A stretch of 64,000 nt of DNA from Liolophura sinensis (Eukaryota > Mollusca > Polyplacophora > Chitonida > Chitonidae): NCBI RefSeq assembly GCF_032854445.1, contig NC_088297.1, forward strand, positions 13,877,335-13,941,334. The letters run 5' to 3'. This document shows, in pieces, positions 1 to 64,000 of the stretch. The number at the start of each line of letters is the position of its first letter. Within the stretch, counting starts at the first letter, position 1. The position numbers and the translations under genes were made by a program. The notes beneath the pieces are model-generated. The model ran no database searches. It was not told where the DNA came from and was given only the letters and a program-made list of their open reading frames with translations.

Positions 1-89
1 CCATAAACCGATCGACGTCGCGTCAGAGGAAAATCCCTAAGATCGGCGTTAGATACCAATCACATAAACAAACACGTGGGAAGGTCTGA

Positions 90-235
90 CCACAAGCTGC
101 GGATGGTCTTAGGTTTCCCTCAGGCTCTGCCCGGTTTCCACCCACCATAATGCTGGCCGCCGTCGTAGAAGGGACATATTCTTGAGTTACGGCGTAAAAC
201 GTCAATCAAATAAATAAATAAATAAATATAAAGAA
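90..235 (+). repeat. tRNA-derived SINE (family 1), 3' part
   Basis: This is the 3' two thirds of the commonest SINE here: the GTGGGAAGGTCTG block, the CTGCGGATGGTC block, CACCCACCATAATGCTGGCC, then CTTGAGTTACGGCGTAAAAC and an (AAAT)n tail. The tRNA-like head is missing, as expected for a truncated copy. It lies upstream of the EGF-domain gene. Confidence 0.85.
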
Positions 236-439
236 ACAACAGCAAATTATAGCTGGGTACGATATCATCCATGCCTACGTTGAATTCCATGCCGTCTTAC
301 ACCAAGTTGCCCGTTAAGTAAATCGCCCGTGTTGAAAGAAAAGAGGCCTCTGTTAAAAGATATATGAACATGTGAGTTACCATGACATTCAACTGACCGG
401 TTGATCAACCGACTGAATGAACTACCGACTTATGTAGCT

Positions 440-700
440 GCTTAAACATTCAAAAAAATAATCTGTTAATTTTAACAGAAAGTCTGTTGTCCGGCTGATA
501 CTGTTACAGTATATTCTTATTCTAATATAATACTGTGTCATATTTAACATAAATATAGCGACCTTTTAGTCTAATGGAGTCTTTTATGTCGACTTAATGA
601 AATATGTATGTTATATTTAACAGAATAATCTGTTGCAATAGACTACATTCAAGCATCACACAGACAACAGGCTTTCTGTTCAAATGACAGATTAATGTTC
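440..700. repeat. Interspersed fold-back repeat (family C)
   Basis: The left half carries AATCTGTTAATTTTAACAG and AGAAAGTCTGTTGTC. The right half carries the same words in inverted order (AACAGAATAATCTGTTGC and AACAGGCTTTCTGTTC). The segment is therefore an imperfect palindrome centred near 570. Related copies lie near 8.8, 23.7 and 53.2 kb. No coding capacity is seen, so it is probably a non-autonomous element; the class is unknown. Confidence 0.6.
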
Positions 701-1407
701 TGAGGGTAGCCCTAGATGTAATAAATTGTAATGTTAACTGACCAACATGCCCACACTATAGATAATGTTATTTTTAAGCTTGCACAATTCTACTGCTGAA
801 TTGTTTGGGCACCTACATATATCTGTCATTCAATAAAACCTGTTTTATGGCAAGCTGAATCCGTGATCAGGATGTGTGTATAAAGAAAGACAGGGGGAGA
901 TCTAATATAATAGTCTCTTCTTTTACCCGGACATGTCTTATCCCAGTTCACTTCAGCTGTTCAAGTTGGCGTGATCTCACACCTAACCCATCTTCTTTTG
1001 TCGGTATACATCTAACAGGCACGTCATTATGTACCTGTGACACCTTACCTGGGCAGCTCACCTGTATGGACGAATCTGTTTTGTCTTACGCACGGCCAGG
1101 TGACTTTATCCGCGACGCTCCCGTCCTTTCTTTTGTTTTAAAACTTCTGTCTTGTTTTTTTCTTTTCCCGCAGCCTTGTGCCATTTGACAATTCACACAT
1201 TCGTTTATTCTTGATGGCAACAACGGGTGTTGTTCATCAGGCCCATTATACATATCCTATTGTTGAGAGGAAATGGAGGATTTATACATATAATTTTTTT
1301 TTTCAAAATTTTGTAGAGACATATGATTACTTGATCGTGGGGGACTAATGTGAAATGATTATATACACTTACCCGTTTTGTTGTCTGTTTTCCGCTTTTT
1401 ACGTGAT

Positions 1408-4400
1408 ATGGAGTTACGGGAACTTTTTATCCAGTTCAGCGTCCTGCTGATTTTTTGTTCAACATCGAGTCTATCGCAAGGTAAGTACCTCTATACCCTC
1501 ATAACTTCGGATCATTATATGAAGTTTAGCTACACTTTGGACAACAGGGACTATCTGAAATGTAACCAAAATCGGCGTTTAAGTATAGCCTGTACTTACG
1601 CTTAAATATTATTTAGAATAAAATTCTGCTTTAGTTCGCCGTCGACGATACTCCGGCGGCTCATTGCGCAATTTCACGCTGGTTGCTGACCACTTGTCTT
1701 CAACCAATATGGTCTGGACAAGATATGGCTGAAAGATTGCCGATGGAGAGTTCAGCCATAATCTATCATTCAACCAATATGGTGTGAATGTATGATGAAT
1801 ATGGGGAAGTTCGCAAGGACTTGCGAAATGTCGGTTTCTCCGGGCACTCCGGTTTCCGCCACCCAGGTGACTGCCGTCGTATGTAGCGGTGGGTGAAAAA
1901 TTCATGGACATGGTGATAAGTAACAATGAAAAACAAAAAAACAACAACAAAAAAATGTAAATAAATGTAAGATTGTAGGGTCGGCACTCAGGTAAACATG
2001 TAACTTGAGCATTAAGAAACAATGCATACAAGTCTCGTGTGTGGAAGCCCGTTAAGGCCATCATCCTTCCATTGCATTATCTTTCCATCGCTCTACGACG
2101 GAACGAAGCGATGACAGTACTGACAAACGATGAAATCGTACTGCGAAACGATGACACGATGACACGAAGTTTGGTCGAGAAATGAGACAATAGTGGGCCT
2201 ATGTGATGGCCTTAAGCGGCTTCCATACACACCCGTGTTACTTAACAGAATATAACAGAAAACTACTCTGACATCTTATATCTAAGCTGAATGGATCTGC
2301 TGCCAATTCCATGTTGTGCACAGTCACATAAAAGTCATGTTTTTTTGCCACGCCTGTAATTGTAACGGTTCCATTCAACCTAACCAGGCCTGTTATTAGG
2401 TAACAAGTTTCTCTAAGTAATACCTGTCGGTAGGACACCCGGTAGATCGATCCGTCGGTTTGTGGGCCGGTTAAGTTGTTAACATTTTGTCAAAATAACA
2501 TGCCAAAAAAAAAACAAAAAAACAAATGGGTCATTCAATAAAAGGGACATTAGTGTAATACGACACAAAAACCGGCCGCATGGGTGAATTTTAGCGAGAT
2601 ATTGACAATTTGTGCGCATTTACGCTTCTATTTTTGTTATTCAAGCTCATGTTCAGAGTCATAATGCGCTTCGATGCAATATTTTTTATTGGTGTTTAAA
2701 GCTGTACAAAAAGAATATTTCGCTCATACGACGGCGGTCAGCATTGTTGTAGGAGGAAACCGGGCAGGACCCGGGGGTTATAAGCAGTTTTCCAATTACT
2801 TCAATGGTTGTGATTAGCAGCGCCAGGCGCCTTTTTAAATGACCAGTCACCATTTAATTAATTTGCCGTTAACATTTGATTGATTACTAGTATCTCTTTT
2901 ATGGCCATGGTATAACCTGTCGTGTATCCCCTCCCCTCTCCCCCGCCCCCGCCCCCCGAGCTCTGTCAGGTTTCCTTCCATTATAGTACTGGTCACCGTA
3001 GTACAAGTGAAATATTCTTGAGCCATTTCTGCACGGAATGTATCGGTGGACAGGCTTAGAATGGATAGTGACGTTCCCGTTGAGATCGTCGTAGTGGCGG
3101 TTGACCATCCTTTATACAGCAATTAACACCTTTTAATAAGTCTTCATGAATGTACCTTTCTCACAGCATGCCGTTATCGACGAACTTACGCACATTGTCA
3201 TATATGCATGCCTTGGGTTCTAAAACACGTGTTGAACACAACATCTTTTGTTGTTTTTATTCAACATAGAAGTATGTTACCCCAACACAAACATGTGTTA
3301 AAGAAATGTGAAGTACACCATCAAGTTTGTGTTACAAAAAAATAAAACACAAACTTGTGTTGAACCAATATGAGGTAATTTTGCATATCATGCGCACTAA
3401 TGTTGGTACAACAAAAATTTGTATATAACATCCAACACACCTTGTGTTCAATTCTTTCAACACAAAGCCTTATGACTAGATGTACGAATGCTTGGGGTTA
3501 CTTAACATTTTTTCATTGATATCACGACGAAAAGTCATTAGGTGCGTGTACGTATAATGTACTAACACCGGCCAACCAGTCCTGCTTCTTTGTTCTAACC
3601 TCTCAGTGCTGAGAACCAAGCAAAGTAGCAACAAGTGTCACTTTCATTTTTATTTGACCCGGCTTGATCCCGGGTCTCCCGACTTTGAGGCGGATGCTCT
3701 AATCAATAGGCCACCGAAGCGGTCACAAGACTTTATGTTAATTCAAAACAAGAAAGAGTTGTTCAAATATGCCATAAAATTTTGTTGGAAAGAACACAAG
3801 ACTGTGATCATGTTTGTGTGCGTGTGTGCGTGTGCGCGTACGTGCGTGCGTGCGTGTGTGTGTGTTAAGGTTTGTTCCATGTACGAGAGACACTGCATAT
3901 TGGTGGTCATTTATACAGTTGATATTGACAAGAATTCGTATGAAATTATGCAGCAATTGCACCAGCAATTCGTATGAAATTATGCAGCGTTTGTACCAAC
4001 AATTCGTATGGAATTATGTAGCAATTGCACCAGCAATTCGTATGAAATTATGCAGCGATTGCACCAGCAATTCGTATGAAATTATGCAGCGATTGTACCA
4101 ACAATTCGTATGAAATTATGCAGCAATTGCACCAGCAATTCGTATGAAATTATGCAGCGATTGCACCAGCAATTCGTATGAAATTATGAAGCGTTTGTAC
4201 CAGCAATTCGTATGAAATGATGCAGCAATTGTACCAGCAATTTGTATGAAATGATGCAGCAATTGTACCAGCAATTCGTATGAAATTATGCAGCGTTTGT
4301 ACCAACAATTCGTATAAAATTATGCAGCGATTGCACCAGCAATTCGTATGGAATTATGCAGCAATTGCACCAGAAATTCGTATGAAATTATGCATGTAAC

Positions 4401-7400
4401 AGTTGTTGCGTCGTGGGCAGTGATGTTTGTCGATTGAATATAGGTGTGTTCGTGTTAAATGTTTGATAAGGAACGGGCGTGATATTATACAGGTAACGCT
4501 GGAACATTATACACACATTAATGGCGTAGATAGCTGGAGAGCGGGACTTTCAAAAGGGCGGTGCCCTTTCAAAGATGGAGGGACCAACCATATGTTCCGA
4601 TCAAGACATGTTTTCTGCATGGCAATGAATCCAATAAACAATTGTCTCCTGAAGCTACACCTGCATGCACGTGAGCATGTTTTTGTTTACGTACATGTAA
4701 CCCTCGACTGATTATGGAATTGTCTCTCCCCCTTACCCCATCACCGGCCCACCACGATTCATTTTTATTCTGAAAAATGACCTCTGCTTTTGGAAAATGA
4801 GCTATGATTGTGGACAAGTATAAAATGGATATCGATAAGAATGAATGTGAAAGTATATACCTGATGCTCCTGCCGTCTTCTTCTCCGGTTGTGCGTGGCA
4901 AAGGCTGCAGCAACCTGCTGCTGGTCGTGGGTTTCTCTAGGTTACCTACATGTGCTAGGATAATGCTGACCGCCATCGTATAAGAGAAATAGTCTTGAGT
5001 ACACCGTAAAACCCCAATCAAATAAACAAGTAATTATTCACGTAACGAGTTTTGCACTATTTATTATCTCGTATACAGTGACCTCTGCCTGTGGAATATG
5101 GGGTATGCCCTGCCCCGTGGGACCGTGCGCTGGGTTCACCTGTGGGCAAAATGCCAGGTGTTCCGCCAATCAGCGGTGTGAGTGTTTATCTGGATACGAG
5201 AAACCATGTACAGACCGAGCAACGGCCGTTATCGACTGCACAGGTAAGGTGTTGTCCGTAAAAATTAAGCCAAAATTATTCACACCTCACTTGTTATTTG
5301 CGCTAGTAGCTGTTTCTTGTGTGGTTGATTACGACTATTGTCGGATTGTCTATGTCAAAAGATTTCACCGTTTGCAGTTGATTATGTTTTAGAATCAACC
5401 GTGAGATGGTTTACAGGGCCTAGTGATTTGTGTACCTATTGTTCGGCCTTTTGTACAAAGATAAAGTAACCCGGCAGTAAACATACTCGGTCAAAGAAGT
5501 TATTCTGCACTAAAGTTTGCGGAATTCTAAAGACGTTTGAATGAACAAGATTATACAGGCACACCCTACATTAATATTTGTTATAGGCGACCTCGGAAAG
5601 AGCATTTACGGAATATTACGCGTTGCATTAAGCAAACGGACCACGTGACACTTTAGCACGCGGTGAGTATTTAAAGACTTTGCATGCTATGATGTGCCAG
5701 TATTGTGTGTCATTGAACAGGCACTCTTAAGCCTCTGCAAACGTTCATCCATTCAGTCTTAAAGGCATTACGACGTCATGCTAAGACTGACGTTAAACGA
5801 ACGTAATCCCGCGGTTAGAATTCTGCAGGATTAACTCAAAACGAGGTCGCGAGTCGGATGCATTTTCACAGAAACACCACTTAGCAGCTCTGGTCCAACG
5901 CCAGAGAATTTTTTAGGATGTAGGGGGATCGTCCGCGCTCTAGTCCACGGGTAAGGAATCTGTGGATTAGTTTGACACGCCTTAGAAACAGCCAGTTGAA
6001 ACCGCTCGAACCATTCCAGACCACCGTCGCATAAACCCACAAACCGTAAGAAATCGTCTGCAGGATATTGGGTTGCACACACGTCGTCCTGCGATATGTC
6101 AGTGACGCCACAGCATCGTCTAGCAGTGGTGCAGACACCGCGTCAGACGCCCTGCACACTGGTGACGAAATGTACTGTTTACGGACGAACCATGTTTCCA
6201 CCTTTCTCACTAAGTACGGCGTCAACTCGTGTATCGTTGTCGAGGTGACGCCTGTTGTCGAGAAGAAACCGTTTTGGCGGAGGATCAGTGATGGTGTGGG
6301 GGTGTTTCACATTTCATCACTATACCCCTGTTGTTGTTGTTGTTGTTGACGGTAACTTGAGTTCTGGAGGTTACCGAGGCCAGACCGACAGCCCGTTGCC
6401 GTCCCTCTCCTGCAGCTTCAAGGCTCCGGAATCACATTTCAGCAAGACAAGGTTCGTCCCCCTACTGCTCGAGTTACATTTATGGATGCAAACAACTTTC
6501 ATGTGGACGTTTGGTCTGCAAATTCGCCTAGTTTAGTACCTATTGAGCGCGTTAGAAACGAAATGAACCGACATTGGAGACGGCAGCGACGCCAGCCCCG
6601 AAACGTTGGCGCAGTGGTGAGAAACCTGACCAGGATCTGGGTGGAGATTCCGCAAGCATTCCTTGCTAATCGATCGATCAGACGGAGATGCACGGAAACC
6701 ATCTACGTACGTGGTGCACACACCCGCTTCTGAGTTTGCCAACCTTTATATTTGAAAGTATGATTCCAGAACAGCGAAGCGAAAGAGAACATGTTAAACC
6801 GCAAACATACATGTACATACATACAGGCAAAAGAGAACAACCCGCATTGTGGGAGTGATGTCTACATATCCAGAGCGACATGCGTGTTGGAACATACTGG
6901 TCACGACACCTGTATATTGGACAATACCCTAAGAGCTTTCGTGTCTTCGCAGACCTGACTGATAATGTCAGCTGCAAACGTAGTTAGGTGAATTCAATGG
7001 AACTTTAATACTGAAAAACAAAATGAATAAATTAGCCTAAATTACATAATACTATTGCATTTGAGAAAGCTAACTGCGCTTATAGGAAGTCATGGTAATT
7101 ACTATGTAATTACTGTTTCACGACGTTTGTATTTAATTGGAAATTCACATGTCATATTGTAGTGGTAATTTAAAGCGGCATAAGGAATTTGAATTCCAAT
7201 CGAATTTAAAAATACACTAAATAAATATACATATAGGTCTACACCAAACAGCTTCGGCAAACTCCGTCGAAGAATATGCTTATCCTAAAGAAACTGAAAA
7301 ACATCTATGCCATTTAAGATCTGTCCACATTTCTGCGAGTTACAATGATTGATGTCATGTTTATCAAACGTGTTGCCGAGAGAATAGTTGCCGCGCGTTG

Positions 7401-10400
7401 TAGTGACATAGCTTACGTACAGCATACTTCAACAGGCGAAGTACTTTTTCTCGTAGTTTTTTGCCTAAAAGTCCAATGTCTCGTTAATGTACGTGTAACC
7501 CAAAAGCAACATACTTATATCTGGCCGTATTGTTAAAGGCAGAAAAGGTGTTGTACGACATTGTGATTGACATAGTTCATTAGTTTACTCCCTTTATTCC
7601 CATTCTTTCTTTACATGAACACGGCTGCCGTCGTATAAGTGAACTATTCTTGAGAACTACGTTTACCACCAATCAATCAATCAACCAATCAATCTGACGA
7701 ACACAAAAATGTCGTCTGCTTTGTGGTAATGTATGTATGTATGTACATGTATGCTAATGTTATATTAACGACTTTGTGTCAATCAAACACTCTCTTTTTC
7801 AGACATTGACGAGTGTCAGAGCGGTACACACCGATGCCCCAGCGCTCAATCTAGATGTGTAAACCATCCTGGGGGCTACAGTTGTATGCCCTTTTGTAAG
7901 ACTGGTTACGCAAACGTGGGCACAGGTGTCACGGGGGCACCTATCGTCTGCAGAGGTGGGTAGGTGCAAACATGCTTCCCCCACCCACCATCCACCCCCA
8001 CCCCCCCTCGTTCCCCCTGTCCCCTATTTCATATGACAGGCATCCAATAAGTTGCTGAAAATTATTAATTGTCCTTCCAACTTCCAATTTATCTTCCCCA
8101 TTCTTACCTTATTAATATTTTTTTTAATCTATTTTATCCCAGACTTGTAGTATTTGTTTACTTATTTGATTTTTACGCCGTACTCAAGAATATTTCACTT
8201 GTATGACAACGGACAGCATTATGGTGGGATTTAATCGGGCAGAATCCAAGGGAAACACACAACCATCCGCAAGTTGATGCCAGACCTTCCCACGTACGGC
8301 CGGAGAGGAAGCCAGCATGAGCTGGACACGAAGTTACAGCGACAGCATAGGTGAGAGGCTCCTTGGTCATTATGGCGCGATGGCGCGCTAACCACCTCGG
8401 CATTTGATTTCCAGTTAAACTTCTATTTAACCCGTCCCCTGTTAACGTCAGATTTAACGTCATTTCATGTCATAGTGGATATGGTCCAATGTATTGGGGT
8501 ATGATATTTGTTTAGTTTGACCATGTTTGACCCACGAGTTTTAATCATCGAAGCAATCACCAACTCCATTTTTTTTTGGCAGATATTGACGAGTGCCGCG
8601 GCCGACACCATTGTCACACTCAGGCAAGGTGTGTTAACACTGACGGAAGCTACACCTGTGAGTGTCTGGAAGGCTACGAGGGGGACGGGCAGAACTGCGC
8701 CATTTCCAGAATTGTGGATGGTACGTCAAACTTCCACTTGTATTAATTGTGTAATGTGCGTCTTTAATTATGTTATATTTAATTATATTAATATCTATCA
8801 CAAAGTCTCTCTCGGTGATGATATGATGTGTTCTGTTATTATAAAATTATACCGTGTCATATGTAACCTTTATGTTGAAATAATGGACATATGTGTGGAA
8901 TAATGAACAGAATAATCTACTGCAACAACAGAATACGCTCTAGTAAACTTTCTGGTAAAATGATCACATTGTTCTTGTTTCTTTTTTGTTTTTGTTTTTT
9001 GTTTTTGCTTTTTGTTTTTGTTTGTTTTTTTTTTTGAGAGCACACCGTAAGCAGTAAAAGTTGTTAGTGATGTTAACTCTTATATCAGATATCTTTGGGA
9101 TTATTTCTGTGGTGTAAGGTATGCGTCACCAAGTGAAAACTAAAAGTTATGTTAAGCTAAAGGTAAGCTAAAGGTACTAAATGTTTGGTAAAAGCAGAAA
9201 CATTCGTCAATTGGTTGAAAAGTTTGGTCATTGGATAAAAACCTTTTTCCCTAGGATAAAATAAATATTGGCGATTTTTGCTATTAATTGGCGATTAAGC
9301 TCAAAAACACTCAACTCAAAGCTGTAAGCTGCAATCTTGGCGATACTCATATTGCGGAGTGATTTTTTTTAGCTATTTGTTGATTCCTGTCTTAAAGAAG
9401 ATATGTTTGAAAGATACTATCGTTTATTATGACGATCTGGAAAACGGACCTAATTTTGAGCGTTTTCATGACAGTAAGCGGTCGACGAAGCTGGTGTAAC
9501 CCTTTACGCAATCCGTTGTTCGTTCACAGATATGGTTTACATTTTTGTTCGTATCATGCCTGAAAATTCTTCAGTAATGACGTCATCGTGACATCTGTGG
9601 ATTACGTCTGACACACCGATTCCCTCCGCCCGTAAAACTGATCTCATTCGTAAAAGTTCAGAAATCTTGCGTCAGATAAATATATAAACAAATAAGTTAA
9701 TCTAATCTTTTCATTTTTTCAAACCCCACAAGATGTAGACGAGTGCCAGGAGAAAGGGTTATGCCACCCTGATGCTATGTGTGTCAACACCAAGGGTAGC
9801 TATCTATGTTGGTGCAGACGAGGGTACACCGGAAATGGAGTCGACACGTGTGATGGTTCGTTTTCCTGTGTGGAAATAGATGTATTTCTTAACTTCACTC
9901 ATGGACTGAGATTCTTTTAGAAGTAATGGATTGTACAACATATTTCTTTTAATTAGCAAAGCAAAAATGTTTAAAATAAAGATCAACGGGAATGGAAAAC
10001 ACAAGACTCACAGGCAATGCCGCAGAGTGGAAAATTGATTTATTGAGACTGATTATACGTGTATGTCATTTAAAATATATTATACTTTAGGCCACCCACA
10101 AGACAAATGTTGCCAAGATCTTTAGCTCAAAATCCATGTGCAGAACGTCGGCTTGAGCATTTGCTACTTGACATGTACTTTTGAGGGGAAGAAAAAAAAA
10201 CACAAACATTGTGGCAATTATCTGCTTTTTTTCACAGTTTTCATACAATGTACCGCGCGCGTGATGAAGCAACCGGAAATGTTTTTCAGTACTTGTACCA
10301 GCAGTATAGCTCGTTAAATTTATTTTAGGACAGTGGAGTTCAGAGAAAAACATGTGGGTGTGACCCACAGGGTTAATACTACCAGCATTACATCTGAGTT

Positions 10401-13400
10401 TCTGTCAGTTCCCTGAATGCTGTCAAAAACAAAGCCCGTAACTATTTATTGAGCAGGTGAACTAGTTACATTTACCTGATTTTTTCTTGTCTTTCAGTAC
10501 CTATTTTAGTTCTACTAAGGTATGAGATCCATTAAGGTCCTGTCATCATACTATCGTGCTATCGTCAGGCGATGGCCTTAACCGGCTTCCATACTAAGGC
10601 ACGTTTTTTTTTGTTTTTTTTTTTCACAATGGTTAACAGACCTTGACGAATGTCAGGTGGGAGATCGCTGTCACCGCAATGCCGAATGCACGAACACAGT
10701 TGGAAGCTTCCAGTGTGCATGTGCAGCTGGTTATTTAGGAGACGGAGTGGCAAATTGCAATGGTACGGTTGTTCAAGCTTATAATTTCCTCTCCACATGT
10801 GCTCCACCATAAACTGAACTCTGTGTGAAATGACTTACTTCCTTGGGGTTTAAAGGGTTTTTGACGTGTTATTCTGAAATTATAGTTGTAAAGGTTCAGT
10901 ATTTAAATTAACAATACAAAAATTAATAAAAATAATTTATACAGTTATGTGTCATTTTGGTAGCATACTGTATTTGCTATATTGTTATGCAAATTGCGGT
11001 TTATGCTTACTAAGAGCTTTCTGACATTGCGCTCCAATCTCCTCTCCCTCCATTCTCAACTGTCCTCATTCTAATTTTAGTTGTACGTTTATATGTATGT
11101 ATACTTAGGATTTTCGTCGCACTCCAATATGTCATTCACATGAGGAAGTAGAGTCATTAGGGGTGTGTATATATTGTGTCTTCTTGTGGTGGGTGTGTGT
11201 GTGTGGGGGGGGGGGGGGGAGTCCATGTCGCCAAAGTGGGGCCGCCAATGAAGTATCACGCCGAAGACACTAGCTGAAACACTCCACCCAGTCACATTAT
11301 ACTGACACCGAGCCAACCAGCTCTGTTTCCTTGCTCTAACCTTTCAGTGCTAAGCAATAAGGCATAGGCGGCAACACGTACCATTTTTAAAGTCTTTGGT
11401 ATGACCCGTCCCGGTTTGATCCTGGGGTCTCCCGACTTGGAATTTTAAGCTACTTTAAACTTTGGTCAGGCTTAATCTTAATTGTGTTATTATTCCTGAT
11501 CTAGACTTGCACATAAACAATAATTTCGATTTTGTCCTGAAGAACTGACATTGAAGTGAACGTTCCTAGAGTAAATCACAAGTTTAGTGCACTAAAGTAT
11601 TTTGTAGTTAAGACTATAGTTTGGTCTATAGCTGTTGGGATGTTTGGTAAGAGGTGATGAAACATTATTTTTAAACAATTTTAAACCTTAAATAATGGAT
11701 GGTAACACTTACAGATGTGTACTTCCATTACACTTACAGAGGAGCATCAGATATTCTCCAGTGTGAAGAAAAACCAAACAACTTTCGCCTGATTTCAGTG
11801 GGAAATGAATCCTGATTTATGGGTTAACAACATGTCTGATAATTTATCGCTGAATAATCACTTTTGTATGATAAAAGTGAAGAAAGAATTTGAGAACTTG
11901 AAATTTTCTTCGAAATGTTACTAACTACCTTTAATAATAGAAAGGTCTGAAATGAATAAAAAGGTGTCTAGCAATAATGAAATAATTTTCAAAGCTCAAA
12001 TCATTTCTTCATTTTTATTGCCATTTTCTAAATTAAAAATTTAATTAGTAGTAGCGTCAGGTTGTTTTCCTGGAGTTCTCTTTCTTTTCTTAAGTTACCA
12101 GTGGCTGTGATCTTTTCAATTTCTGTCACGTGAACGCCACGTGCTTAAATGACACCAGTGGGAACTCAAACTGTCAGTGCGCGGAGGGGTACACTGGTGA
12201 TGGTGTACACGAGTGCTCAGGTAAGGTTTCTGGCCTCGGTAACATGGTAAAGATAGTGCTTGCCAAAGTAAATTCTCGGTATGTTATAGTAAAACAAATT
12301 TCAACTAAAATAACGGAAAAACATACCAAGTTGAATGAAATTTAGACTTAAGTCTAAGATCGCTTTGTGATCGCGGGGCCTGAACCATTTCTGTTGTATG
12401 CCACGATATGGCTGAAAACTTGCATGCCAATGTGGCGTTAAACCATAATCATTCATTCATTTCTGTTGTTTATTATAAAAACACTGAAAATCCGGAGACT
12501 GAAACGCAATATCATTCCATTTCACGTAGCCCATTCTAATAAGACATTTAAGATGAGCTCCTGATTAATGACGTCACGTGTTTGCGTCCACCTCGTTACT
12601 GGCTAGTGGCTGCTGCAGTACTTCTGGAGGTTTTTCAGTTACCCGGAGTAGTGCGGTAAAATCTTTCACGCTCTGTGAGGTTTCCCACAAAAATAAATAT
12701 CCTCTCCATGGCCGACATTGATTTGGAGGAGGCTTACATGATGGTGAAATATGTTGTCAATTTGATTTAATTTTTTTAAGCGGAATCTAATATTTTCCAT
12801 ACCCAGGGCGATCATATTGTTTTATCATCCTCGAAAATTACTATGAAGTGTTAATTTATTATGCAATCAACACATATTCACGCAGATATCGACGAGTGCG
12901 AGGTTCTAGGGGATTCCGCATGCGGACAAGAGAGCACATGCACCAACAGCAATGGGTCGTTTAACTGCACGTGCGTGGGAGATTCATGCTCTGGTAATTA
13001 ACGCTCCATAACCAGTGTTAATTTTAATAATTATTAGTACACTGCAAATTTTTACGACGCATGACATGTATATCATTTATAAAAACACTCTCATTAGTAT
13101 GCCAACGCCTTGTCGTTTTGATTTGAACACAGACGTCTTATCCATAAACACGTTACATGTATATATTGGGATTATACACGCATACGCTTTCATTAAAACA
13201 TAGAATGGTATCATTTTCATAACATTGACGTTTTTAGTAAATCATTTCCAATATTTTCTCCTTAACATTGACGTTTTATAGAAAACATGTGATGTGTCCA
13301 CTAGGGTGGTCAAATAGTCGTGTTTATTTAACATGTATATGCCTATTGCGCCCTCCGTGGCTCAGATGGTTTACGCGCTAGCCCAGCGTAATGACCCTGG

Positions 13401-16381
13401 AGCTTCTCACCAATGCTGTGAGTTCAAGTTCGGCTCAAGCTGGCTTCCTCCCTGGCCGTACGTGGGAAGGTCTTCCAACAATCTGCGGACGGTCGTAGGT
13501 TTCGCCCGGGCTTTTGCCCTATTTCCTCCCACCATACTGCTGGCCGCCGTCGTATAAGTGAAATGTTCTCGAGTACGGCGTATAACACTAATCAAATAAA
13601 TGAATAAGTATATGCCTATCAGTGTTTGCTATGTATCTAGTGATAGAAACAGTTTAATGATGGTGCTTAACAGTTAAAATACATCTCCATGACGCAAGTG
13701 TGTAGTAAACATTTATCCATGTGCATGTTTTTCGATTTTATTTTCTTTTATTTAAGACGGTGGAATGGGTTGGGATGGGGAGGGCGGTACTTGTTGCAAG
13801 AAAGTGTGAATGATGAAAGTTCGATGAAAATAACTTGAAAATGATTATGGCTCTCCCTGAAAACGAAACACTTGCGCCTGATCGAATATAAACAAAAAAC
13901 AAATCCACATCTGTCTTATAAACATTTTCCTTCCCTTTAAATCCAGGCGTTACCATCGGCTCCACGGAGATCTCCTTTAACGACAGAAGTAAGTGTGAGG
14001 ATGATTCGACAGTGTGAAGCATGTACACATTCCTAACCATCTATCATTGCGAAACTGTTTGAACACTTGTGTTCATTGTGCACAGCGACCATATTATGTA
14101 TTTTTTGTCGGCTTTCTTCATATATGTAAGTAATTATGCAACGTAGGTTTTCTTATAACGGTATATTACAGCTTACAGTGCTGTCAGATTATGAGTCTGC
14201 CCGGTTACCTCCCACCATAATTGCTGGCCGCCGGCATATACGTGAAATATCCTTGAGTACGGCGTAAAACAACAATCAAATAAATAAATAAATAACGTTC
14301 AGGTTTACCTATTCTTAAAGGTGGAGAAAACGTAAAAATTACATGAAGTTCAGTTGAAGGACTGCGAAAAATTAGAGGTAAATGTGGACTTCAAAATTTT
14401 TTTCGATTTTTCTTTCAAGAGAAAAGGACACTTGAAAATAATTAATTTTGTGCATGGTGGGCATCTGGGACATATTTGGGATTTATAGTCTTTGTGTAAT
14501 AATGTTATAAATGATGATGTAAAACATGATTAATAAATATATTTGCATGAGCATTTGGTATTTTCAGCTACAAATGGGCTCAATCTGGATTTTGATCATA
14601 TTGATATGTTTAATATATTCATGAATATTATAATAATTCAGCTTAAATGCATATGTTTGGATATAAACAACAAATTTAAATTCAAGTATATTTATTAAAC
14701 ATACATCACATCCTTATTTAGAACATTATTATGCAACGATGATACATATCAAAACGTGTCCCCAAATACCCACCATACAAAAATATTTTCAAATACACTT
14801 TTTTCCTGAAGAAATAAATCAAAGACCATATTTGCTAAGTCCAAAATAAGTTTTGATGCTCTTTCATGTCATCTTGGCATCATTTGTATCTTTTCACTTT
14901 TAAGTGCACCCGGGCGAGAAAAGCCAATTGAGTTCTTTTAAAAGGTAAATTGTTCAACCTGAAACTAGCAGGTGTATAACTATTTACCATTTGGAACGTC
15001 GAATGGTCAGCGTGGACCTGGTTGATTCATCTGGACGTCAACGACGTCACAAAGAATGATCTCCAAAAAAAAATAACGGGCACCAGCAAGGTGGTGGAAA
15101 CAGATGTATACATAGATATTAAAAATACTGATTTTTGTTTTCATAAGGAAAACTTTCACAGTCGCGTGCAATATCAGAGGAAGGACGGGGACGATATTTG
15201 CAATTTAAATTACAAGTACATGTTTTTTGACATTCATTGTTTCAGCTTTGGAATATTTCGGAATTGGATTAGCAATCTTGGCATCCCTTATGACCGCATT
15301 GATTTTAGGGTGGTTGATACGACGGTAAGTTCGCTTCACTAATTATTATTTATTATTTATTTAATTATTAATGAAATCACTAATTTATTTATATATTTGA
15401 TCTCGGTTTAACGCTACAGTTTTTACGTTTATACCATGGCGTCGTGGTCTCCAACCAACGTAAAACTGCGGGAACGGCCACACCAGCTTATTTTCACCAA
15501 GGTCTGGCAACAACGTGCGGATGGCCGTGGGTTTCCCCCGGGCTGTGCCCGGTTTCCTCCCACCATAATGCTGGCCGCCGACGTATAAATGAAATATTCT
15601 TGAGTACGACGTAAAACACCAATCAAATAAATAAATAAATATTGTCACCAAGGCCCCAAAAATAGTGAGAGCGGGGGAATCTACAGATTCATTGTGGAAG
15701 ACTGGGTTTTAAACCCAACCTTGTGCTCAGAGCCATTAACATGTCTTTCAGCACAAGAATATGCTCAACTCAGGAAAAAAAATTAAATTAAAAATTGATA
15801 GCTTCTACTGCATAAACATGCATGCACATTGTTGTATTTGCAGAAGACGGAGAAGATCAAGCCCGCTCGTTGAGGAGTATAATCCAGCGGATAATCCGGC
15901 AGTCGATGATCAAGGTGTTACCATAGAACCTATACGTGCTGACGTTTCAACGCCAGTAAGAGCTGATCTAGAACAAGGTAATAGGTCAAGAGGTTTAACG
16001 CCGGAAACTACATCGCCAGAAACATCTAATTCAGGCGCAACGCTCTCGCAGCAGTTTGGCGAAGCAACGTCAACGTCGCAACCTTTGATCGACACCTCGA
16101 CGTCAGACACTGAAGCGTCCCCTGACGTCATTACTCCCACTACGTCTGACAATGTTCACTCCGAGGCTAGTCAGTTTTCTGCGCATACTGGTAATGAAGG
16201 GTTGGCTGCAAGTGCACTGGGTCGACAACAGAACGCCGGTCTTGGAGAGAGCGTTGGGGACGCTGGAAGAGGTTCTGTACCAAGCCCACAGTCTACGTCA
16301 CAGGCCAATACAGCGTTGGACGCCACACTCCCTGTTATCGATGAAATAGAGGTTTGGCAGGGGTCTACGCGAACCGGATAG
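1408..16381 (+). CDS. Type I membrane protein with seven EGF-like modules
   Basis: I assembled eleven coding exons: 1408-1480, 5079-5243, 7803-7955, 8583-8720, 9733-9855, 10640-10762, 12095-12220, 12886-12993, 13947-13988, 15246-15324 and 15844-16381, giving 555 residues and a TAG stop. All junctions are GT-AG. All are phase 1 until the transmembrane exon, which ends in phase 2. Exon 1 is a signal peptide (MELRELF start, hydrophobic core, SLSQ end). Exons 2-8 each encode one six-Cys or Cys-rich EGF module. Modules 2-5 and 7 start D-[IVL]-D-E-C, the calcium-binding form. [36 protein letters not shown] and [12 protein letters not shown] fit the Asn/Asp hydroxylation consensus. Modules 1 and 6 start VTSxC and lack the calcium motif. 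Exon 10 gives one membrane helix (about residues 354-374) followed by an Arg-rich stop-transfer. The tail is acidic, rich in Ser, Thr and Pro, and has no domain I recognise. It should be a cell-surface receptor or adhesion protein; orthology is not assigned. Because the modules are symmetric phase 1 exons, further or skipped modules are possible. Confidence 0.85.
1715..1795 (+). repeat. SINE family 2 tail fragment
   Basis: It contains AAGATATGGCTGAAAGATTGCCGAT followed by a CCATAATC and CATTC tail, the same 3' domain seen near 12.4 and 37.7 kb. The copy is diverged and short, and lies in intron 1 of the EGF-domain gene. Confidence 0.45.
2712..2777 (-). repeat. SINE family 1 fragment
   Basis: The sequence ACGACGGCGGTCAGCATTG and GGAGGAAACCGGGCAG is the reverse complement of the conserved central domain of family 1. 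Only the central part remains. Confidence 0.6.
2957..3035 (+). repeat. SINE family 1 fragment
   Basis: A diverged central domain (GTTTCCTTCCATTATAGTAC) is followed by AAGTGAAATATTCTTGAG. The tail is missing. It lies just downstream of a C-rich tract (2930-2957). Confidence 0.6.
3205..3480. repeat. Cluster of AACACA/TGTGTT inverted motifs
   Basis: The words AACACAAACTTGTGTTG, AACACAAACATGTGTTA, AACACGTGTTGAAC and CACCTTGTGTTC recur about every 40-60 bases. Each is close to a self-complementary palindrome. No ORF of interest is present. It may be the body of a small non-autonomous transposon in intron 1. Confidence 0.45.
3810..3866. repeat. (TG)n/(TGCG)n microsatellite
   Basis: This is an alternating purine-pyrimidine run of TGTG, CGTG and TGCG steps, lying 5' of the 34-bp minisatellite in intron 1. 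Such runs can adopt Z-DNA. Confidence 0.9.
3930..4397. repeat. 34-bp minisatellite, about 14 copies
   Basis: The core AATTCGTATGAAATTATGCA recurs at a strict 34-base spacing (CGTATG at 3937, 3971, 4005, 4039 and so on to 4379). The linker varies between AGCAATTGCACCAGC and AGCGTTTGTACCAAC. The unit is not a multiple of three. It lies in intron 1 of the EGF-domain gene. Confidence 0.95.
4870..5030 (+). repeat. SINE family 1, head missing
   Basis: It has CTTCTCCGGTTGTGCGTGG, GCAGCAACCTGC, GGTCGTGGGTTTC, ATAATGCTGACCGCCATCG and CTTGAGTACACCGTAAAAC followed by CAATCAAATAAA. It ends only about 50 bases before EGF exon 2, so it sits close to that exon's branch point and pyrimidine tract. Confidence 0.85.
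6100..6733 (+). pseudogene. Degenerate Tc1-like transposase, C-terminal part
   Basis: Fragments in several frames resemble Tc1/mariner DDE transposases: a [15 protein letters not shown] block (6265-6310), then after frameshifts a block containing [19 protein letters not shown] (6525-6585) and [14 protein letters not shown] up to a TGA at 6731-6733. The last block matches the usual end of Tc1 transposases (SPD-L-P-IEH-WD region to an RGGHTRY-like end), but the catalytic SPDLSP motif is altered to SPSLVP. It is broken by frameshifts and lies in intron 2 of the EGF-domain gene on its sense strand. No intact terminal repeats were found. Confidence 0.7.
7622..7690 (+). repeat. SINE family 1 tail fragment
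   Basis: Only GGCTGCCGTCGTATAAGTGAA, ATTCTTGAG and an (AATC)n tail remain. It lies about 110 bases before EGF exon 3. Confidence 0.65.
8168..8402 (-). repeat. SINE family 1, nearly full length
   Basis: Read on the minus strand it has the tRNA-like head (GCGCGCCATCGCGCCATAATG and GAGCCTCTCACC), a degraded B box, GCTCATGCTGGCTTCCTC, the central domain and the TTGAGTACGGCGTAAAAATC tail. It separates EGF exons 3 and 4. Confidence 0.85.
8810..8960. repeat. Family C repeat, partial copy
   Basis: It shares GTTCTGTTATTATAA, GTGTCATATGTAAC and AACAGAATAATCTACTGCAAC with the copies at 0.44 and 23.7 kb. It begins about 90 bases after EGF exon 4. Confidence 0.5.
8971..9038. repeat. T-rich (GTTTTT)n low-complexity tract
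   Basis: A run of GTTTTT and CTTTTT words, with no feature beyond this. It lies in intron 4 of the EGF-domain gene. Confidence 0.85.
11187..11221. repeat. (GT)n next to a G tract
   Basis: GTGTGTGTGT runs into fourteen consecutive G residues. The minus strand is a C tract. It lies in intron 6 of the EGF-domain gene. Confidence 0.9.
12385..12462 (+). repeat. SINE family 2 tail
   Basis: CCACGATATGGCTGAAAAC, GCCAATGTGGCGTTAAACC and ATAATCATTCATTCAT form a SINE 3' end different from family 1. The reverse complement of the same domain is at 37693-37750. Confidence 0.7.
13348..13605 (+). repeat. SINE family 1, full length
   Basis: The tRNA-like head GCCCTCCGTGGCTCAGATGG contains an A box. GTGAGTTCAAGTTC is the B box. 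Next come the GGCTTCCTCCCTGGCCGTAC block, the conserved central domain and the CGAGTACGGCGTATAACAC tail with AAAT repeats. It lies between EGF exons 8 and 9. Confidence 0.92.
14191..14296 (+). repeat. SINE family 1, 3' half
   Basis: It starts in TGCCCGGTTACCTCCCACC and runs through GGCCGCCGGCATATACGTG, TTGAGTACGGCGTAAAAC and an (AAAT)n tail. Confidence 0.85.
14325..14850. repeat. Fold-back element, family A copy 1
   Basis: The left part (CTTTGTGTAATAATGTTATAA, GATTAATAAATATATTTGC, ATGGTGGGCATCTGGGAC) reappears inverted in the right part (TATTTATTAAACATAC, TTAGAACATTATTATGC, CCCCAAATACCCACCATAC). The arms are roughly 150 bases or more around a centre near 14620. A related copy in the opposite orientation lies at 26960-27390. 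No ORF is seen. Confidence 0.65.
15500..15642 (+). repeat. SINE family 1, 3' part
   Basis: The GTCTGGCAACAACGTGCGG block is followed by CCCGGGCTGTGCCCGG, the central domain, TTGAGTACGACGTAAAACAC and an (AAAT)n tail. It sits between the transmembrane exon and the tail exon of the EGF-domain gene. Confidence 0.88.
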
Positions 16382-16458
16382 CTGTTATATGTGGAGAGTA
16401 GAGATCCAGAAAGTGCAGTTATATAATTTTCTATGAAAACAGTGGGAAGTATGTTCCA

Positions 16459-16464
16459 AATAAA
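16459..16464 (+). promoter_or_regulatory. Polyadenylation signal AATAAA
   Basis: The canonical AATAAA lies 78 bases after the TAG stop of the EGF-domain gene, with a TG-rich stretch (GGTGTCATGTTC) just downstream. This implies a short 3' UTR of roughly 100 bases. Confidence 0.65.
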
Positions 16465-16564
16465 GTACAGGTGTCATGTTCATCATATCTAATGAAGAAG
16501 CTCATTTGTGGCAAATTGATAAATGGTGGCTTATTGAGACATGGGGGCTAATTGACACATGGTG

Positions 16565-17000
16565 ACTTACTGAGACAAGGTGGTTAATGGAAATATTGTG
16601 ACTGATTGAGACATGGTGGTTAATGGAAATATTGTGACTGATTGAGACATGGTGGTAAATGGAAATATTGTGACTGATTGAGACATGGTGGTTAATGGAA
16701 ATATTGTGACTGATTGAGACATGGTGGTTAATGGAAATATTGTGACTGATTGAGACATGGTGGTTAATGGAAATATTTTGACTGATTGAGACATGGTGGT
16801 TAATGGAAATATTATGACTGATTGAGACATGGTGGTTAATGGAAATATTGTGACTGATTGAGACATGGTGGTTAATGGAAATATTTTGACTGATTGAGAC
16901 ATGGTGGTTAATGGAAATATTGTGACTGATTGAGACATGGTGGTTAATGGAAATATTGTGACTGATTGAGCCATGGTGGTTAATGGAAATATTGTTACAG
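16565..17000. repeat. 36-bp minisatellite, about 11-12 copies
   Basis: The unit has GGTGGTTAATGGAAATATTG followed by TGACTGATTGAGACAT, repeated with very few changes. The length is a multiple of three and the minus strand has no stop in two frames, so it looks open there. I see no start, splice or domain context that would make it a gene. It begins right after the 3' end of the EGF-domain gene. Confidence 0.95.
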
Positions 17001-17002
17001 TT

Positions 17003-17130
17003 TAAGGATGGTCGTGGGTTTCTCTTGGGCTCTGCCCAGTTTCCTCCTACCATAATGCTGGCCGCCGTCGTATAAGTGAAATATTCTTGAGTACGGCGTA
17101 AAACACCAATCAAATAAATCAATCAAATAA
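17003..17130 (+). repeat. SINE family 1 copy within the 36-bp array
   Basis: AAGGATGGTCGTGGGTTTC, CCTACCATAATGCTGGCCGC, CTTGAGTACGGCGTAAAACA and an AAATC tail lie between the tidy 36-bp array and its diverged continuation, so the SINE probably inserted into the array. Confidence 0.88.
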
Positions 17131-17395
17131 AGTAACTGATTGAGACATGATGGCTCATTAAGATATGGTGGTTAACTAAAATATTGCAACTGACTGAGAC
17201 ATGGCTGTTTAACTTAATGGAAATATTGTAAATGGTTGAGACGTGGTGGATCATTGAGACGGTGACTCATAAAGACATGGTGGTTAATGGAAATACGGTG
17301 GGTGATTGAGACGGCTATTAAAGTTAGATGTGCTGACTAACTGAAACGTGTTGGTTGTGTGAGACATGCTGCCGAGTGAGACCAGATGATTGATT
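17131..17395. repeat. Diverged continuation of the 36-bp minisatellite
   Basis: The words TGATTGAGACATG, GGTGGTTAA and GGAAATATTG recur with indels and substitutions, then fade out. This half is much older or less homogenised than the half before the SINE. Confidence 0.7.
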
Positions 17396-17698
17396 TCGAA
17401 TGCGGAATTAGTTAATGTCCAACGAACGTTCGTCGATTGATAGAGGTAAATTTTTTTTTATTCTGATGGTGAATTTTGCTCATTCACTGAGCCAGATATG
17501 CTATTTATGAATGTTTGGTGATAATTTTCGATTGGGAAATGGATACAATAAAACTATATGTAGCAGTTGGGTTTAATTTTGGTAGGAGATGTAGAAAAAA
17601 TTGCTTTCTTCCGAAGATGATGATAACCGCTTTGTCGTCAAGTACACGACGCTACCGGGCCCTGAGGGTTAATGATATAGTTGCGCCATCTAGTGGCA

Positions 17699-17731
17699 GG
17701 AGGTGGGTGGGGGTGGAGGGGGGGGGGGGGT
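17699..17731 (+). repeat. G-rich tract
   Basis: GGAGGTGGGTGGGGGTGGAG is followed by eleven G residues. It has four or more G runs of at least three, so it could form a G-quadruplex. No nearby gene start was found. Confidence 0.7.
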
Positions 17732-17734
17732 GCT

Positions 17735-18555
17735 GGAGGAATACCGCGCATTAGTAGACCGCTTCAATGTTATCACGTGATTAGGCCAGCTTTTTTGTGG
17801 TGGAGCGCAAGTTTCTCTTGATTGTTGATGTTCACAGTGCTTCAGAGTGCAAACCATGCAACAGCGCCGTCTGCTTTTAAACCTGAGTTGTCGATCAGTT
17901 CCCCCTGGCGGACTATTTTCGCCCCGGCTTCAATATTTATTTATAAAAAGAGGTCAAAATACAATATGTACGCTAAAAAAGTAGCATCTGGTATACATAA
18001 ATGTTTTACGACACGAATAATACCGTTACTGTGTCCAAAAACTGCTACATGAATGAATATACCGACTAAAAACATGCCTTTATTGACAAGTGTTGTCGAG
18101 GTATGTAGTGCTATTTGTATAGGAGAACTTGGCTTCATCGAGTATTGAGATCGTGCAGTGCACTGGGTAAGCTGACGTTAGGAAAACACACACTCACAAC
18201 CACGGCTCCCCGCAGGTACACATTACATTACCGGTACGCGCCGGCGAAGTGCAGTCATGCCCAGGGCACAAGTCCCGTAAGCAGGCTGAGCAACCGCCGA
18301 TGATGGCTGGCGAGTACTTGTAGATAGCTTTTCATATTGACCTTGTAAGCTGGTCCCCTAATATATTCAGGTCACCTACATCCACTGCACAAGAATATCC
18401 TATTTTAATATTTTTTGTCATAATTTTTTTTAAGTCATACGCCGTGGTTACTACAGCTATATTTATTTTTTAAAAAATTCTTCATCTCCTGAGTGGTTTA
18501 TTTACTAGAATATATGCTTCAGACTGACATGAAAAAAAGTAAATTATACTGTTAA
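17735..18555. other. No gene identified
   Basis: I see no splice-supported exon, recognisable protein block or clear repeat in this stretch. It contains short random ORFs only. Confidence 0.5.
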
Positions 18556-18557
18556 TT

Positions 18558-18632
18558 GGTCAGCCAGCAACCTGCGGACGGCCGTGGGTTTCCCCCGGGT
18601 TGTGCTCGGTTTCCTCCCACCACAATGCTGGT
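18558..18632 (+). repeat. SINE family 1 fragment
   Basis: CAGCCAGCAACCTGCGGACG, GCCGTGGGTTTCCCCCGGG and CTCCCACCACAATGCTGG are the middle of family 1. The copy stops abruptly before the TATAAGTG block. Confidence 0.75.
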
Positions 18633-18964
18633 TTGCAGGCTTGCGTGTAGCAGACAACCACGTCTGAGGAGAGGGCGTGGCGTGCTTGATGACAGCGCGC
18701 CAACGGCCCTTCTCAACCACATCTTCCCGAAACAGATATTTCAATCTGAGCAGGTTTATGTGTGTCATTATGACAGGATTATGTAGGCAGCAGAGCAGGT
18801 CTTGGAGTGCATCCACACTCTACTGTGCACTCCACGGCCTCGGGTGCATGGCTTGCACCCCATATAGGCGGCCGGTGCACCTGGCCCGCGTGCTACAACA
18901 CTGTACTACAACATAGGCGTTTCCAGAACACCATGACGTCATACCGCGTCCTATTACGTCATGA

Positions 18965-20350
18965 CTACACCATCGGCCCAGCAAACAATGGCGAATTGGC
19001 CATAAAAAGTTTTTTTTATGGCCAATGATGGCGATACTGGCAGGAACAAAATACGTCCTTCCACAACTTTGCCAGTGTAGTTTTGACGCTGGCCCAACAT
19101 TTGAAAATTAGAAAAGGCACCTCAGCACTGGGTCAAAGTAGGACCGGTACTGGCTTATGTTGATGAGCCAGTTGTGTTTCGTCTATGTTGGCCATTCATC
19201 GTGCCATTGCTGGGAAGCCTGACTTCATAACGATTCGTCGTCTGCTTGTTCAACACCATGCTGGCCAAAACGCAAATTCGATATTTAGAGGGTAAGATCT
19301 TTGATATCCCTGTTAAAATCTTTTAAAGTTTAGTACAGCTTCAATATCTCTTAAGTCATAGTCTAAATATTTCAGTGCTTTTCTTACACACGCCTTGATA
19401 CTGGTTACTTTTAAAGGCAAATCTGATGTTCTCACACAACCATAAAACAACAACAACATTGGATTAACTTGGATTAACTTTATTGATTGGCGTATGTAGA
19501 GACAAACATAATCACATATTTTAGGTATCACTAAAAATTGCTCTTTCTACCAAATGCTGAATGAATACTGGAATTTTTAAATAAAGTTCCGTTGTTTAAT
19601 TAAGCTGCCATAAGTTATGTTGTTCAAATTGTAATTAGCAGCCCACTCAAAAACTATCGTTTCAGGAGCCATTCAAAAGAAGAACTTAATTTCGACAACT
19701 TCCCAACACCAGCCAAGATTTGAGAGGCAAATTGTGCATTGGATCAGAAATGGAGCAGACGAACAGATGTAGGGGCGAGATGCAGAGATGTTTTTATAGA
19801 TTTGAGTTGTGAATGAGATTTGTTTTGAAATTAATAAAATGAGTTTTACGAAAATCCAAACTTTGGTGTTGGTGTTGCTTTGTAATACCTCTATAATTTG
19901 TTGCTCCACTTGTGTTTTCAATATCTTCTCTTGAAAATCCGCTAAACTTTAAGAATTTATTTATTTCATTGATTATTCTTTAACGTCGTACTCAAGAATG
20001 CTGAACTACAAGAGGTCGGACGTTTTGATTAGGGCATTTTCATGTTGAACTCCATTAAACTCACGAAATTATGCACGCAAATGCAATGTGATAACACTGA
20101 AAGATGCACACTGGCGATGTGATGGCAAAACTCGCTAAGCCAGTACCGGCCTATTATGGCGAAATGTTGGTGTGGAACCAGTAACGCGGAGCTGGCCCGA
20201 TAGTCCCATTCCAGAAAAGGTCCAGAATAGGCTCTGCCTTGGTCGATTGCTGGCCAGTCGTGATGGGCCAATGTTGCGCCGACGCGCAAAACTATTCTGC
20301 CCCAGCAATGGTCCACCGACATTGGACCATTACAACAAAAGTAACCGCAC
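18965..20350. repeat. Two blocks of GCTGGCC/GGCCAATG motif repeats
   Basis: Blocks at about 18965-19260 and 20115-20350 are built of recurring short words (GGCCCAGC, TTGGCC, GGCCAATG, GCTGGCC, CCAGCAATGG, GTACTGGC and GCCAGTACCGGCC). The 850 bases between them are AT-rich and lack these words. This may be one repeat element split by an insertion, or two arms of a larger element. The class is not recognised. Confidence 0.45.
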
Positions 20351-20395
20351 CAGAATACGGTCATTCCTGCACTGTTTACTGGGTATAAATCACGA

Positions 20396-22993
20396 TCAGC
20401 TGGACATATTCTTCCGCCGTATGAGAAAAGGCTTCATCTGTCCATCTGCGTTAGTTCCAGAGTTTTCCGGGGAAGTATGGCGAGACTGACGAATGCATGG
20501 GAGCAAACGTCGGCCTTGGGTGAGGCGTCGTTTATCCATGAAGTCGCCATCTGCTATGCCACTTTTTCGTAGACGTCGCTCAGCGCAGCCGATGGGCCTG
20601 TCCTCTTGAGAACTGCTCAAAGAACGTGTCCTAGCACGCCTTTCGCTGGAGACGTCGCATTTCGTATCTAAACGTTGATCAATCAGCTCCCCTGGTAATT
20701 GTCTTGCTCGGCACAGTGAGGAAGATCGGAGTGAGCTGGTGGCAGGAAGTTTTACAAGCCTGCCTTCACGTTTTGCGTTGTCGTTAAAACCGACTTCAGA
20801 TTTACGCTGCGCCGGTAAAGAAAATTTAGCTCTTTCCCGATTCCTCACAAATGGAGGAGTGCTGTCATTATGGACGTTGTCAGCATCATGCATCGAAATC
20901 GAATTTCGTTGATATCGTGTCCCTTTCCAGTGAATATCCTTGCGGCTCCATTCTGTTTGAGAAGGTTTGCGGCACCGAATCACCAGCGGGTCATGAGCCA
21001 TTTCCACAGGGACACATTTAGAAAAGGGATCTCGTAGTGACTCTCGACGAAATGAAAGCTCATTCTTTCGGGGATCAGGAAAAGAATGAGTATGTGGACG
21101 GGTTGAATCGTGATGAAAATGGGCATGAATTTCCATGGAATCATGATCATCTTGAGGAAGGGAGCGTTGTGACACGTAGATATGTTTTGGGCACTGGGGC
21201 GACTGGAGATTGTAAGGAATGTCCACAGAATAGACAGTGCTACGTTGATCCCGCAGATTGTGAGTACACTGACGCCCACATGAACCATCAGGGGGAAAAG
21301 AAAGCTGTCTTGAATTAAGAGGAAAGGTCAGATGATCCCCCCTGCAGTTACTAGGGAATTCAAAGTAACAATCTATCTGATCACCGTCTTTAGACACGAT
21401 CGCTTTCTGCCCTGGAAGAAACTGGGAATGTTGAACGTTAAGCTGAATTTCGCTCTCTTGCTGGGGATGGGAACATTTGCGATCATGAAAAGAGCGTCTG
21501 TCCTCACACGTATTGCTGAAAAGACGAACATTTTTGCCGGAAGGATTTGAGATATGGGGGTTACTTTCAATGCGACTGTTTTCGAAGCGAGCATCTCTCT
21601 TGTCGCAAATTTCATTGAAGTGAGTTCGGACTACGTTGAAATGAGAACCTTTGTTGTCAGATACAGTGTTGATATGAACGTCATTGTTGCCTGGACGGTC
21701 TCGGTAATTACCAGAATATGCAAAACGGACTTCCCTTTTGTCATCCAAATGGTGATCTTGATCGCCAATCACTGCGTCAAATTCAGAATATATTTCGTCG
21801 TGATTATAAGTGAAGCGATGGTTTCCATTTCCATCGTTTTCAGCACATGGAGAACTAGACGGACTACGCGAAGGGATGCGTTTTTCTTGAAGTGCCGTTA
21901 ATGTTATTTCACGATGGTCATGAAAAGACGGGTCAATAAGTTTACGACTATGGTCCAGATAAGGGCATACTGAGTCAGCGGTTAAGTGAGAAACTTCTTT
22001 GCTATCGGTGTCTTCCTGTCTGAAATTCACATCAAACGAACTCTTGAAATCAATTGGAGGTACCAATGCTCGGTTGCCCAACTTCGAATACTTGGGTGGA
22101 GTAGGTAAATTTACAGGCGACACGCTGTTCGACCTTATGGGTGGAAGCGTCTTCCTGCCCATTTTTGGCGTGCCCTTCAAAGGAGGGAGAGGTGAGTCTG
22201 AATCCGATCTAGACGACGGTGTCAGTCGTAGATCTATCGGGCTGGACGTCCCTGAGAGGGAGGGAGCCGGGGTTAAGCTTCCTGGCGACAGGCTGGACGG
22301 GCTCAAGTCAACCCTTCTGTTCTCTTGAATAGTCCACTTAGTTGGAGAGGAGCAGGTGATTCCGATGGCAGGGAGATCTGACAGTATTTCCTGTCCCTCG
22401 GCCTGTTTTACGTTTGTGTGAGACGCAAGAGAGTTGTTGTTGTTTATGATGGATAAAGTCAGTCCGAGGCCATTTTGACAAGGAAAACTGCCCTCTGTAA
22501 TGACGGGGCCATTTCGTTCGAGTTCCGACAAATTTATGACTTGATCTTCTTCCGTTTTAAATGCATTGTCGTCTTTTTGTCTCTCTAATTGAAGCTGCTG
22601 CAGTTTAACGATGGTGGCGTTCAGATTTCCGGAGACTCGCATATCTACCCGCTGTGTTAGGGTCGACAGATTTCCGCCCAAGACAGACGACGGGTTGTTT
22701 CCTGCCTCTGTCACGTGAACTCTCTCCCGTGTCATCTGCTCGGTCGCCACGTGACCATTCACAATGTCGTTACCAGAGAAGTCCAGGTTAATGGAAGAGC
22801 TGGCAATGAAAGACCCTGGGGAACTAGGGGTGGACGCAAAGCTTTCTAGAAAACCCCGTTCTATATCGGACGCATCAGCGAGGATGTCGTCGTTGTGTGG
22901 GTCAAAAATGTCGTGAAATTTTCCAGTACGTTCAGTCGAACTTCCGTTAAACATTTCAGCGTTTCTCGGTTGGCCTCTTGACATTGTGTTAGC
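20396..22993 (-). CDS. Uncharacterised 862-residue low-complexity protein
   Basis: One long uninterrupted exon. I chose the ATG at 22984 because a strong acceptor (CTTTTTGCAG) ends at 22994 and the exon then reads GCTAACACAATG. Codons further upstream would lie in the intron. The stop is TGA at 20396-20398. The protein is hydrophilic, with no signal peptide, no membrane segment and no domain I recognise. An N-terminal acidic and Ser-rich part is followed by Pro/Ser stretches (residues about 230-320), then Asp-, His- and Arg-rich sequence, and an Arg/Ser-rich basic C-terminus. This looks intrinsically disordered. The ORF is far longer than chance in this genome and its codon use is not repetitive, so I take it as real. 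The exon could continue from an upstream coding exon in phase 0. A possible noncoding 5' exon ends in CATCAG|GTGAGT near 26402 on the minus strand. Function unknown. Confidence 0.75.
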   Translation of the reverse strand, partial: ANTMSRGQPRNAEMFNGSSTERTGKFHDIFDPHNDDILADASDIERGFLESFASTPSSPGSFIASSSINLDFSGNDIVNGHVATEQMTRERVHVTEAGNNPSSVLGGNLSTLTQRVDMRVSGNLNATIVKLQQLQLERQKDDNAFKTEEDQVINLSELERNGPVITEGSFPCQNGLGLTLSIINNNNSLASHTNVKQAEGQEILSDLPAIGITCSSPTKWTIQENRRVDLSPSSLSPGSLTPAPSLSGTSSPIDLRLTPSSRSDSDSPLPPLKGTPKMGRKTLPPIRSNSVSPVNLPTPPKYSKLGNRALVPPIDFKSSFDVNFRQEDTDSKEVSHLTADSVCPYLDHSRKLIDPSFHDHREITLTALQEKRIPSRSPSSSPCAENDGNGNHRFTYNHDEIYSEFDAVIGDQDHHLDDKREVRFAYSGNYRDRPGNNDVHINTVSDNKGSHFNVVRTHFNEICDKRDARFENSRIESNPHISNPSGKNVRLFSNTCEDRRSFHDRKCSHPQQESEIQLNVQHSQFLPGQKAIVSKDGDQIDCYFEFPSNCRGDHLTFPLNSRQLSFPPDGSCGRQCTHNLRDQRSTVYSVDIPYNLQSPQCPKHIYVSQRSLPQDDHDSMEIHAHFHHDSTRPHTHSFPDPRKNELSFRRESLRDPFSKCVPVEMAHDPLVIRCRKPSQTEWSRKDIHWKGTRYQRNSISMHDADNVHNDSTPPFVRNRERAKFSLPAQRKSEVGFNDNAKREGRLVKLPATSSLRSSSLCRARQLPGELIDQRLDTKCDVSSERRARTRSLSSSQEDRPIGCAERRLRKSGIADGDFMDKRRLTQGRRLLPCIRQSRHTSPENSGTNADGQMKPFLIRRKNMSS

Positions 22994-23704
22994 CTGCAAA
23001 AAGATTAAAACACCATTAAACACGATGGACTGACTAGTTGATTAATTGATTGATTGATGTTCAACACCGAACTGGGATAGTTTTCCGCTTACATCACTGC
23101 GGTAAGGTTTAATGGTGGGAAAAGCGAGAATGCCTGGGGTAAGACACTGACATTTACCTGAAAATACCTAAAAAATCCCGTCTAAAATCCATAGCAGAAA
23201 CAGTGAAAACTTGATTTGCAAAAGCGAACTCACTGGAAATACAAAATGGACAAGACAAAAGTTTCTGTGTATCAATCGTTATGACCAGTAATATTACATG
23301 TAAACTGTAACCGAGGCCCATTAACTATGTCGCAATTAATATTCCGTCCTCCAAATTACGAAGCATTCTTAGACTTAAGCCAAAATTTTAAGCATTATAT
23401 TTGGTATGTTCTTTTCCGTCAGATTAGCTGACATTTGTTGCGCAATAACATACCCAGAATTTACGTTTTGCGTTTTTATTTCGACCTTGTTACATTAGAA
23501 ATAACAATTTTAAAGCGATTTGAAATTTTAGCTTGAGTCTAAGAACGCTTCGTGACCCCGGGAGAGGATGTTAACATCTATTCCAGGAATACATTGAGTT
23601 GATGTACGGTTACACAATATACAACAGCATTCCTGCATTTGTTTCATTTAATTCTTTTTTGCTTATATTAGAGGTCTCAAAAAATAAATCAAATATGGTT
23701 TACG

Positions 23705-23835
23705 GTTATTACTCTCAAAAAATTAATCTGCTACTTTTAACAGAAAGTCTGTTATCTGAATGATGCTAGAATGTTTTCTGTTATTATAATATAATAGTCT
23801 GTCACATTTAACGTACCATTGATCGTCCGCAATAT
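23705..23835. repeat. Family C repeat, copy 3
   Basis: AATCTGCTACTTTTAACAG, AGAAAGTCTGTTATC, GATGCTAGAATG, ATTATAATATAATAGTCTG and TCACATTTAACG align with the left arm of the element at 440-570. Confidence 0.6.
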
Positions 23836-24875
23836 TCGTCGTCGACCTATTATGACAGGCGCACAGGCAAAAGCATATGGCGCAGACTATTAGAGCACAT
23901 ACAGAGAAAACGGAAACATTGTGACGGATATACATACTGAAAATTTATTTATTTTATTAGATGTTTACATCGGACCCTAGAATATACGCTGCAGAAGAGA
24001 CAGAACATACGTATATAACATTTAAGGAGGGGTATGAGTGCAAGGCAACCCCGAAATCCATTACGGGGGATTTCCGCCTGAATCGTTTTCTCCTCATTTA
24101 ACACTGAACATAGTCAGACCGGCAGCCTGAGTAATACTGGTAGTATGCTTACTTTTGTTCCGTAATTCAAATAAAATATATTTAAAACAAGTATTTGTCG
24201 GGCGCAACGAGACGTTGACCTGGTCACAGACCCTTTAACAAACACGTCCGGAGGTAAACACCTAAAATTCATGTTCCCTGGACACCAGCATGTTGCCTCG
24301 CAACCTGAACAAACATGATCGTGGATACGAGGTCGAAGATTTACTCCTACATTTTGTTTTCTGCGTTGTTCCCGTTCTATCTAGTACACTGTTCTTCAGT
24401 TTGTCTTCCTTATGTTTGGACAGTCGAAGATTTTATTTGTTAAAGTGAAATACAGCACTTGGCTAATGTTTAAGCCCATAGAAAGACTACCATTCAAAGT
24501 ACCTTAAACCGGCATTAAATATTTTTTAAGATTTTTTTTTCAACCCAGTAATGGTTTAGTGAAACTCCGTCTTGGCAAAGCTTTAGTGCGTCTCCACTTA
24601 TCGACAGCAAGATGACGTCACGTGTACACAGGAAGGGTTGTGCTGGTGATTTGGACCCCTTTTAATTATTTACAAAATTTTGGATTAGGATTGGGATAAA
24701 ACAGGATTGTTGTACAACTAGATTCATGCTCAGCTCTGAAACAAATGAAAATAAATCTAAGAACCACTGAGGCTAATCTAGACAATCGACTGTCGCTGAA
24801 TTTTATGCTTCAGTTTTGTGGTGGTGGCTTCTAAGATGAAAGAGTGGAGCCTACGTGGATCAGTCTGTTAGTCCA

Positions 24876-24987
24876 GCTCATGCTGGCTTCCTCTCCGGTC
24901 GGAAGTGGGAAGGTCTCCAACTGCCTGCGGATGGTCGTGGAGTATTCTAGAGTACAGCGTAAAAACATCAATCATATAAATAAATCT
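24876..24987 (+). repeat. SINE family 1, internally deleted
   Basis: GCTCATGCTGGCTTCCTCTC, AAGTGGGAAGGTCTCC and TGCGGATGGTCGTGG join directly to AGTATTCTAGAGTACAGCG and the tail. The central ACCATAATGCTGGCC domain is missing. Confidence 0.8.
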
Positions 24988-26959
24988 AAGATGACGGCAG
25001 TGCTGGTCTAGTTATCGCAGAGGTCAGAGAAAGCACCTCGGCTTGAACACGACGTTTCAATAATTTTATTGTGTTTTATAAAAGACAACAGAAGAAAATG
25101 ATCCCATGTATGCAAGAAAAACAAAGGAGCAAAACTTAAATTCTTCAATTCTCATAAACGTAGAAAAAGTATATCATAAGATTTAATTAATTTTAAGCAT
25201 TGTCCAGTGAGACACCGTGTTCTCATTCCCATCAACCTTCTGCATCCCTAATGAATTCTTCACTGACTCTGATATTTGTTATTTAGAAACTGCTGACTAA
25301 ACGCGAAAATAAACAATTTGTATAATTTGAACAGCGTGTCTAAGTAGGGCTAGGGTCTACCGTGGAACTGAATGCGTTTTGGACCGAGAGAGTGTGCTGC
25401 TTTCTGAAATAATTTGTGACATCGTCGTTCAATACTACACGGCTTGTAAATCAATTAATTTTACGTGTGGTCGTAAATGATACAGGCCTGTCCAACAACA
25501 TTGTGTGAAATGGCCTCTCGGCTATACATAACTAAATCGTTGTAAACTATCTCAAAATGATTAGTTCTGTGTTATCATATGTCACTTCATGGAGTGAATA
25601 GACAAAGGCTACGTCTCAGCTTATGCCGCGCAATCTGACAGCAATGGATAAAATCCTCATGCTGTCTTCCTCCATTCACACTAGCCATTTGTGCAGTATT
25701 GACGTTTTGTTCAACATTTTATTCGGTGAAATTTCATTAAAATAATAAAGCATGGTACTTTTTTAAAAAAGCTTCAAAATCCTGCTTTGATTGAAATATC
25801 TTTTAGCCAGGTGCTGCCTTGTATTTTTTTAAGACCGCACACGAAGACAACAACGACAACATCGAGGAAATAGAAGATTTTTTATGTCATTTTAGCAGTC
25901 ACACAGCTGGCTGCATGTTTCGTCCACAACAGAATCACTACCGCGTCGTCGATCAAGCAGGAATAGAAACGATTCTATTTTCCCGGTGACTCGTTTGATG
26001 TGGTCGTGTTTTTCACAACTGAAAAGATTGTTTTCTTTTAATTTTCTGCCCAGAATATTAAAAAAAGAAATTCTGGCTTCGCCGGCGTGTCTTGTGCAAA
26101 CGCAAAAATACCATATGATGTGCTTGCATCAAGGTGTGATTGTCACGTCCATTGAGAACAATTCTTAGTGGAAATATAGCAAACCTGTGTATTGTTTTTT
26201 GTAGGAAAAAAACCGTGTAGTTACTATGACGTTTCTTCATTTTCCACAGCATTTTGGAGCCGTTTCAACTCGTATAGAATGTAACCAAGACACACAAACG
26301 AATGAGACATGCAAGAAGTGGAGCAACGATAAAGTATTGTTGTTATTAAGTAGGCCTATAATAAGCAGAAAACACACGGAAAAAATACAAATCGCACTCA
26401 CCTGATGTCAACGTGAACCACAGTCTTTTAATAGCTGGTAACGACGTAAAGGTTAGCTAAGTCGATACAGGTGGGTCTTCATAGTTGTCATAGATATTAA
26501 CTACGTCAGCGAGAGGCAGGCGCAAAGCGATTTATCACGCCTTTGGCAAGGCACCTCTGCCAAACTTTCACAGGATGTACCTTATAACCCTAAAGCAAAT
26601 CTAGTTAATGTGGAACGTAAAGGCAAAATAACACTAACGTGAAGTATATATCAAATTGAAAGACCATTAAAAACTGTCCAGGAAAATAGTTGGATTTATT
26701 TTCTTTAGAATTTTTGTAACCGAGTAAAAAATGCTTATGAAACAAACCATTCTTATTCGAGTCAGTACGACAAATCGCATCGTGTGAACTCGGCTTAAGG
26801 CTGTTAAAGTAAAATGAAAACATGAAAATAATGACAAAATCAGATGCAAGGGTTTCAAAACTTATGTAATATTTTCTAAATTCTTTTTTTTTTGATAGGA
26901 GGAAAGGATATTTGAATATTATATACATATATAATAATATTAATATCAATTATATAATA

Positions 26960-27390
26960 TTTGAAAATGTGGGTATTTGGGAACACCTTTTGGTATTTGT
27001 TGTGGTTGCATAATAACGTTGTAAATAAGGATCTGGTGAAGGTCTAATAAATTTTGATTGAATGTAAATTTGTTGTTTATGTCTGGATTATACTAATATT
27101 TACGAATATACTAAAAATGTAAACATAATCAAAATCCGGGTTGTACACATTTGTTAGCTGAAAAGACCAAATTCTAGTGCAAATATATTCATTACACATG
27201 TGTTACATCCTCATTCTAACATTATTACACAAAGACTATACATACCACAAGGTGAATGCATAATATACAAAAATTATTTTCAAGAGTCTTTTTCTCAAAA
27301 TCGAAAAAGACCACATTTACAACTAACTTTTCGCACTCTTTTGTCTGAACTTCACGTAATTTTTATATCTTCTTGCCCTTTGAAGAATTG
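26960..27390. repeat. Fold-back element, family A copy 2
   Basis: GTGGGTATTTGGGAAC, GCATAATAACGTTGTAAATA and AATTTGTTGTTTATG match the reverse complement of the element at 14325-14850. The right part (AACATTATTACACAAAGAC, ATTTTCAAGAGTC, TTCACGTAATTTTTAT) is the inverted counterpart of the left. It is an imperfect palindrome without coding capacity. Confidence 0.6.
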
Positions 27391-27898
27391 ATTCGCTGTC
27401 ACACTCATGCCAGTTCTTAGTCAATGAAGGTTCTTGAACGAATACAAATGTTAATATTTTTAGAGAACTCCTAAGGAGTTTGGCTAAAAATTTAAATATA
27501 AAATATGATTTCATACCAGTATTAGCTGATACACTTTCGAGCAACTGGGCAATGAAATGTATATGAGACGCATAATCGTAAGTGCTGCGTAAGTCTACAC
27601 ACTGCGTTCATAAAGAATCATTTCTACTAACGATAACACTGTTAGGTACCACCCACCAACAGATGAACAGTTGACATTTGCTCTGAATGTGTGTTAACTA
27701 TTTACGTAAGCCAAACGTGGAAATATCCAAAGTATATTATTCAAAAATGTAAAAGAAAGTACATTTAATACAATTCAGTACTGGTATATCACTGTAAACA
27801 CACTTTTAAAATCTTCAAAAAGATTTTAAAGTACTAACTACAACGCAAATTAAATACATGTATGAATGACTAGTTTCGCTCCGTAGTGCTTCTCTATA

Positions 27899-29160
27899 TA
27901 AACTGACGGCCAAAAGAAACTTTACGACTCCGTGAGTTAAATTTAACCAGCCTTTTCAGCAAAATATTAACAAATTATTGTAGGAAAACATTGTATGAAG
28001 CATATTCCTATGTGCGACAAGCGTCATATACGCCCACACGAAATTGTTTTGAGACAACGAAGAAAGTTCACGTGACCCATGGATGGCCGCAACTGCACAT
28101 GTAATAAGTGTATAAAAACGTTACACACAGTGTGCTGGATTTGCACACTGACTAAAAACCAACAAATTAACGCCTCGATTGACTCCAGAACAACGCGAAA
28201 GGGCCCTTGGTATGGTATCCATGGGAGCCACCCTTGCCTACATTGCAAGAACCTTCGGCTGCTCTCGTGTAACTGTGTCAGACTTGATGCAACGTTACAG
28301 ACAGACAGGGTAGACACCGCACAGGTCAAGAACAGGCAAGCCTAGGGTAACTACGCCAGAGAAGACGGGTACCTGCGCACCTTTCACCTGAGGAACTGCT
28401 TCCTGACAGTGATCTCATCGTCAATCAATGCCCTAGGTCACTGGGTTAGTCAGCAGACCTTGTCCAGGAGACTCATGGCTCAAGAATTAGGGCTTATCGA
28501 CCATTCAGAGGGCAGTTGTTGACAGCCGAACACCGTCGCCAGAGGTTGCGATGGGCTCGAATTGTATGCCGTTGGCAACAACGTGATTGGCAACGTGTTG
28601 TTTTCACGGATTCTCGGAACGAATGGCTGCATCATGCGTCCAGAAGGTGGTATCTTTTTGTGGCGGCAGCGTGACGGTGTGGGGTGGGATTTGTGGAGAT
28701 GAACGGACACCACCGGTCATCATCTACGGAAACCTTACAGCTCAACGTTACGTGGATGAAATTCTACGTTCTGCTGTCCTGCCATTCTTTCAACAGCAGT
28801 TCATGTGGTGTCCTGTACCAGCATGACAACGCCAGACAATCAGCATGACAACGCCAGCTCGAGTTGTGCAGAACTTCCTGGACGCCAACGGCTTGCCGTG
28901 GCCTGCACATTCCCCAGATATGTCCCCATAGAACACCTTTGGGATATCATGGGTCTTCGAGTAAGACAACGGCTACACCTTTCAGCCAACCGACAAGAAC
29001 TGGCGTTCGCTCTCCAAGATGAATGGCAACGACTCCCTGGTCATCTCATCATACGACTGACTTTCTATGCGTCGGAGAGTTTTTGCATGCATTGAAGAAG
29101 GGGGTGGCCACACGCGATATTGATTGGTTTTGATATTGACTGATTTGAACAATAATCAAC
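27899..29160 (+). mobile_element. Tc1-like DNA transposon, 3' end truncated
   Basis: The left end begins after a TA with AACTGACGGCCAAAAGAAAC, which matches both ends of the element at 37764-39024. The transposase is on the plus strand but broken into frames. A helix-turn-helix region at about 28170-28310 reads [21 protein letters not shown] with [23 protein letters not shown] blocks follow: [14 protein letters not shown] (28640-28690), HDNA (28828-28845) and [17 protein letters not shown] (28925-28980). The C-terminus is near 29095. Homology to copy 2 ends near 29155, so the right terminal repeat is gone. An AGCATGACAACGCCAG duplication at about 28821-28858 interrupts the reading frame. Non-autonomous now. 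Confidence 0.85.
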
Positions 29161-29251
29161 TCATCAGACGCCACGTAATTTACACCACGCTGGACATGTG
29201 ATTCGGAGCCCAGCTGTACGCCCCGCGTGCAAAACGCAATTAATATACCTG

Positions 29252-29420
29252 TTAATTTGATTGTTGTTTTACGCTGTAATCCGCATGTTTTTGGAAAACC
29301 TTCTCACGTACGACCAGAGAGGAAGCCAGCATTAGCTTTAGCGTGAACTCACAGTGACCGCACGGGTGTGAGGCCTTACACTGCTCGGGCACACTAATCA
29401 CTAAGGCACAGAGGCCCTAC
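29252..29420 (-). repeat. SINE family 1, central domain missing
   Basis: The minus strand reads from a tRNA-like head (GTGAGTTCACGCTAAAGC B-box region) through GCTGGCTTCCTCTCTGGTCG to a GCGTAAAACAACAATCAAAT-like tail. The middle is deleted. Confidence 0.65.
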
Positions 29421-29769
29421 GCACTTAATGGTTAGCATCAAGCTACATGTAGCAAGTAATGGTTTCAAGAATGCAGCACGGTGTTAAATGTGAGATGACC
29501 ATTTTCTTGTAAAAAAATGAATGATTGACGAGACATAAACTTTTAAAAATGAACACCTGTATATTCTAATGATCCACATGTACAGTGGACATGATATCAG
29601 TAGGAAAAGCTGCCATTCGTTGTCAATCTGGTCTCTGTTCTGTACTCCCCAAGATCTCAACCAAAAGGCCACAATGCGTTGCCTTTGGTTGTGATAATAA
29701 GGTTGACCACACTTCGCGCTTAGCGCCTCTAATGCTGAAGAGCATAGAGTACGAACGACTGTGTTTCTC

Positions 29770-29890
29770 CAAAATGGTGTATCCCATGGCCTCGTAAGAA
29801 TTCCAGATTAAAAAGTGATTTGTAGAGTTATCAAGCACGTAATAAAAATATCCATGCCCGTTCAGGTCTGTTAGACCCGTCTTCTGAAAC
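29770..29890 (+). repeat. Unclassified interspersed repeat, copy 1
   Basis: GTGTATCCCATGGCCTCGTAA, CCAGATTAAAAAG and CCCGTTCAGGTCTGTT resemble 37376-37500 (CTGCCATGGCTTCATAAAAA, CTGATTAAAATCTGAT, CCGTTTAGGTCTGTTTC). It is a shared repeat; the family is unknown. Confidence 0.4.
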
Positions 29891-32430
29891 AACAGTAGAT
29901 ATATTTTTTATTATCTTTTCTTTTGAGTGATTCAGCTTAAGTAGAATATATACATACCTGACAGCCTTCGGAGAGTTCTTGTACGTAGGACCTTCTTGTA
30001 TCAAATAAGTGTAATCATCAGTTAGAATGGATGCTCCTTAAGGTATGCTAGCTGTAGTCCAATATGCCTCGAAGTCGAGGCATATAGAATGAAGAGTTGC
30101 AATTCAAACGAAACGGACATAGGTATTTTGATTATCGACAACTTACATACTAGCATGGTACACGATTTGGATACTACTTTTATTCATTCAACTATAGAAC
30201 ATTTGTTGCAAGTTTCCATCGTCAGTGAAAACTGTTGACTGCTTCTCTTTGCACGAATCCGTCCTAGTTTCGTGCTTTCTATACTTTCTTAGTTCCCTAA
30301 TGGTTTGCGTTGAACAGTTTTTCGGCAATTGACCGAGCGATTATTGACACAGGAGGTCCATTATGGTTGGGATGCAAATTTGGGCGCCAAGATCATAACA
30401 AAACGACTCGAAATCCTATATGCCTGGCGTAGCTATCCGGGTGATATGCCCGATACATCTGCATATGAATCCTATTAAATTGCCAAAATAAGCAAAATCT
30501 AAAAAAAAATGAGTTCCAAACAAATGCTACGAAAATGTTCTGATGACGAGCAGTTTGAGTATTTCAAGGTGAATTGTAGTAAACACCTCTACATTTGTTT
30601 TTACCTACTACAACTTAAGCTTTCTTTAGTGTTAGAATAATACCCTAGCTGAGGTAAACTGACAAGAGGCCATATTACGCGAGAACATTTGCGAACAATC
30701 TCATTGTCGTAGCTACTTTCGTTTTGCGCTCTATGCTGAAGTTTTTTTTTAATAATCCGCACTACTCACTAAACATACACTATTTAAATGATGCAGATAA
30801 TCGTCTAAACCTCGTGCCCTCGGATAGATCTTGAGTTGTCTTCTGAATCTCCAGTTACGCTAGACCTTGCCTTTTCGTTCGGTTCTGGCAAATTCTTTTT
30901 CCCAATCTCGCGCATTGAATTCATTTTTGAATTGATCTCGTTTTATTGCACATACAGTGTATGAGGGTTTTGGTAATTATTTTGCAGTAGCTCTCGTCTA
31001 TGCAATAATATTATAACCATGCTGTAAAGGCACTCAAGATTACAACGCACGCAATGTATAAAGCAGATGGCGCACAAATTACAAACTCTAAACAGGTTTT
31101 CGATCACTTCGTCCAAACTTACCCCCAAATTTACCCCCAAATTTACCCCCAAAATCTTCCCGAGATCGATCAGGTTAGCAAAACCCAAACCATGGCCACG
31201 TGACTTGTTATGTGAATAATATCCATAGTGCAGTTGTCTCTACGGTCGCGGCAAATGGTGCCAACGCACTTCCGCTTAGCCAATGTTTGATACAAGAACG
31301 GCCAGTTATTCTTTGATGAAGAAAACACTGGCCGCTTGTATGCTATTAAATCTATAATGTTATAGCTATCTTACATTTCTTCAGTATGTATCTTGACTTC
31401 TCGGTGCATTTTAATGCTTCGGGAATGTAACTGACTCAGCGGTGCCACATCCATGGACCACACAAAGCCTGGATAGTAAGCGAAATATCCAGAGCACAAT
31501 TAAGGCCGTTAACCGGTAAAACAACATCCAAAATCAGATTTCCCACGGCCAGTTTCATTCATAAAATTATAGGCAACGTTGAGCACCATGTACGTGCAAA
31601 TTCAGTTTGATGTCTGGTCCATATCTGACTTCAAAAGTCATCTTTTTGGAAGAATCATTCCTGGATATTAACAGGTCCACTGACGAGTTCATTGGGCCAG
31701 CGTGGGTGCGGAACATTAACCCCGCCTACAGTAGTTAAGCACGCCCTTGAAAGTTAACCACGCCTACAAAGGATAAATTTTATTAAGTGAAGCACAAAAT
31801 CTGACATTCCTATACCATGTAAACGACGAAGGGGCGTTCCAAGTTGACAACCTAAAACATCAGCTCCCACTGGAGGAATATGTAAGAATTAATATATAAA
31901 TAAGCTTGTAATATGTAAGAGAAGGACAGTTATCACTTTTCATTTATATACGAAAGGGACATGATGATTCAAGAATCAAAACTCACACATGTACATGTAG
32001 TTCACGGACAGTTTTTAGATCGAATAAAAAATACAAATCTCTCAGCAACGCTTTGACTTCCACGGTTCAGAACGGCACCAAGTTGAAGTAAAAGGATGGA
32101 TGCTTATACATGCACAGTCCTTAGTCCCGGTTTAAGCTGAATTCGTTGCAACTAAACACAGATGGCAAGAGGCTATAAACTCTCCATCCATAGCTGACAA
32201 TAACTGTGATATGTTCACAGTAGAATTTAAGAAAGATAGTGAAGGTGTTTTGGGGAGTGCCCCCTGACATGCTTGTTTTGGAATCAGTAACGTGTGACGT
32301 GCAGAATGAAATCTTCACATTTTTACACAGGATCTAACAAATGCTACAAGGCAAGATACACATATATGCATACACACGACAGATGCACTGCACCTTAAGG
32401 TAACGGTATATTACTATTTAAATTAAAATA
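29890..32430. other. No gene identified
   Basis: No supported exon. It includes a short perfect hairpin (ATATGCCTCG-aagt-CGAGGCATAT, 30062-30085) and three tandem TTACCCCCAAA units near 31119-31152. A fragment at 30620-30680 is shared with 57287-57335. Confidence 0.5.
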
Positions 32431-32436
32431 ATTCAG

Positions 32437-32702
32437 GGGCCTCCGTGGCTCAGTCGGTTAGCGCGCTATCGCAGCGTAATGACCCAGGAGCCTCTCACCA
32501 ATGCGATCGCTGTGAGTTCAAGTCCAGCTCATGCTGGCTTCCTCTCCGGCCGTAAGTGGGAAGGTCTGCCAGCAACCTGCGGATGGTCGTGGGTTTCCCC
32601 CGGGCTGTGCCCGGTTTCCACCCACCATAATGCTGTCCGCCGTCGTATAAGTGAAATATTCTTGAGTACGGCGTAAAACACCAATCAAAAAAAAAAAAAA
32701 TA
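32437..32702 (+). repeat. SINE family 1, best full-length copy
   Basis: This is the most complete copy and the best reference. The head GGCCTCCGTGGCTCAGTCGG has a tRNA A box. GTGAGTTCAAGTCC is the B box. After it come CTCATGCTGGCTTCCTCTCC, GTGGGAAGGTCTGCCAGC, a CCCCCGGGCTGTGCCCGG hairpin, CACCCACCATAATGCTG, the GTATAAGTGAAATATTC block and an oligo-A tail. It has an RNA polymerase III promoter of tRNA type. The 3' half is what most truncated copies keep. Confidence 0.95.
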
Positions 32703-32794
32703 ATTCAGTTTATACTTAAAAAATTTTTCATGACGGGAGCATGGGAAGATACCTTTGTCATTCTTGAACAGACTTACTGGCAGATTAATGGAAA

Positions 32795-33215
32795 GGATCC
32801 CTAAAAATCGATGACGGCATCGCTGAATAGACCACTTGAAACTATGCGTAAATATACTTTCATTCAATTTTTTTGGATTTTTGTGAAGCGTTGAAGGCGT
32901 TCAAACATTTTAATTCTATGGTGGGCTTTATGGACCATACTATTAGCGTTTAGAAACTATGACGTCACAGGGAGTTTTTCCAACTCTTTCTACCCATGAG
33001 TGAAAGGTTACTCACAAAAGATTCACAAAAATTCCCTCCTTCTGGTGAACATTAGGGAAAAACGGTGATGTGACGTCAGAGTTCCTTGATACTTTCAGTA
33101 TGGTTCATAAAGCCCACCATAGCATTCAAATATTTAAATATCTGTCAACGCTCTTAAAAGATCTAAAAAAGAAGAAATGAATAAAAGTATTCCTACGCAT
33201 AGTATTCAATTGTCT
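32795..33215. repeat. Fold-back element with CRE palindromes, family B copy 1
   Basis: The left arm (ACTATGCGTAAATATACTTTC, TTCTATGGTGGGCTTTATGG, ACCATACT, TGACGTCA at 32960) reappears inverted in the right arm (TGACGTCA at 33071, CAGTATGGTTCATAAAGCCC, ACCATAGCATTC, ATTCCTACGCATAGT). The arms are roughly 180 bases or more. The same element occurs at 54590-55075. No coding capacity is seen. Confidence 0.75.
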
Positions 33216-33286
33216 GTATGATGAACCTTACCTCATATTATAGCTTTCTTTTACTTTAAAATTAAATACACCACCAGGACTATCTT

Positions 33287-33410
33287 CGTATGTTTCGCCG
33301 AGCTCTGCCCGTTTTCCTCTCACCGTAATGCTGGCCGACTTCGTATATCAAGAACATTCTTGTGTACGGCGTAACACAAAATTCCAAGAAACAAATAAAT
33401 AAATAAATTT
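33287..33410 (+). repeat. SINE family 1, 3' part
   Basis: CGAGCTCTGCCCGTTTTCC, TCACCGTAATGCTGGCCGAC, TGTGTACGGCGTAACAC and an (AAAT)n tail. The sequence is diverged. Confidence 0.75.
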
Positions 33411-33699
33411 CACATAAATGTGACTTACGAGAAATTCCAGCAATTCAGCTAACACTAAAACGTACCATGAATGGTAACCGTTATAAATAATTTCCAAGAT
33501 AATGTAACGGTGGCCTGTTATAGCGAAAACCGAAACAATTAAGGACGAATTTCTGCCAGTGATATCAGTGCTTTTTCTTTTTAGGTTTCTCTTCAATAAG
33601 GCTGACAAAGGTTTGGTTATACAACTTCGTGAAAGCCGCTGTAAACGGAGCTTTGCATTGGGACTTCTAAATTTAAGGAGTCCAGTGACATTGTGGCAT

Positions 33700-33860
33700 T
33701 AGAGTTCAGCTTAAGCTGGCTTCCATCTCTGGTTGTACGCAGGAAGGTCTTCCAGCAACCTGTGTATGATCGTGGATTTAGTTTCTTCCTACTATAATGC
33801 TGGCCAATGTCGTATAAGAGAAATATTTTTGAGCAGGGCGAAAAAGACCAATCAAAGGAA
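33700..33860 (+). repeat. SINE family 1, head missing
   Basis: AGAGTTCAGCTTAAGCTGGC, AGGAAGGTCTTCCAGCAACC, CTACTATAATGCTGGCC and GTCGTATAAGAGAAATATT. An older copy lying just after the previous one. Confidence 0.75.
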
Positions 33861-34885
33861 TGTGTAAATTAATACATTAGTTAATACAAACATAAGTTAT
33901 AAATAGGCTCCATTAACCGAAATCTATTCACCAAGACCAAGACCAAATATATCTTAAAATGTCTTTAAGAAATATTTATTTCTGTACTAAAATAGGCCTA
34001 TACAATGCATCGCTTATGTACACTGTAGAGAATGTGTATGTCTGTACAGTTTATATACATCATATGTACAAAATATATACATGTAGACAAAAATTTGATA
34101 GGAAACTGCCATTCGAAATCCTAAAAGCTAGCAGTTTGCCACTTTATACATGTATAAATAAAATGATTCCGTCAATCAAGTCCCTATGCACATTATTCCG
34201 TTGTCTATAAAGAAAACAAATTGTGACATACAATAGAATTTGCAAGTTTAATGAAGATAACCTGCATCTGACCGTTACTAATTAATGGATGGAGGTTTTC
34301 TCCGAACATCTTTAGAATTTCTGCAGTCGATTACTAGTCTTTTATTTAACAGATAGATTATAAGCTAAGGTGGCGTGTGGCCAGAGGTGGACGCCTACAT
34401 CCTAGAAGAGTTTTGCCCAGGGGAACTAGCACAGTCTTAATTTCAACATGGCAGAAGTTAACACACATGTTCAGTAAGAAGTCACGTTCTTTACGAAAAC
34501 AAATTATTTAGTTCTCATTCAATATTCACTAAAGACAAGCTGATGGCGGATCGTCGTTTAAATTATCTATAAAACTTGTCATTATAGGCATCTTAATAAT
34601 GATGTGATAAATGGTTTGAGTAAGCAACATGGAACTTGATGTGCCTAGACCGACGTTCATTATTTTTTCTACTTTAATTACAGCTGTATCAAAAAAAAAA
34701 TTGAATTTCATGATGTATTAAACCATTGGCGTCAGAAAACTTAAAAACTCAATATGCCTAGCATTAAAGGCATATTGATAAGAACTTGATAAATGTTTTA
34801 AGTAAGCAAGTGGATTGTGTGCCTACGCCAGTATTACTTCATTTCTACGATAACTGTATAGAAAAATATTGAATTTCATGTCGTC

Positions 34886-37800
34886 TTAAACGACGGGTGT
34901 GACGGCGACCGCCATGCTTTCCATGCTACATTCGTCCGTTCCCCGGCGGATCCGGAAATAGCCCTTTTCTCCCCATTTCTCTCCCCAACTGTTCTTAACA
35001 GTCCAGAATTTTTCCCCAGACGCTTTGTCTTGTCCATAGCCAACGACAAGAACCACGTGGTTAGTGATCTCCCACGGGTTGAAGTGATCCTGGAGTCCCG
35101 TGTGATGGTAGATGCCACCCTGGAAAGAAAACAAACACGATATGATTTGTGCACTCTCATAACATCACACTTAAGAATATAGTCACTTTTAAGACGTTAG
35201 TTTCTGGACAAAAAGGAATTTATTAGTAACGTTTCCTGCTTGAACTAATTTGGATCAAATCTGTGAACAGTGTACTGTTCATGAACTGTTTCAACACCAG
35301 TAAGAATCATTATCCGATACAAAAATGCATGCTGGGTATTGCTGACATGATTTAGATGTAGACACGTCTGTCCAAGATCCAGAGACAAGGCGCTTAAAAC
35401 TCCTGTGGCCACTTGTTCAAAACTGTATTAAAGTTAAGCCAGACCTAAATGTTAACACCAGTCTCAAAGTAAATGAGACTTTAGTCTGGATTAACGTTAA
35501 TACCGGGCTTCCTTCTGAAAACACGTTTGAACAACTGGGCCCAGAGCACCAAATCACATGCCATGTAACGTCATCTGCTTCTTTTTTAATCCTTAAAACT
35601 ACTCGATCAATTTCTGGTTTGCGGTCGCTGTGAGTTCAAGTCCAGGTCATGTGGCTTCCTCTCCGGCCTAACGTGGGAAGATCTGCCAGCAACTTGGGTC
35701 GTGGGTTTGACCCGGTTCTACCCGGTTTCTTCCCACCGTAATGCTGGCCGTATAAGTGAAATATTCTTGAGTACGGCATAAAACAACAATAAAAATGTCT
35801 GGTTACATTCTGTATACATGTTAGACAACTGGGTAAAATATATGATGTCTTTCTTTTATCATGGAAGGCTGGAAAAAGCCAAAGTACGAGAGGCATACTG
35901 TCATACTACACGTTTCACGTAAACAAACGCATCATTTCCAAAAGTAAGTGCCAGCACGGCAGTCTAACGGTAGATACAGTATGTCCTATACTTCGACATT
36001 TACAGGTGAGCGGGTGCCTCTTATGCATTACATGACAGTTTTGGACGCCTTCACTAAAATTCCCCAGATTTTGCCTTACACCCAGAGAGATTTCCTTCTT
36101 ATACACTTTTTAGAGTTTTTAGAAGACATTATAATAATGATGATTTGGTGTAGCATAATTTAAAGGTATATCGACGCCTTTTCTTAGTATATATTCCAAT
36201 AACACATGACTTCTTGTTTGCCTCGTTTCTGCTAAAACCCCAAAATATTTTTTTTTCGAATTTTAGTTTTACAGCATATATTTATCAACAAAGTCACAGT
36301 CAGTTAAAAAACCACATTGTCAGTAAAAAAAACACAGAAAATTATATCTAAACCTGTTTTTACTTATTCTATTTAGAAATGTTTTTTCAACTAAATGTAA
36401 ACAAAGTTTTTTTCTACTTCAATTCTTTTAAATTTCACTAGTGTTCTATCTATTTTAGCAACAAATTAGCTATTCCAACATTAAATACGATGTTTGGCAA
36501 CGTCTGCAACGTCACTGACACCTAAATGGTTTAACAGGTATACCTTGGAATTCAAACATTTGCATTCTTTTTCAGTCGGTCCACACATGAAAGAAAATAG
36601 ATGACGCTGGTTAGTTCTTGTTTTTATTCGTTGGCCATTTCAAAATTTTATTATGAGAGATAAGTACCTATGAGCAACAGCACGGTAATAACTAAAAGAA
36701 CATAACACAACATTTAACTAAGGAAACATATGAGACATCTCCAAGTATATTCGCAATGTACATATCTACCTTGTAACTTTGGAAATCCGAATAAACTTCA
36801 AAGCTGATGGCAACGGGTCCGTTCTTGACAAGTTCCATCCTCATGAGAGGTTCGTTGCAGGCTCCATAGTACCCGCCGATGTAGTAATAGTCTGTCGTGT
36901 AGTGTCGCCGGCACTTCGTCTTCTTACACGGGCTCTCCTTGCCCGTGTACGGAAAACAAGACTCCTCAATCACACCGAAGTCCTCACCGTATTTACCTTT
37001 AAAAGGAAACAATATGTAAATGTATGCATGTTTGGGGTTTTACGTTGTACTTAACAAGTTTTCAGTCATATGACGACGATAAAAGAAAAGATAACACTAG
37101 GTAAAATGTATACATGCCTCGATCAAGTATCCAATATATAAGTATATATAATATAAAGTTTAAAAGTAAACCTTTTTATTTTGTGATGTTGCACAACTGA
37201 GATACTGTATAACCTAAATTGAGCAAAATCGGGCACAATGAGGAAATCAAAATCGCGCACATTTAGAAAATCAGAACTGCCACCATTTTATCCATTTTAA
37301 CCAATCAGGCGCAAGTTATTTCTATAGCCCAAGATCACCGGCCCCACCCAAACCGTGACTTGTCTTTTAGCCATATGGTGTATACGAGTGATGTGACTAC
37401 TGCCATGGCTTCATAAAAAATCCTGATTAAAATCTGATATACAGCGGACAAGTTCGAAATTGTTGTGTCCGTTTAGGTCTGTTTCCAACTCTTTATCGAA
37501 ATAAATGATGTTAAATGATGTTGACTTCACTTTGAAATATGACATACAGCGACTCACTGATTGACCATTTGCTGACACTACAAAGAGAAGCAAATCTTGT
37601 GATTCATCATCATTGAGCAGCAGTGCCCTCTACCTATTTTAGTAACACCATCAACGCATTCATCAGAACTTTCCTGACTATGACATCAAGGAATGAATGA
37701 TTATGGCTTAACGCCACATCGGCAATATTTCAGCCATATCGTGGCGAACAAGGAACTATCAACTAAAATGACGGCCCAAAGAAACTTTACAAAGAGTTCA

Positions 37801-40800
37801 AATCAATTTATTTTGCCAAAGCAAAAAACAGGATGACTGAAATTTAATATATTGAAAAGACCAATGCCTAAAGATATTGAAAGTCTTGAGTAAGAACGGA
37901 CAAAGTAGCCCTCAAATCATTTTACAAGTGAACAAACAGAGCAGGGGTAGAAAAATAGCCATTCAATCTTGGTTAACAATGGGCAGAGTATACAAAAAGT
38001 TGATTATTTTTAAAATCAGTCAATATCAAAACCAATTAATATCGCGTGTGGCCACCCCTTGCTTCAATGCATGCAAAAACTCTCCGACGCATAGAAAAAG
38101 TCAAGTGTCTGATGACGTGGGATTCGTTGCCATTCATCTTGGAGAGCGAACGCCAGTTCTTGTCGGTGGGCTGCAAGGGGTGGCCGTTGTCTTACTCGAA
38201 GACCCATGATATCCCAAAGGTGTTTTATGGGGGAGATATCTGGGGAACGTGCAGGCCACGGCAAGACGTTGACGTCGTTGGCGTCCAGGAAGTTCTGCAC
38301 AACTCGAGCTGTATGGGGTCTGGCGTTGTCATGCTGGTACAGGACACCACATGAACTGCTGTTGAAAGAATGGCAGGAAAACAGGACGTAGAATTTCATC
38401 CACATAACGTGAGCTGTTAGGTTCCCGGAGATGATGACCAGTGGTGTCCGTTCCTCTCCACAAATCCCACCCCACACCGTCACGCTGCCGTCACCAAACG
38501 GTACCATCTACTGGACGCATGATGCAGCCATTCGTTCGCCTCTTCGATGGTAAACTCGCTGTCTTCCATTGGCTCGGAACAGGCCCTAATTCCGTGAGCC
38601 ATGAGTCTCCTGTCTGTCTGTAACGTTGCATCAAGTTTGACACAGTTACACGAGAGGAGCCGAAGGTCCTTGCAATGTGGGAATGGCTGGCTCCCATGGA
38701 TAACATACCCAGGGCCCTTTCCCGTTGTTCTGGAGTCAATCGAGGCATTATTTTGATGGTTTTTAGTCAGTGTGCAAGTCCAGCACACTGTAACGTTTTT
38801 ATACACTTATTACTTGTGCAGTTGCGGCCATCCATGGGTCACGTGATTTTTCAACTTTCTTCGTTGTCTCAAAAGGTTGTCTCGTGTGGGCGTATATGAC
38901 GCTTGTCGCACATGGGAATATGCTTCGTACAATGTTTTCCTACAATATTTTGGTACTAATTTGCTGTAAATGCTGGTTAGATTTAACTCACGGAGTCGTA
39001 AAGTTTCGTTTGCCCGTCAGTTTATATGCTTTGTTAGTCTGATTGGTGTTTTACGCCGTGCTCAAAAATATTTCATATACGAGAGTGGCCAGCATTATGG
39101 TGAAATATAACCAGGCAGAGCTTGGAGGGAACCCATGACCATTCGGGGGTTATTGGCAGACATTCCCTAGTACAACTGGACGTATAGTGTATGTCAAACT
39201 CCACGGATATTTTTCCTGAACATGAAGTCCTAACTTTCATTTTACCATGATGGACTTGCACAACTCAGTTTTAAAGTTTTAAAGTTCAGAATAGGTCTGA
39301 CTTAAGTCTTGAACAGCTTCGTCGTCCTGGGGCCAGGAAGATGAGAATCTTAGATTTAGTCAGATTTTAAAATCGGAATGTCTCTAGGACAATTTTACCC
39401 CTATTTTTCTATCTCTCCCATGTTAACTTCGCTAGAATAGTATGTCTCAAAGACAATGATACAAGCCCATAGCCAAACCTATGAACGAAGTAGATGTATG
39501 TTAGCTATATGTCAAAGTAACCGTTCAGGGGACATATTTATCACAGTCTTAAGACTACATTTAAAATGACGTTTAAAATGTGTACAATGGTTCTTTAATA
39601 CAATACAATGTACCAATCACAATTTGAATTCCTTCTTGTTCTGACGTTGGCTTTTGAAAGCAATTGCATTTTATGATCTTACGTTGCTTAATAAACACGA
39701 ACCCTGGTCTTACCAGCAATTAGATAGGGGAACCCTCCTTCACAGGCTTGGGCGTACTCGGAACAGCTGACCGCATCCTGAGTGGAAAACACCGGTTGGC
39801 GGGAATTGTTCGTCAAAATTCGGGTCCTAGCTTCCAGCATCGCCATGGATCCGAAGGCGTAGCAGCTTCCGCAGCTCTGCTGGTTACGCACTGGTGAAAC
39901 GTAATTGACGCCGTTGACGTCGCGCCAGTCAAACTCATCCGGGAGTTGTCCAGAAACTGCAAGAAGGAAGAAAAGACATCTCTCACAGCACAACTGTCAC
40001 CAAATGGCACTGTATGATGACTTTCAGTTGTATTAAGAAAAACTGACTGTTATTTAATGCCATACCTAGATCACTTACAAAGATGGAGGTCAGTTTCATA
40101 AGTGGATGATACCGCAGTGCCCCGCGGAAAACCAATGACCTTTACAGACGAACTTTTCCGAACGACTGTCGCCGACTGCTTATTGTCACCAAGGCCCTAT
40201 ATAAGCAAAGAGAGCCAACCACGAATTCCCTGTTGAAAGCCGGGTTTAATTCCGCACTTCGTGTTACTCCAGTATACTGGGCAGTAATGTTCACACACAG
40301 CACCATGAACAGTACTGCGTAGTAATACAGTGCAGCCCCTGTACGGTACTTTATACCTTATGGAACTGCGTGTAAAGCGCACGAACAGAACTGCCAGGTA
40401 ACCGTGTCGTACTGTGCAGCTGCTGTACGGTACGTTATACCCTGTGAAGCTGCATGTAAAACACACAAACAATACTGCATGAACTGCATCTCATTTCTAC
40501 TTACTCTCCTCTTGATATTTAGTGATGGGGGCGGGCCTTGGGTAGGCTCTGGCCGACCGCCTTCCACCTCCTCGCTGATGAAGATCTCTCAGTGACATAC
40601 CCTCGTACCCCGCATACCTTCCCGCCACCCAGGACGTCTGAACGACGTTAATAGCTGAAAGTCACATATTAGTAAATTTATTTACTTGATTGGTGTTTTA
40701 CGCCGTTTTCAAGAATATTTCACTTATATCACGGCGGCCAGCATTAAGGTGGGGGGAAACCGGACAAAGCCCGGGAGAAACCTACGACCATCCGTATGTT

Positions 40801-43800
40801 GTTGGCAGAGCTTCTCACGCCCCAAGAAAACTTTCTTTTACTAAACGTCCTGTCCTGAGCATTTTCTAAAATTGCTGAATCTGTCCATGACATACCGGAG
40901 AAAAGTATTTAAATCTATAAAATCTTTTTTGTCTGCAATGTATAAGGAAAAGAAGTGAAGAAAGAAGGGAAATGAAGAAGGAAGAGAAATAAAGAAAGAA
41001 TAGACATGAAGTTGGAACAAGCGTTACCTTTCAAATATAAGACTGAATGTTTTGAGCTCGTTTCCTTCTAGTTTAACCAATAGCAAATTGCAGAACATAT
41101 TCAATTTTTTTTTATTTTCGCTTCTTCAAAACAAACAAGTTACAAGTTACCACAGACACAGCAATTCTCACCTTCAATGAACTTTGCGTTGTGTTTATAC
41201 TTCCTCTCGGAATCAAACACTTGGTTTGGCTTGGTGTAGGGGACGTGATGCTTAGGCGTGAACGTGGCTTGCTGTTTAACGCCATTGTAGCATGCCCAGT
41301 TCTTCTCATTAATATCGTGGACCCAACCTGGGAAAGTCTCCTCACAATAGTCGATGATCTTTCCTGAGTCATTCTTGTAGGCCGAAAAGGCAAAGAATTT
41401 TTTGTCGTTGATGACAACCTCAAAACCTTGGTTGTAGATTAACGTCCAGAATCCTGCGGTAAATAGAAATTAAGTAAGTAGAAATTTACCAACAATTCTT
41501 CAAAGAGAGTAAGACAGTGCACATACAGATAATAGATTTATTTATTATATTTATTTATTTGATTGGTGTTTTACGCGGTACTCAAGAATATATCACTTAT
41601 ACGATGGCGGCCAGCATTATGGTGGGAGGAAACCGGGCAGAGGCCGGGGGAAACCCACGACCATCCGCAGTTTGCTGGCAGACCTTCCCACTTACGGCCG
41701 GAGAGGACTTGTGAGACTTGAACTCACAGCGATCGCATTGGTATGAGACTCCTGGGTCATTACGCTGTGCTAGCGCGCTAACCTACTGAGCCACGGAGGC
41801 CCCCAGATAATAGAAAGAAAGACTGTAGCTAATCGTAGACAAATTATTGCTTGATTTATTTATAGTGCGTGGTTATGAACCTCTAAACAATGCCGTCGCT
41901 GTAAGTTCAAGTCCAGCTCATGTGTCTGTGGTAACTTGTAACTCTCTCCGGCCGCACATGGGAAGGTCTTGCAGCAACCTGCGGATGGCCGTGGGTTTCC
42001 TCCCGCTATAATGCTGAACAACATCATTAAAGTGAAATATTCTTGAGTACGTCGTAAAACACCAATCAAATAAATAAATAAATAAATAAATATTCACAGT
42101 GCCAATCATAGCAGTTTCTTCGCGCTGTCAAAACTGTACCCCCGAATAAAAATCAATCAAATGTAACCGAGTTGTGCTTATTATATAATTTGTCAGGTGA
42201 CCGTTTCTGAAGTTTTTGTTGTTGCTGATGTTTTTTTCTTACCTCTCTGACCCTGGTTGTCGTATGCTACATCAGGGAACTCCAAAATGACGTCATAGGT
42301 GGATACAGGTGTAAAAGGTTTGCTGCAGTCCACTGTATTGTCATTTCCTCTCTGAAATAAAAATCCTTCATACCAACTTCACTGAGCTTGGTAACTTTGA
42401 GTAAATATATCCCAGAAAAAGAAAATCTATTTACAAGTCCTTAAACTCCTAGTATGAAGCTACGGTGATCTGATGGCACAGCTAGGGTATCAGTGACTCA
42501 GTTATCTAAAGCGTCATTCTCACCGAGGCTGATCTACCTCGGAACAAGGAGTTAATACGCTCAAATCCAGCTCCGGCCGCATTACTGATTTATTGATTTA
42601 TTTATTTACCTGATTGTTGTTTGACACCATACTCAAGAATGTCCCTCATTCACTTTCAATTCAAATATGCATGGCGGTCAGTTTTATGGGTGGAGGAGAC
42701 CAAAGTGCCCTGGGGTAAACCATCTATAGTTAAAGCCGCGTCGTAAGACGGCTCACAGGCGGACGTGGTCACTGTATATGATACAGCATGATTTCCGTTA
42801 AATACTCAGTTGGGAGCAAACCATCAGTCCAGTTATACTGACAAACTTTTGCAAAATATGACGCTGCATAAATAGACTGAACAATGACAGTATTATTTCA
42901 AAGTGCTGCAAGTTGCCTCCGTGGTTAGCGTGCCAGCGTGGTTCAACGACCCAGAAGCCTCTCGCCAATTCAATTCACAGGGTACGTGGATAGGTCTGCC
43001 AGCCACTTGCAGATGGCCGTGGGTTTCCCACGGGATCTGCCCGGTTTCCTTACACCATAACGTTGGCTGCCGTCGTATGAGTTAACTATAATCTTGAGTA
43101 CGGCGTAAAAAACCAATCAAAAAAAATTAATCCATGTACTTGCTACATATTCTAACAGTGGATGTGAACAAAATGTAGGAACAGGTAGGTTTAAAACGTT
43201 TGGCAACCCGTGGATTAATTTCTTTCCCAAAGGTCATAAACATATTGATGCCGATCAATCTGTTTGTTTGTTGACTGGGGCCCGGTTAGCGTTCAGCAAT
43301 ATTTCAACTGAAAGTCATACCGAAAGACAGACACAGTCACACTGTCCTGACAACGGACCGAACTGCATCCAGTCCATTCCTCTTATACAGATTCGAAAAA
43401 GTTGCAGTTACCAAAATTACCTATGTCGATCTTATAGTTACATGTGTAGGTAGACTCGACATAGGGTTGAACCAGGGATCTCATTACCTCTTGCGAAAAC
43501 AAATGTTCTAGAAAGGCCGATGGTTCGGTAGATAGGCGTTTTATGCCTTGTCATGTACGCCTTATTTCTACTGACATAAATGGTTTACTGCCTGCATGCA
43601 GGAATAGGCGCGCCCGTGTTGGAAAAACAGGTCCAAAAAATACATTCATTTATTTGATTAGTGCTTCATACTCAAGAAAGGTTTACATATACGATGGCCG
43701 ACATCGTTGTGGTGGGAGGAAACCGGACAGAGCCCGGGGACCCACAGACTGATAGAGCTCAGTAAGGCAATATCGTCATTAGCCCCGAAAGACGACGGAG

Positions 43801-44147
43801 CGGCGTTTGCAGAAAGCAGGTCTTTAGGTTGGTGTCTTTTATTTGCACGAGATATGTTCGATAACAAAGAGAATCGGCCTGGACCTTCGTTGAGTACGAA
43901 ATTAATACTGTTAGCCTCCGACGACGTAAGGCCAGTACAGTAAAAGAAGTTAGAGTCTTTCGGGGCTACATCGTCATCAATGTTAAAATGCAATTTGTTG
44001 TAGTAATGTACGACTTACTGGTCCTATAAGAAACTTCCATGTCCCCTTGATGTCTTCGTACGTACAGTTGGCAGGAGTATCGGCTGTCGACAGTTGTACA
44101 TACTGGAGAACACCCAGGATAACAAGAAAGACTGTTGACACCGCCAT
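34886..44147 (-). CDS. CTSC: Cathepsin C (dipeptidyl peptidase I)
   Basis: Lysosomal papain-family (C1A) exopeptidase that removes N-terminal dipeptides and activates other granule proteases. Seven exons in transcription order: 44147-44019, 42351-42243, 41453-41172, 40654-40505, 39956-39714, 36996-36770 and 35119-34886, giving 457 residues (human about 463) and a TAA stop. Every junction is GT-AG and in frame. Residues 1-22 are a signal peptide. Cleavage after STA would expose Asp23 of [10 protein letters not shown], the start of the exclusion domain; in the human enzyme this Asp binds the substrate N-terminus and sets dipeptidase specificity. Exons 2-3 complete the exclusion domain ([24 protein letters not shown]). 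Exon 4 is the propeptide. The mature heavy chain starts near [10 protein letters not shown]. Catalytic Cys255 lies in SCGSCYAF, His401 in [11 protein letters not shown] and Asn423 in VKNSWG. The protein ends [18 protein letters not shown], as in the family. No broken residue was found. The introns are rich in SINEs. Confidence 0.97.
35623..35793 (+). repeat. SINE family 1, B box to tail
   Basis: GTCGCTGTGAGTTCAAGTCC, GGCTTCCTCTCCGGCC, GTGGGAAGATCTGCCAGC, CCCACCGTAATGCTGGCC and CTTGAGTACGGCATAAAAC. It lies in cathepsin C intron 6, antisense to the gene. Confidence 0.88.
37376..37500 (+). repeat. Unclassified interspersed repeat, copy 2
   Basis: It shares CATGGC(C/T)TC, GATTAAAA and GT(T/C)(T/C)AGGTCTGTT with 29770-29890. 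It lies in cathepsin C intron 5. Confidence 0.4.
37693..37750 (-). repeat. SINE family 2 tail
   Basis: GAATGAATGATTATGGC, TTAACGCCACATCGGCAAT and ATTTCAGCCATATCGTGG are the reverse complement of the tail at 12385-12462, and better preserved. It lies just outside the left end of the Tc1-like element. Confidence 0.75.
37764..39024 (-). mobile_element. Tc1-like DNA transposon with both ends, internal deletions
   Basis: It is bounded by TA and by matching inverted ends: AAATGACGGCCCAAAGAAAC on the left, and the reverse complement of CGAAACTTTACGACTCCG-type sequence on the right. The transposase runs on the minus strand from an ATG at 38748 ([20 protein letters not shown], then [20 protein letters not shown]). 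It then jumps into the DDE region through two internal deletions. The C-terminal part (38507-38064) keeps [26 protein letters not shown] and [14 protein letters not shown], so the second and third catalytic positions can still be seen. The frame is not intact. It sits in cathepsin C intron 5 on the sense strand of that gene. Confidence 0.88.
39035..39180 (-). repeat. SINE family 1, 3' half
   Basis: TGATTGGTGTTTTACGCCG, CTCAAAAATATTTCATATACG and GGCCAGCATTATGGTGAA are followed by the GGGAACCCATGACC block. It directly abuts the right end of the Tc1-like element, in cathepsin C intron 5. Confidence 0.85.
40675..40825 (-). repeat. SINE family 1, 3' half
   Basis: TTGATTGGTGTTTTACGCCG, TCAAGAATATTTCACTTATA, CACGGCGGCCAGCATTAAGG and AAACCTACGACCATCCG. 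It starts about 20 bases upstream of cathepsin C exon 4 in transcript terms, so it is very close to that exon's acceptor. Confidence 0.88.
41534..41804 (-). repeat. SINE family 1, full length
   Basis: From its tail (TTGATTGGTGTTTTACGCGG) to the head (reverse complement GGCCTCCGTGGCTCAGTAGG) it is nearly complete, with the B-box region TTGAACTCACAGCGATCGC on the plus strand. It lies in cathepsin C intron 2 on the gene's sense strand, and faces the next SINE head to head across about 75 bases. Confidence 0.93.
41880..42095 (+). repeat. SINE family 1, inverted partner
   Basis: GTCGCTGTAAGTTCAAGTCC, TCCGGCCGCACATGGGAAGG, GCAGCAACCTGCGGATGG, TTGAGTACGTCGTAAAACAC and five AAAT repeats. It is inverted relative to the copy at 41534-41804 and lies between it and exon 2 of cathepsin C. 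Confidence 0.9.
42585..42722 (-). repeat. SINE family 1, diverged 3' half
   Basis: TTATTTACCTGATTGTTGTT, CATACTCAAGAATGTCC and GCATGGCGGTCAGTTTTATG. It lies in cathepsin C intron 1, upstream of exon 2, with a short insertion in the middle. Confidence 0.75.
42911..43128 (+). repeat. SINE family 1, nearly full length
   Basis: TTGCCTCCGTGGTTAGCGTG head, AGAAGCCTCTCGCC, AGGTCTGCCAGCCACTTGC, CCCGGTTTCCTTACACC and CTTGAGTACGGCGTAAAAA with an oligo-A tail. The B box is damaged. It lies in cathepsin C intron 1. Confidence 0.88.
43648..43745 (-). repeat. SINE family 1, 3' part
   Basis: TTATTTGATTAGTGCTTC, ACTCAAGAAAGG, ACGATGGCCGACATCGTTG and GGAGGAAACCGGACAGAGCC. It lies in cathepsin C intron 1. 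Confidence 0.8.
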
Positions 44148-44676
44148 GGTTCACTCGAAATCTGAGCTCACCTCAATAAACCTCGTGAGTCGGCGTGGCC
44201 ATGGTGGACATGTCACATGACTGTCATGTGCCCGTTTATCAAGGGGAGATAACTCTACAGAGCTAGAGGAACTCGCACCTTACTGAGACTCGATTCAGCT
44301 GTGTTATGACATGTACATGTATCGTTCTTCTCAGTTAGCAAGCCACACACATAGTATGTGATGCTGGTTTTCTGTATATAGTCTTATCGACACTAAGTAC
44401 CTAGTACAAGCCTAGTGTATGTGTCTACATGCTCCATGTACTTCCACACGTAGGCCTCCAGTTCAGTGATAGACTAGGTATTCAGTTTTTAAGATCTGTA
44501 TCACTTTGTTGTCTGGTTGTTCTCTTTGCACCGTGTGATTATATAGGCCTTTAAATAAATACCAATCGAATACATGAAATGTACCAATCATTGAAATCGA
44601 ATGTTCGAACTCAGATCGATTATTAAAATGCAGATCTTGAATGCGTTATGGACTCTGGCTGCACGAGACATGCATA

Positions 44677-45073
44677 CACTGTAATAATCGAATGCAAATT
44701 TACAGCCTGAAGCACCGTATATCGTTACAGTAAATCATGTTGTAAATATTTTACACCATTTTCCAGCGCAATTCTGCACCTATGTGGTGTAATTTTACTC
44801 TAGTTGATGTGTATTTACAGCACTGTCTGTAAAACTGTATCGGTCTGACCATTTACAGTGCTGTAAATGTACTCTTGTTTTCTTGGTAGATATGTAGATT
44901 TTGTTAATTTGCAATGGAGTTAACTGATTATTTACAATGGTATATGTGGAAATATACTAATATTTTGGGTGTAAATATTAAACATCACATCTTTTAAATC
45001 TACAGTAAAAAGAAGTGGTCACAAAATTGCCTGTACTTTTCACTGTAAAATTACAATGCAATTTGTTACAGTG
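44677..45073. mobile_element. MITE-like element with ACACTGTAA terminal repeats
   Basis: The left end ACACTGTAATAATCG and the right end TTTGTTACAGTGT are inverted copies of ACACTGTAA with partial matching inward (AATGCAAATTTACAG against TTACAATGCAATTTG). The interior is AT-rich and dotted with CTGTAAA and TTACAGT words. There is no ORF. It lies about 530 bases upstream of the cathepsin C start codon, in the putative promoter side. Confidence 0.55.
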
Positions 45074-45296
45074 TAGTCTACTCCTGACTATATTCACACT
45101 TTCCTGACAGTTATTGTATAGATCAAGTGTTCGAACGGAGTACTATCGATCTCAGTCAAACTGTTGAGAAGACCAACTCAGCGTTCTGTACGTGTAAATT
45201 CCAAACTTACAGTCCATGTGAAATATCCAGGTAACTGAAATAATTTAAAGCGTTTGTCAGTTGAAGTGGATTTTATCGGCATTTGATATGTATTTG

Positions 45297-45400
45297 TTCA
45301 TTTATTTATTTGATTGGTGTTTATGCCGCGTTCAAGAATTTTTCACTTTATATGACGGCTACCTATATTCATGGACGAAGAACACCGGAATGTTTCCCAG
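45297..45400 (-). repeat. SINE-like fragment
   Basis: TTATTTGATTGGTGTTTATG, GCGTTCAAGAATTTTTCAC and ATATGACGGCTACC match the family 1 tail. The rest diverges. A GGATTCGAACACCCGACC word at 45452-45469 resembles a tRNA B box, which suggests a second tRNA-derived unit beside it. Confidence 0.6.
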
Positions 45401-45589
45401 GTATCTGGCAAACCCCAGACTTAAAGCCGCAGAAGAAACAGCGAGAACTGGATTCGAACACCCGACCTTATAGGTCATGGGACTGGTGCACGTGTAGCCC
45501 AAAAGAGCCAGTACTTTAAGTGTCTGAGTCAGCCAAACCCCATATCACACATGTGTATATGGCTGTAATACACACATTTGTAACTGGGG

Positions 45590-45913
45590 CTGTAGATCCC
45601 CTGGGTCAATCCTGGGTCGGGTCACACTTAAGGCCTTAAGAGAGGAAGGTGTAGCGTCCTGGCATGGCGTTCACTATTAAGAGGATAATGTAACGACTGG
45701 CTGACCCGTATCACTATAATGGCTCGGGTGGTGCGGCTTACTTGCCTTCGGTAAGTTGTGTCAGTGAAGCAGCACTAGATAAAAAAGGGGTGGAAATCCG
45801 TCCTGCAACAAGGAGTCACATTACATGCACATGCGCTCTAAGGATTCCTTCGTCGTCGTGTGACTGAAAAATTGTTACGTTCAACGCTAAACCCTAAGCA
45901 CTCACTCACTCAC
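45590..45913 (+). repeat. SINE family 3
   Basis: It shares GACCCGTATCA, GGTGGAGCGGCTTACTTGCC-type sequence, GAAGCAGCACTAGATAAAA, GGTGGAAATCCGTC, CTCTAAGGATTCCTTCGTCG and GACTGAAAAATTG with 59485-59735, and ends in ACTCACTCACTCACAC. This 3' tail differs from families 1 and 2. Confidence 0.75.
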
Positions 45914-46451
45914 ACATTGTGAATATCTGTAATTATAAGGCGGTAAAAGGGCTTGATAGTTTATGCTGTTCTTTATTTGACATTTATACAAACCGTTACA
46001 TATGTATAACACACATTTATAGTAGAGAGCTCCCGTTTCTCTCCTGTTTCAGCTTTAATTCTACTGCATGTACATGTTATTAGTCAAATGGTCCTCAGTG
46101 ATGGGATACGGACATATATGGTGTCAGTAATCCTCATACTTACGTATCATATCACTGAGTGACGATGTACAAATTTATCCTGCAAAGACCCATCGATTCA
46201 GTGCAGAACTGAAGATCGATGTATAGATGAATCGCTTCAGCGATGGAACCATTGTATGCAAAACTCAACAAAGGGAGATAACCCATTCTGCAGACACATT
46301 TAACGTCGTGTGTTGGATTCGAGAGTATATCTGTACCCCTCCTGTCCGTTTTTATCCAATGAAAAGTGGACAATATAACATATAAATAAAGATCGTTCCA
46401 TTTACTGATAGACACATAAACATGTACATGCAGGTAATGGTAATTGGAACC

Positions 46452-46536
46452 CTTTATTTATTTATCTCTTTATTTAATTGGTGTTACAATATTTCACTTA
46501 TACGACGGCGGCAAGCATTATGGTTGGAGGAAACAT
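46452..46536 (-). repeat. SINE family 1 tail fragment
   Basis: TTATTTAATTGGTGTTAC, ATTTCACTTATACGACGGCG and AGCATTATGGTTGGAGG. The GCCGTACTCAAGA part is deleted. Confidence 0.75.
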
Positions 46537-47180
46537 CTGGAACAATGTGGTTGTTATACATGCGTTCAGCTGTACAAAACTTTGTTTTGAGATGCTCTTG
46601 TCATAAACTGTAGAACTTGTTATCCAATCAAGCTAATTAATTGTAAAAATGTAAAATTAAACTAGTACTGGTTATTAAATTTTTAAGAAATTTGGCACAT
46701 GCATGTTCTTGTATAGCACTGTATCAGTCACTTGATCTGATTTCCAGACTTCTAAGCAATATCATAATTGAAAATATGCACAAAAGACATAAAATTATGG
46801 CACCATAATCCCACACACCGGTGTAACATCGAGGATTTTCACTCTTTTTTCTCATAATAATCTTAAATATACAAGTTATAATCACATTCAAATTATGTTT
46901 GACACATATTATAAACGTCTCACAAATAAAAGCGAAAAAAGTTTGCGTAAAACACATAAATAAGCTAGATGACTGATCACAGTGCGCAGTAAAAATCCAC
47001 GTGACAATGTTAAAGAATCATGACCCTCGGCAGTTACACGCATTCTGGGCTGTCACACATGAATTCTGGACTGTCACAGAAGTCTGCAATATATAGGAAT
47101 AATTAATCACGTGATTTTGCTTATCCCACCTATGACACGCTTATATGCACACACGCTTACTACTGCACTAATTGAAATAA

Positions 47181-50100
47181 CTAAATATATGGACAGGATG
47201 TAGACTGTTTCCCGTACACTTGTTCTAGTTTGTCAATTAAAGAGTTTTTCTCCACTGGAGAAGTAAAACTCGCTTCTGCGGCGTTGAATATCTGAAACAG
47301 AAACGGGGCAAAAGTGGACTATAATTAAAATTTAAAAGAAAAACCAACAAATGTCATAGATAGTCATTTCGAAAGGGGAGTTGAAACGAGACAGCGTTCC
47401 TGTGACGTCTAGGCGAGAAACAACTACGCTCTCGGAGTATATAAATAACGCGTCTGCTTGGTAAAAATTTAAAACACTTCTTATTTAAGATTCACATTTC
47501 TTATCTAAGAACAGTTCTTATTTAAGATTCACGTTTCTTATCTAAGAACAGTTCTTCATTTGAAATGCAATATTTGTGTGCCGTATGAAAAAAAAGTTTT
47601 AATATCTTTTCACTCAAGCGGAAAATGGGACTTAAATCAATGAGTAACACAGCACTATATGTATATATGCACGTATAAATGACTTACACACGTTATCAGC
47701 TTATCTTCGGAAATTCCCATCTCCTTGGCAAACTCAAATTCCTTTGTGAGATTTGTGTCACAGGGAAGAGGGTCGTCGCTGTTTATGGAAAAATTGGTAT
47801 CATCGTCAGAGAACCTACAAGTACAAAAAGGTGGCCCACTGAACAGTATGCGAGAGAGAAAGGTGGTACAATGAACAGTATGTTACAGAAATAGGTGTAC
47901 CATGAATAATATGCCAGAGAGAAATGTGGTACGATAATAAATTTGCCAGAGAGAAAGATTTTTTTTTTGAAAAATGAAGAAAATGCCGAAGAGAAAGGTG
48001 GTGCAATGAAGAAAATGCCAAAACGAAACTTAGTACAATGAACAGTTTGCCAATAAGAATGTTGGTTCAGTGAAAATTATGCAAGTAAGAAAGTTGGTAC
48101 AATGAACATTATGCAAATGAGAAAGTTGGTATAATAAACAATATGAAAATAAGAACGTTGTTACAATGAAGAGTATGCCATTCAGAAAGTTGGTGCAACG
48201 AACAGTATGCCGATAAGAAAGTTGGTACAATAAACAATATGCAAGCAAGAAAGTTTGTTCAATAGAGGGGTGGGGCAGTAAACAATTAGCTCGGCAAAAT
48301 GTGGTGCAATAAATAATTAGTCAGACAAATAGGCAGTGAAATAAACACTTTGTAAGAGGGAAAGGTGGTGCAATAAACAATTTGAAAGAGAGAAAGGTGC
48401 AACAAAGCACAATTTGACAGACAATACTTCGCCAGAGGAAAAGGTGGTACAACGAACATTTAGCTAAGTAGCCTTCAGAGAACGGCATTACAGTGAACAA
48501 CTGGCAGGTTGCTTTAGCGATTAAGGTCGACGGTGGTGGTACAATGACCTGTTTGCGACACTGTTATAACGTATGCCAAGGTAATGTGATGAACTATTTG
48601 CCAGATTGCTTTAGCAATTCTCGTATTTGTCTGATTGCTTTAGCCATTCCGGTGGAGAGAGATGTTACAATGAACTATCTGTCACATTTTCTTAGCCATT
48701 CCGGTGGAGAGAGATGTTACAATGAACTATCTGTCACATTGCTTTAGCCATTCCGGTGGAGAGGGATGTTACAATGAACTATCTGTCACATTTTTTCAGC
48801 CATTCTGGTGGAGAGAGATGTTACAATGAACTATCTGTCACATTGCTTTAGTCATTCTGGTGGAGAAGGGTGATCCAGTGAACTATTTGCTATTTGCTCT
48901 GAAGTACAGTGAACAATTTGTCACATTGCTCTAGTGATTCGGGATAAAAATGATGGTATAGAATGAACTATTTCCAAGATAGCTTTGCCCTTTTGCGAGA
49001 GAAAAATTCAGTACAATAAATAACTTAAAACAGCGCCTTTAGAGATTCGCCAGTTAGAAAGATGGTGCAATAAACAACTTGCTGAACATCGTTAGATTTG
49101 GAAATGGAAGGAAACAGCGGAGATATAGTGCGCTTCCCGCCAGGTTTATCAACTGGCACACTCTGTTTCATTCTAAATGATTCATCCACCTAATTCTGTT
49201 TTATTTTTTTTCGAAAACCTTGACTAATTTCTTATCAAAAACAGTATCATCAAAAAAGTCATTTACGACCTTTGTGAACTTCTGAAAGTGCAGTTTTATG
49301 TACCAAACTTCAAATTAAATACAGTGATGGTAATACAAACCGTTTAGCAGGATGAAGCGAAAGGTTGGTGGCAGCTTCTGGACACGCTCCAGTTAGCACA
49401 GAGGAGTTGGGACAGACCTCAAAATGGATGCCCTTTTCACAAAGCTCTCTATACAACTTCAAATCATCCAAGACATGGTACCCATGGCCAATTCTCTCCG
49501 CGTAAAATAGATTGACAGCCTGTTAGCAAAAATGTCTCTTTAACCGATACGCGATAACCGTTTAATTGAACTGAATGATTGACTGAGTGGCCAAGTTATT
49601 AGGAATTCTTTTCACAAACAAAATATAGAAGTAATTTGCTAAAAAGTATAGCGTTTATTTTTTAAAACAGTGGTACATCAAAGTGTGGGAAAAGGCTTAA
49701 GTCTGGGAATAAAGCCAAACTATTACACCTATCAGATGAGAAATGCTTTGTAACATATTCTTTAATTGTAACAATACAATCCACCTTACCAGATCCACAG
49801 AATTAGAATCGCCCACTTCCCCAGCGTGCATAGTACGATGTATCCCTGTCTGGTGAGCTTTCTGGAACATTATATATAGTATTTACATCAGGTCTGGTGA
49901 GCTTTTTGGAACATTATACATATTTTTTACATCTGCTCTGGTAAGCTTTCTGGAACATTGTATATAGTTTTTACATCAGCTCTGGTGAGCTTTCTGGAAC
50001 ATTGTACATAGTTTTTACATCTGCCCTGGTGAGCTTTCTGGAACATTATATATAGTTTTTACATCTGCTCTGGTAAGCTTTCTGGAACATTGTATATAGT

Positions 50101-53100
50101 TTTTAAATTTGCTTTGGTGAGATTTCTGGAACATTGTATATACTATCTACATCTGGTCTGGTGAGCTTTCTGGAACATTATATACAGTATTAACATCTGG
50201 TCTGGTGAGCTTTCTGGGACATTATATACAGTATTAATATCCTGTCTGATGAGCCATTATATATAGTATCAGCATCTAGACTGGTAAATTTTCTGTGACA
50301 TTATATACACTATTAACATCTGGTCTGGTGAGCTTTCTGTGACATTATATATAGTATTAACATCTGGTCTGGTGAGCTTTCTGGAACATTATATACAGTA
50401 TTAACATCTGGACTTGTGAGCTTTCTATGACATTATATACAGTATTAATATCCTGTCTGATGATCTTTCTGGAACATTATATACAGTATTAACATCTAGA
50501 CTGGTAAATTTTCTGTGACATTATACACAGTACTAACATCTGGTCTGGTGAGTTTTCTGGAACATTATATATAGTATTGACATCTGGTCTGGTGAGCTTT
50601 CTGGGCCATTATATACAGTATTAACATCTGTTCTGGTGAGCTTTCTGTGATATTATATACAGTATTAACATCTGGTCTGGTGAGTTTACAGGAATATTAA
50701 CTAAACATTTTGGTGTTTTCCAGTGTATGCCAGTCTGAAAGGAAGCCTTTCTGTAACATTTAATACAGAATTAACATCGCCAGTTGCATGATGGTCTGAT
50801 GAGGTTAGTGTATAAGAATTAGCATAGAGCTGACATCGTCCAGAGAATGTCGGTTTGACGTCCGGTATATGCCCGCCTTGTCAGCTTACTGTTAGCACAC
50901 AACTGACATCGTCCATCCAGTGTTTTCTGGTCTGGTTAGATCTTTGCCAGTGTGAAACTGCTCCCCAATCTTCACCCCCTGCCCCCACCTACCCACTTGT
51001 ATATTTACGATCTGGCCTAAGGCTTAACGTCGCCAGCAACATTATATCGAAAACAAAATTCAGACGTCTGGCCAAAGAAATAAGTGGCGTAAATCATACA
51101 GATAAATGACATGATTGCAAAGACCTTTGTGGATGATCCACCTTGTTGACGAGGCCGACATGTAAATGGTGTCTACGCAACCACAGTGCTATGTACGTTA
51201 CATGTATATCAAAGTCGTAAATATTTACCTCAGTAAAAATTGAAATTGTGCAAACTGTAGCAGAATATTAGTTACCCTGAACGCCTCCAGGTGACATGAT
51301 GTGTTGGCGTCTGCGTTGCTGGAGGGCTCGCCTGAGGCCAAGTCAATGGCGACCACGCCCTGATTTCTAAACTCCTCACAGAGCTGGTAGACTTCCAGGG
51401 ACCATTCTGTACAAATCAGTAGCAAAAAGGACTTTACCAGATTCTGCTTTCGACTTTGGATGATTTTAAGATGCCCAGAATACGGAAAAAAGCATAGCCC
51501 AGCTTATATATGGAATAATTTGAGTAAAATTTTAGAGTAAAATAAATTACAGTGTAATGAAGTTATAATGTGCTAGCGCAAATTAGCACCGACTAAAACT
51601 TAAAATGGCGTTAACATGGATGCGACACTCGGGGGTGTTGTTTCAAATCGAGATTTGGACAGGGACTTCTTGGGACTAACCTGCCCCCACTGTTCTTGAG
51701 ATTGCTGAAAGTCTGTTACATGCTTGCAAGGCCATGCATGTGGTCTTATGTGAATTTCGTTGGAGAAAAGTTTTCTTTTAGTGTTATGCGAACCGCATAT
51801 AGGACCACGCTTTGCGAGGGAAAATCTGTCGGAAAGTTTGTCAGTTACTCGCCAAAAGTGAGGGGTTTACTCCAGGCAGTCCAATTTCCTGAAACCATGA
51901 AACTGGTCCCAGTCGTATGTAAGCTAATTATTCTTGAGCGCCGCGTTAAAATCTAATAAAAAACACCTAAGTGGATGGAATGAAAGAAACCATTTTACAT
52001 GTGGTGTATTCCGCGGCCATTATTTAGATTTATTGTTATACATAGATACCGAATATACTGATTAACTGATTGCACCACACCTAAAATTCACTAATTTACC
52101 CACTAAATTTACCTGGGTTATCCAGCAGACAACATAGTATTGATTTCGCGGTGATGCCAAAGTCGTATGACCCTTTTTTAAACGCATCTGAGATTGTTTC
52201 CACAACATTGCGAGCTCCGAAACTTCCGGTGATCGGAGAATAATAAGGTTTCGGGCTGTCATTCGCTAAAATATGCGGACTGTAGCGGGCTTCCACGTAA
52301 CAGATTTTCTGCTTGGCACAATCCTCGCAAAATTCATACGCCATTCTCCACACGGCCTCAGGGTCACCTCTGCGAACATGACAAAAATGGACAATACATA
52401 AAAATGTTAATTTGACGTAAATTACAATATTTTCTAACCATTTCATACATGTAAAGTGTTGAATTTCTAACATCTAATGCTTCGAAAGTGTTAACCTATA
52501 CATAAATGTTTTTTTCTCCTCGATGCACTAGGGCCACAATGTTGGATTTAATATTGTTATAGCTATGCATAGCATTTCAGTTTCCTCTCATCATAATGCT
52601 GCCTGCCGTCGTATAAATGAAATACATATATTCTTAAACACGGCGTAAAACAACAATCAAATAAATAATTAAATAAATCAGAGAAAATTTCGTAAACTTT
52701 TTGTACTCACGCTACACACGGCATGAAAACTCCGAATGTGTGCAGGAACTCTAGGAAATTTCCTGGCCGTTTGTATACACACATATGCTTCTTCAAGTCC
52801 TCCAGGTTGTTCGCCGGAAGGCGCACTCCACGTTTTCTAAATCAACACAAAGAACTTACAGATAATGCGCATATTTACCGCATTATTTTCTTTCTTTCTT
52901 TCACACAAAAAAAGAGTAAGAGTAATAATCTAATATAACCATCGTAATACCCCATCCCATATTCTCTAAATGCATATGTGTACAAAAAATACACAACATG
53001 TGTACCACAGAAGAACTGCAACAAATTTGCACAGGAACATGAATGTGTGCACTTTACATCCATCATTCATAGGTGTGTACACATTTAATGTGTACCAAAT

Positions 53101-56100
53101 TGTGTACCTGTGCTACACACCTTGTTTACATCGTGAGCTACGCAAACACATGTATGTGTACGAAACGGTAAACATATGTTTTTGAGGGTACTTTTACTCT
53201 CATATCAACTCGTATTATTATAGACTTCTTTGGTGTTTAAATAGTAATTTATAGTTTGTCAGTTTTAACAGAAAGCCTATTACCTGAGTGATGCTAAAAT
53301 GTATTTTACTATAGCTGCAGATTATTCCTGGTTGTTTGACCTTCACCTTGGCGGTTGTTGTTGATGCTTGATGGTAGCGGATTGGAGGTTGGTTTGGTCG
53401 TTGTCGATGGCGGATGTCTCATACCTAGTATACATGCAGGTTGGCTAATAGCTGTTGATTTATTTATTTATTTGGTGCTTTAGGTCGTACTGAGGAATAT
53501 TTCAGTTATACGACAGCGGCCAACATTATGGTGGAAGGAAACCCGACAGAACCCGGGGGAAACGCACGATCATCCGCAGGTTGCTTCCACGTACGGCCGG
53601 CGGGGAAGAAAACATGAACTAGCGCTGGACTTAAACTCGCAGCGACTGCACAGGTAGGAGGTTCCTGAGGCCCCATGTTGATTCATGATGGTATGGATGC
53701 TGTTGGTGTGCTGTTTACAAAGCAGTTGATTGATGGTATATAAGTTGTCTTGTGTTATGGTTAGTTCATGATAAATTAGTTTGTATATATAGTATGGTAT
53801 GTTTTATGAAGAATTCATTGAAAATGGGTTGTTTTCGTTGTTTGACGGCATGATCGAGTGTAGTTTACCTCGTGATTATTGACCTAAACTGATGTGTTAG
53901 TTTGGAGATTATGGTTGTAGCAGGGCAGGGTAGTTCAAAGCTGTTTGAAGACTTAATACCAGATTAAACTTTAACCCAATGAGCCCCAAAATAATTGCAT
54001 AACAGTATATTAAATATGAACTAAGTCCGCTGCGGTTATACTTTAGACTTTGGCCAACTGCATTGGTTGCTGAAGTTGGCTAAAATCTTAACTATAAAAA
54101 TTTGACTGAATACCTGTATTAGCTAATAGATTTTCGAACAACTGGGTCCTGTTGATGACGATTGTTCCATGCTGGTTGGTGTTGGGCTGTCTGCCTCTTG
54201 ATACAAGGTTTTATTAATTTGCTGCTCTATACACAGATTGTTAAAACTTACCAACGTTTTATCAACGTTTTATCAACGTTTTACCAACGTTTCACCAACG
54301 TTTTATCAACGTTTTGTCAAAGAATATTAGGATATTATCAAAGAAGTACATGTACTTCACCCTATGGGCCAAATTATCTCTACCTCGCACAACACGACGG
54401 TTATTGTGAACATACAGCTTGGGTCATCCAACATATATACATTTATACTTACTTCCCTAACTCCAAAACAGTCTCGGGCCGAATCGCTCCATCCAAATGA
54501 ACATGCAACTCGACCTGCAGGTAAAGTAAAATTTACACATCTGAAGCAATATTTTTACGCTAAAAGAAAGCTAAAATATGAAGTAAGTTTCATCATACAG
54601 ACAACTGAAAACTATGCGTAAAAATTCTTTCATTTATTTTTTTTTAAAATGTTTTTAAACAGTATTGAAAGACATTCAAATACTTGAATACAGTGGTGGG
54701 ATTTATGAACCATACTGAAAGTATCAAGGAACTCTGACGTCACATCACCTTTTTATTCTGATGTTCACCAGAAGGAAGGAATTATTGGGAACGTTATTTC
54801 AATAATCTTTTACTCATGGGTAAAAACAGTTATTCTAACATTCAGTGCCGTGATTAGAGTTGGAGAAACTTACTGTGTCGTCAGAGTTCCTAATCTCCGA
54901 TAGTATGGTCCATAAAGCTCACCTTAGAACTTAAATGTTTGAGCGCCTTTAACTCTTTTCACAAAAAAAAATCTAAAAAAATAAATAAAAGATAATTTTT
55001 GCATAGTTTTAAGTGATCTGTTTAACTGATGCCTTCTTCGGTTTGTAGAGGTCTTTTCCATCAAATGACGACAATACCATATAAACGACGGAGACACGAA
55101 AGCATGCATTTATATAATTTTAGTGCATTTGCACTTATTAGTGCACTTTCTTCTATTCCTTGACAGTTACAAATTCTGGGTTGAAGAAAGCAGAGTGCCT
55201 CTGAATGCGACACACCCTCTCCGGCCATTCGTTCTTACAGAATGGACAATTCCCATCTGGTGTCAATTATCTGGCTGATTTTAAAAAGGCAAGCTACGTA
55301 TATAGTTTTATTTCTTAATCAATTGAATTAAAAGATCTCTGTGGAATCGGGTATGTGTAGTTCCTCTCTCTCAGAGTCAGAATGCATGAGAAGGAACAAA
55401 ATGCACGCCTACGCTTTTGTCACAATAATAGAATAATATTAATGAACTACATTCTTTCATATCTGTAATCCTCTCCTTGTCAACACTACTCGTGTAGCCT
55501 AATGTTTACAAACGGGGCCAAGGGAATCCGTGTCTAACAATGGATAGGGTCCTGGCGAAGCACAATGACGCAGGAGCCTCTCACCAATACGGTCGTCGTG
55601 AGTTCAAGTTCAGATCATGCTGGCTACCTGAGCGTGTATGAATACAGTTAACCTTTCAGCGTTATACCACTTTAAATCCCCGAACAATTATAACGGACGT
55701 GTTATGGTCAGATTTTTATTAAATATTTGCTCTGTAACAAATAAACTACAGTTAACCTGTTTGATTAATTATACCGTTCTTCACAGTAATTTATCTAATG
55801 CCAAGATTGCCGTGTTTCTGGATTAATGTTCTTGGAGGCGTATCTTGAGTTTGTATATATATTTAACGTCAGTGTTGCATAATGGTATGTACATATGCGT
55901 GGGCCCTGGATGTTTATGTGTAGGCCTATATTTGAATATGCACATGTAAGGCCCATGTATATTGACTGGGCATAACTGAATATGACCTACATATAACTCT
56001 GAATATAACGGTACATTGATCGAGTTCCGGACTTAGCTAATGTAAGCCAATGCAAATGCATGTATACAGGATGGTTTGTACAGTATATAGAGCATGGGTT

Positions 56101-57903
56101 GTTCGTTTGTTTTGTATATAGGCCTACATGTACGTTATGTGCTAAATCTAATGAGGTTTAATCATTCCTACGACGAGGCCTCCGTGGCCAAGTGGTTTAG
56201 CACGCCAGCACGGTGAAATGCCGACCCAGGAGCCTTCCACCACTGCGGTTGTGAATTCAAGTCCAGGTCATGTTGGCTTCATCTCTGGCCGCACGTATGA
56301 AGGTCTGGCCACAAGCTGCGGATGGTCGTGGGCTTCGCCGGATTTCCTCTCACCATAATGCTGGCCGCCGTCGTATAAGTGAAATATTCTTGAGTACGGC
56401 GTTAAACATCAAACAAATAAATAAAATAAGTATATAATGAAAAGGGCAACATCGGATATAGGTCTAGATGTAGGCATGTTCCGTATATAGGCCTATATAA
56501 TGATTGACAATGGGCCTAAATGTACACGTGTATGCACAGACACGTACATGTACAAACGCGTTTCCGATTTAAACACATGACAGCTCATGATAAAAGCCTA
56601 TTATTGGACAATTACGTTCGTTTGATCATTGATCATCGATATGGAGGCTTGTGTACATGTATTATCTAATAATATACATGGGAAAAATTGTGAACGGTGA
56701 CGATGAAGCCGAGCTGTACATTAGTTCTATACTGCTTCTAAAGCTTCTAAACCGGATTTGTGAAACAGTGATATATGCCAGCTGCTCACTATACACGTAA
56801 ATGTGCATATGATAATCATATAAATATTAGTCAAATATAACCTACACATCTTGTCTACATCGCAAGTACAGTTCAAACGGATTAACTTCGTTAATGCTCC
56901 TTCGTAACTACATAGGCCTAGGCGTAAGGGCCTATATGTGTACAAGTTGTTAATTCCTTCCTCGAACTGGGCGTTTTCATAGAATAAATCTGAATCTGGG
57001 CCTGAATCTGTACGTTTCCTTGACTTCGGTACCAATGGCCTACCGGTAGGCCCCTATAATCCTATACCATATAGAAAATGGCCTGCCGCTGTCAGAACAG
57101 TCACGATCGACCATAGCAATGTCTGTATATGGTATATCCTGTTACTATATTTGACCCGGAAGTGTAGTGAAACCGAAACTGAAGCGTGTACTTGCAGGCC
57201 ATAAGTTTTTTCCCCCCTAATTCTGCTTAAGCTATGGTGCTAGGGGGCGTGTACATTGTTACCATTTATGCATTTACATAAACAGTTAGAATAAAACCCT
57301 GACTGCGGTAAAGTGACAAGAGGCCACATTTCACCGGTGAAATAAATAAATAAATAAATAAATAAAACTATATTGTAGGCACTATAGGGCTACAGGTAGA
57401 GTGACCAGCTGAACGTTCAACAGGCCCTAAACACTGTGTGGTACAGTACCGATCAACATTTGTTTTCACTGTACCGGTACAGTACAGTTACCGTGCAGTG
57501 TCCATTCAGTGTTTTTCCACTTGCTTTTATACCTCTAGTCAGTTTGAATACACAAGTCAATGGATAGGCTAGGCTCTCGGCCTACGTTGCCCTACATACA
57601 TGTATATATAAGCTGAAGAAGTCCGCCAACGATGAAACCAGATATATAGGTGTAAGCCACCATGTACACAAATTCACATGACTGGTATCTATAGAACGTG
57701 GATGCTGACTATAACATCGATAGTACATGTCTACATGTATGATATATCTACACCAATGGTAGGGCCCAGCAACATATTTCCGGTCCCACCAAGGCTGGCT
57801 TATAAATTGTACATGTATCGCCTAACTCATTGTGACATTATCCTTCAGTGGTACCTGCTTTATGATTTGTCAGATGCCTTACCTTGTCGTGTATTTTTTC
57901 CAT
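47181..57903 (-). CDS. ADA: Adenosine deaminase
   Basis: Zinc enzyme that deaminates adenosine and deoxyadenosine to inosine forms in purine salvage. Nine exons in transcription order: 57903-57883, 54514-54453, 52836-52711, 52369-52113, 51406-51276, 49861-49790, 49519-49341, 47814-47688 and 47291-47181, giving 361 residues (human 363) and a TAG stop. All junctions are GT-AG and frame-consistent. Exon 1 is only seven codons (MEKIHDK); I found it by needing an ATG exon ending in phase 0 before VELHVHLDG. Zinc ligands are His11 and His13 (LHVHLDG) and His211 (HRTMHAGE); the catalytic Glu is Glu214. His235 is in RIGHGYH and the Asp pair is near 296-297 (NSDDP). Family blocks YVEARYSPH, GITAKSILCC and HFEVCPNSS are present. 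Exon 6 must start KAHQTGIHR for the family match, which sets its acceptor at 49862-49863. Exon 7 has a weak GTTTGT donor. The introns hold several tandem arrays. Confidence 0.96.
47475..47562. repeat. Two-copy tandem repeat
   Basis: CTTATTTAAGATTCACATTT and CTTATCTAAGAACAGTT occur twice in a row with a spacing near 40 bases. It lies in the last intron of adenosine deaminase. Confidence 0.8.
47820..49075. repeat. Degenerate tandem repeats filling an adenosine deaminase intron
   Basis: The words GAGAGAAAGGTGGTACAATG, AACAGTATGCCA and AAGAAAGTTGGTACAATGAAC recur about every 30 bases from 47820 to 48430. From 48590 to 48900 the period becomes 52 bases (TAGCCATTCC at 48641, 48693, 48745 and onward, with GGAGAGAGATGTTACAATG). 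Both phases share the GAGA...GGT(A/G)ATACAATGAAC core, so they look like one family at different ages. It fills most of the intron between exons 7 and 8. Confidence 0.8.
49850..50720. repeat. 44-bp tandem array copying the ADA exon 6 splice acceptor
   Basis: CTGGTGAGCTTTCTGGAAC followed by ATTATATACAGTATTAACAT recurs every 44 bases: starts at 49850, 49894, 49938, 49982, 50026, 50070, 50114, 50158, 50202 and 50246. After one 9-base loss it continues at 50281, 50325 and so on to 50677, about 20 copies. The first copy is the start of ADA exon 6. On the minus strand it reads AATGTTCCAG|AAAGCTCACCAG, where the AAAGCTCACCAG encodes KAHQ. Most intronic copies keep the AG at the same place. Confidence 0.95.
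51869..51962 (+). repeat. Possible diverged SINE family 1 tail
   Basis: CCAATTTCCTGAAACCATG, CAGTCGTATGTAAGC and TTCTTGAGCGCCGCGTTAAA keep the order of the family 1 tail but with many changes. Confidence 0.4.
52571..52680 (+). repeat. SINE family 1, 3' end
   Basis: AGTTTCCTCTCATCATAATG, TGCCGTCGTATAAATGAAAT, ACACGGCGTAAAACAACAATC and an AAAT tail. It lies between adenosine deaminase exons 4 and 3. Confidence 0.82.
53235..53330. repeat. Family C repeat, copy 4
   Basis: GTCAGTTTTAACAGAAAGCC, TATTACCTGAGTGATGCTAA and AATGTATTTTACTAT align with 440-570 and 23705-23835. It lies in adenosine deaminase intron 2. Confidence 0.55.
53457..53675 (-). repeat. SINE family 1, nearly full length
   Basis: TTTATTTGGTGCTTTAGG, ACGACAGCGGCCAACATTATGG, CCGCAGGTTGCTTCCACG, CTGGACTTAAACTCGCAGCG (B-box region) and GGTTCCTGAGGCCCC. 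It lies in adenosine deaminase intron 2. Confidence 0.88.
54250..54320. repeat. 12-bp tandem repeat, about six copies
   Basis: ACCAACGTTTTA and ATCAACGTTTTA alternate about six times. It lies about 130 bases downstream of adenosine deaminase exon 2 in transcript terms. Confidence 0.92.
54590..55075. repeat. Fold-back element with CRE palindrome, family B copy 2
   Basis: CATACAGACAACTGAAAAC, AACTATGCGTAAAAATTC, GATTTATGAACCATACTG, AAAGTATCAAGGAACTC and TGACGTCA (54735-54742) match copy 1 at 32795-33215. The right half repeats them inverted (GTCGTCAGAGTTCC, AGTATGGTCCATAAAGC, TTTTTGCATAGTTTTAAG). It lies in adenosine deaminase intron 1, within 80 bases of exon 2. Confidence 0.75.
55550..55635 (+). 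repeat. SINE family 1 head only
   Basis: AATGACGCAGGAGCCTCTCACC, GTCGTCGTGAGTTCAAGTTC and ATCATGCTGGCTACCTG. This is an unusual truncation, because most copies keep the 3' end instead. Confidence 0.75.
56175..56425 (+). repeat. SINE family 1, full length
   Basis: GAGGCCTCCGTGGCCAAGTG head, ACCCAGGAGCCTTCC, GTGAATTCAAGTCC B box, AAGGTCTGGCCACAAGCTGC, CACCATAATGCTGGCCGCC, CTTGAGTACGGCGTTAAAC and an AAAT tail. It lies in adenosine deaminase intron 1. Confidence 0.93.
57338..57366. repeat. (AAAT)n microsatellite
   Basis: About seven AAAT units next to a CCGGTG sequence. It follows AGTGACAAGAGGCCACATTTC, a fragment also found near 30660 (CTGACAAGAGGCCATATTACG), so it is probably the tail of an interspersed repeat. 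Confidence 0.75.
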
Positions 57904-59480
57904 AGTGATTGTTGTACAGTTGATTAACTTCCTTGTGGAAATAAAATTTAAACCAGTTCGACTGTTAACCCATTTATCCCTAGAGAGCGGGCGCAGCACG
58001 AGGTGCTATAGCTAGGGGTGTAGGCTACACCTCTGTTTATCTTTTCCTGGAAGCCAACCGGTACTGGGTATTTGCTTACACGGGCTGTACTAGTAACCCA
58101 TACCGCCAAGCGCCTTTCAAACGCAAAATTTAGCCACAAGGCAGGTCAACAGTTTCCTGCAGTAAAGTATAAAAGGGGATTGTTTTTTTTTTGCAGAATA
58201 AAGATAACAATATGGAAAACGGACTAGAAAAAAAAAAACGAATGGAAAAATAGCAATAAACCAATAACGTTGTTAACTAAAAATAAGATGTATCATTTAA
58301 TAATACATATCTTCAATTTATTCTTTTATTAACGTACATTTGCAGAAAATCACATAGGCTAATAATTAAGGTGTCCGGCATACTAGACGTACCGTTATGA
58401 AATGAATGTCTTCACATCACATTTATAGTAATTCTTATTTCGTGACGAATTTTTAAATCGTAAAAACACATGATCAAGTATGTTGTAAGTTGTAAGTAAG
58501 TAAAAGGGCCACAAACCTGTACTAGGAGTATTTTATCTATATTTTTAAAAACTAGTCCGTTTTCGTTCTATTTTACTCTTTACTATTTTGCTGTACTGTG
58601 TGTGCACAGTTCGTTGCTGCGAGTAAATGTGGCCGACTTCATGTCAACATTTTGCATCGTCTTCTAAAATAATCCTTAACTTTCATCACAGGAAAGACAG
58701 AAAACAGGTTTTCGTGAATGTGATGCCATAATGTAACATTCAGTGGTCGAGAAAGTTGTGTAAAAGGTGGCAGAAGTAAGTTGTATGACTTCAGACTGCT
58801 CCCCCCCACTCCCCGCATTTACACAATGAAGGGGAGGGAAGAAACAGGGTAGGGGGAGTTGTAAAGATTAGATTGACACTAACCTAGTCTCCACAACAGC
58901 CCAGGGAGGAAATATAGTTTTCCTGAGTCTAGTTCTTTTTCCAGTCATTACGTCACACTGGAACATTTATGTCAACATCAGAACTGACAAACACCGTGAG
59001 TTGCATATGTTTGATAAACTCTTCATATTGTGCGTAATCACAGCCATACAGAGCTAAGGCGTGATGTACATAGCCTGTGGACAGCTGTCATAGTGTCAGA
59101 GCATCAGTGGCAAGGGTATGACGATAACTAATTAGTCCATCTAGATGGATTCAGTGTGCTACTGGTACTTTAAAATTCTAACACTCACCGTAATACAGAC
59201 GATGAATGTCAGAGTTTTAAAATAACACACTTTATCACACTCTAGACATTGACTCTGAGATTGATGAGTACTGAGAGGCCATTTGACATGTCTGATGTTA
59301 AAGTAGCCCAGTGAGCCAGGCGGTAGCACTAAAGTACTTAACTTAGGCTTCTAAGGCAAAGTTCGGGATTTGATTTTGCACAACATGAAAATTTCTCTAA
59401 GCCCTATAGTTGTGGAATTCAGTTACTTTCAGTTGAGCGATGCATTTGCGAGAGTAACAGTGAGAAACAAAATGGTGTCA
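57904..59480. other. No gene identified; presumed upstream region of adenosine deaminase
   Basis: The region holds whatever 5' UTR and promoter adenosine deaminase has. I found no convincing minus-strand TATA box at a standard distance. A plus-strand TATAAAAGG word is at about 58170, with no ORF after it that I can support. Confidence 0.4.
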
Positions 59481-59484
59481 TGGG

Positions 59485-59735
59485 ATCTCTGTGGCTGAGG
59501 GCATTCAGCATGAAGGGGATAGTACAATGACCCGTATCAGCAAATGGCTTGGGTGGAGCGGCTTACTTGCCTTCACTAAGGCATCCCATTGAAGCAGCAC
59601 TAGATAAAAGAGCGGTGGAAATCCGTCTTGTAACAAGAGGACACGTTACATGCACTCTAAGGATTCCTTCGTCATCATATGACTGAAAAATTGCTAAGTA
59701 CGACGTTATACCTCAAACACTTAATCACTCACTCC
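59485..59735 (+). repeat. SINE family 3, copy 2
   Basis: ATGACCCGTATCAGCAAATG, TGGAGCGGCTTACTTGCC, GAAGCAGCACTAGATAAAAG, CTCTAAGGATTCCTTCGTC, GCTAAGTACGACGTTATAC and a CACTCACTCC tail. It is clearly the same family as 45590-45913. Confidence 0.78.
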
Positions 59736-59741
59736 GTTGCT

Positions 59742-59883
59742 GAGGGGGTTAGCACCCAAGTGAGGTGCAATGACTCAGGATCCTCTCAACAATGCGGTTA
59801 CTGTGGGTTCAAGTCCAGCTCATGCTGGCTTCCTCTGTGACAGTACGTGGGAAGGTCTCTCGGCAACTTGCAGATTGTTGTGG
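59742..59883 (+). repeat. SINE family 1, 5' half
   Basis: GAGGGGGTTAGCACCCAAG, TGACTCAGGATCCTCTC, GTGGGTTCAAGTCCAGCTC (B box), ATGCTGGCTTCCTCTGTG and ACGTGGGAAGGTCTCTC. It joins family 3 head to tail. Confidence 0.82.
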
Positions 59884-60086
59884 AGTAAATGAATAAAATG
59901 TGGCAGATTTTCAGTAAGCAAGAAGTATTTCTGGCTGTTCACACCTGCACTAAAACTCCTCATAGCATGTTTTCCTGTAGAGTGAGCAGTGGAGTTTGAA
60001 TTTATATGTATGTAGTCTTAAATATAGTGTAAAGTGTTTGATGAAAAACCGATTGTATTTCTGATAATATTTTCCTGCTTTCCCAG

Positions 60087-60191
60087 TCATCAAGTGCTGA
60101 AACTGATTGCTGTCAGCAATGGCACGCTTGTGGAGAAGCTATCTGGGTGTGCTGGAGCACTATCCTTGGACAACACAATCAACAACAACAG
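60087..60191 (+). CDS. Possible orphan internal exon
   Basis: A strong pyrimidine tract and acceptor (TTTTCCTGCTTTCCCAG) is followed by 105 bases and a donor (AACAACAACAG|GTATAT). The best frame reads HQVLKLIAVSNGTLVEKLSG and about 14 more residues with no stop. The exon length is a multiple of three. A second frame is also open. I do not recognise the peptide and found no partner exon in the window, so this may be chance. Any gene would have to continue past the satellite. Confidence 0.3.
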
Positions 60192-60192
60192 G

Positions 60193-60220
60193 TATATATA
60201 TATGTATATATATAAATACA
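60193..60220. repeat. (TA)n microsatellite
   Basis: A run of TA dinucleotides with one G, starting at the putative donor of the orphan exon. Confidence 0.85.
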
Positions 60221-60448
60221 GCCGTAGGCTGTTATCATGCTGGTTAAAGGCACTTGTCTTTCAGTTGGAAGGACAGACGAAGTTCAGTTCACTTCTAATT
60301 TGTATCTCTTGTTTGTGGAGCTGTGGTCTACGGTTTGTGCAGTCTAACATTTTTTGAAGACCCCTTGTCCTCCACCTTTATGACAATATCTATGTACATC
60401 AACAGCAGGAAATGGAAATGTTTTTGTGTATATGCAGCGGACTAGGGT

Positions 60449-63400
60449 GCATTCTGATTGATTCTCCCCCGACTTTGTTTCTCCACAACATGTATTCTGA
60501 TTGGTTGTCCAGTATTCTGTTTCTCCACAACATGTATTCTGATTGGTTGTCCAGTATTCTGTTTCTCCACAGCATGTATTGTGATTGATTCTCCACTATT
60601 CTGATTCTCCACAACATGTATTCTGATTGATTCTCCACTATTCTGATTCTCCACAACATGTGTTCTAATTGATTCTCCAGTATTCTGATTCTCCACATCA
60701 TGTATTCTGATTGATTCTCCAGTATTCTGATTTTCCACAACATGTGTTCTAATTGATTCCCCAGTATTCTGATTCTCCACAACATGTATTCTGATTGATT
60801 CTCCAGTATTTTCTGATTCTCCACAACATGTATTCTGATTGATTCTCCAGTATTCTGATTCTCCACAACATGTATTGTGATTGATTCTCCACTATTCTGA
60901 TTTTCCACAACATGCATTCTGATTGATTCTCCAGTATTCTGATTCTCCACAACATGTATTCTGATTGATTCTTCACTATTCTGTTTCTCCACAGCATGTA
61001 TTCTGATTGGTTGTTCAGTATTCTGTTTCTCCACAGCATGTATTCTGATTGATTCTCCAGTATTCTGATTCTCCACAACATGTATTCTGATTGATTCTTC
61101 ACTATTCTGATTCTCCACAGCATGTATTCTGATTGGTTGTTCAGTATTCTGTTTCTCCACAGCATGTATTCTGATTGATTCTCCAGTATTCTGATTCTCT
61201 ACAGCATGTATTCTGATTGATTCTCCAGTATTCTGATTCTCCACAACATGTATTCTGTTTGATTCTCCAGTATTTTCTGATTCTCTACAGCATGTGTTAT
61301 GATTGATTCTCCAGTATTCTGATTCTCCACAACATGTTTTCTGATTAATTCTCCAGTATTCTGATTCTCCACAACATGTATTGTGATTGATTCTCCAGTA
61401 TTGTGATTCTCCACATCATGTATTCTGATTGATTCTCCAGTATTCTGATACTCTACAGCATGTGTTCTGATTGATTTTCCAGTATTCTGATTCTCCACAA
61501 GATGTATTCTGATTGATTCTCCACAACATGTGTTCTGATTGATTCTCCAGTATTCTGATTCTCCACAACATGTATTCTGTTTGATTCTCCAGTATTTTCT
61601 GATTCTCTACAGCATGTGTTATGATTGATTCTCCAGTATTCTGATCCTCCACAATATGTTTTCTGATTAATTCTCCAGTATTCTGATTCTCCACAACATG
61701 TATTGTGATTGATTCTCCAGTATTGTGATTCTCCACAGCATGTGTTCTGATTGATTTTCCAGTATTCTGATTCTCCACAAGATGTATTCTGATTGATTCT
61801 CCACAACATGTGTTCTGATTGATTCTCCAGTATTCTGATTCTCCACAACATGTATTCTGATTGGTTGTCCAGTATTCTGATTCTCCACAACATGTATTCT
61901 GATTGGTTGTCCAGTATTCTGATTCTCCACAACATGTATTCTGATTGGTTGTCCAGTATTCTGATTCTCCACAACATGTATTGTGATTGGTTCTCCAGTA
62001 TTCTGTTTCTCCCCAACATGTATTCTGATTGATTCTCCAGTATTCTGATACTCTACAGCATGTATTCTGATTGATTCTCCAGTATTCTGATTCTCCACAA
62101 CATGTATTCTGATTGATTCTCCACAACATGTGTTCTAATTGATTCTCCAGTATTCTGATTCTCCACAACATGTATTCTAATTGATTCTCCAGTATTCTGA
62201 TTCTCCACAACATGTATTCTGATTGATTCTCCAGTATTTTCTGATTCTCCACAACATGTATTCTAATTGATTCTCCAGTATTCTGATTCTCCACAACATG
62301 TATTCTGATTGGTTGTCCAGTATTCTGATTCTCCACAACATGTATTCTGATTGATTCTCCAGTATTTTCTGATTCTCCACAGCATGTGTTCTGATTGATT
62401 CTCCAGTATTCTGATTCTCCACAACATGTGTTCTAATTGATTCTCCAGTATTCTGATTCTCCACAGCATGTATTCTGATTGATTCTCCAGTATTCTGATT
62501 CTCCACATCATGTATTCTGATTGATTCTCCACAACATGTGTTCTAATTGATTCTCCAGTATTCTGATTCTCCACAACATGTATTCTAATTGATTCTCCAG
62601 TATTCTGATTCTCCACAACATGTATTCTAATTGATTCTCCAGTATTCTGATTCTCCACAACATGTATTCTGATTGGTTCTCCAGTATTCTGATGCTCCAC
62701 AACATGTATTGCGATTGGTTGTCCAGTATTCTGATTCTCCACAACATGTATTGTGATTGATTCTCCAGTATTCTGATTCTCCACATCATGTATTCTGATT
62801 GATTCTCCAGTATTCTGATTCTCCACAAGATGTATTCTGATTGATTCTCCAGTATTCTGATTCTCCACAAGATGTATTCTGATTGATTCTCCAATATTCT
62901 CATTCTTCACAACATGTATTGTGATTGATTCTCCAGTATTCTGATTCTCCACAACATGTATTCTGATTGGTTGTCCAGTATTCTGATTCTCCACAACATG
63001 TATTCTGATTGGTTGTCCAGTATTCTGATTCTCCACAACATGTATTGTGATTGGTTCTCCAGTATTCTGTTTCTCCCCAACATGTATTCTGATTGATTCT
63101 CCAGTATTGTGATTCTCTACAGCATGTATTCTGATTGATTCTCCAGTATTTTCTGATTCTCCACAACATGTATTCTGATTGATTCTCCACAACATGTGTT
63201 CTAATTGATTCTCCAGTATTGTGATTCTCCACAACATGTATTCTGATTGATTCTCCAGTATTCTGATTCTCCACAACATGTGTTCTGATTGATTCTCCAG
63301 TATTCTGATTCTCCACAACATGTGTTCTGATTGATTCTCCAGTATTCTGATTCTCCACAACATGTATTCTGATTGATTCTCCAGTATTCTGATTCTCCAC

Positions 63401-64000
63401 AACATTTGTTCTAATTGGTTGTCCAGTATTCTGATTCTCCACAACATGTGTTCTGATTGATTCTCCAGTATTCTGATTCTCCACAAGATGTATTCTGATT
63501 GATTCTCCACTATTCTGTTTCTCCACAGCATGTATTCTGATTGATTCTCCAGTATTGTGATTCTCCACATCATGTATTCTGATTGGTTGTCCAGTATTCT
63601 GATTCTCCACATCATGTATTCTGATTGGTTGTTCAGTATTCTGATTCTCCACAACATGTATTCTGATTGGTTGTCCAGTATTCTGATACTCTACAGCATG
63701 TATTCTGATTGATTCTCCAGTATTCTGATTCTCTACATCATGTATTCTGATTGATTCTCCACAACATGTGTTCTAATTGATTCTCCAGTATTCTGATTCT
63801 CCACAAGATGTATTCTAATTGATTCTCCAGTATTCTGATTCTCCACAACATGTATTCTGATTGGTTCTCCAGTATTCTGATTCTCCACATCATGTATTCT
63901 GATTGATTCTCCACAACATGTGTTCTAATTGATTCTCCAGTATTCTGATTCTCCACAACATGTATTCTAATTGATTCTCCAGTATTCTGATTCTCCACAA
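60449..64000. repeat. 42-bp satellite array, runs off the window
   Basis: The unit is ATTCTGATTGATTCTCC, AGTATTCTGATTCTCC and ACAACATGT (17+16+9), repeated roughly 80 times. It is itself a degenerate dimer, because ATTCTGATT and GATTCTCC each occur in both halves. Variants include GATTGGTTGTCC for GATTGATTCTCC, loss of the 16-base middle between the two GATTCTCC copies, and a 2-base TT insertion. The minus strand is free of stops in all three frames over long stretches, so it gives long artefactual ORFs such as a repeated ENQNTGESIRIHVV. Confidence 0.97.

Follow-up and report, generated by a model that had tools for sequence, protein, structure and literature searches.

The ADA gene and a minisatellite at one of its acceptors

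The minus strand of the window, by which we mean the entire 64-kb stretch of Liolophura sinensis DNA analyzed here, carries an adenosine deaminase (ADA) gene. Eight of its coding exons could be placed by tblastn with human ADA as the query, and the first coding exon was not found in the window. Joined at canonical splice sites, the exons yield an open frame of 354 codons followed by a stop; the product matches solved ADA structures (best E value, 2.8e-92), with residues 1 to 349 aligned, and the exons match the ADA1-type adenosine deaminase model of Pfam (PF00962) above its cutoff. The NCBI database holds a 316-aa protein from this chiton (here P0001), named “adenosine deaminase-like isoform X2 [Liolophura sinensis],” which is 42 to 52% identical to 22 ADAs and all 316 residues of which sit letter for letter inside our translation. 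This isoform begins at a methionine within the exon at 52711-52836 and is without the VELHVHLDG segment encoded at 54453-54514. That segment presumably holds the metal-binding HxH motif, in which case isoform X2, if real, would be without HxH.

The exon of interest is the one termed exon 6 in the first-pass annotation, a label that we retain (Table 1). It aligns throughout with the 22 other ADA proteins and is conserved ADA coding sequence. Its start had been placed at 49861, and this call stands, being upheld by the open 354-aa frame, by the alignment with the 22 ADAs, and by P0001, which is identical to the translation across the junction and reads EAFR/KAHQTG there (a slash marks the junction throughout). 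With the exon letters that follow, the acceptor reads AATGTTCCAG/AAAGCTCACCAG, and the acceptor used in the NCBI gene model is likewise the one at 49861, the last copy of the repeat described below.

Table 1. Features at the exon 6 boundary of the chiton ADA gene (window coordinates)
Feature	Position	Strand	Details and basis
Preceding ADA coding exon	51276..51406	-	Donor AGG/GTAACT
Tentative diverged copy upstream of the array	50747..50777	-	Junction 50750; AG kept
44-bp minisatellite	49848..50699	-	Overlaps first 14 exon bases; TRF, junction-register walk, profile search
Five-unit block (units 12-16)	50364..50583	-	Duplicate of 50153-50363
Five-unit block (units 7-11)	50153..50363	-	196/220 aligned columns same as in 50364-50583; 9/220 gaps
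Copy shortened by a 9-bp deletion that takes its AG	50244..50274	-	Junction 50248
Copy adjoining the true site	49889..49932	-	Junction 49905; acceptor reads CCAA, AG lost (AA instead)
True acceptor AG	49862..49863	-	AATGTTCCAG/AAAGCTCACC; last ladder copy; frame, homology, database protein
ADA coding exon (exon 6)	49790..49861	-	72 bp, KAHQTGIHRTMHAGEVGDSNSVDL; donor CTG/GTAAGG; tblastn, frame, P0001, alignment of 23 ADA proteins
Following ADA coding exon	49341..49519	-	Acceptor CTAACAG; frame joining

Across this acceptor lies a minisatellite whose unit itself spans the intron/exon boundary, with about 27 nt from the end of the intron and about 17 nt from the start of the exon kept in register. 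TRF assigns it a period of 44, 19.6 copies, 83% matches, and a score of 990. A walk in the register of the junction recovers 18 copies on the upstream side of the true acceptor, of which 17 have the full length; their first base after the AG position runs from 49905 to 50644 in steps of 44 nt, apart from one step of 35. A half copy without the AG lies at 50688, beyond these 18, and a profile search added a diverged copy farther upstream, off the 44-nt step, which we regard as tentative because its score of 12.2 bits (E value, 0.0078) is barely above those of unrelated matches in the window (up to 11.4 bits; Markov-sampled controls, 7.6 bits). Hence, the ladder of about 19 copies of the exon 6 boundary that had been noticed from the letters is real, and most copies do keep the AG, as had also been stated (16/18). 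When the 17 full-length copies are compared with the true boundary, the part derived from the exon is on average 93% identical to the exon over its first 12 nt and the part derived from the intron 88% identical over 27 nt, so that the former is preserved no less well than the latter.

Since the exon is conserved ADA coding sequence, we infer that the exon boundary gave rise to the array, rather than the reverse. A segment across the acceptor of the ADA intron, with its portions of intron and exon, would have been duplicated in tandem and then amplified by further duplications, the five-unit block among them. The most downstream copy alone would have stayed attached to the rest of the exon, and the earlier copies would have become part of the intron as potential decoy acceptors. 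The block duplication is a sign of turnover and shows that the length of the array has changed; further, two units, at 50169 and 50380, match each other at every position (44/44).

Copies of this boundary were found at this single place in the genome searched (609,464,459 bases in 632 contigs). A 23-nt junction pattern, with up to two mismatches allowed, has 14 matches in this 609-Mb assembly, namely, the true site and 13 copies, all within the array, and the reversed pattern used as a control has none; hence, the array is not a product of chance. The array DNA, in a search that skips simple repeats and very common words, likewise matches only itself in the assembly. The latter may be a revised version of the published HiFi chiton assembly, with some scaffolds differing slightly in length; the published one comprises 609,495,693 bases in 632 sequences and is named Liolophura japonica, a name that differs from that used by NCBI (PMC11068029). 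Within the ADA gene, 16 exon edges were compared (15 at splice junctions, plus the edge at which the last coding exon ends): copies matching at 30 or more of 44 positions occur at one edge, and the other 15 edges have none, with matches peaking at 24/44, so that boundary copies mark 1 of the 15 splice junctions. None of 120 hit edges at 60 other loci (30 kinase and 30 P450 loci, the best 30 of 138 and the best 30 of 99 matches, respectively) has two or more copies at 25/30, a bound that is loose because many of these edges do not coincide with splice junctions, neighboring exons or close paralogs occur among the loci, and the loci are the best-scoring matches only. At two of the 120 edges the best match was 25, and ADA exon 6, as the positive control, returned 15 copies by the same test.

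Strength of the potential decoy acceptors and the predicted outcome of their use

The true acceptor does not stand out from its copies. In positions -20 to -5, it has 9 pyrimidines of 16 and the 18 copies have 7 to 9 of 16, which bears out the earlier remark that the real site has no better pyrimidine tract. An acceptor matrix gives the true site a score of -1.6 and the 16 AG-bearing copies scores of -4.5 to -0.9, three of them above that of the true site. The same matrix ranks the true site 32nd of the 101 AGs in its intron and those of the other six ADA introns 16th, 1st, 4th, 2nd, 3rd, and 1st, and given this ranking of true sites we treat it as a rough guide only. On the transcript strand the array holds 72 AGs, and in the 99 nt that immediately precede the true site AGs occur at distances of 32, 40, 71, 74, 76, 84, and 88 nt from it. 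The last of these belongs to the nearest intact boundary copy, the other within-unit AGs being closer. Hence, the image of a spliceosome that must pick the last of some twenty near-identical sites has to be corrected, in that the copy adjoining the true site has lost its AG and the nearest intact one is 88 nt off.

If all other splicing is normal, use of any of the 16 in-register AG copies leads to a premature stop within 37 codons, in agreement with the proposal that mis-splicing to the copies would be unproductive. The stop predicted at the eighth codon is found for 9 of the 16 copies; for the remaining 7 it falls at codons 6 to 37. Five AG copies keep the frame, and these too stop early.

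We also considered whether the copies are sequestered by RNA folding. This was rejected, as the array folds no better than dinucleotide shuffles, 18 of 20 and 181 of 200 of which fold equally well or better (z values of +1.41 and +1.32); inverted repeats of length 20 or more are absent from the array-bearing intron. Within the unit, the two AG columns are conserved in 17 and 16 of the 17 full copies, which hardly exceeds the mean over the unit (15.1), and a count of 17 is attained by many other columns as well; hence, there is no clear selection on a decoy function.

Lancelet mirages and the likely behavior of the array

The closest parallel comes from the lancelet “mirage” minisatellites, which are tandem copies of intron/exon boundaries described from the globin genes BflGb6 and BflGb9, Adh3, troponin C, and PGBD5 (PMC3087553, PMC3902484). 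According to those reports, regular splicing is not disturbed by the mirages, one of which lies at a 3′ boundary. The globin report adds that the copied signals could serve as cryptic sites, that copies at the edge of the BflGb6 cluster are left out of homogenization, and that the Adh3 mirage shows somatic instability (PMC3087553); in the other report, the PGBD5 duplications are described as imperfect and troponin C is cited as a further case (PMC3902484). Like the mirages, the chiton unit spans an intron/exon boundary and is repeated in tandem, its splice signals are kept in many but not all units, and the array shows turnover, as seen in the block duplication and the identical units. Unlike them, it resides in a chiton (Polyplacophora, Mollusca) and in ADA, whereas the earlier reports concern cephalochordates. 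Its unit is 44 bp, against 150 to 160 bp in BflGb6 and 10 to 72 bp in Adh3, and it has 18 upstream copies, against 6 and 3 units in the BflGb6 haplotypes. Splicing is reported to be normal in the lancelet cases, whereas the chiton array is known from its sequence and a gene model. We take the cephalochordate host as the range of the earlier reports and not as a defining property of mirages; the ADA array belongs to a type of structure already described, here in a lineage new for it, and, by analogy with the mirages whose anatomy it has, we expect it to work as they do. No mollusc or ADA case of a boundary-copy array was found in the openly licensed literature, searched mostly by title: the available portion of a paper on Conus gene structure describes none, and none of the papers that touch on adenosine deaminase together with minisatellites and splicing has a title concerned with such a structure.

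Two other systems offer partial parallels. In a model discussed in the globin report, introns are gained by tandem duplication of proto-splice sites (PMC3087553). There, too, splice-site-bearing segments are duplicated at exon edges, but chiton ADA has acquired no new intron, an existing one having been lengthened at its 3′ end. In NAGNAG and other tandem acceptors, a few competing AGs lie nucleotides apart, often with productive outcomes. These share with the chiton array the competition between neighboring AGs, but the chiton copies follow one another at 44 nt, and none of the 16 tested would be productive.

Taking these findings together, we propose that this is probably a mirage-type minisatellite in a mollusc, a boundary array whose last copy is chosen and whose upstream copies see minor use, with a nearly neutral overall effect; most likely, the array is passive and gives rise to some unproductive splicing at most. 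By exon definition, the last copy would be chosen mainly as the sole copy attached to the coding exon, whose donor lies 72 nt away. Use of the upstream copies would be minor and the early-stop products would be degraded, such that the array as such would be close to neutral. The choice of the last copy in the NCBI model, which is a gene model and not a set of reads, would support use of the normal site. The copies lying 88 to 176 nt upstream would not clearly be kept out of use by exon definition alone, and leaky acceptor choice is plausible inasmuch as the real acceptor is weak and, by the acceptor matrix, no better than its copies. One possibility, which we consider unlikely, is that a substantial share of transcripts is spliced to the copies and lost by nonsense-mediated decay, such that the array lowers ADA output in an unregulated manner. 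The AG retained in 16 of 18 copies, the early stop that follows from each of these, the lack of any advantage of the true acceptor, and the lack of RNA structure hiding the copies are all consistent with such leakage, but the true site is the one used in the NCBI protein model, the nearest copy is without an AG, and splicing is reported to proceed normally at lancelet mirages that carry AG/GT signals.

The same anatomy, along with the change in array length indicated by the block duplication, could be read as a putative copy-number-tunable or regulated splicing switch, but the near-average conservation of the AG columns points to no clear selection on decoy function, and we hold this to be very improbable. 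A related notion that we regard as rather improbable is a dose control in which each 44-bp copy would add an unproductive acceptor and ADA mRNA would fall stepwise with array length. Such control would be variable in the germ line and perhaps also somatically, as reported for lancelet Adh3. That the array is an assembly artifact or the boundary wrongly called is barely credible: tandem arrays can indeed be misassembled, but the HiFi reads of the published assembly average 8,347 bp at 14X and are longer than the 0.85-kb array (PMC11068029), the units differ from one another, and frame, homology, and the database protein concur on the acceptor.

If the mirage reading is true, lancelets are not the only animals with boundary-duplicating minisatellites. 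The chiton ADA locus would then offer a natural test of acceptor choice in an intron that holds 16 nearly identical copies with an AG, each of them with a readable, unproductive outcome. The array also shows how an intron can be lengthened at its 3′ end with the exon left intact.

Other repeats and genes in the window

Several further arrays occur in the window. A shared origin with them was rejected, as the 44-bp unit is unlike seven other consensus units (lowest shuffle P value, 0.16; 300 shuffles). A later ADA intron, the one that precedes the exon at 47688-47814, is largely taken up by two arrays (47827-48421 and 48634-48866) whose 32- and 52-bp units resemble each other as relatives; they end 12 nt from that exon, and the stretch at 47827-48420 has only 4 AGs on the transcript strand, versus 72 in the 44-bp array. 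A 42-bp minisatellite, situated upstream of the ADA exons identified, extends for 3.5 kb to the end of the window (60451-64000) and contains long minus-strand open frames of up to 475 aa. A 36-bp array of 13 copies (16508-16995) lies inside a 206-aa minus-strand open frame with ISINHHVSISHN repeats, and a 34-bp array of 13.6 copies (3933-4394) can alternatively be read with a 102-bp period.

Rfam and tRNA scans of the window returned nothing. A second match to the ADA Pfam model (L004) was not recognizable by tblastn with the chiton ADA protein and was dropped. An 881-aa open frame on the minus strand (20396-23041) has no Pfam match at an E value of 0.001. The open frames at 28587-29095 and 38064-38507 look like pieces of Tc1/mariner-type transposases, judging from a motif that we take to be characteristic of them. 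Finally, the minus strand carries cathepsin-like exons of the papain family (PF00112) at 34886-35164 and 39688-39996.
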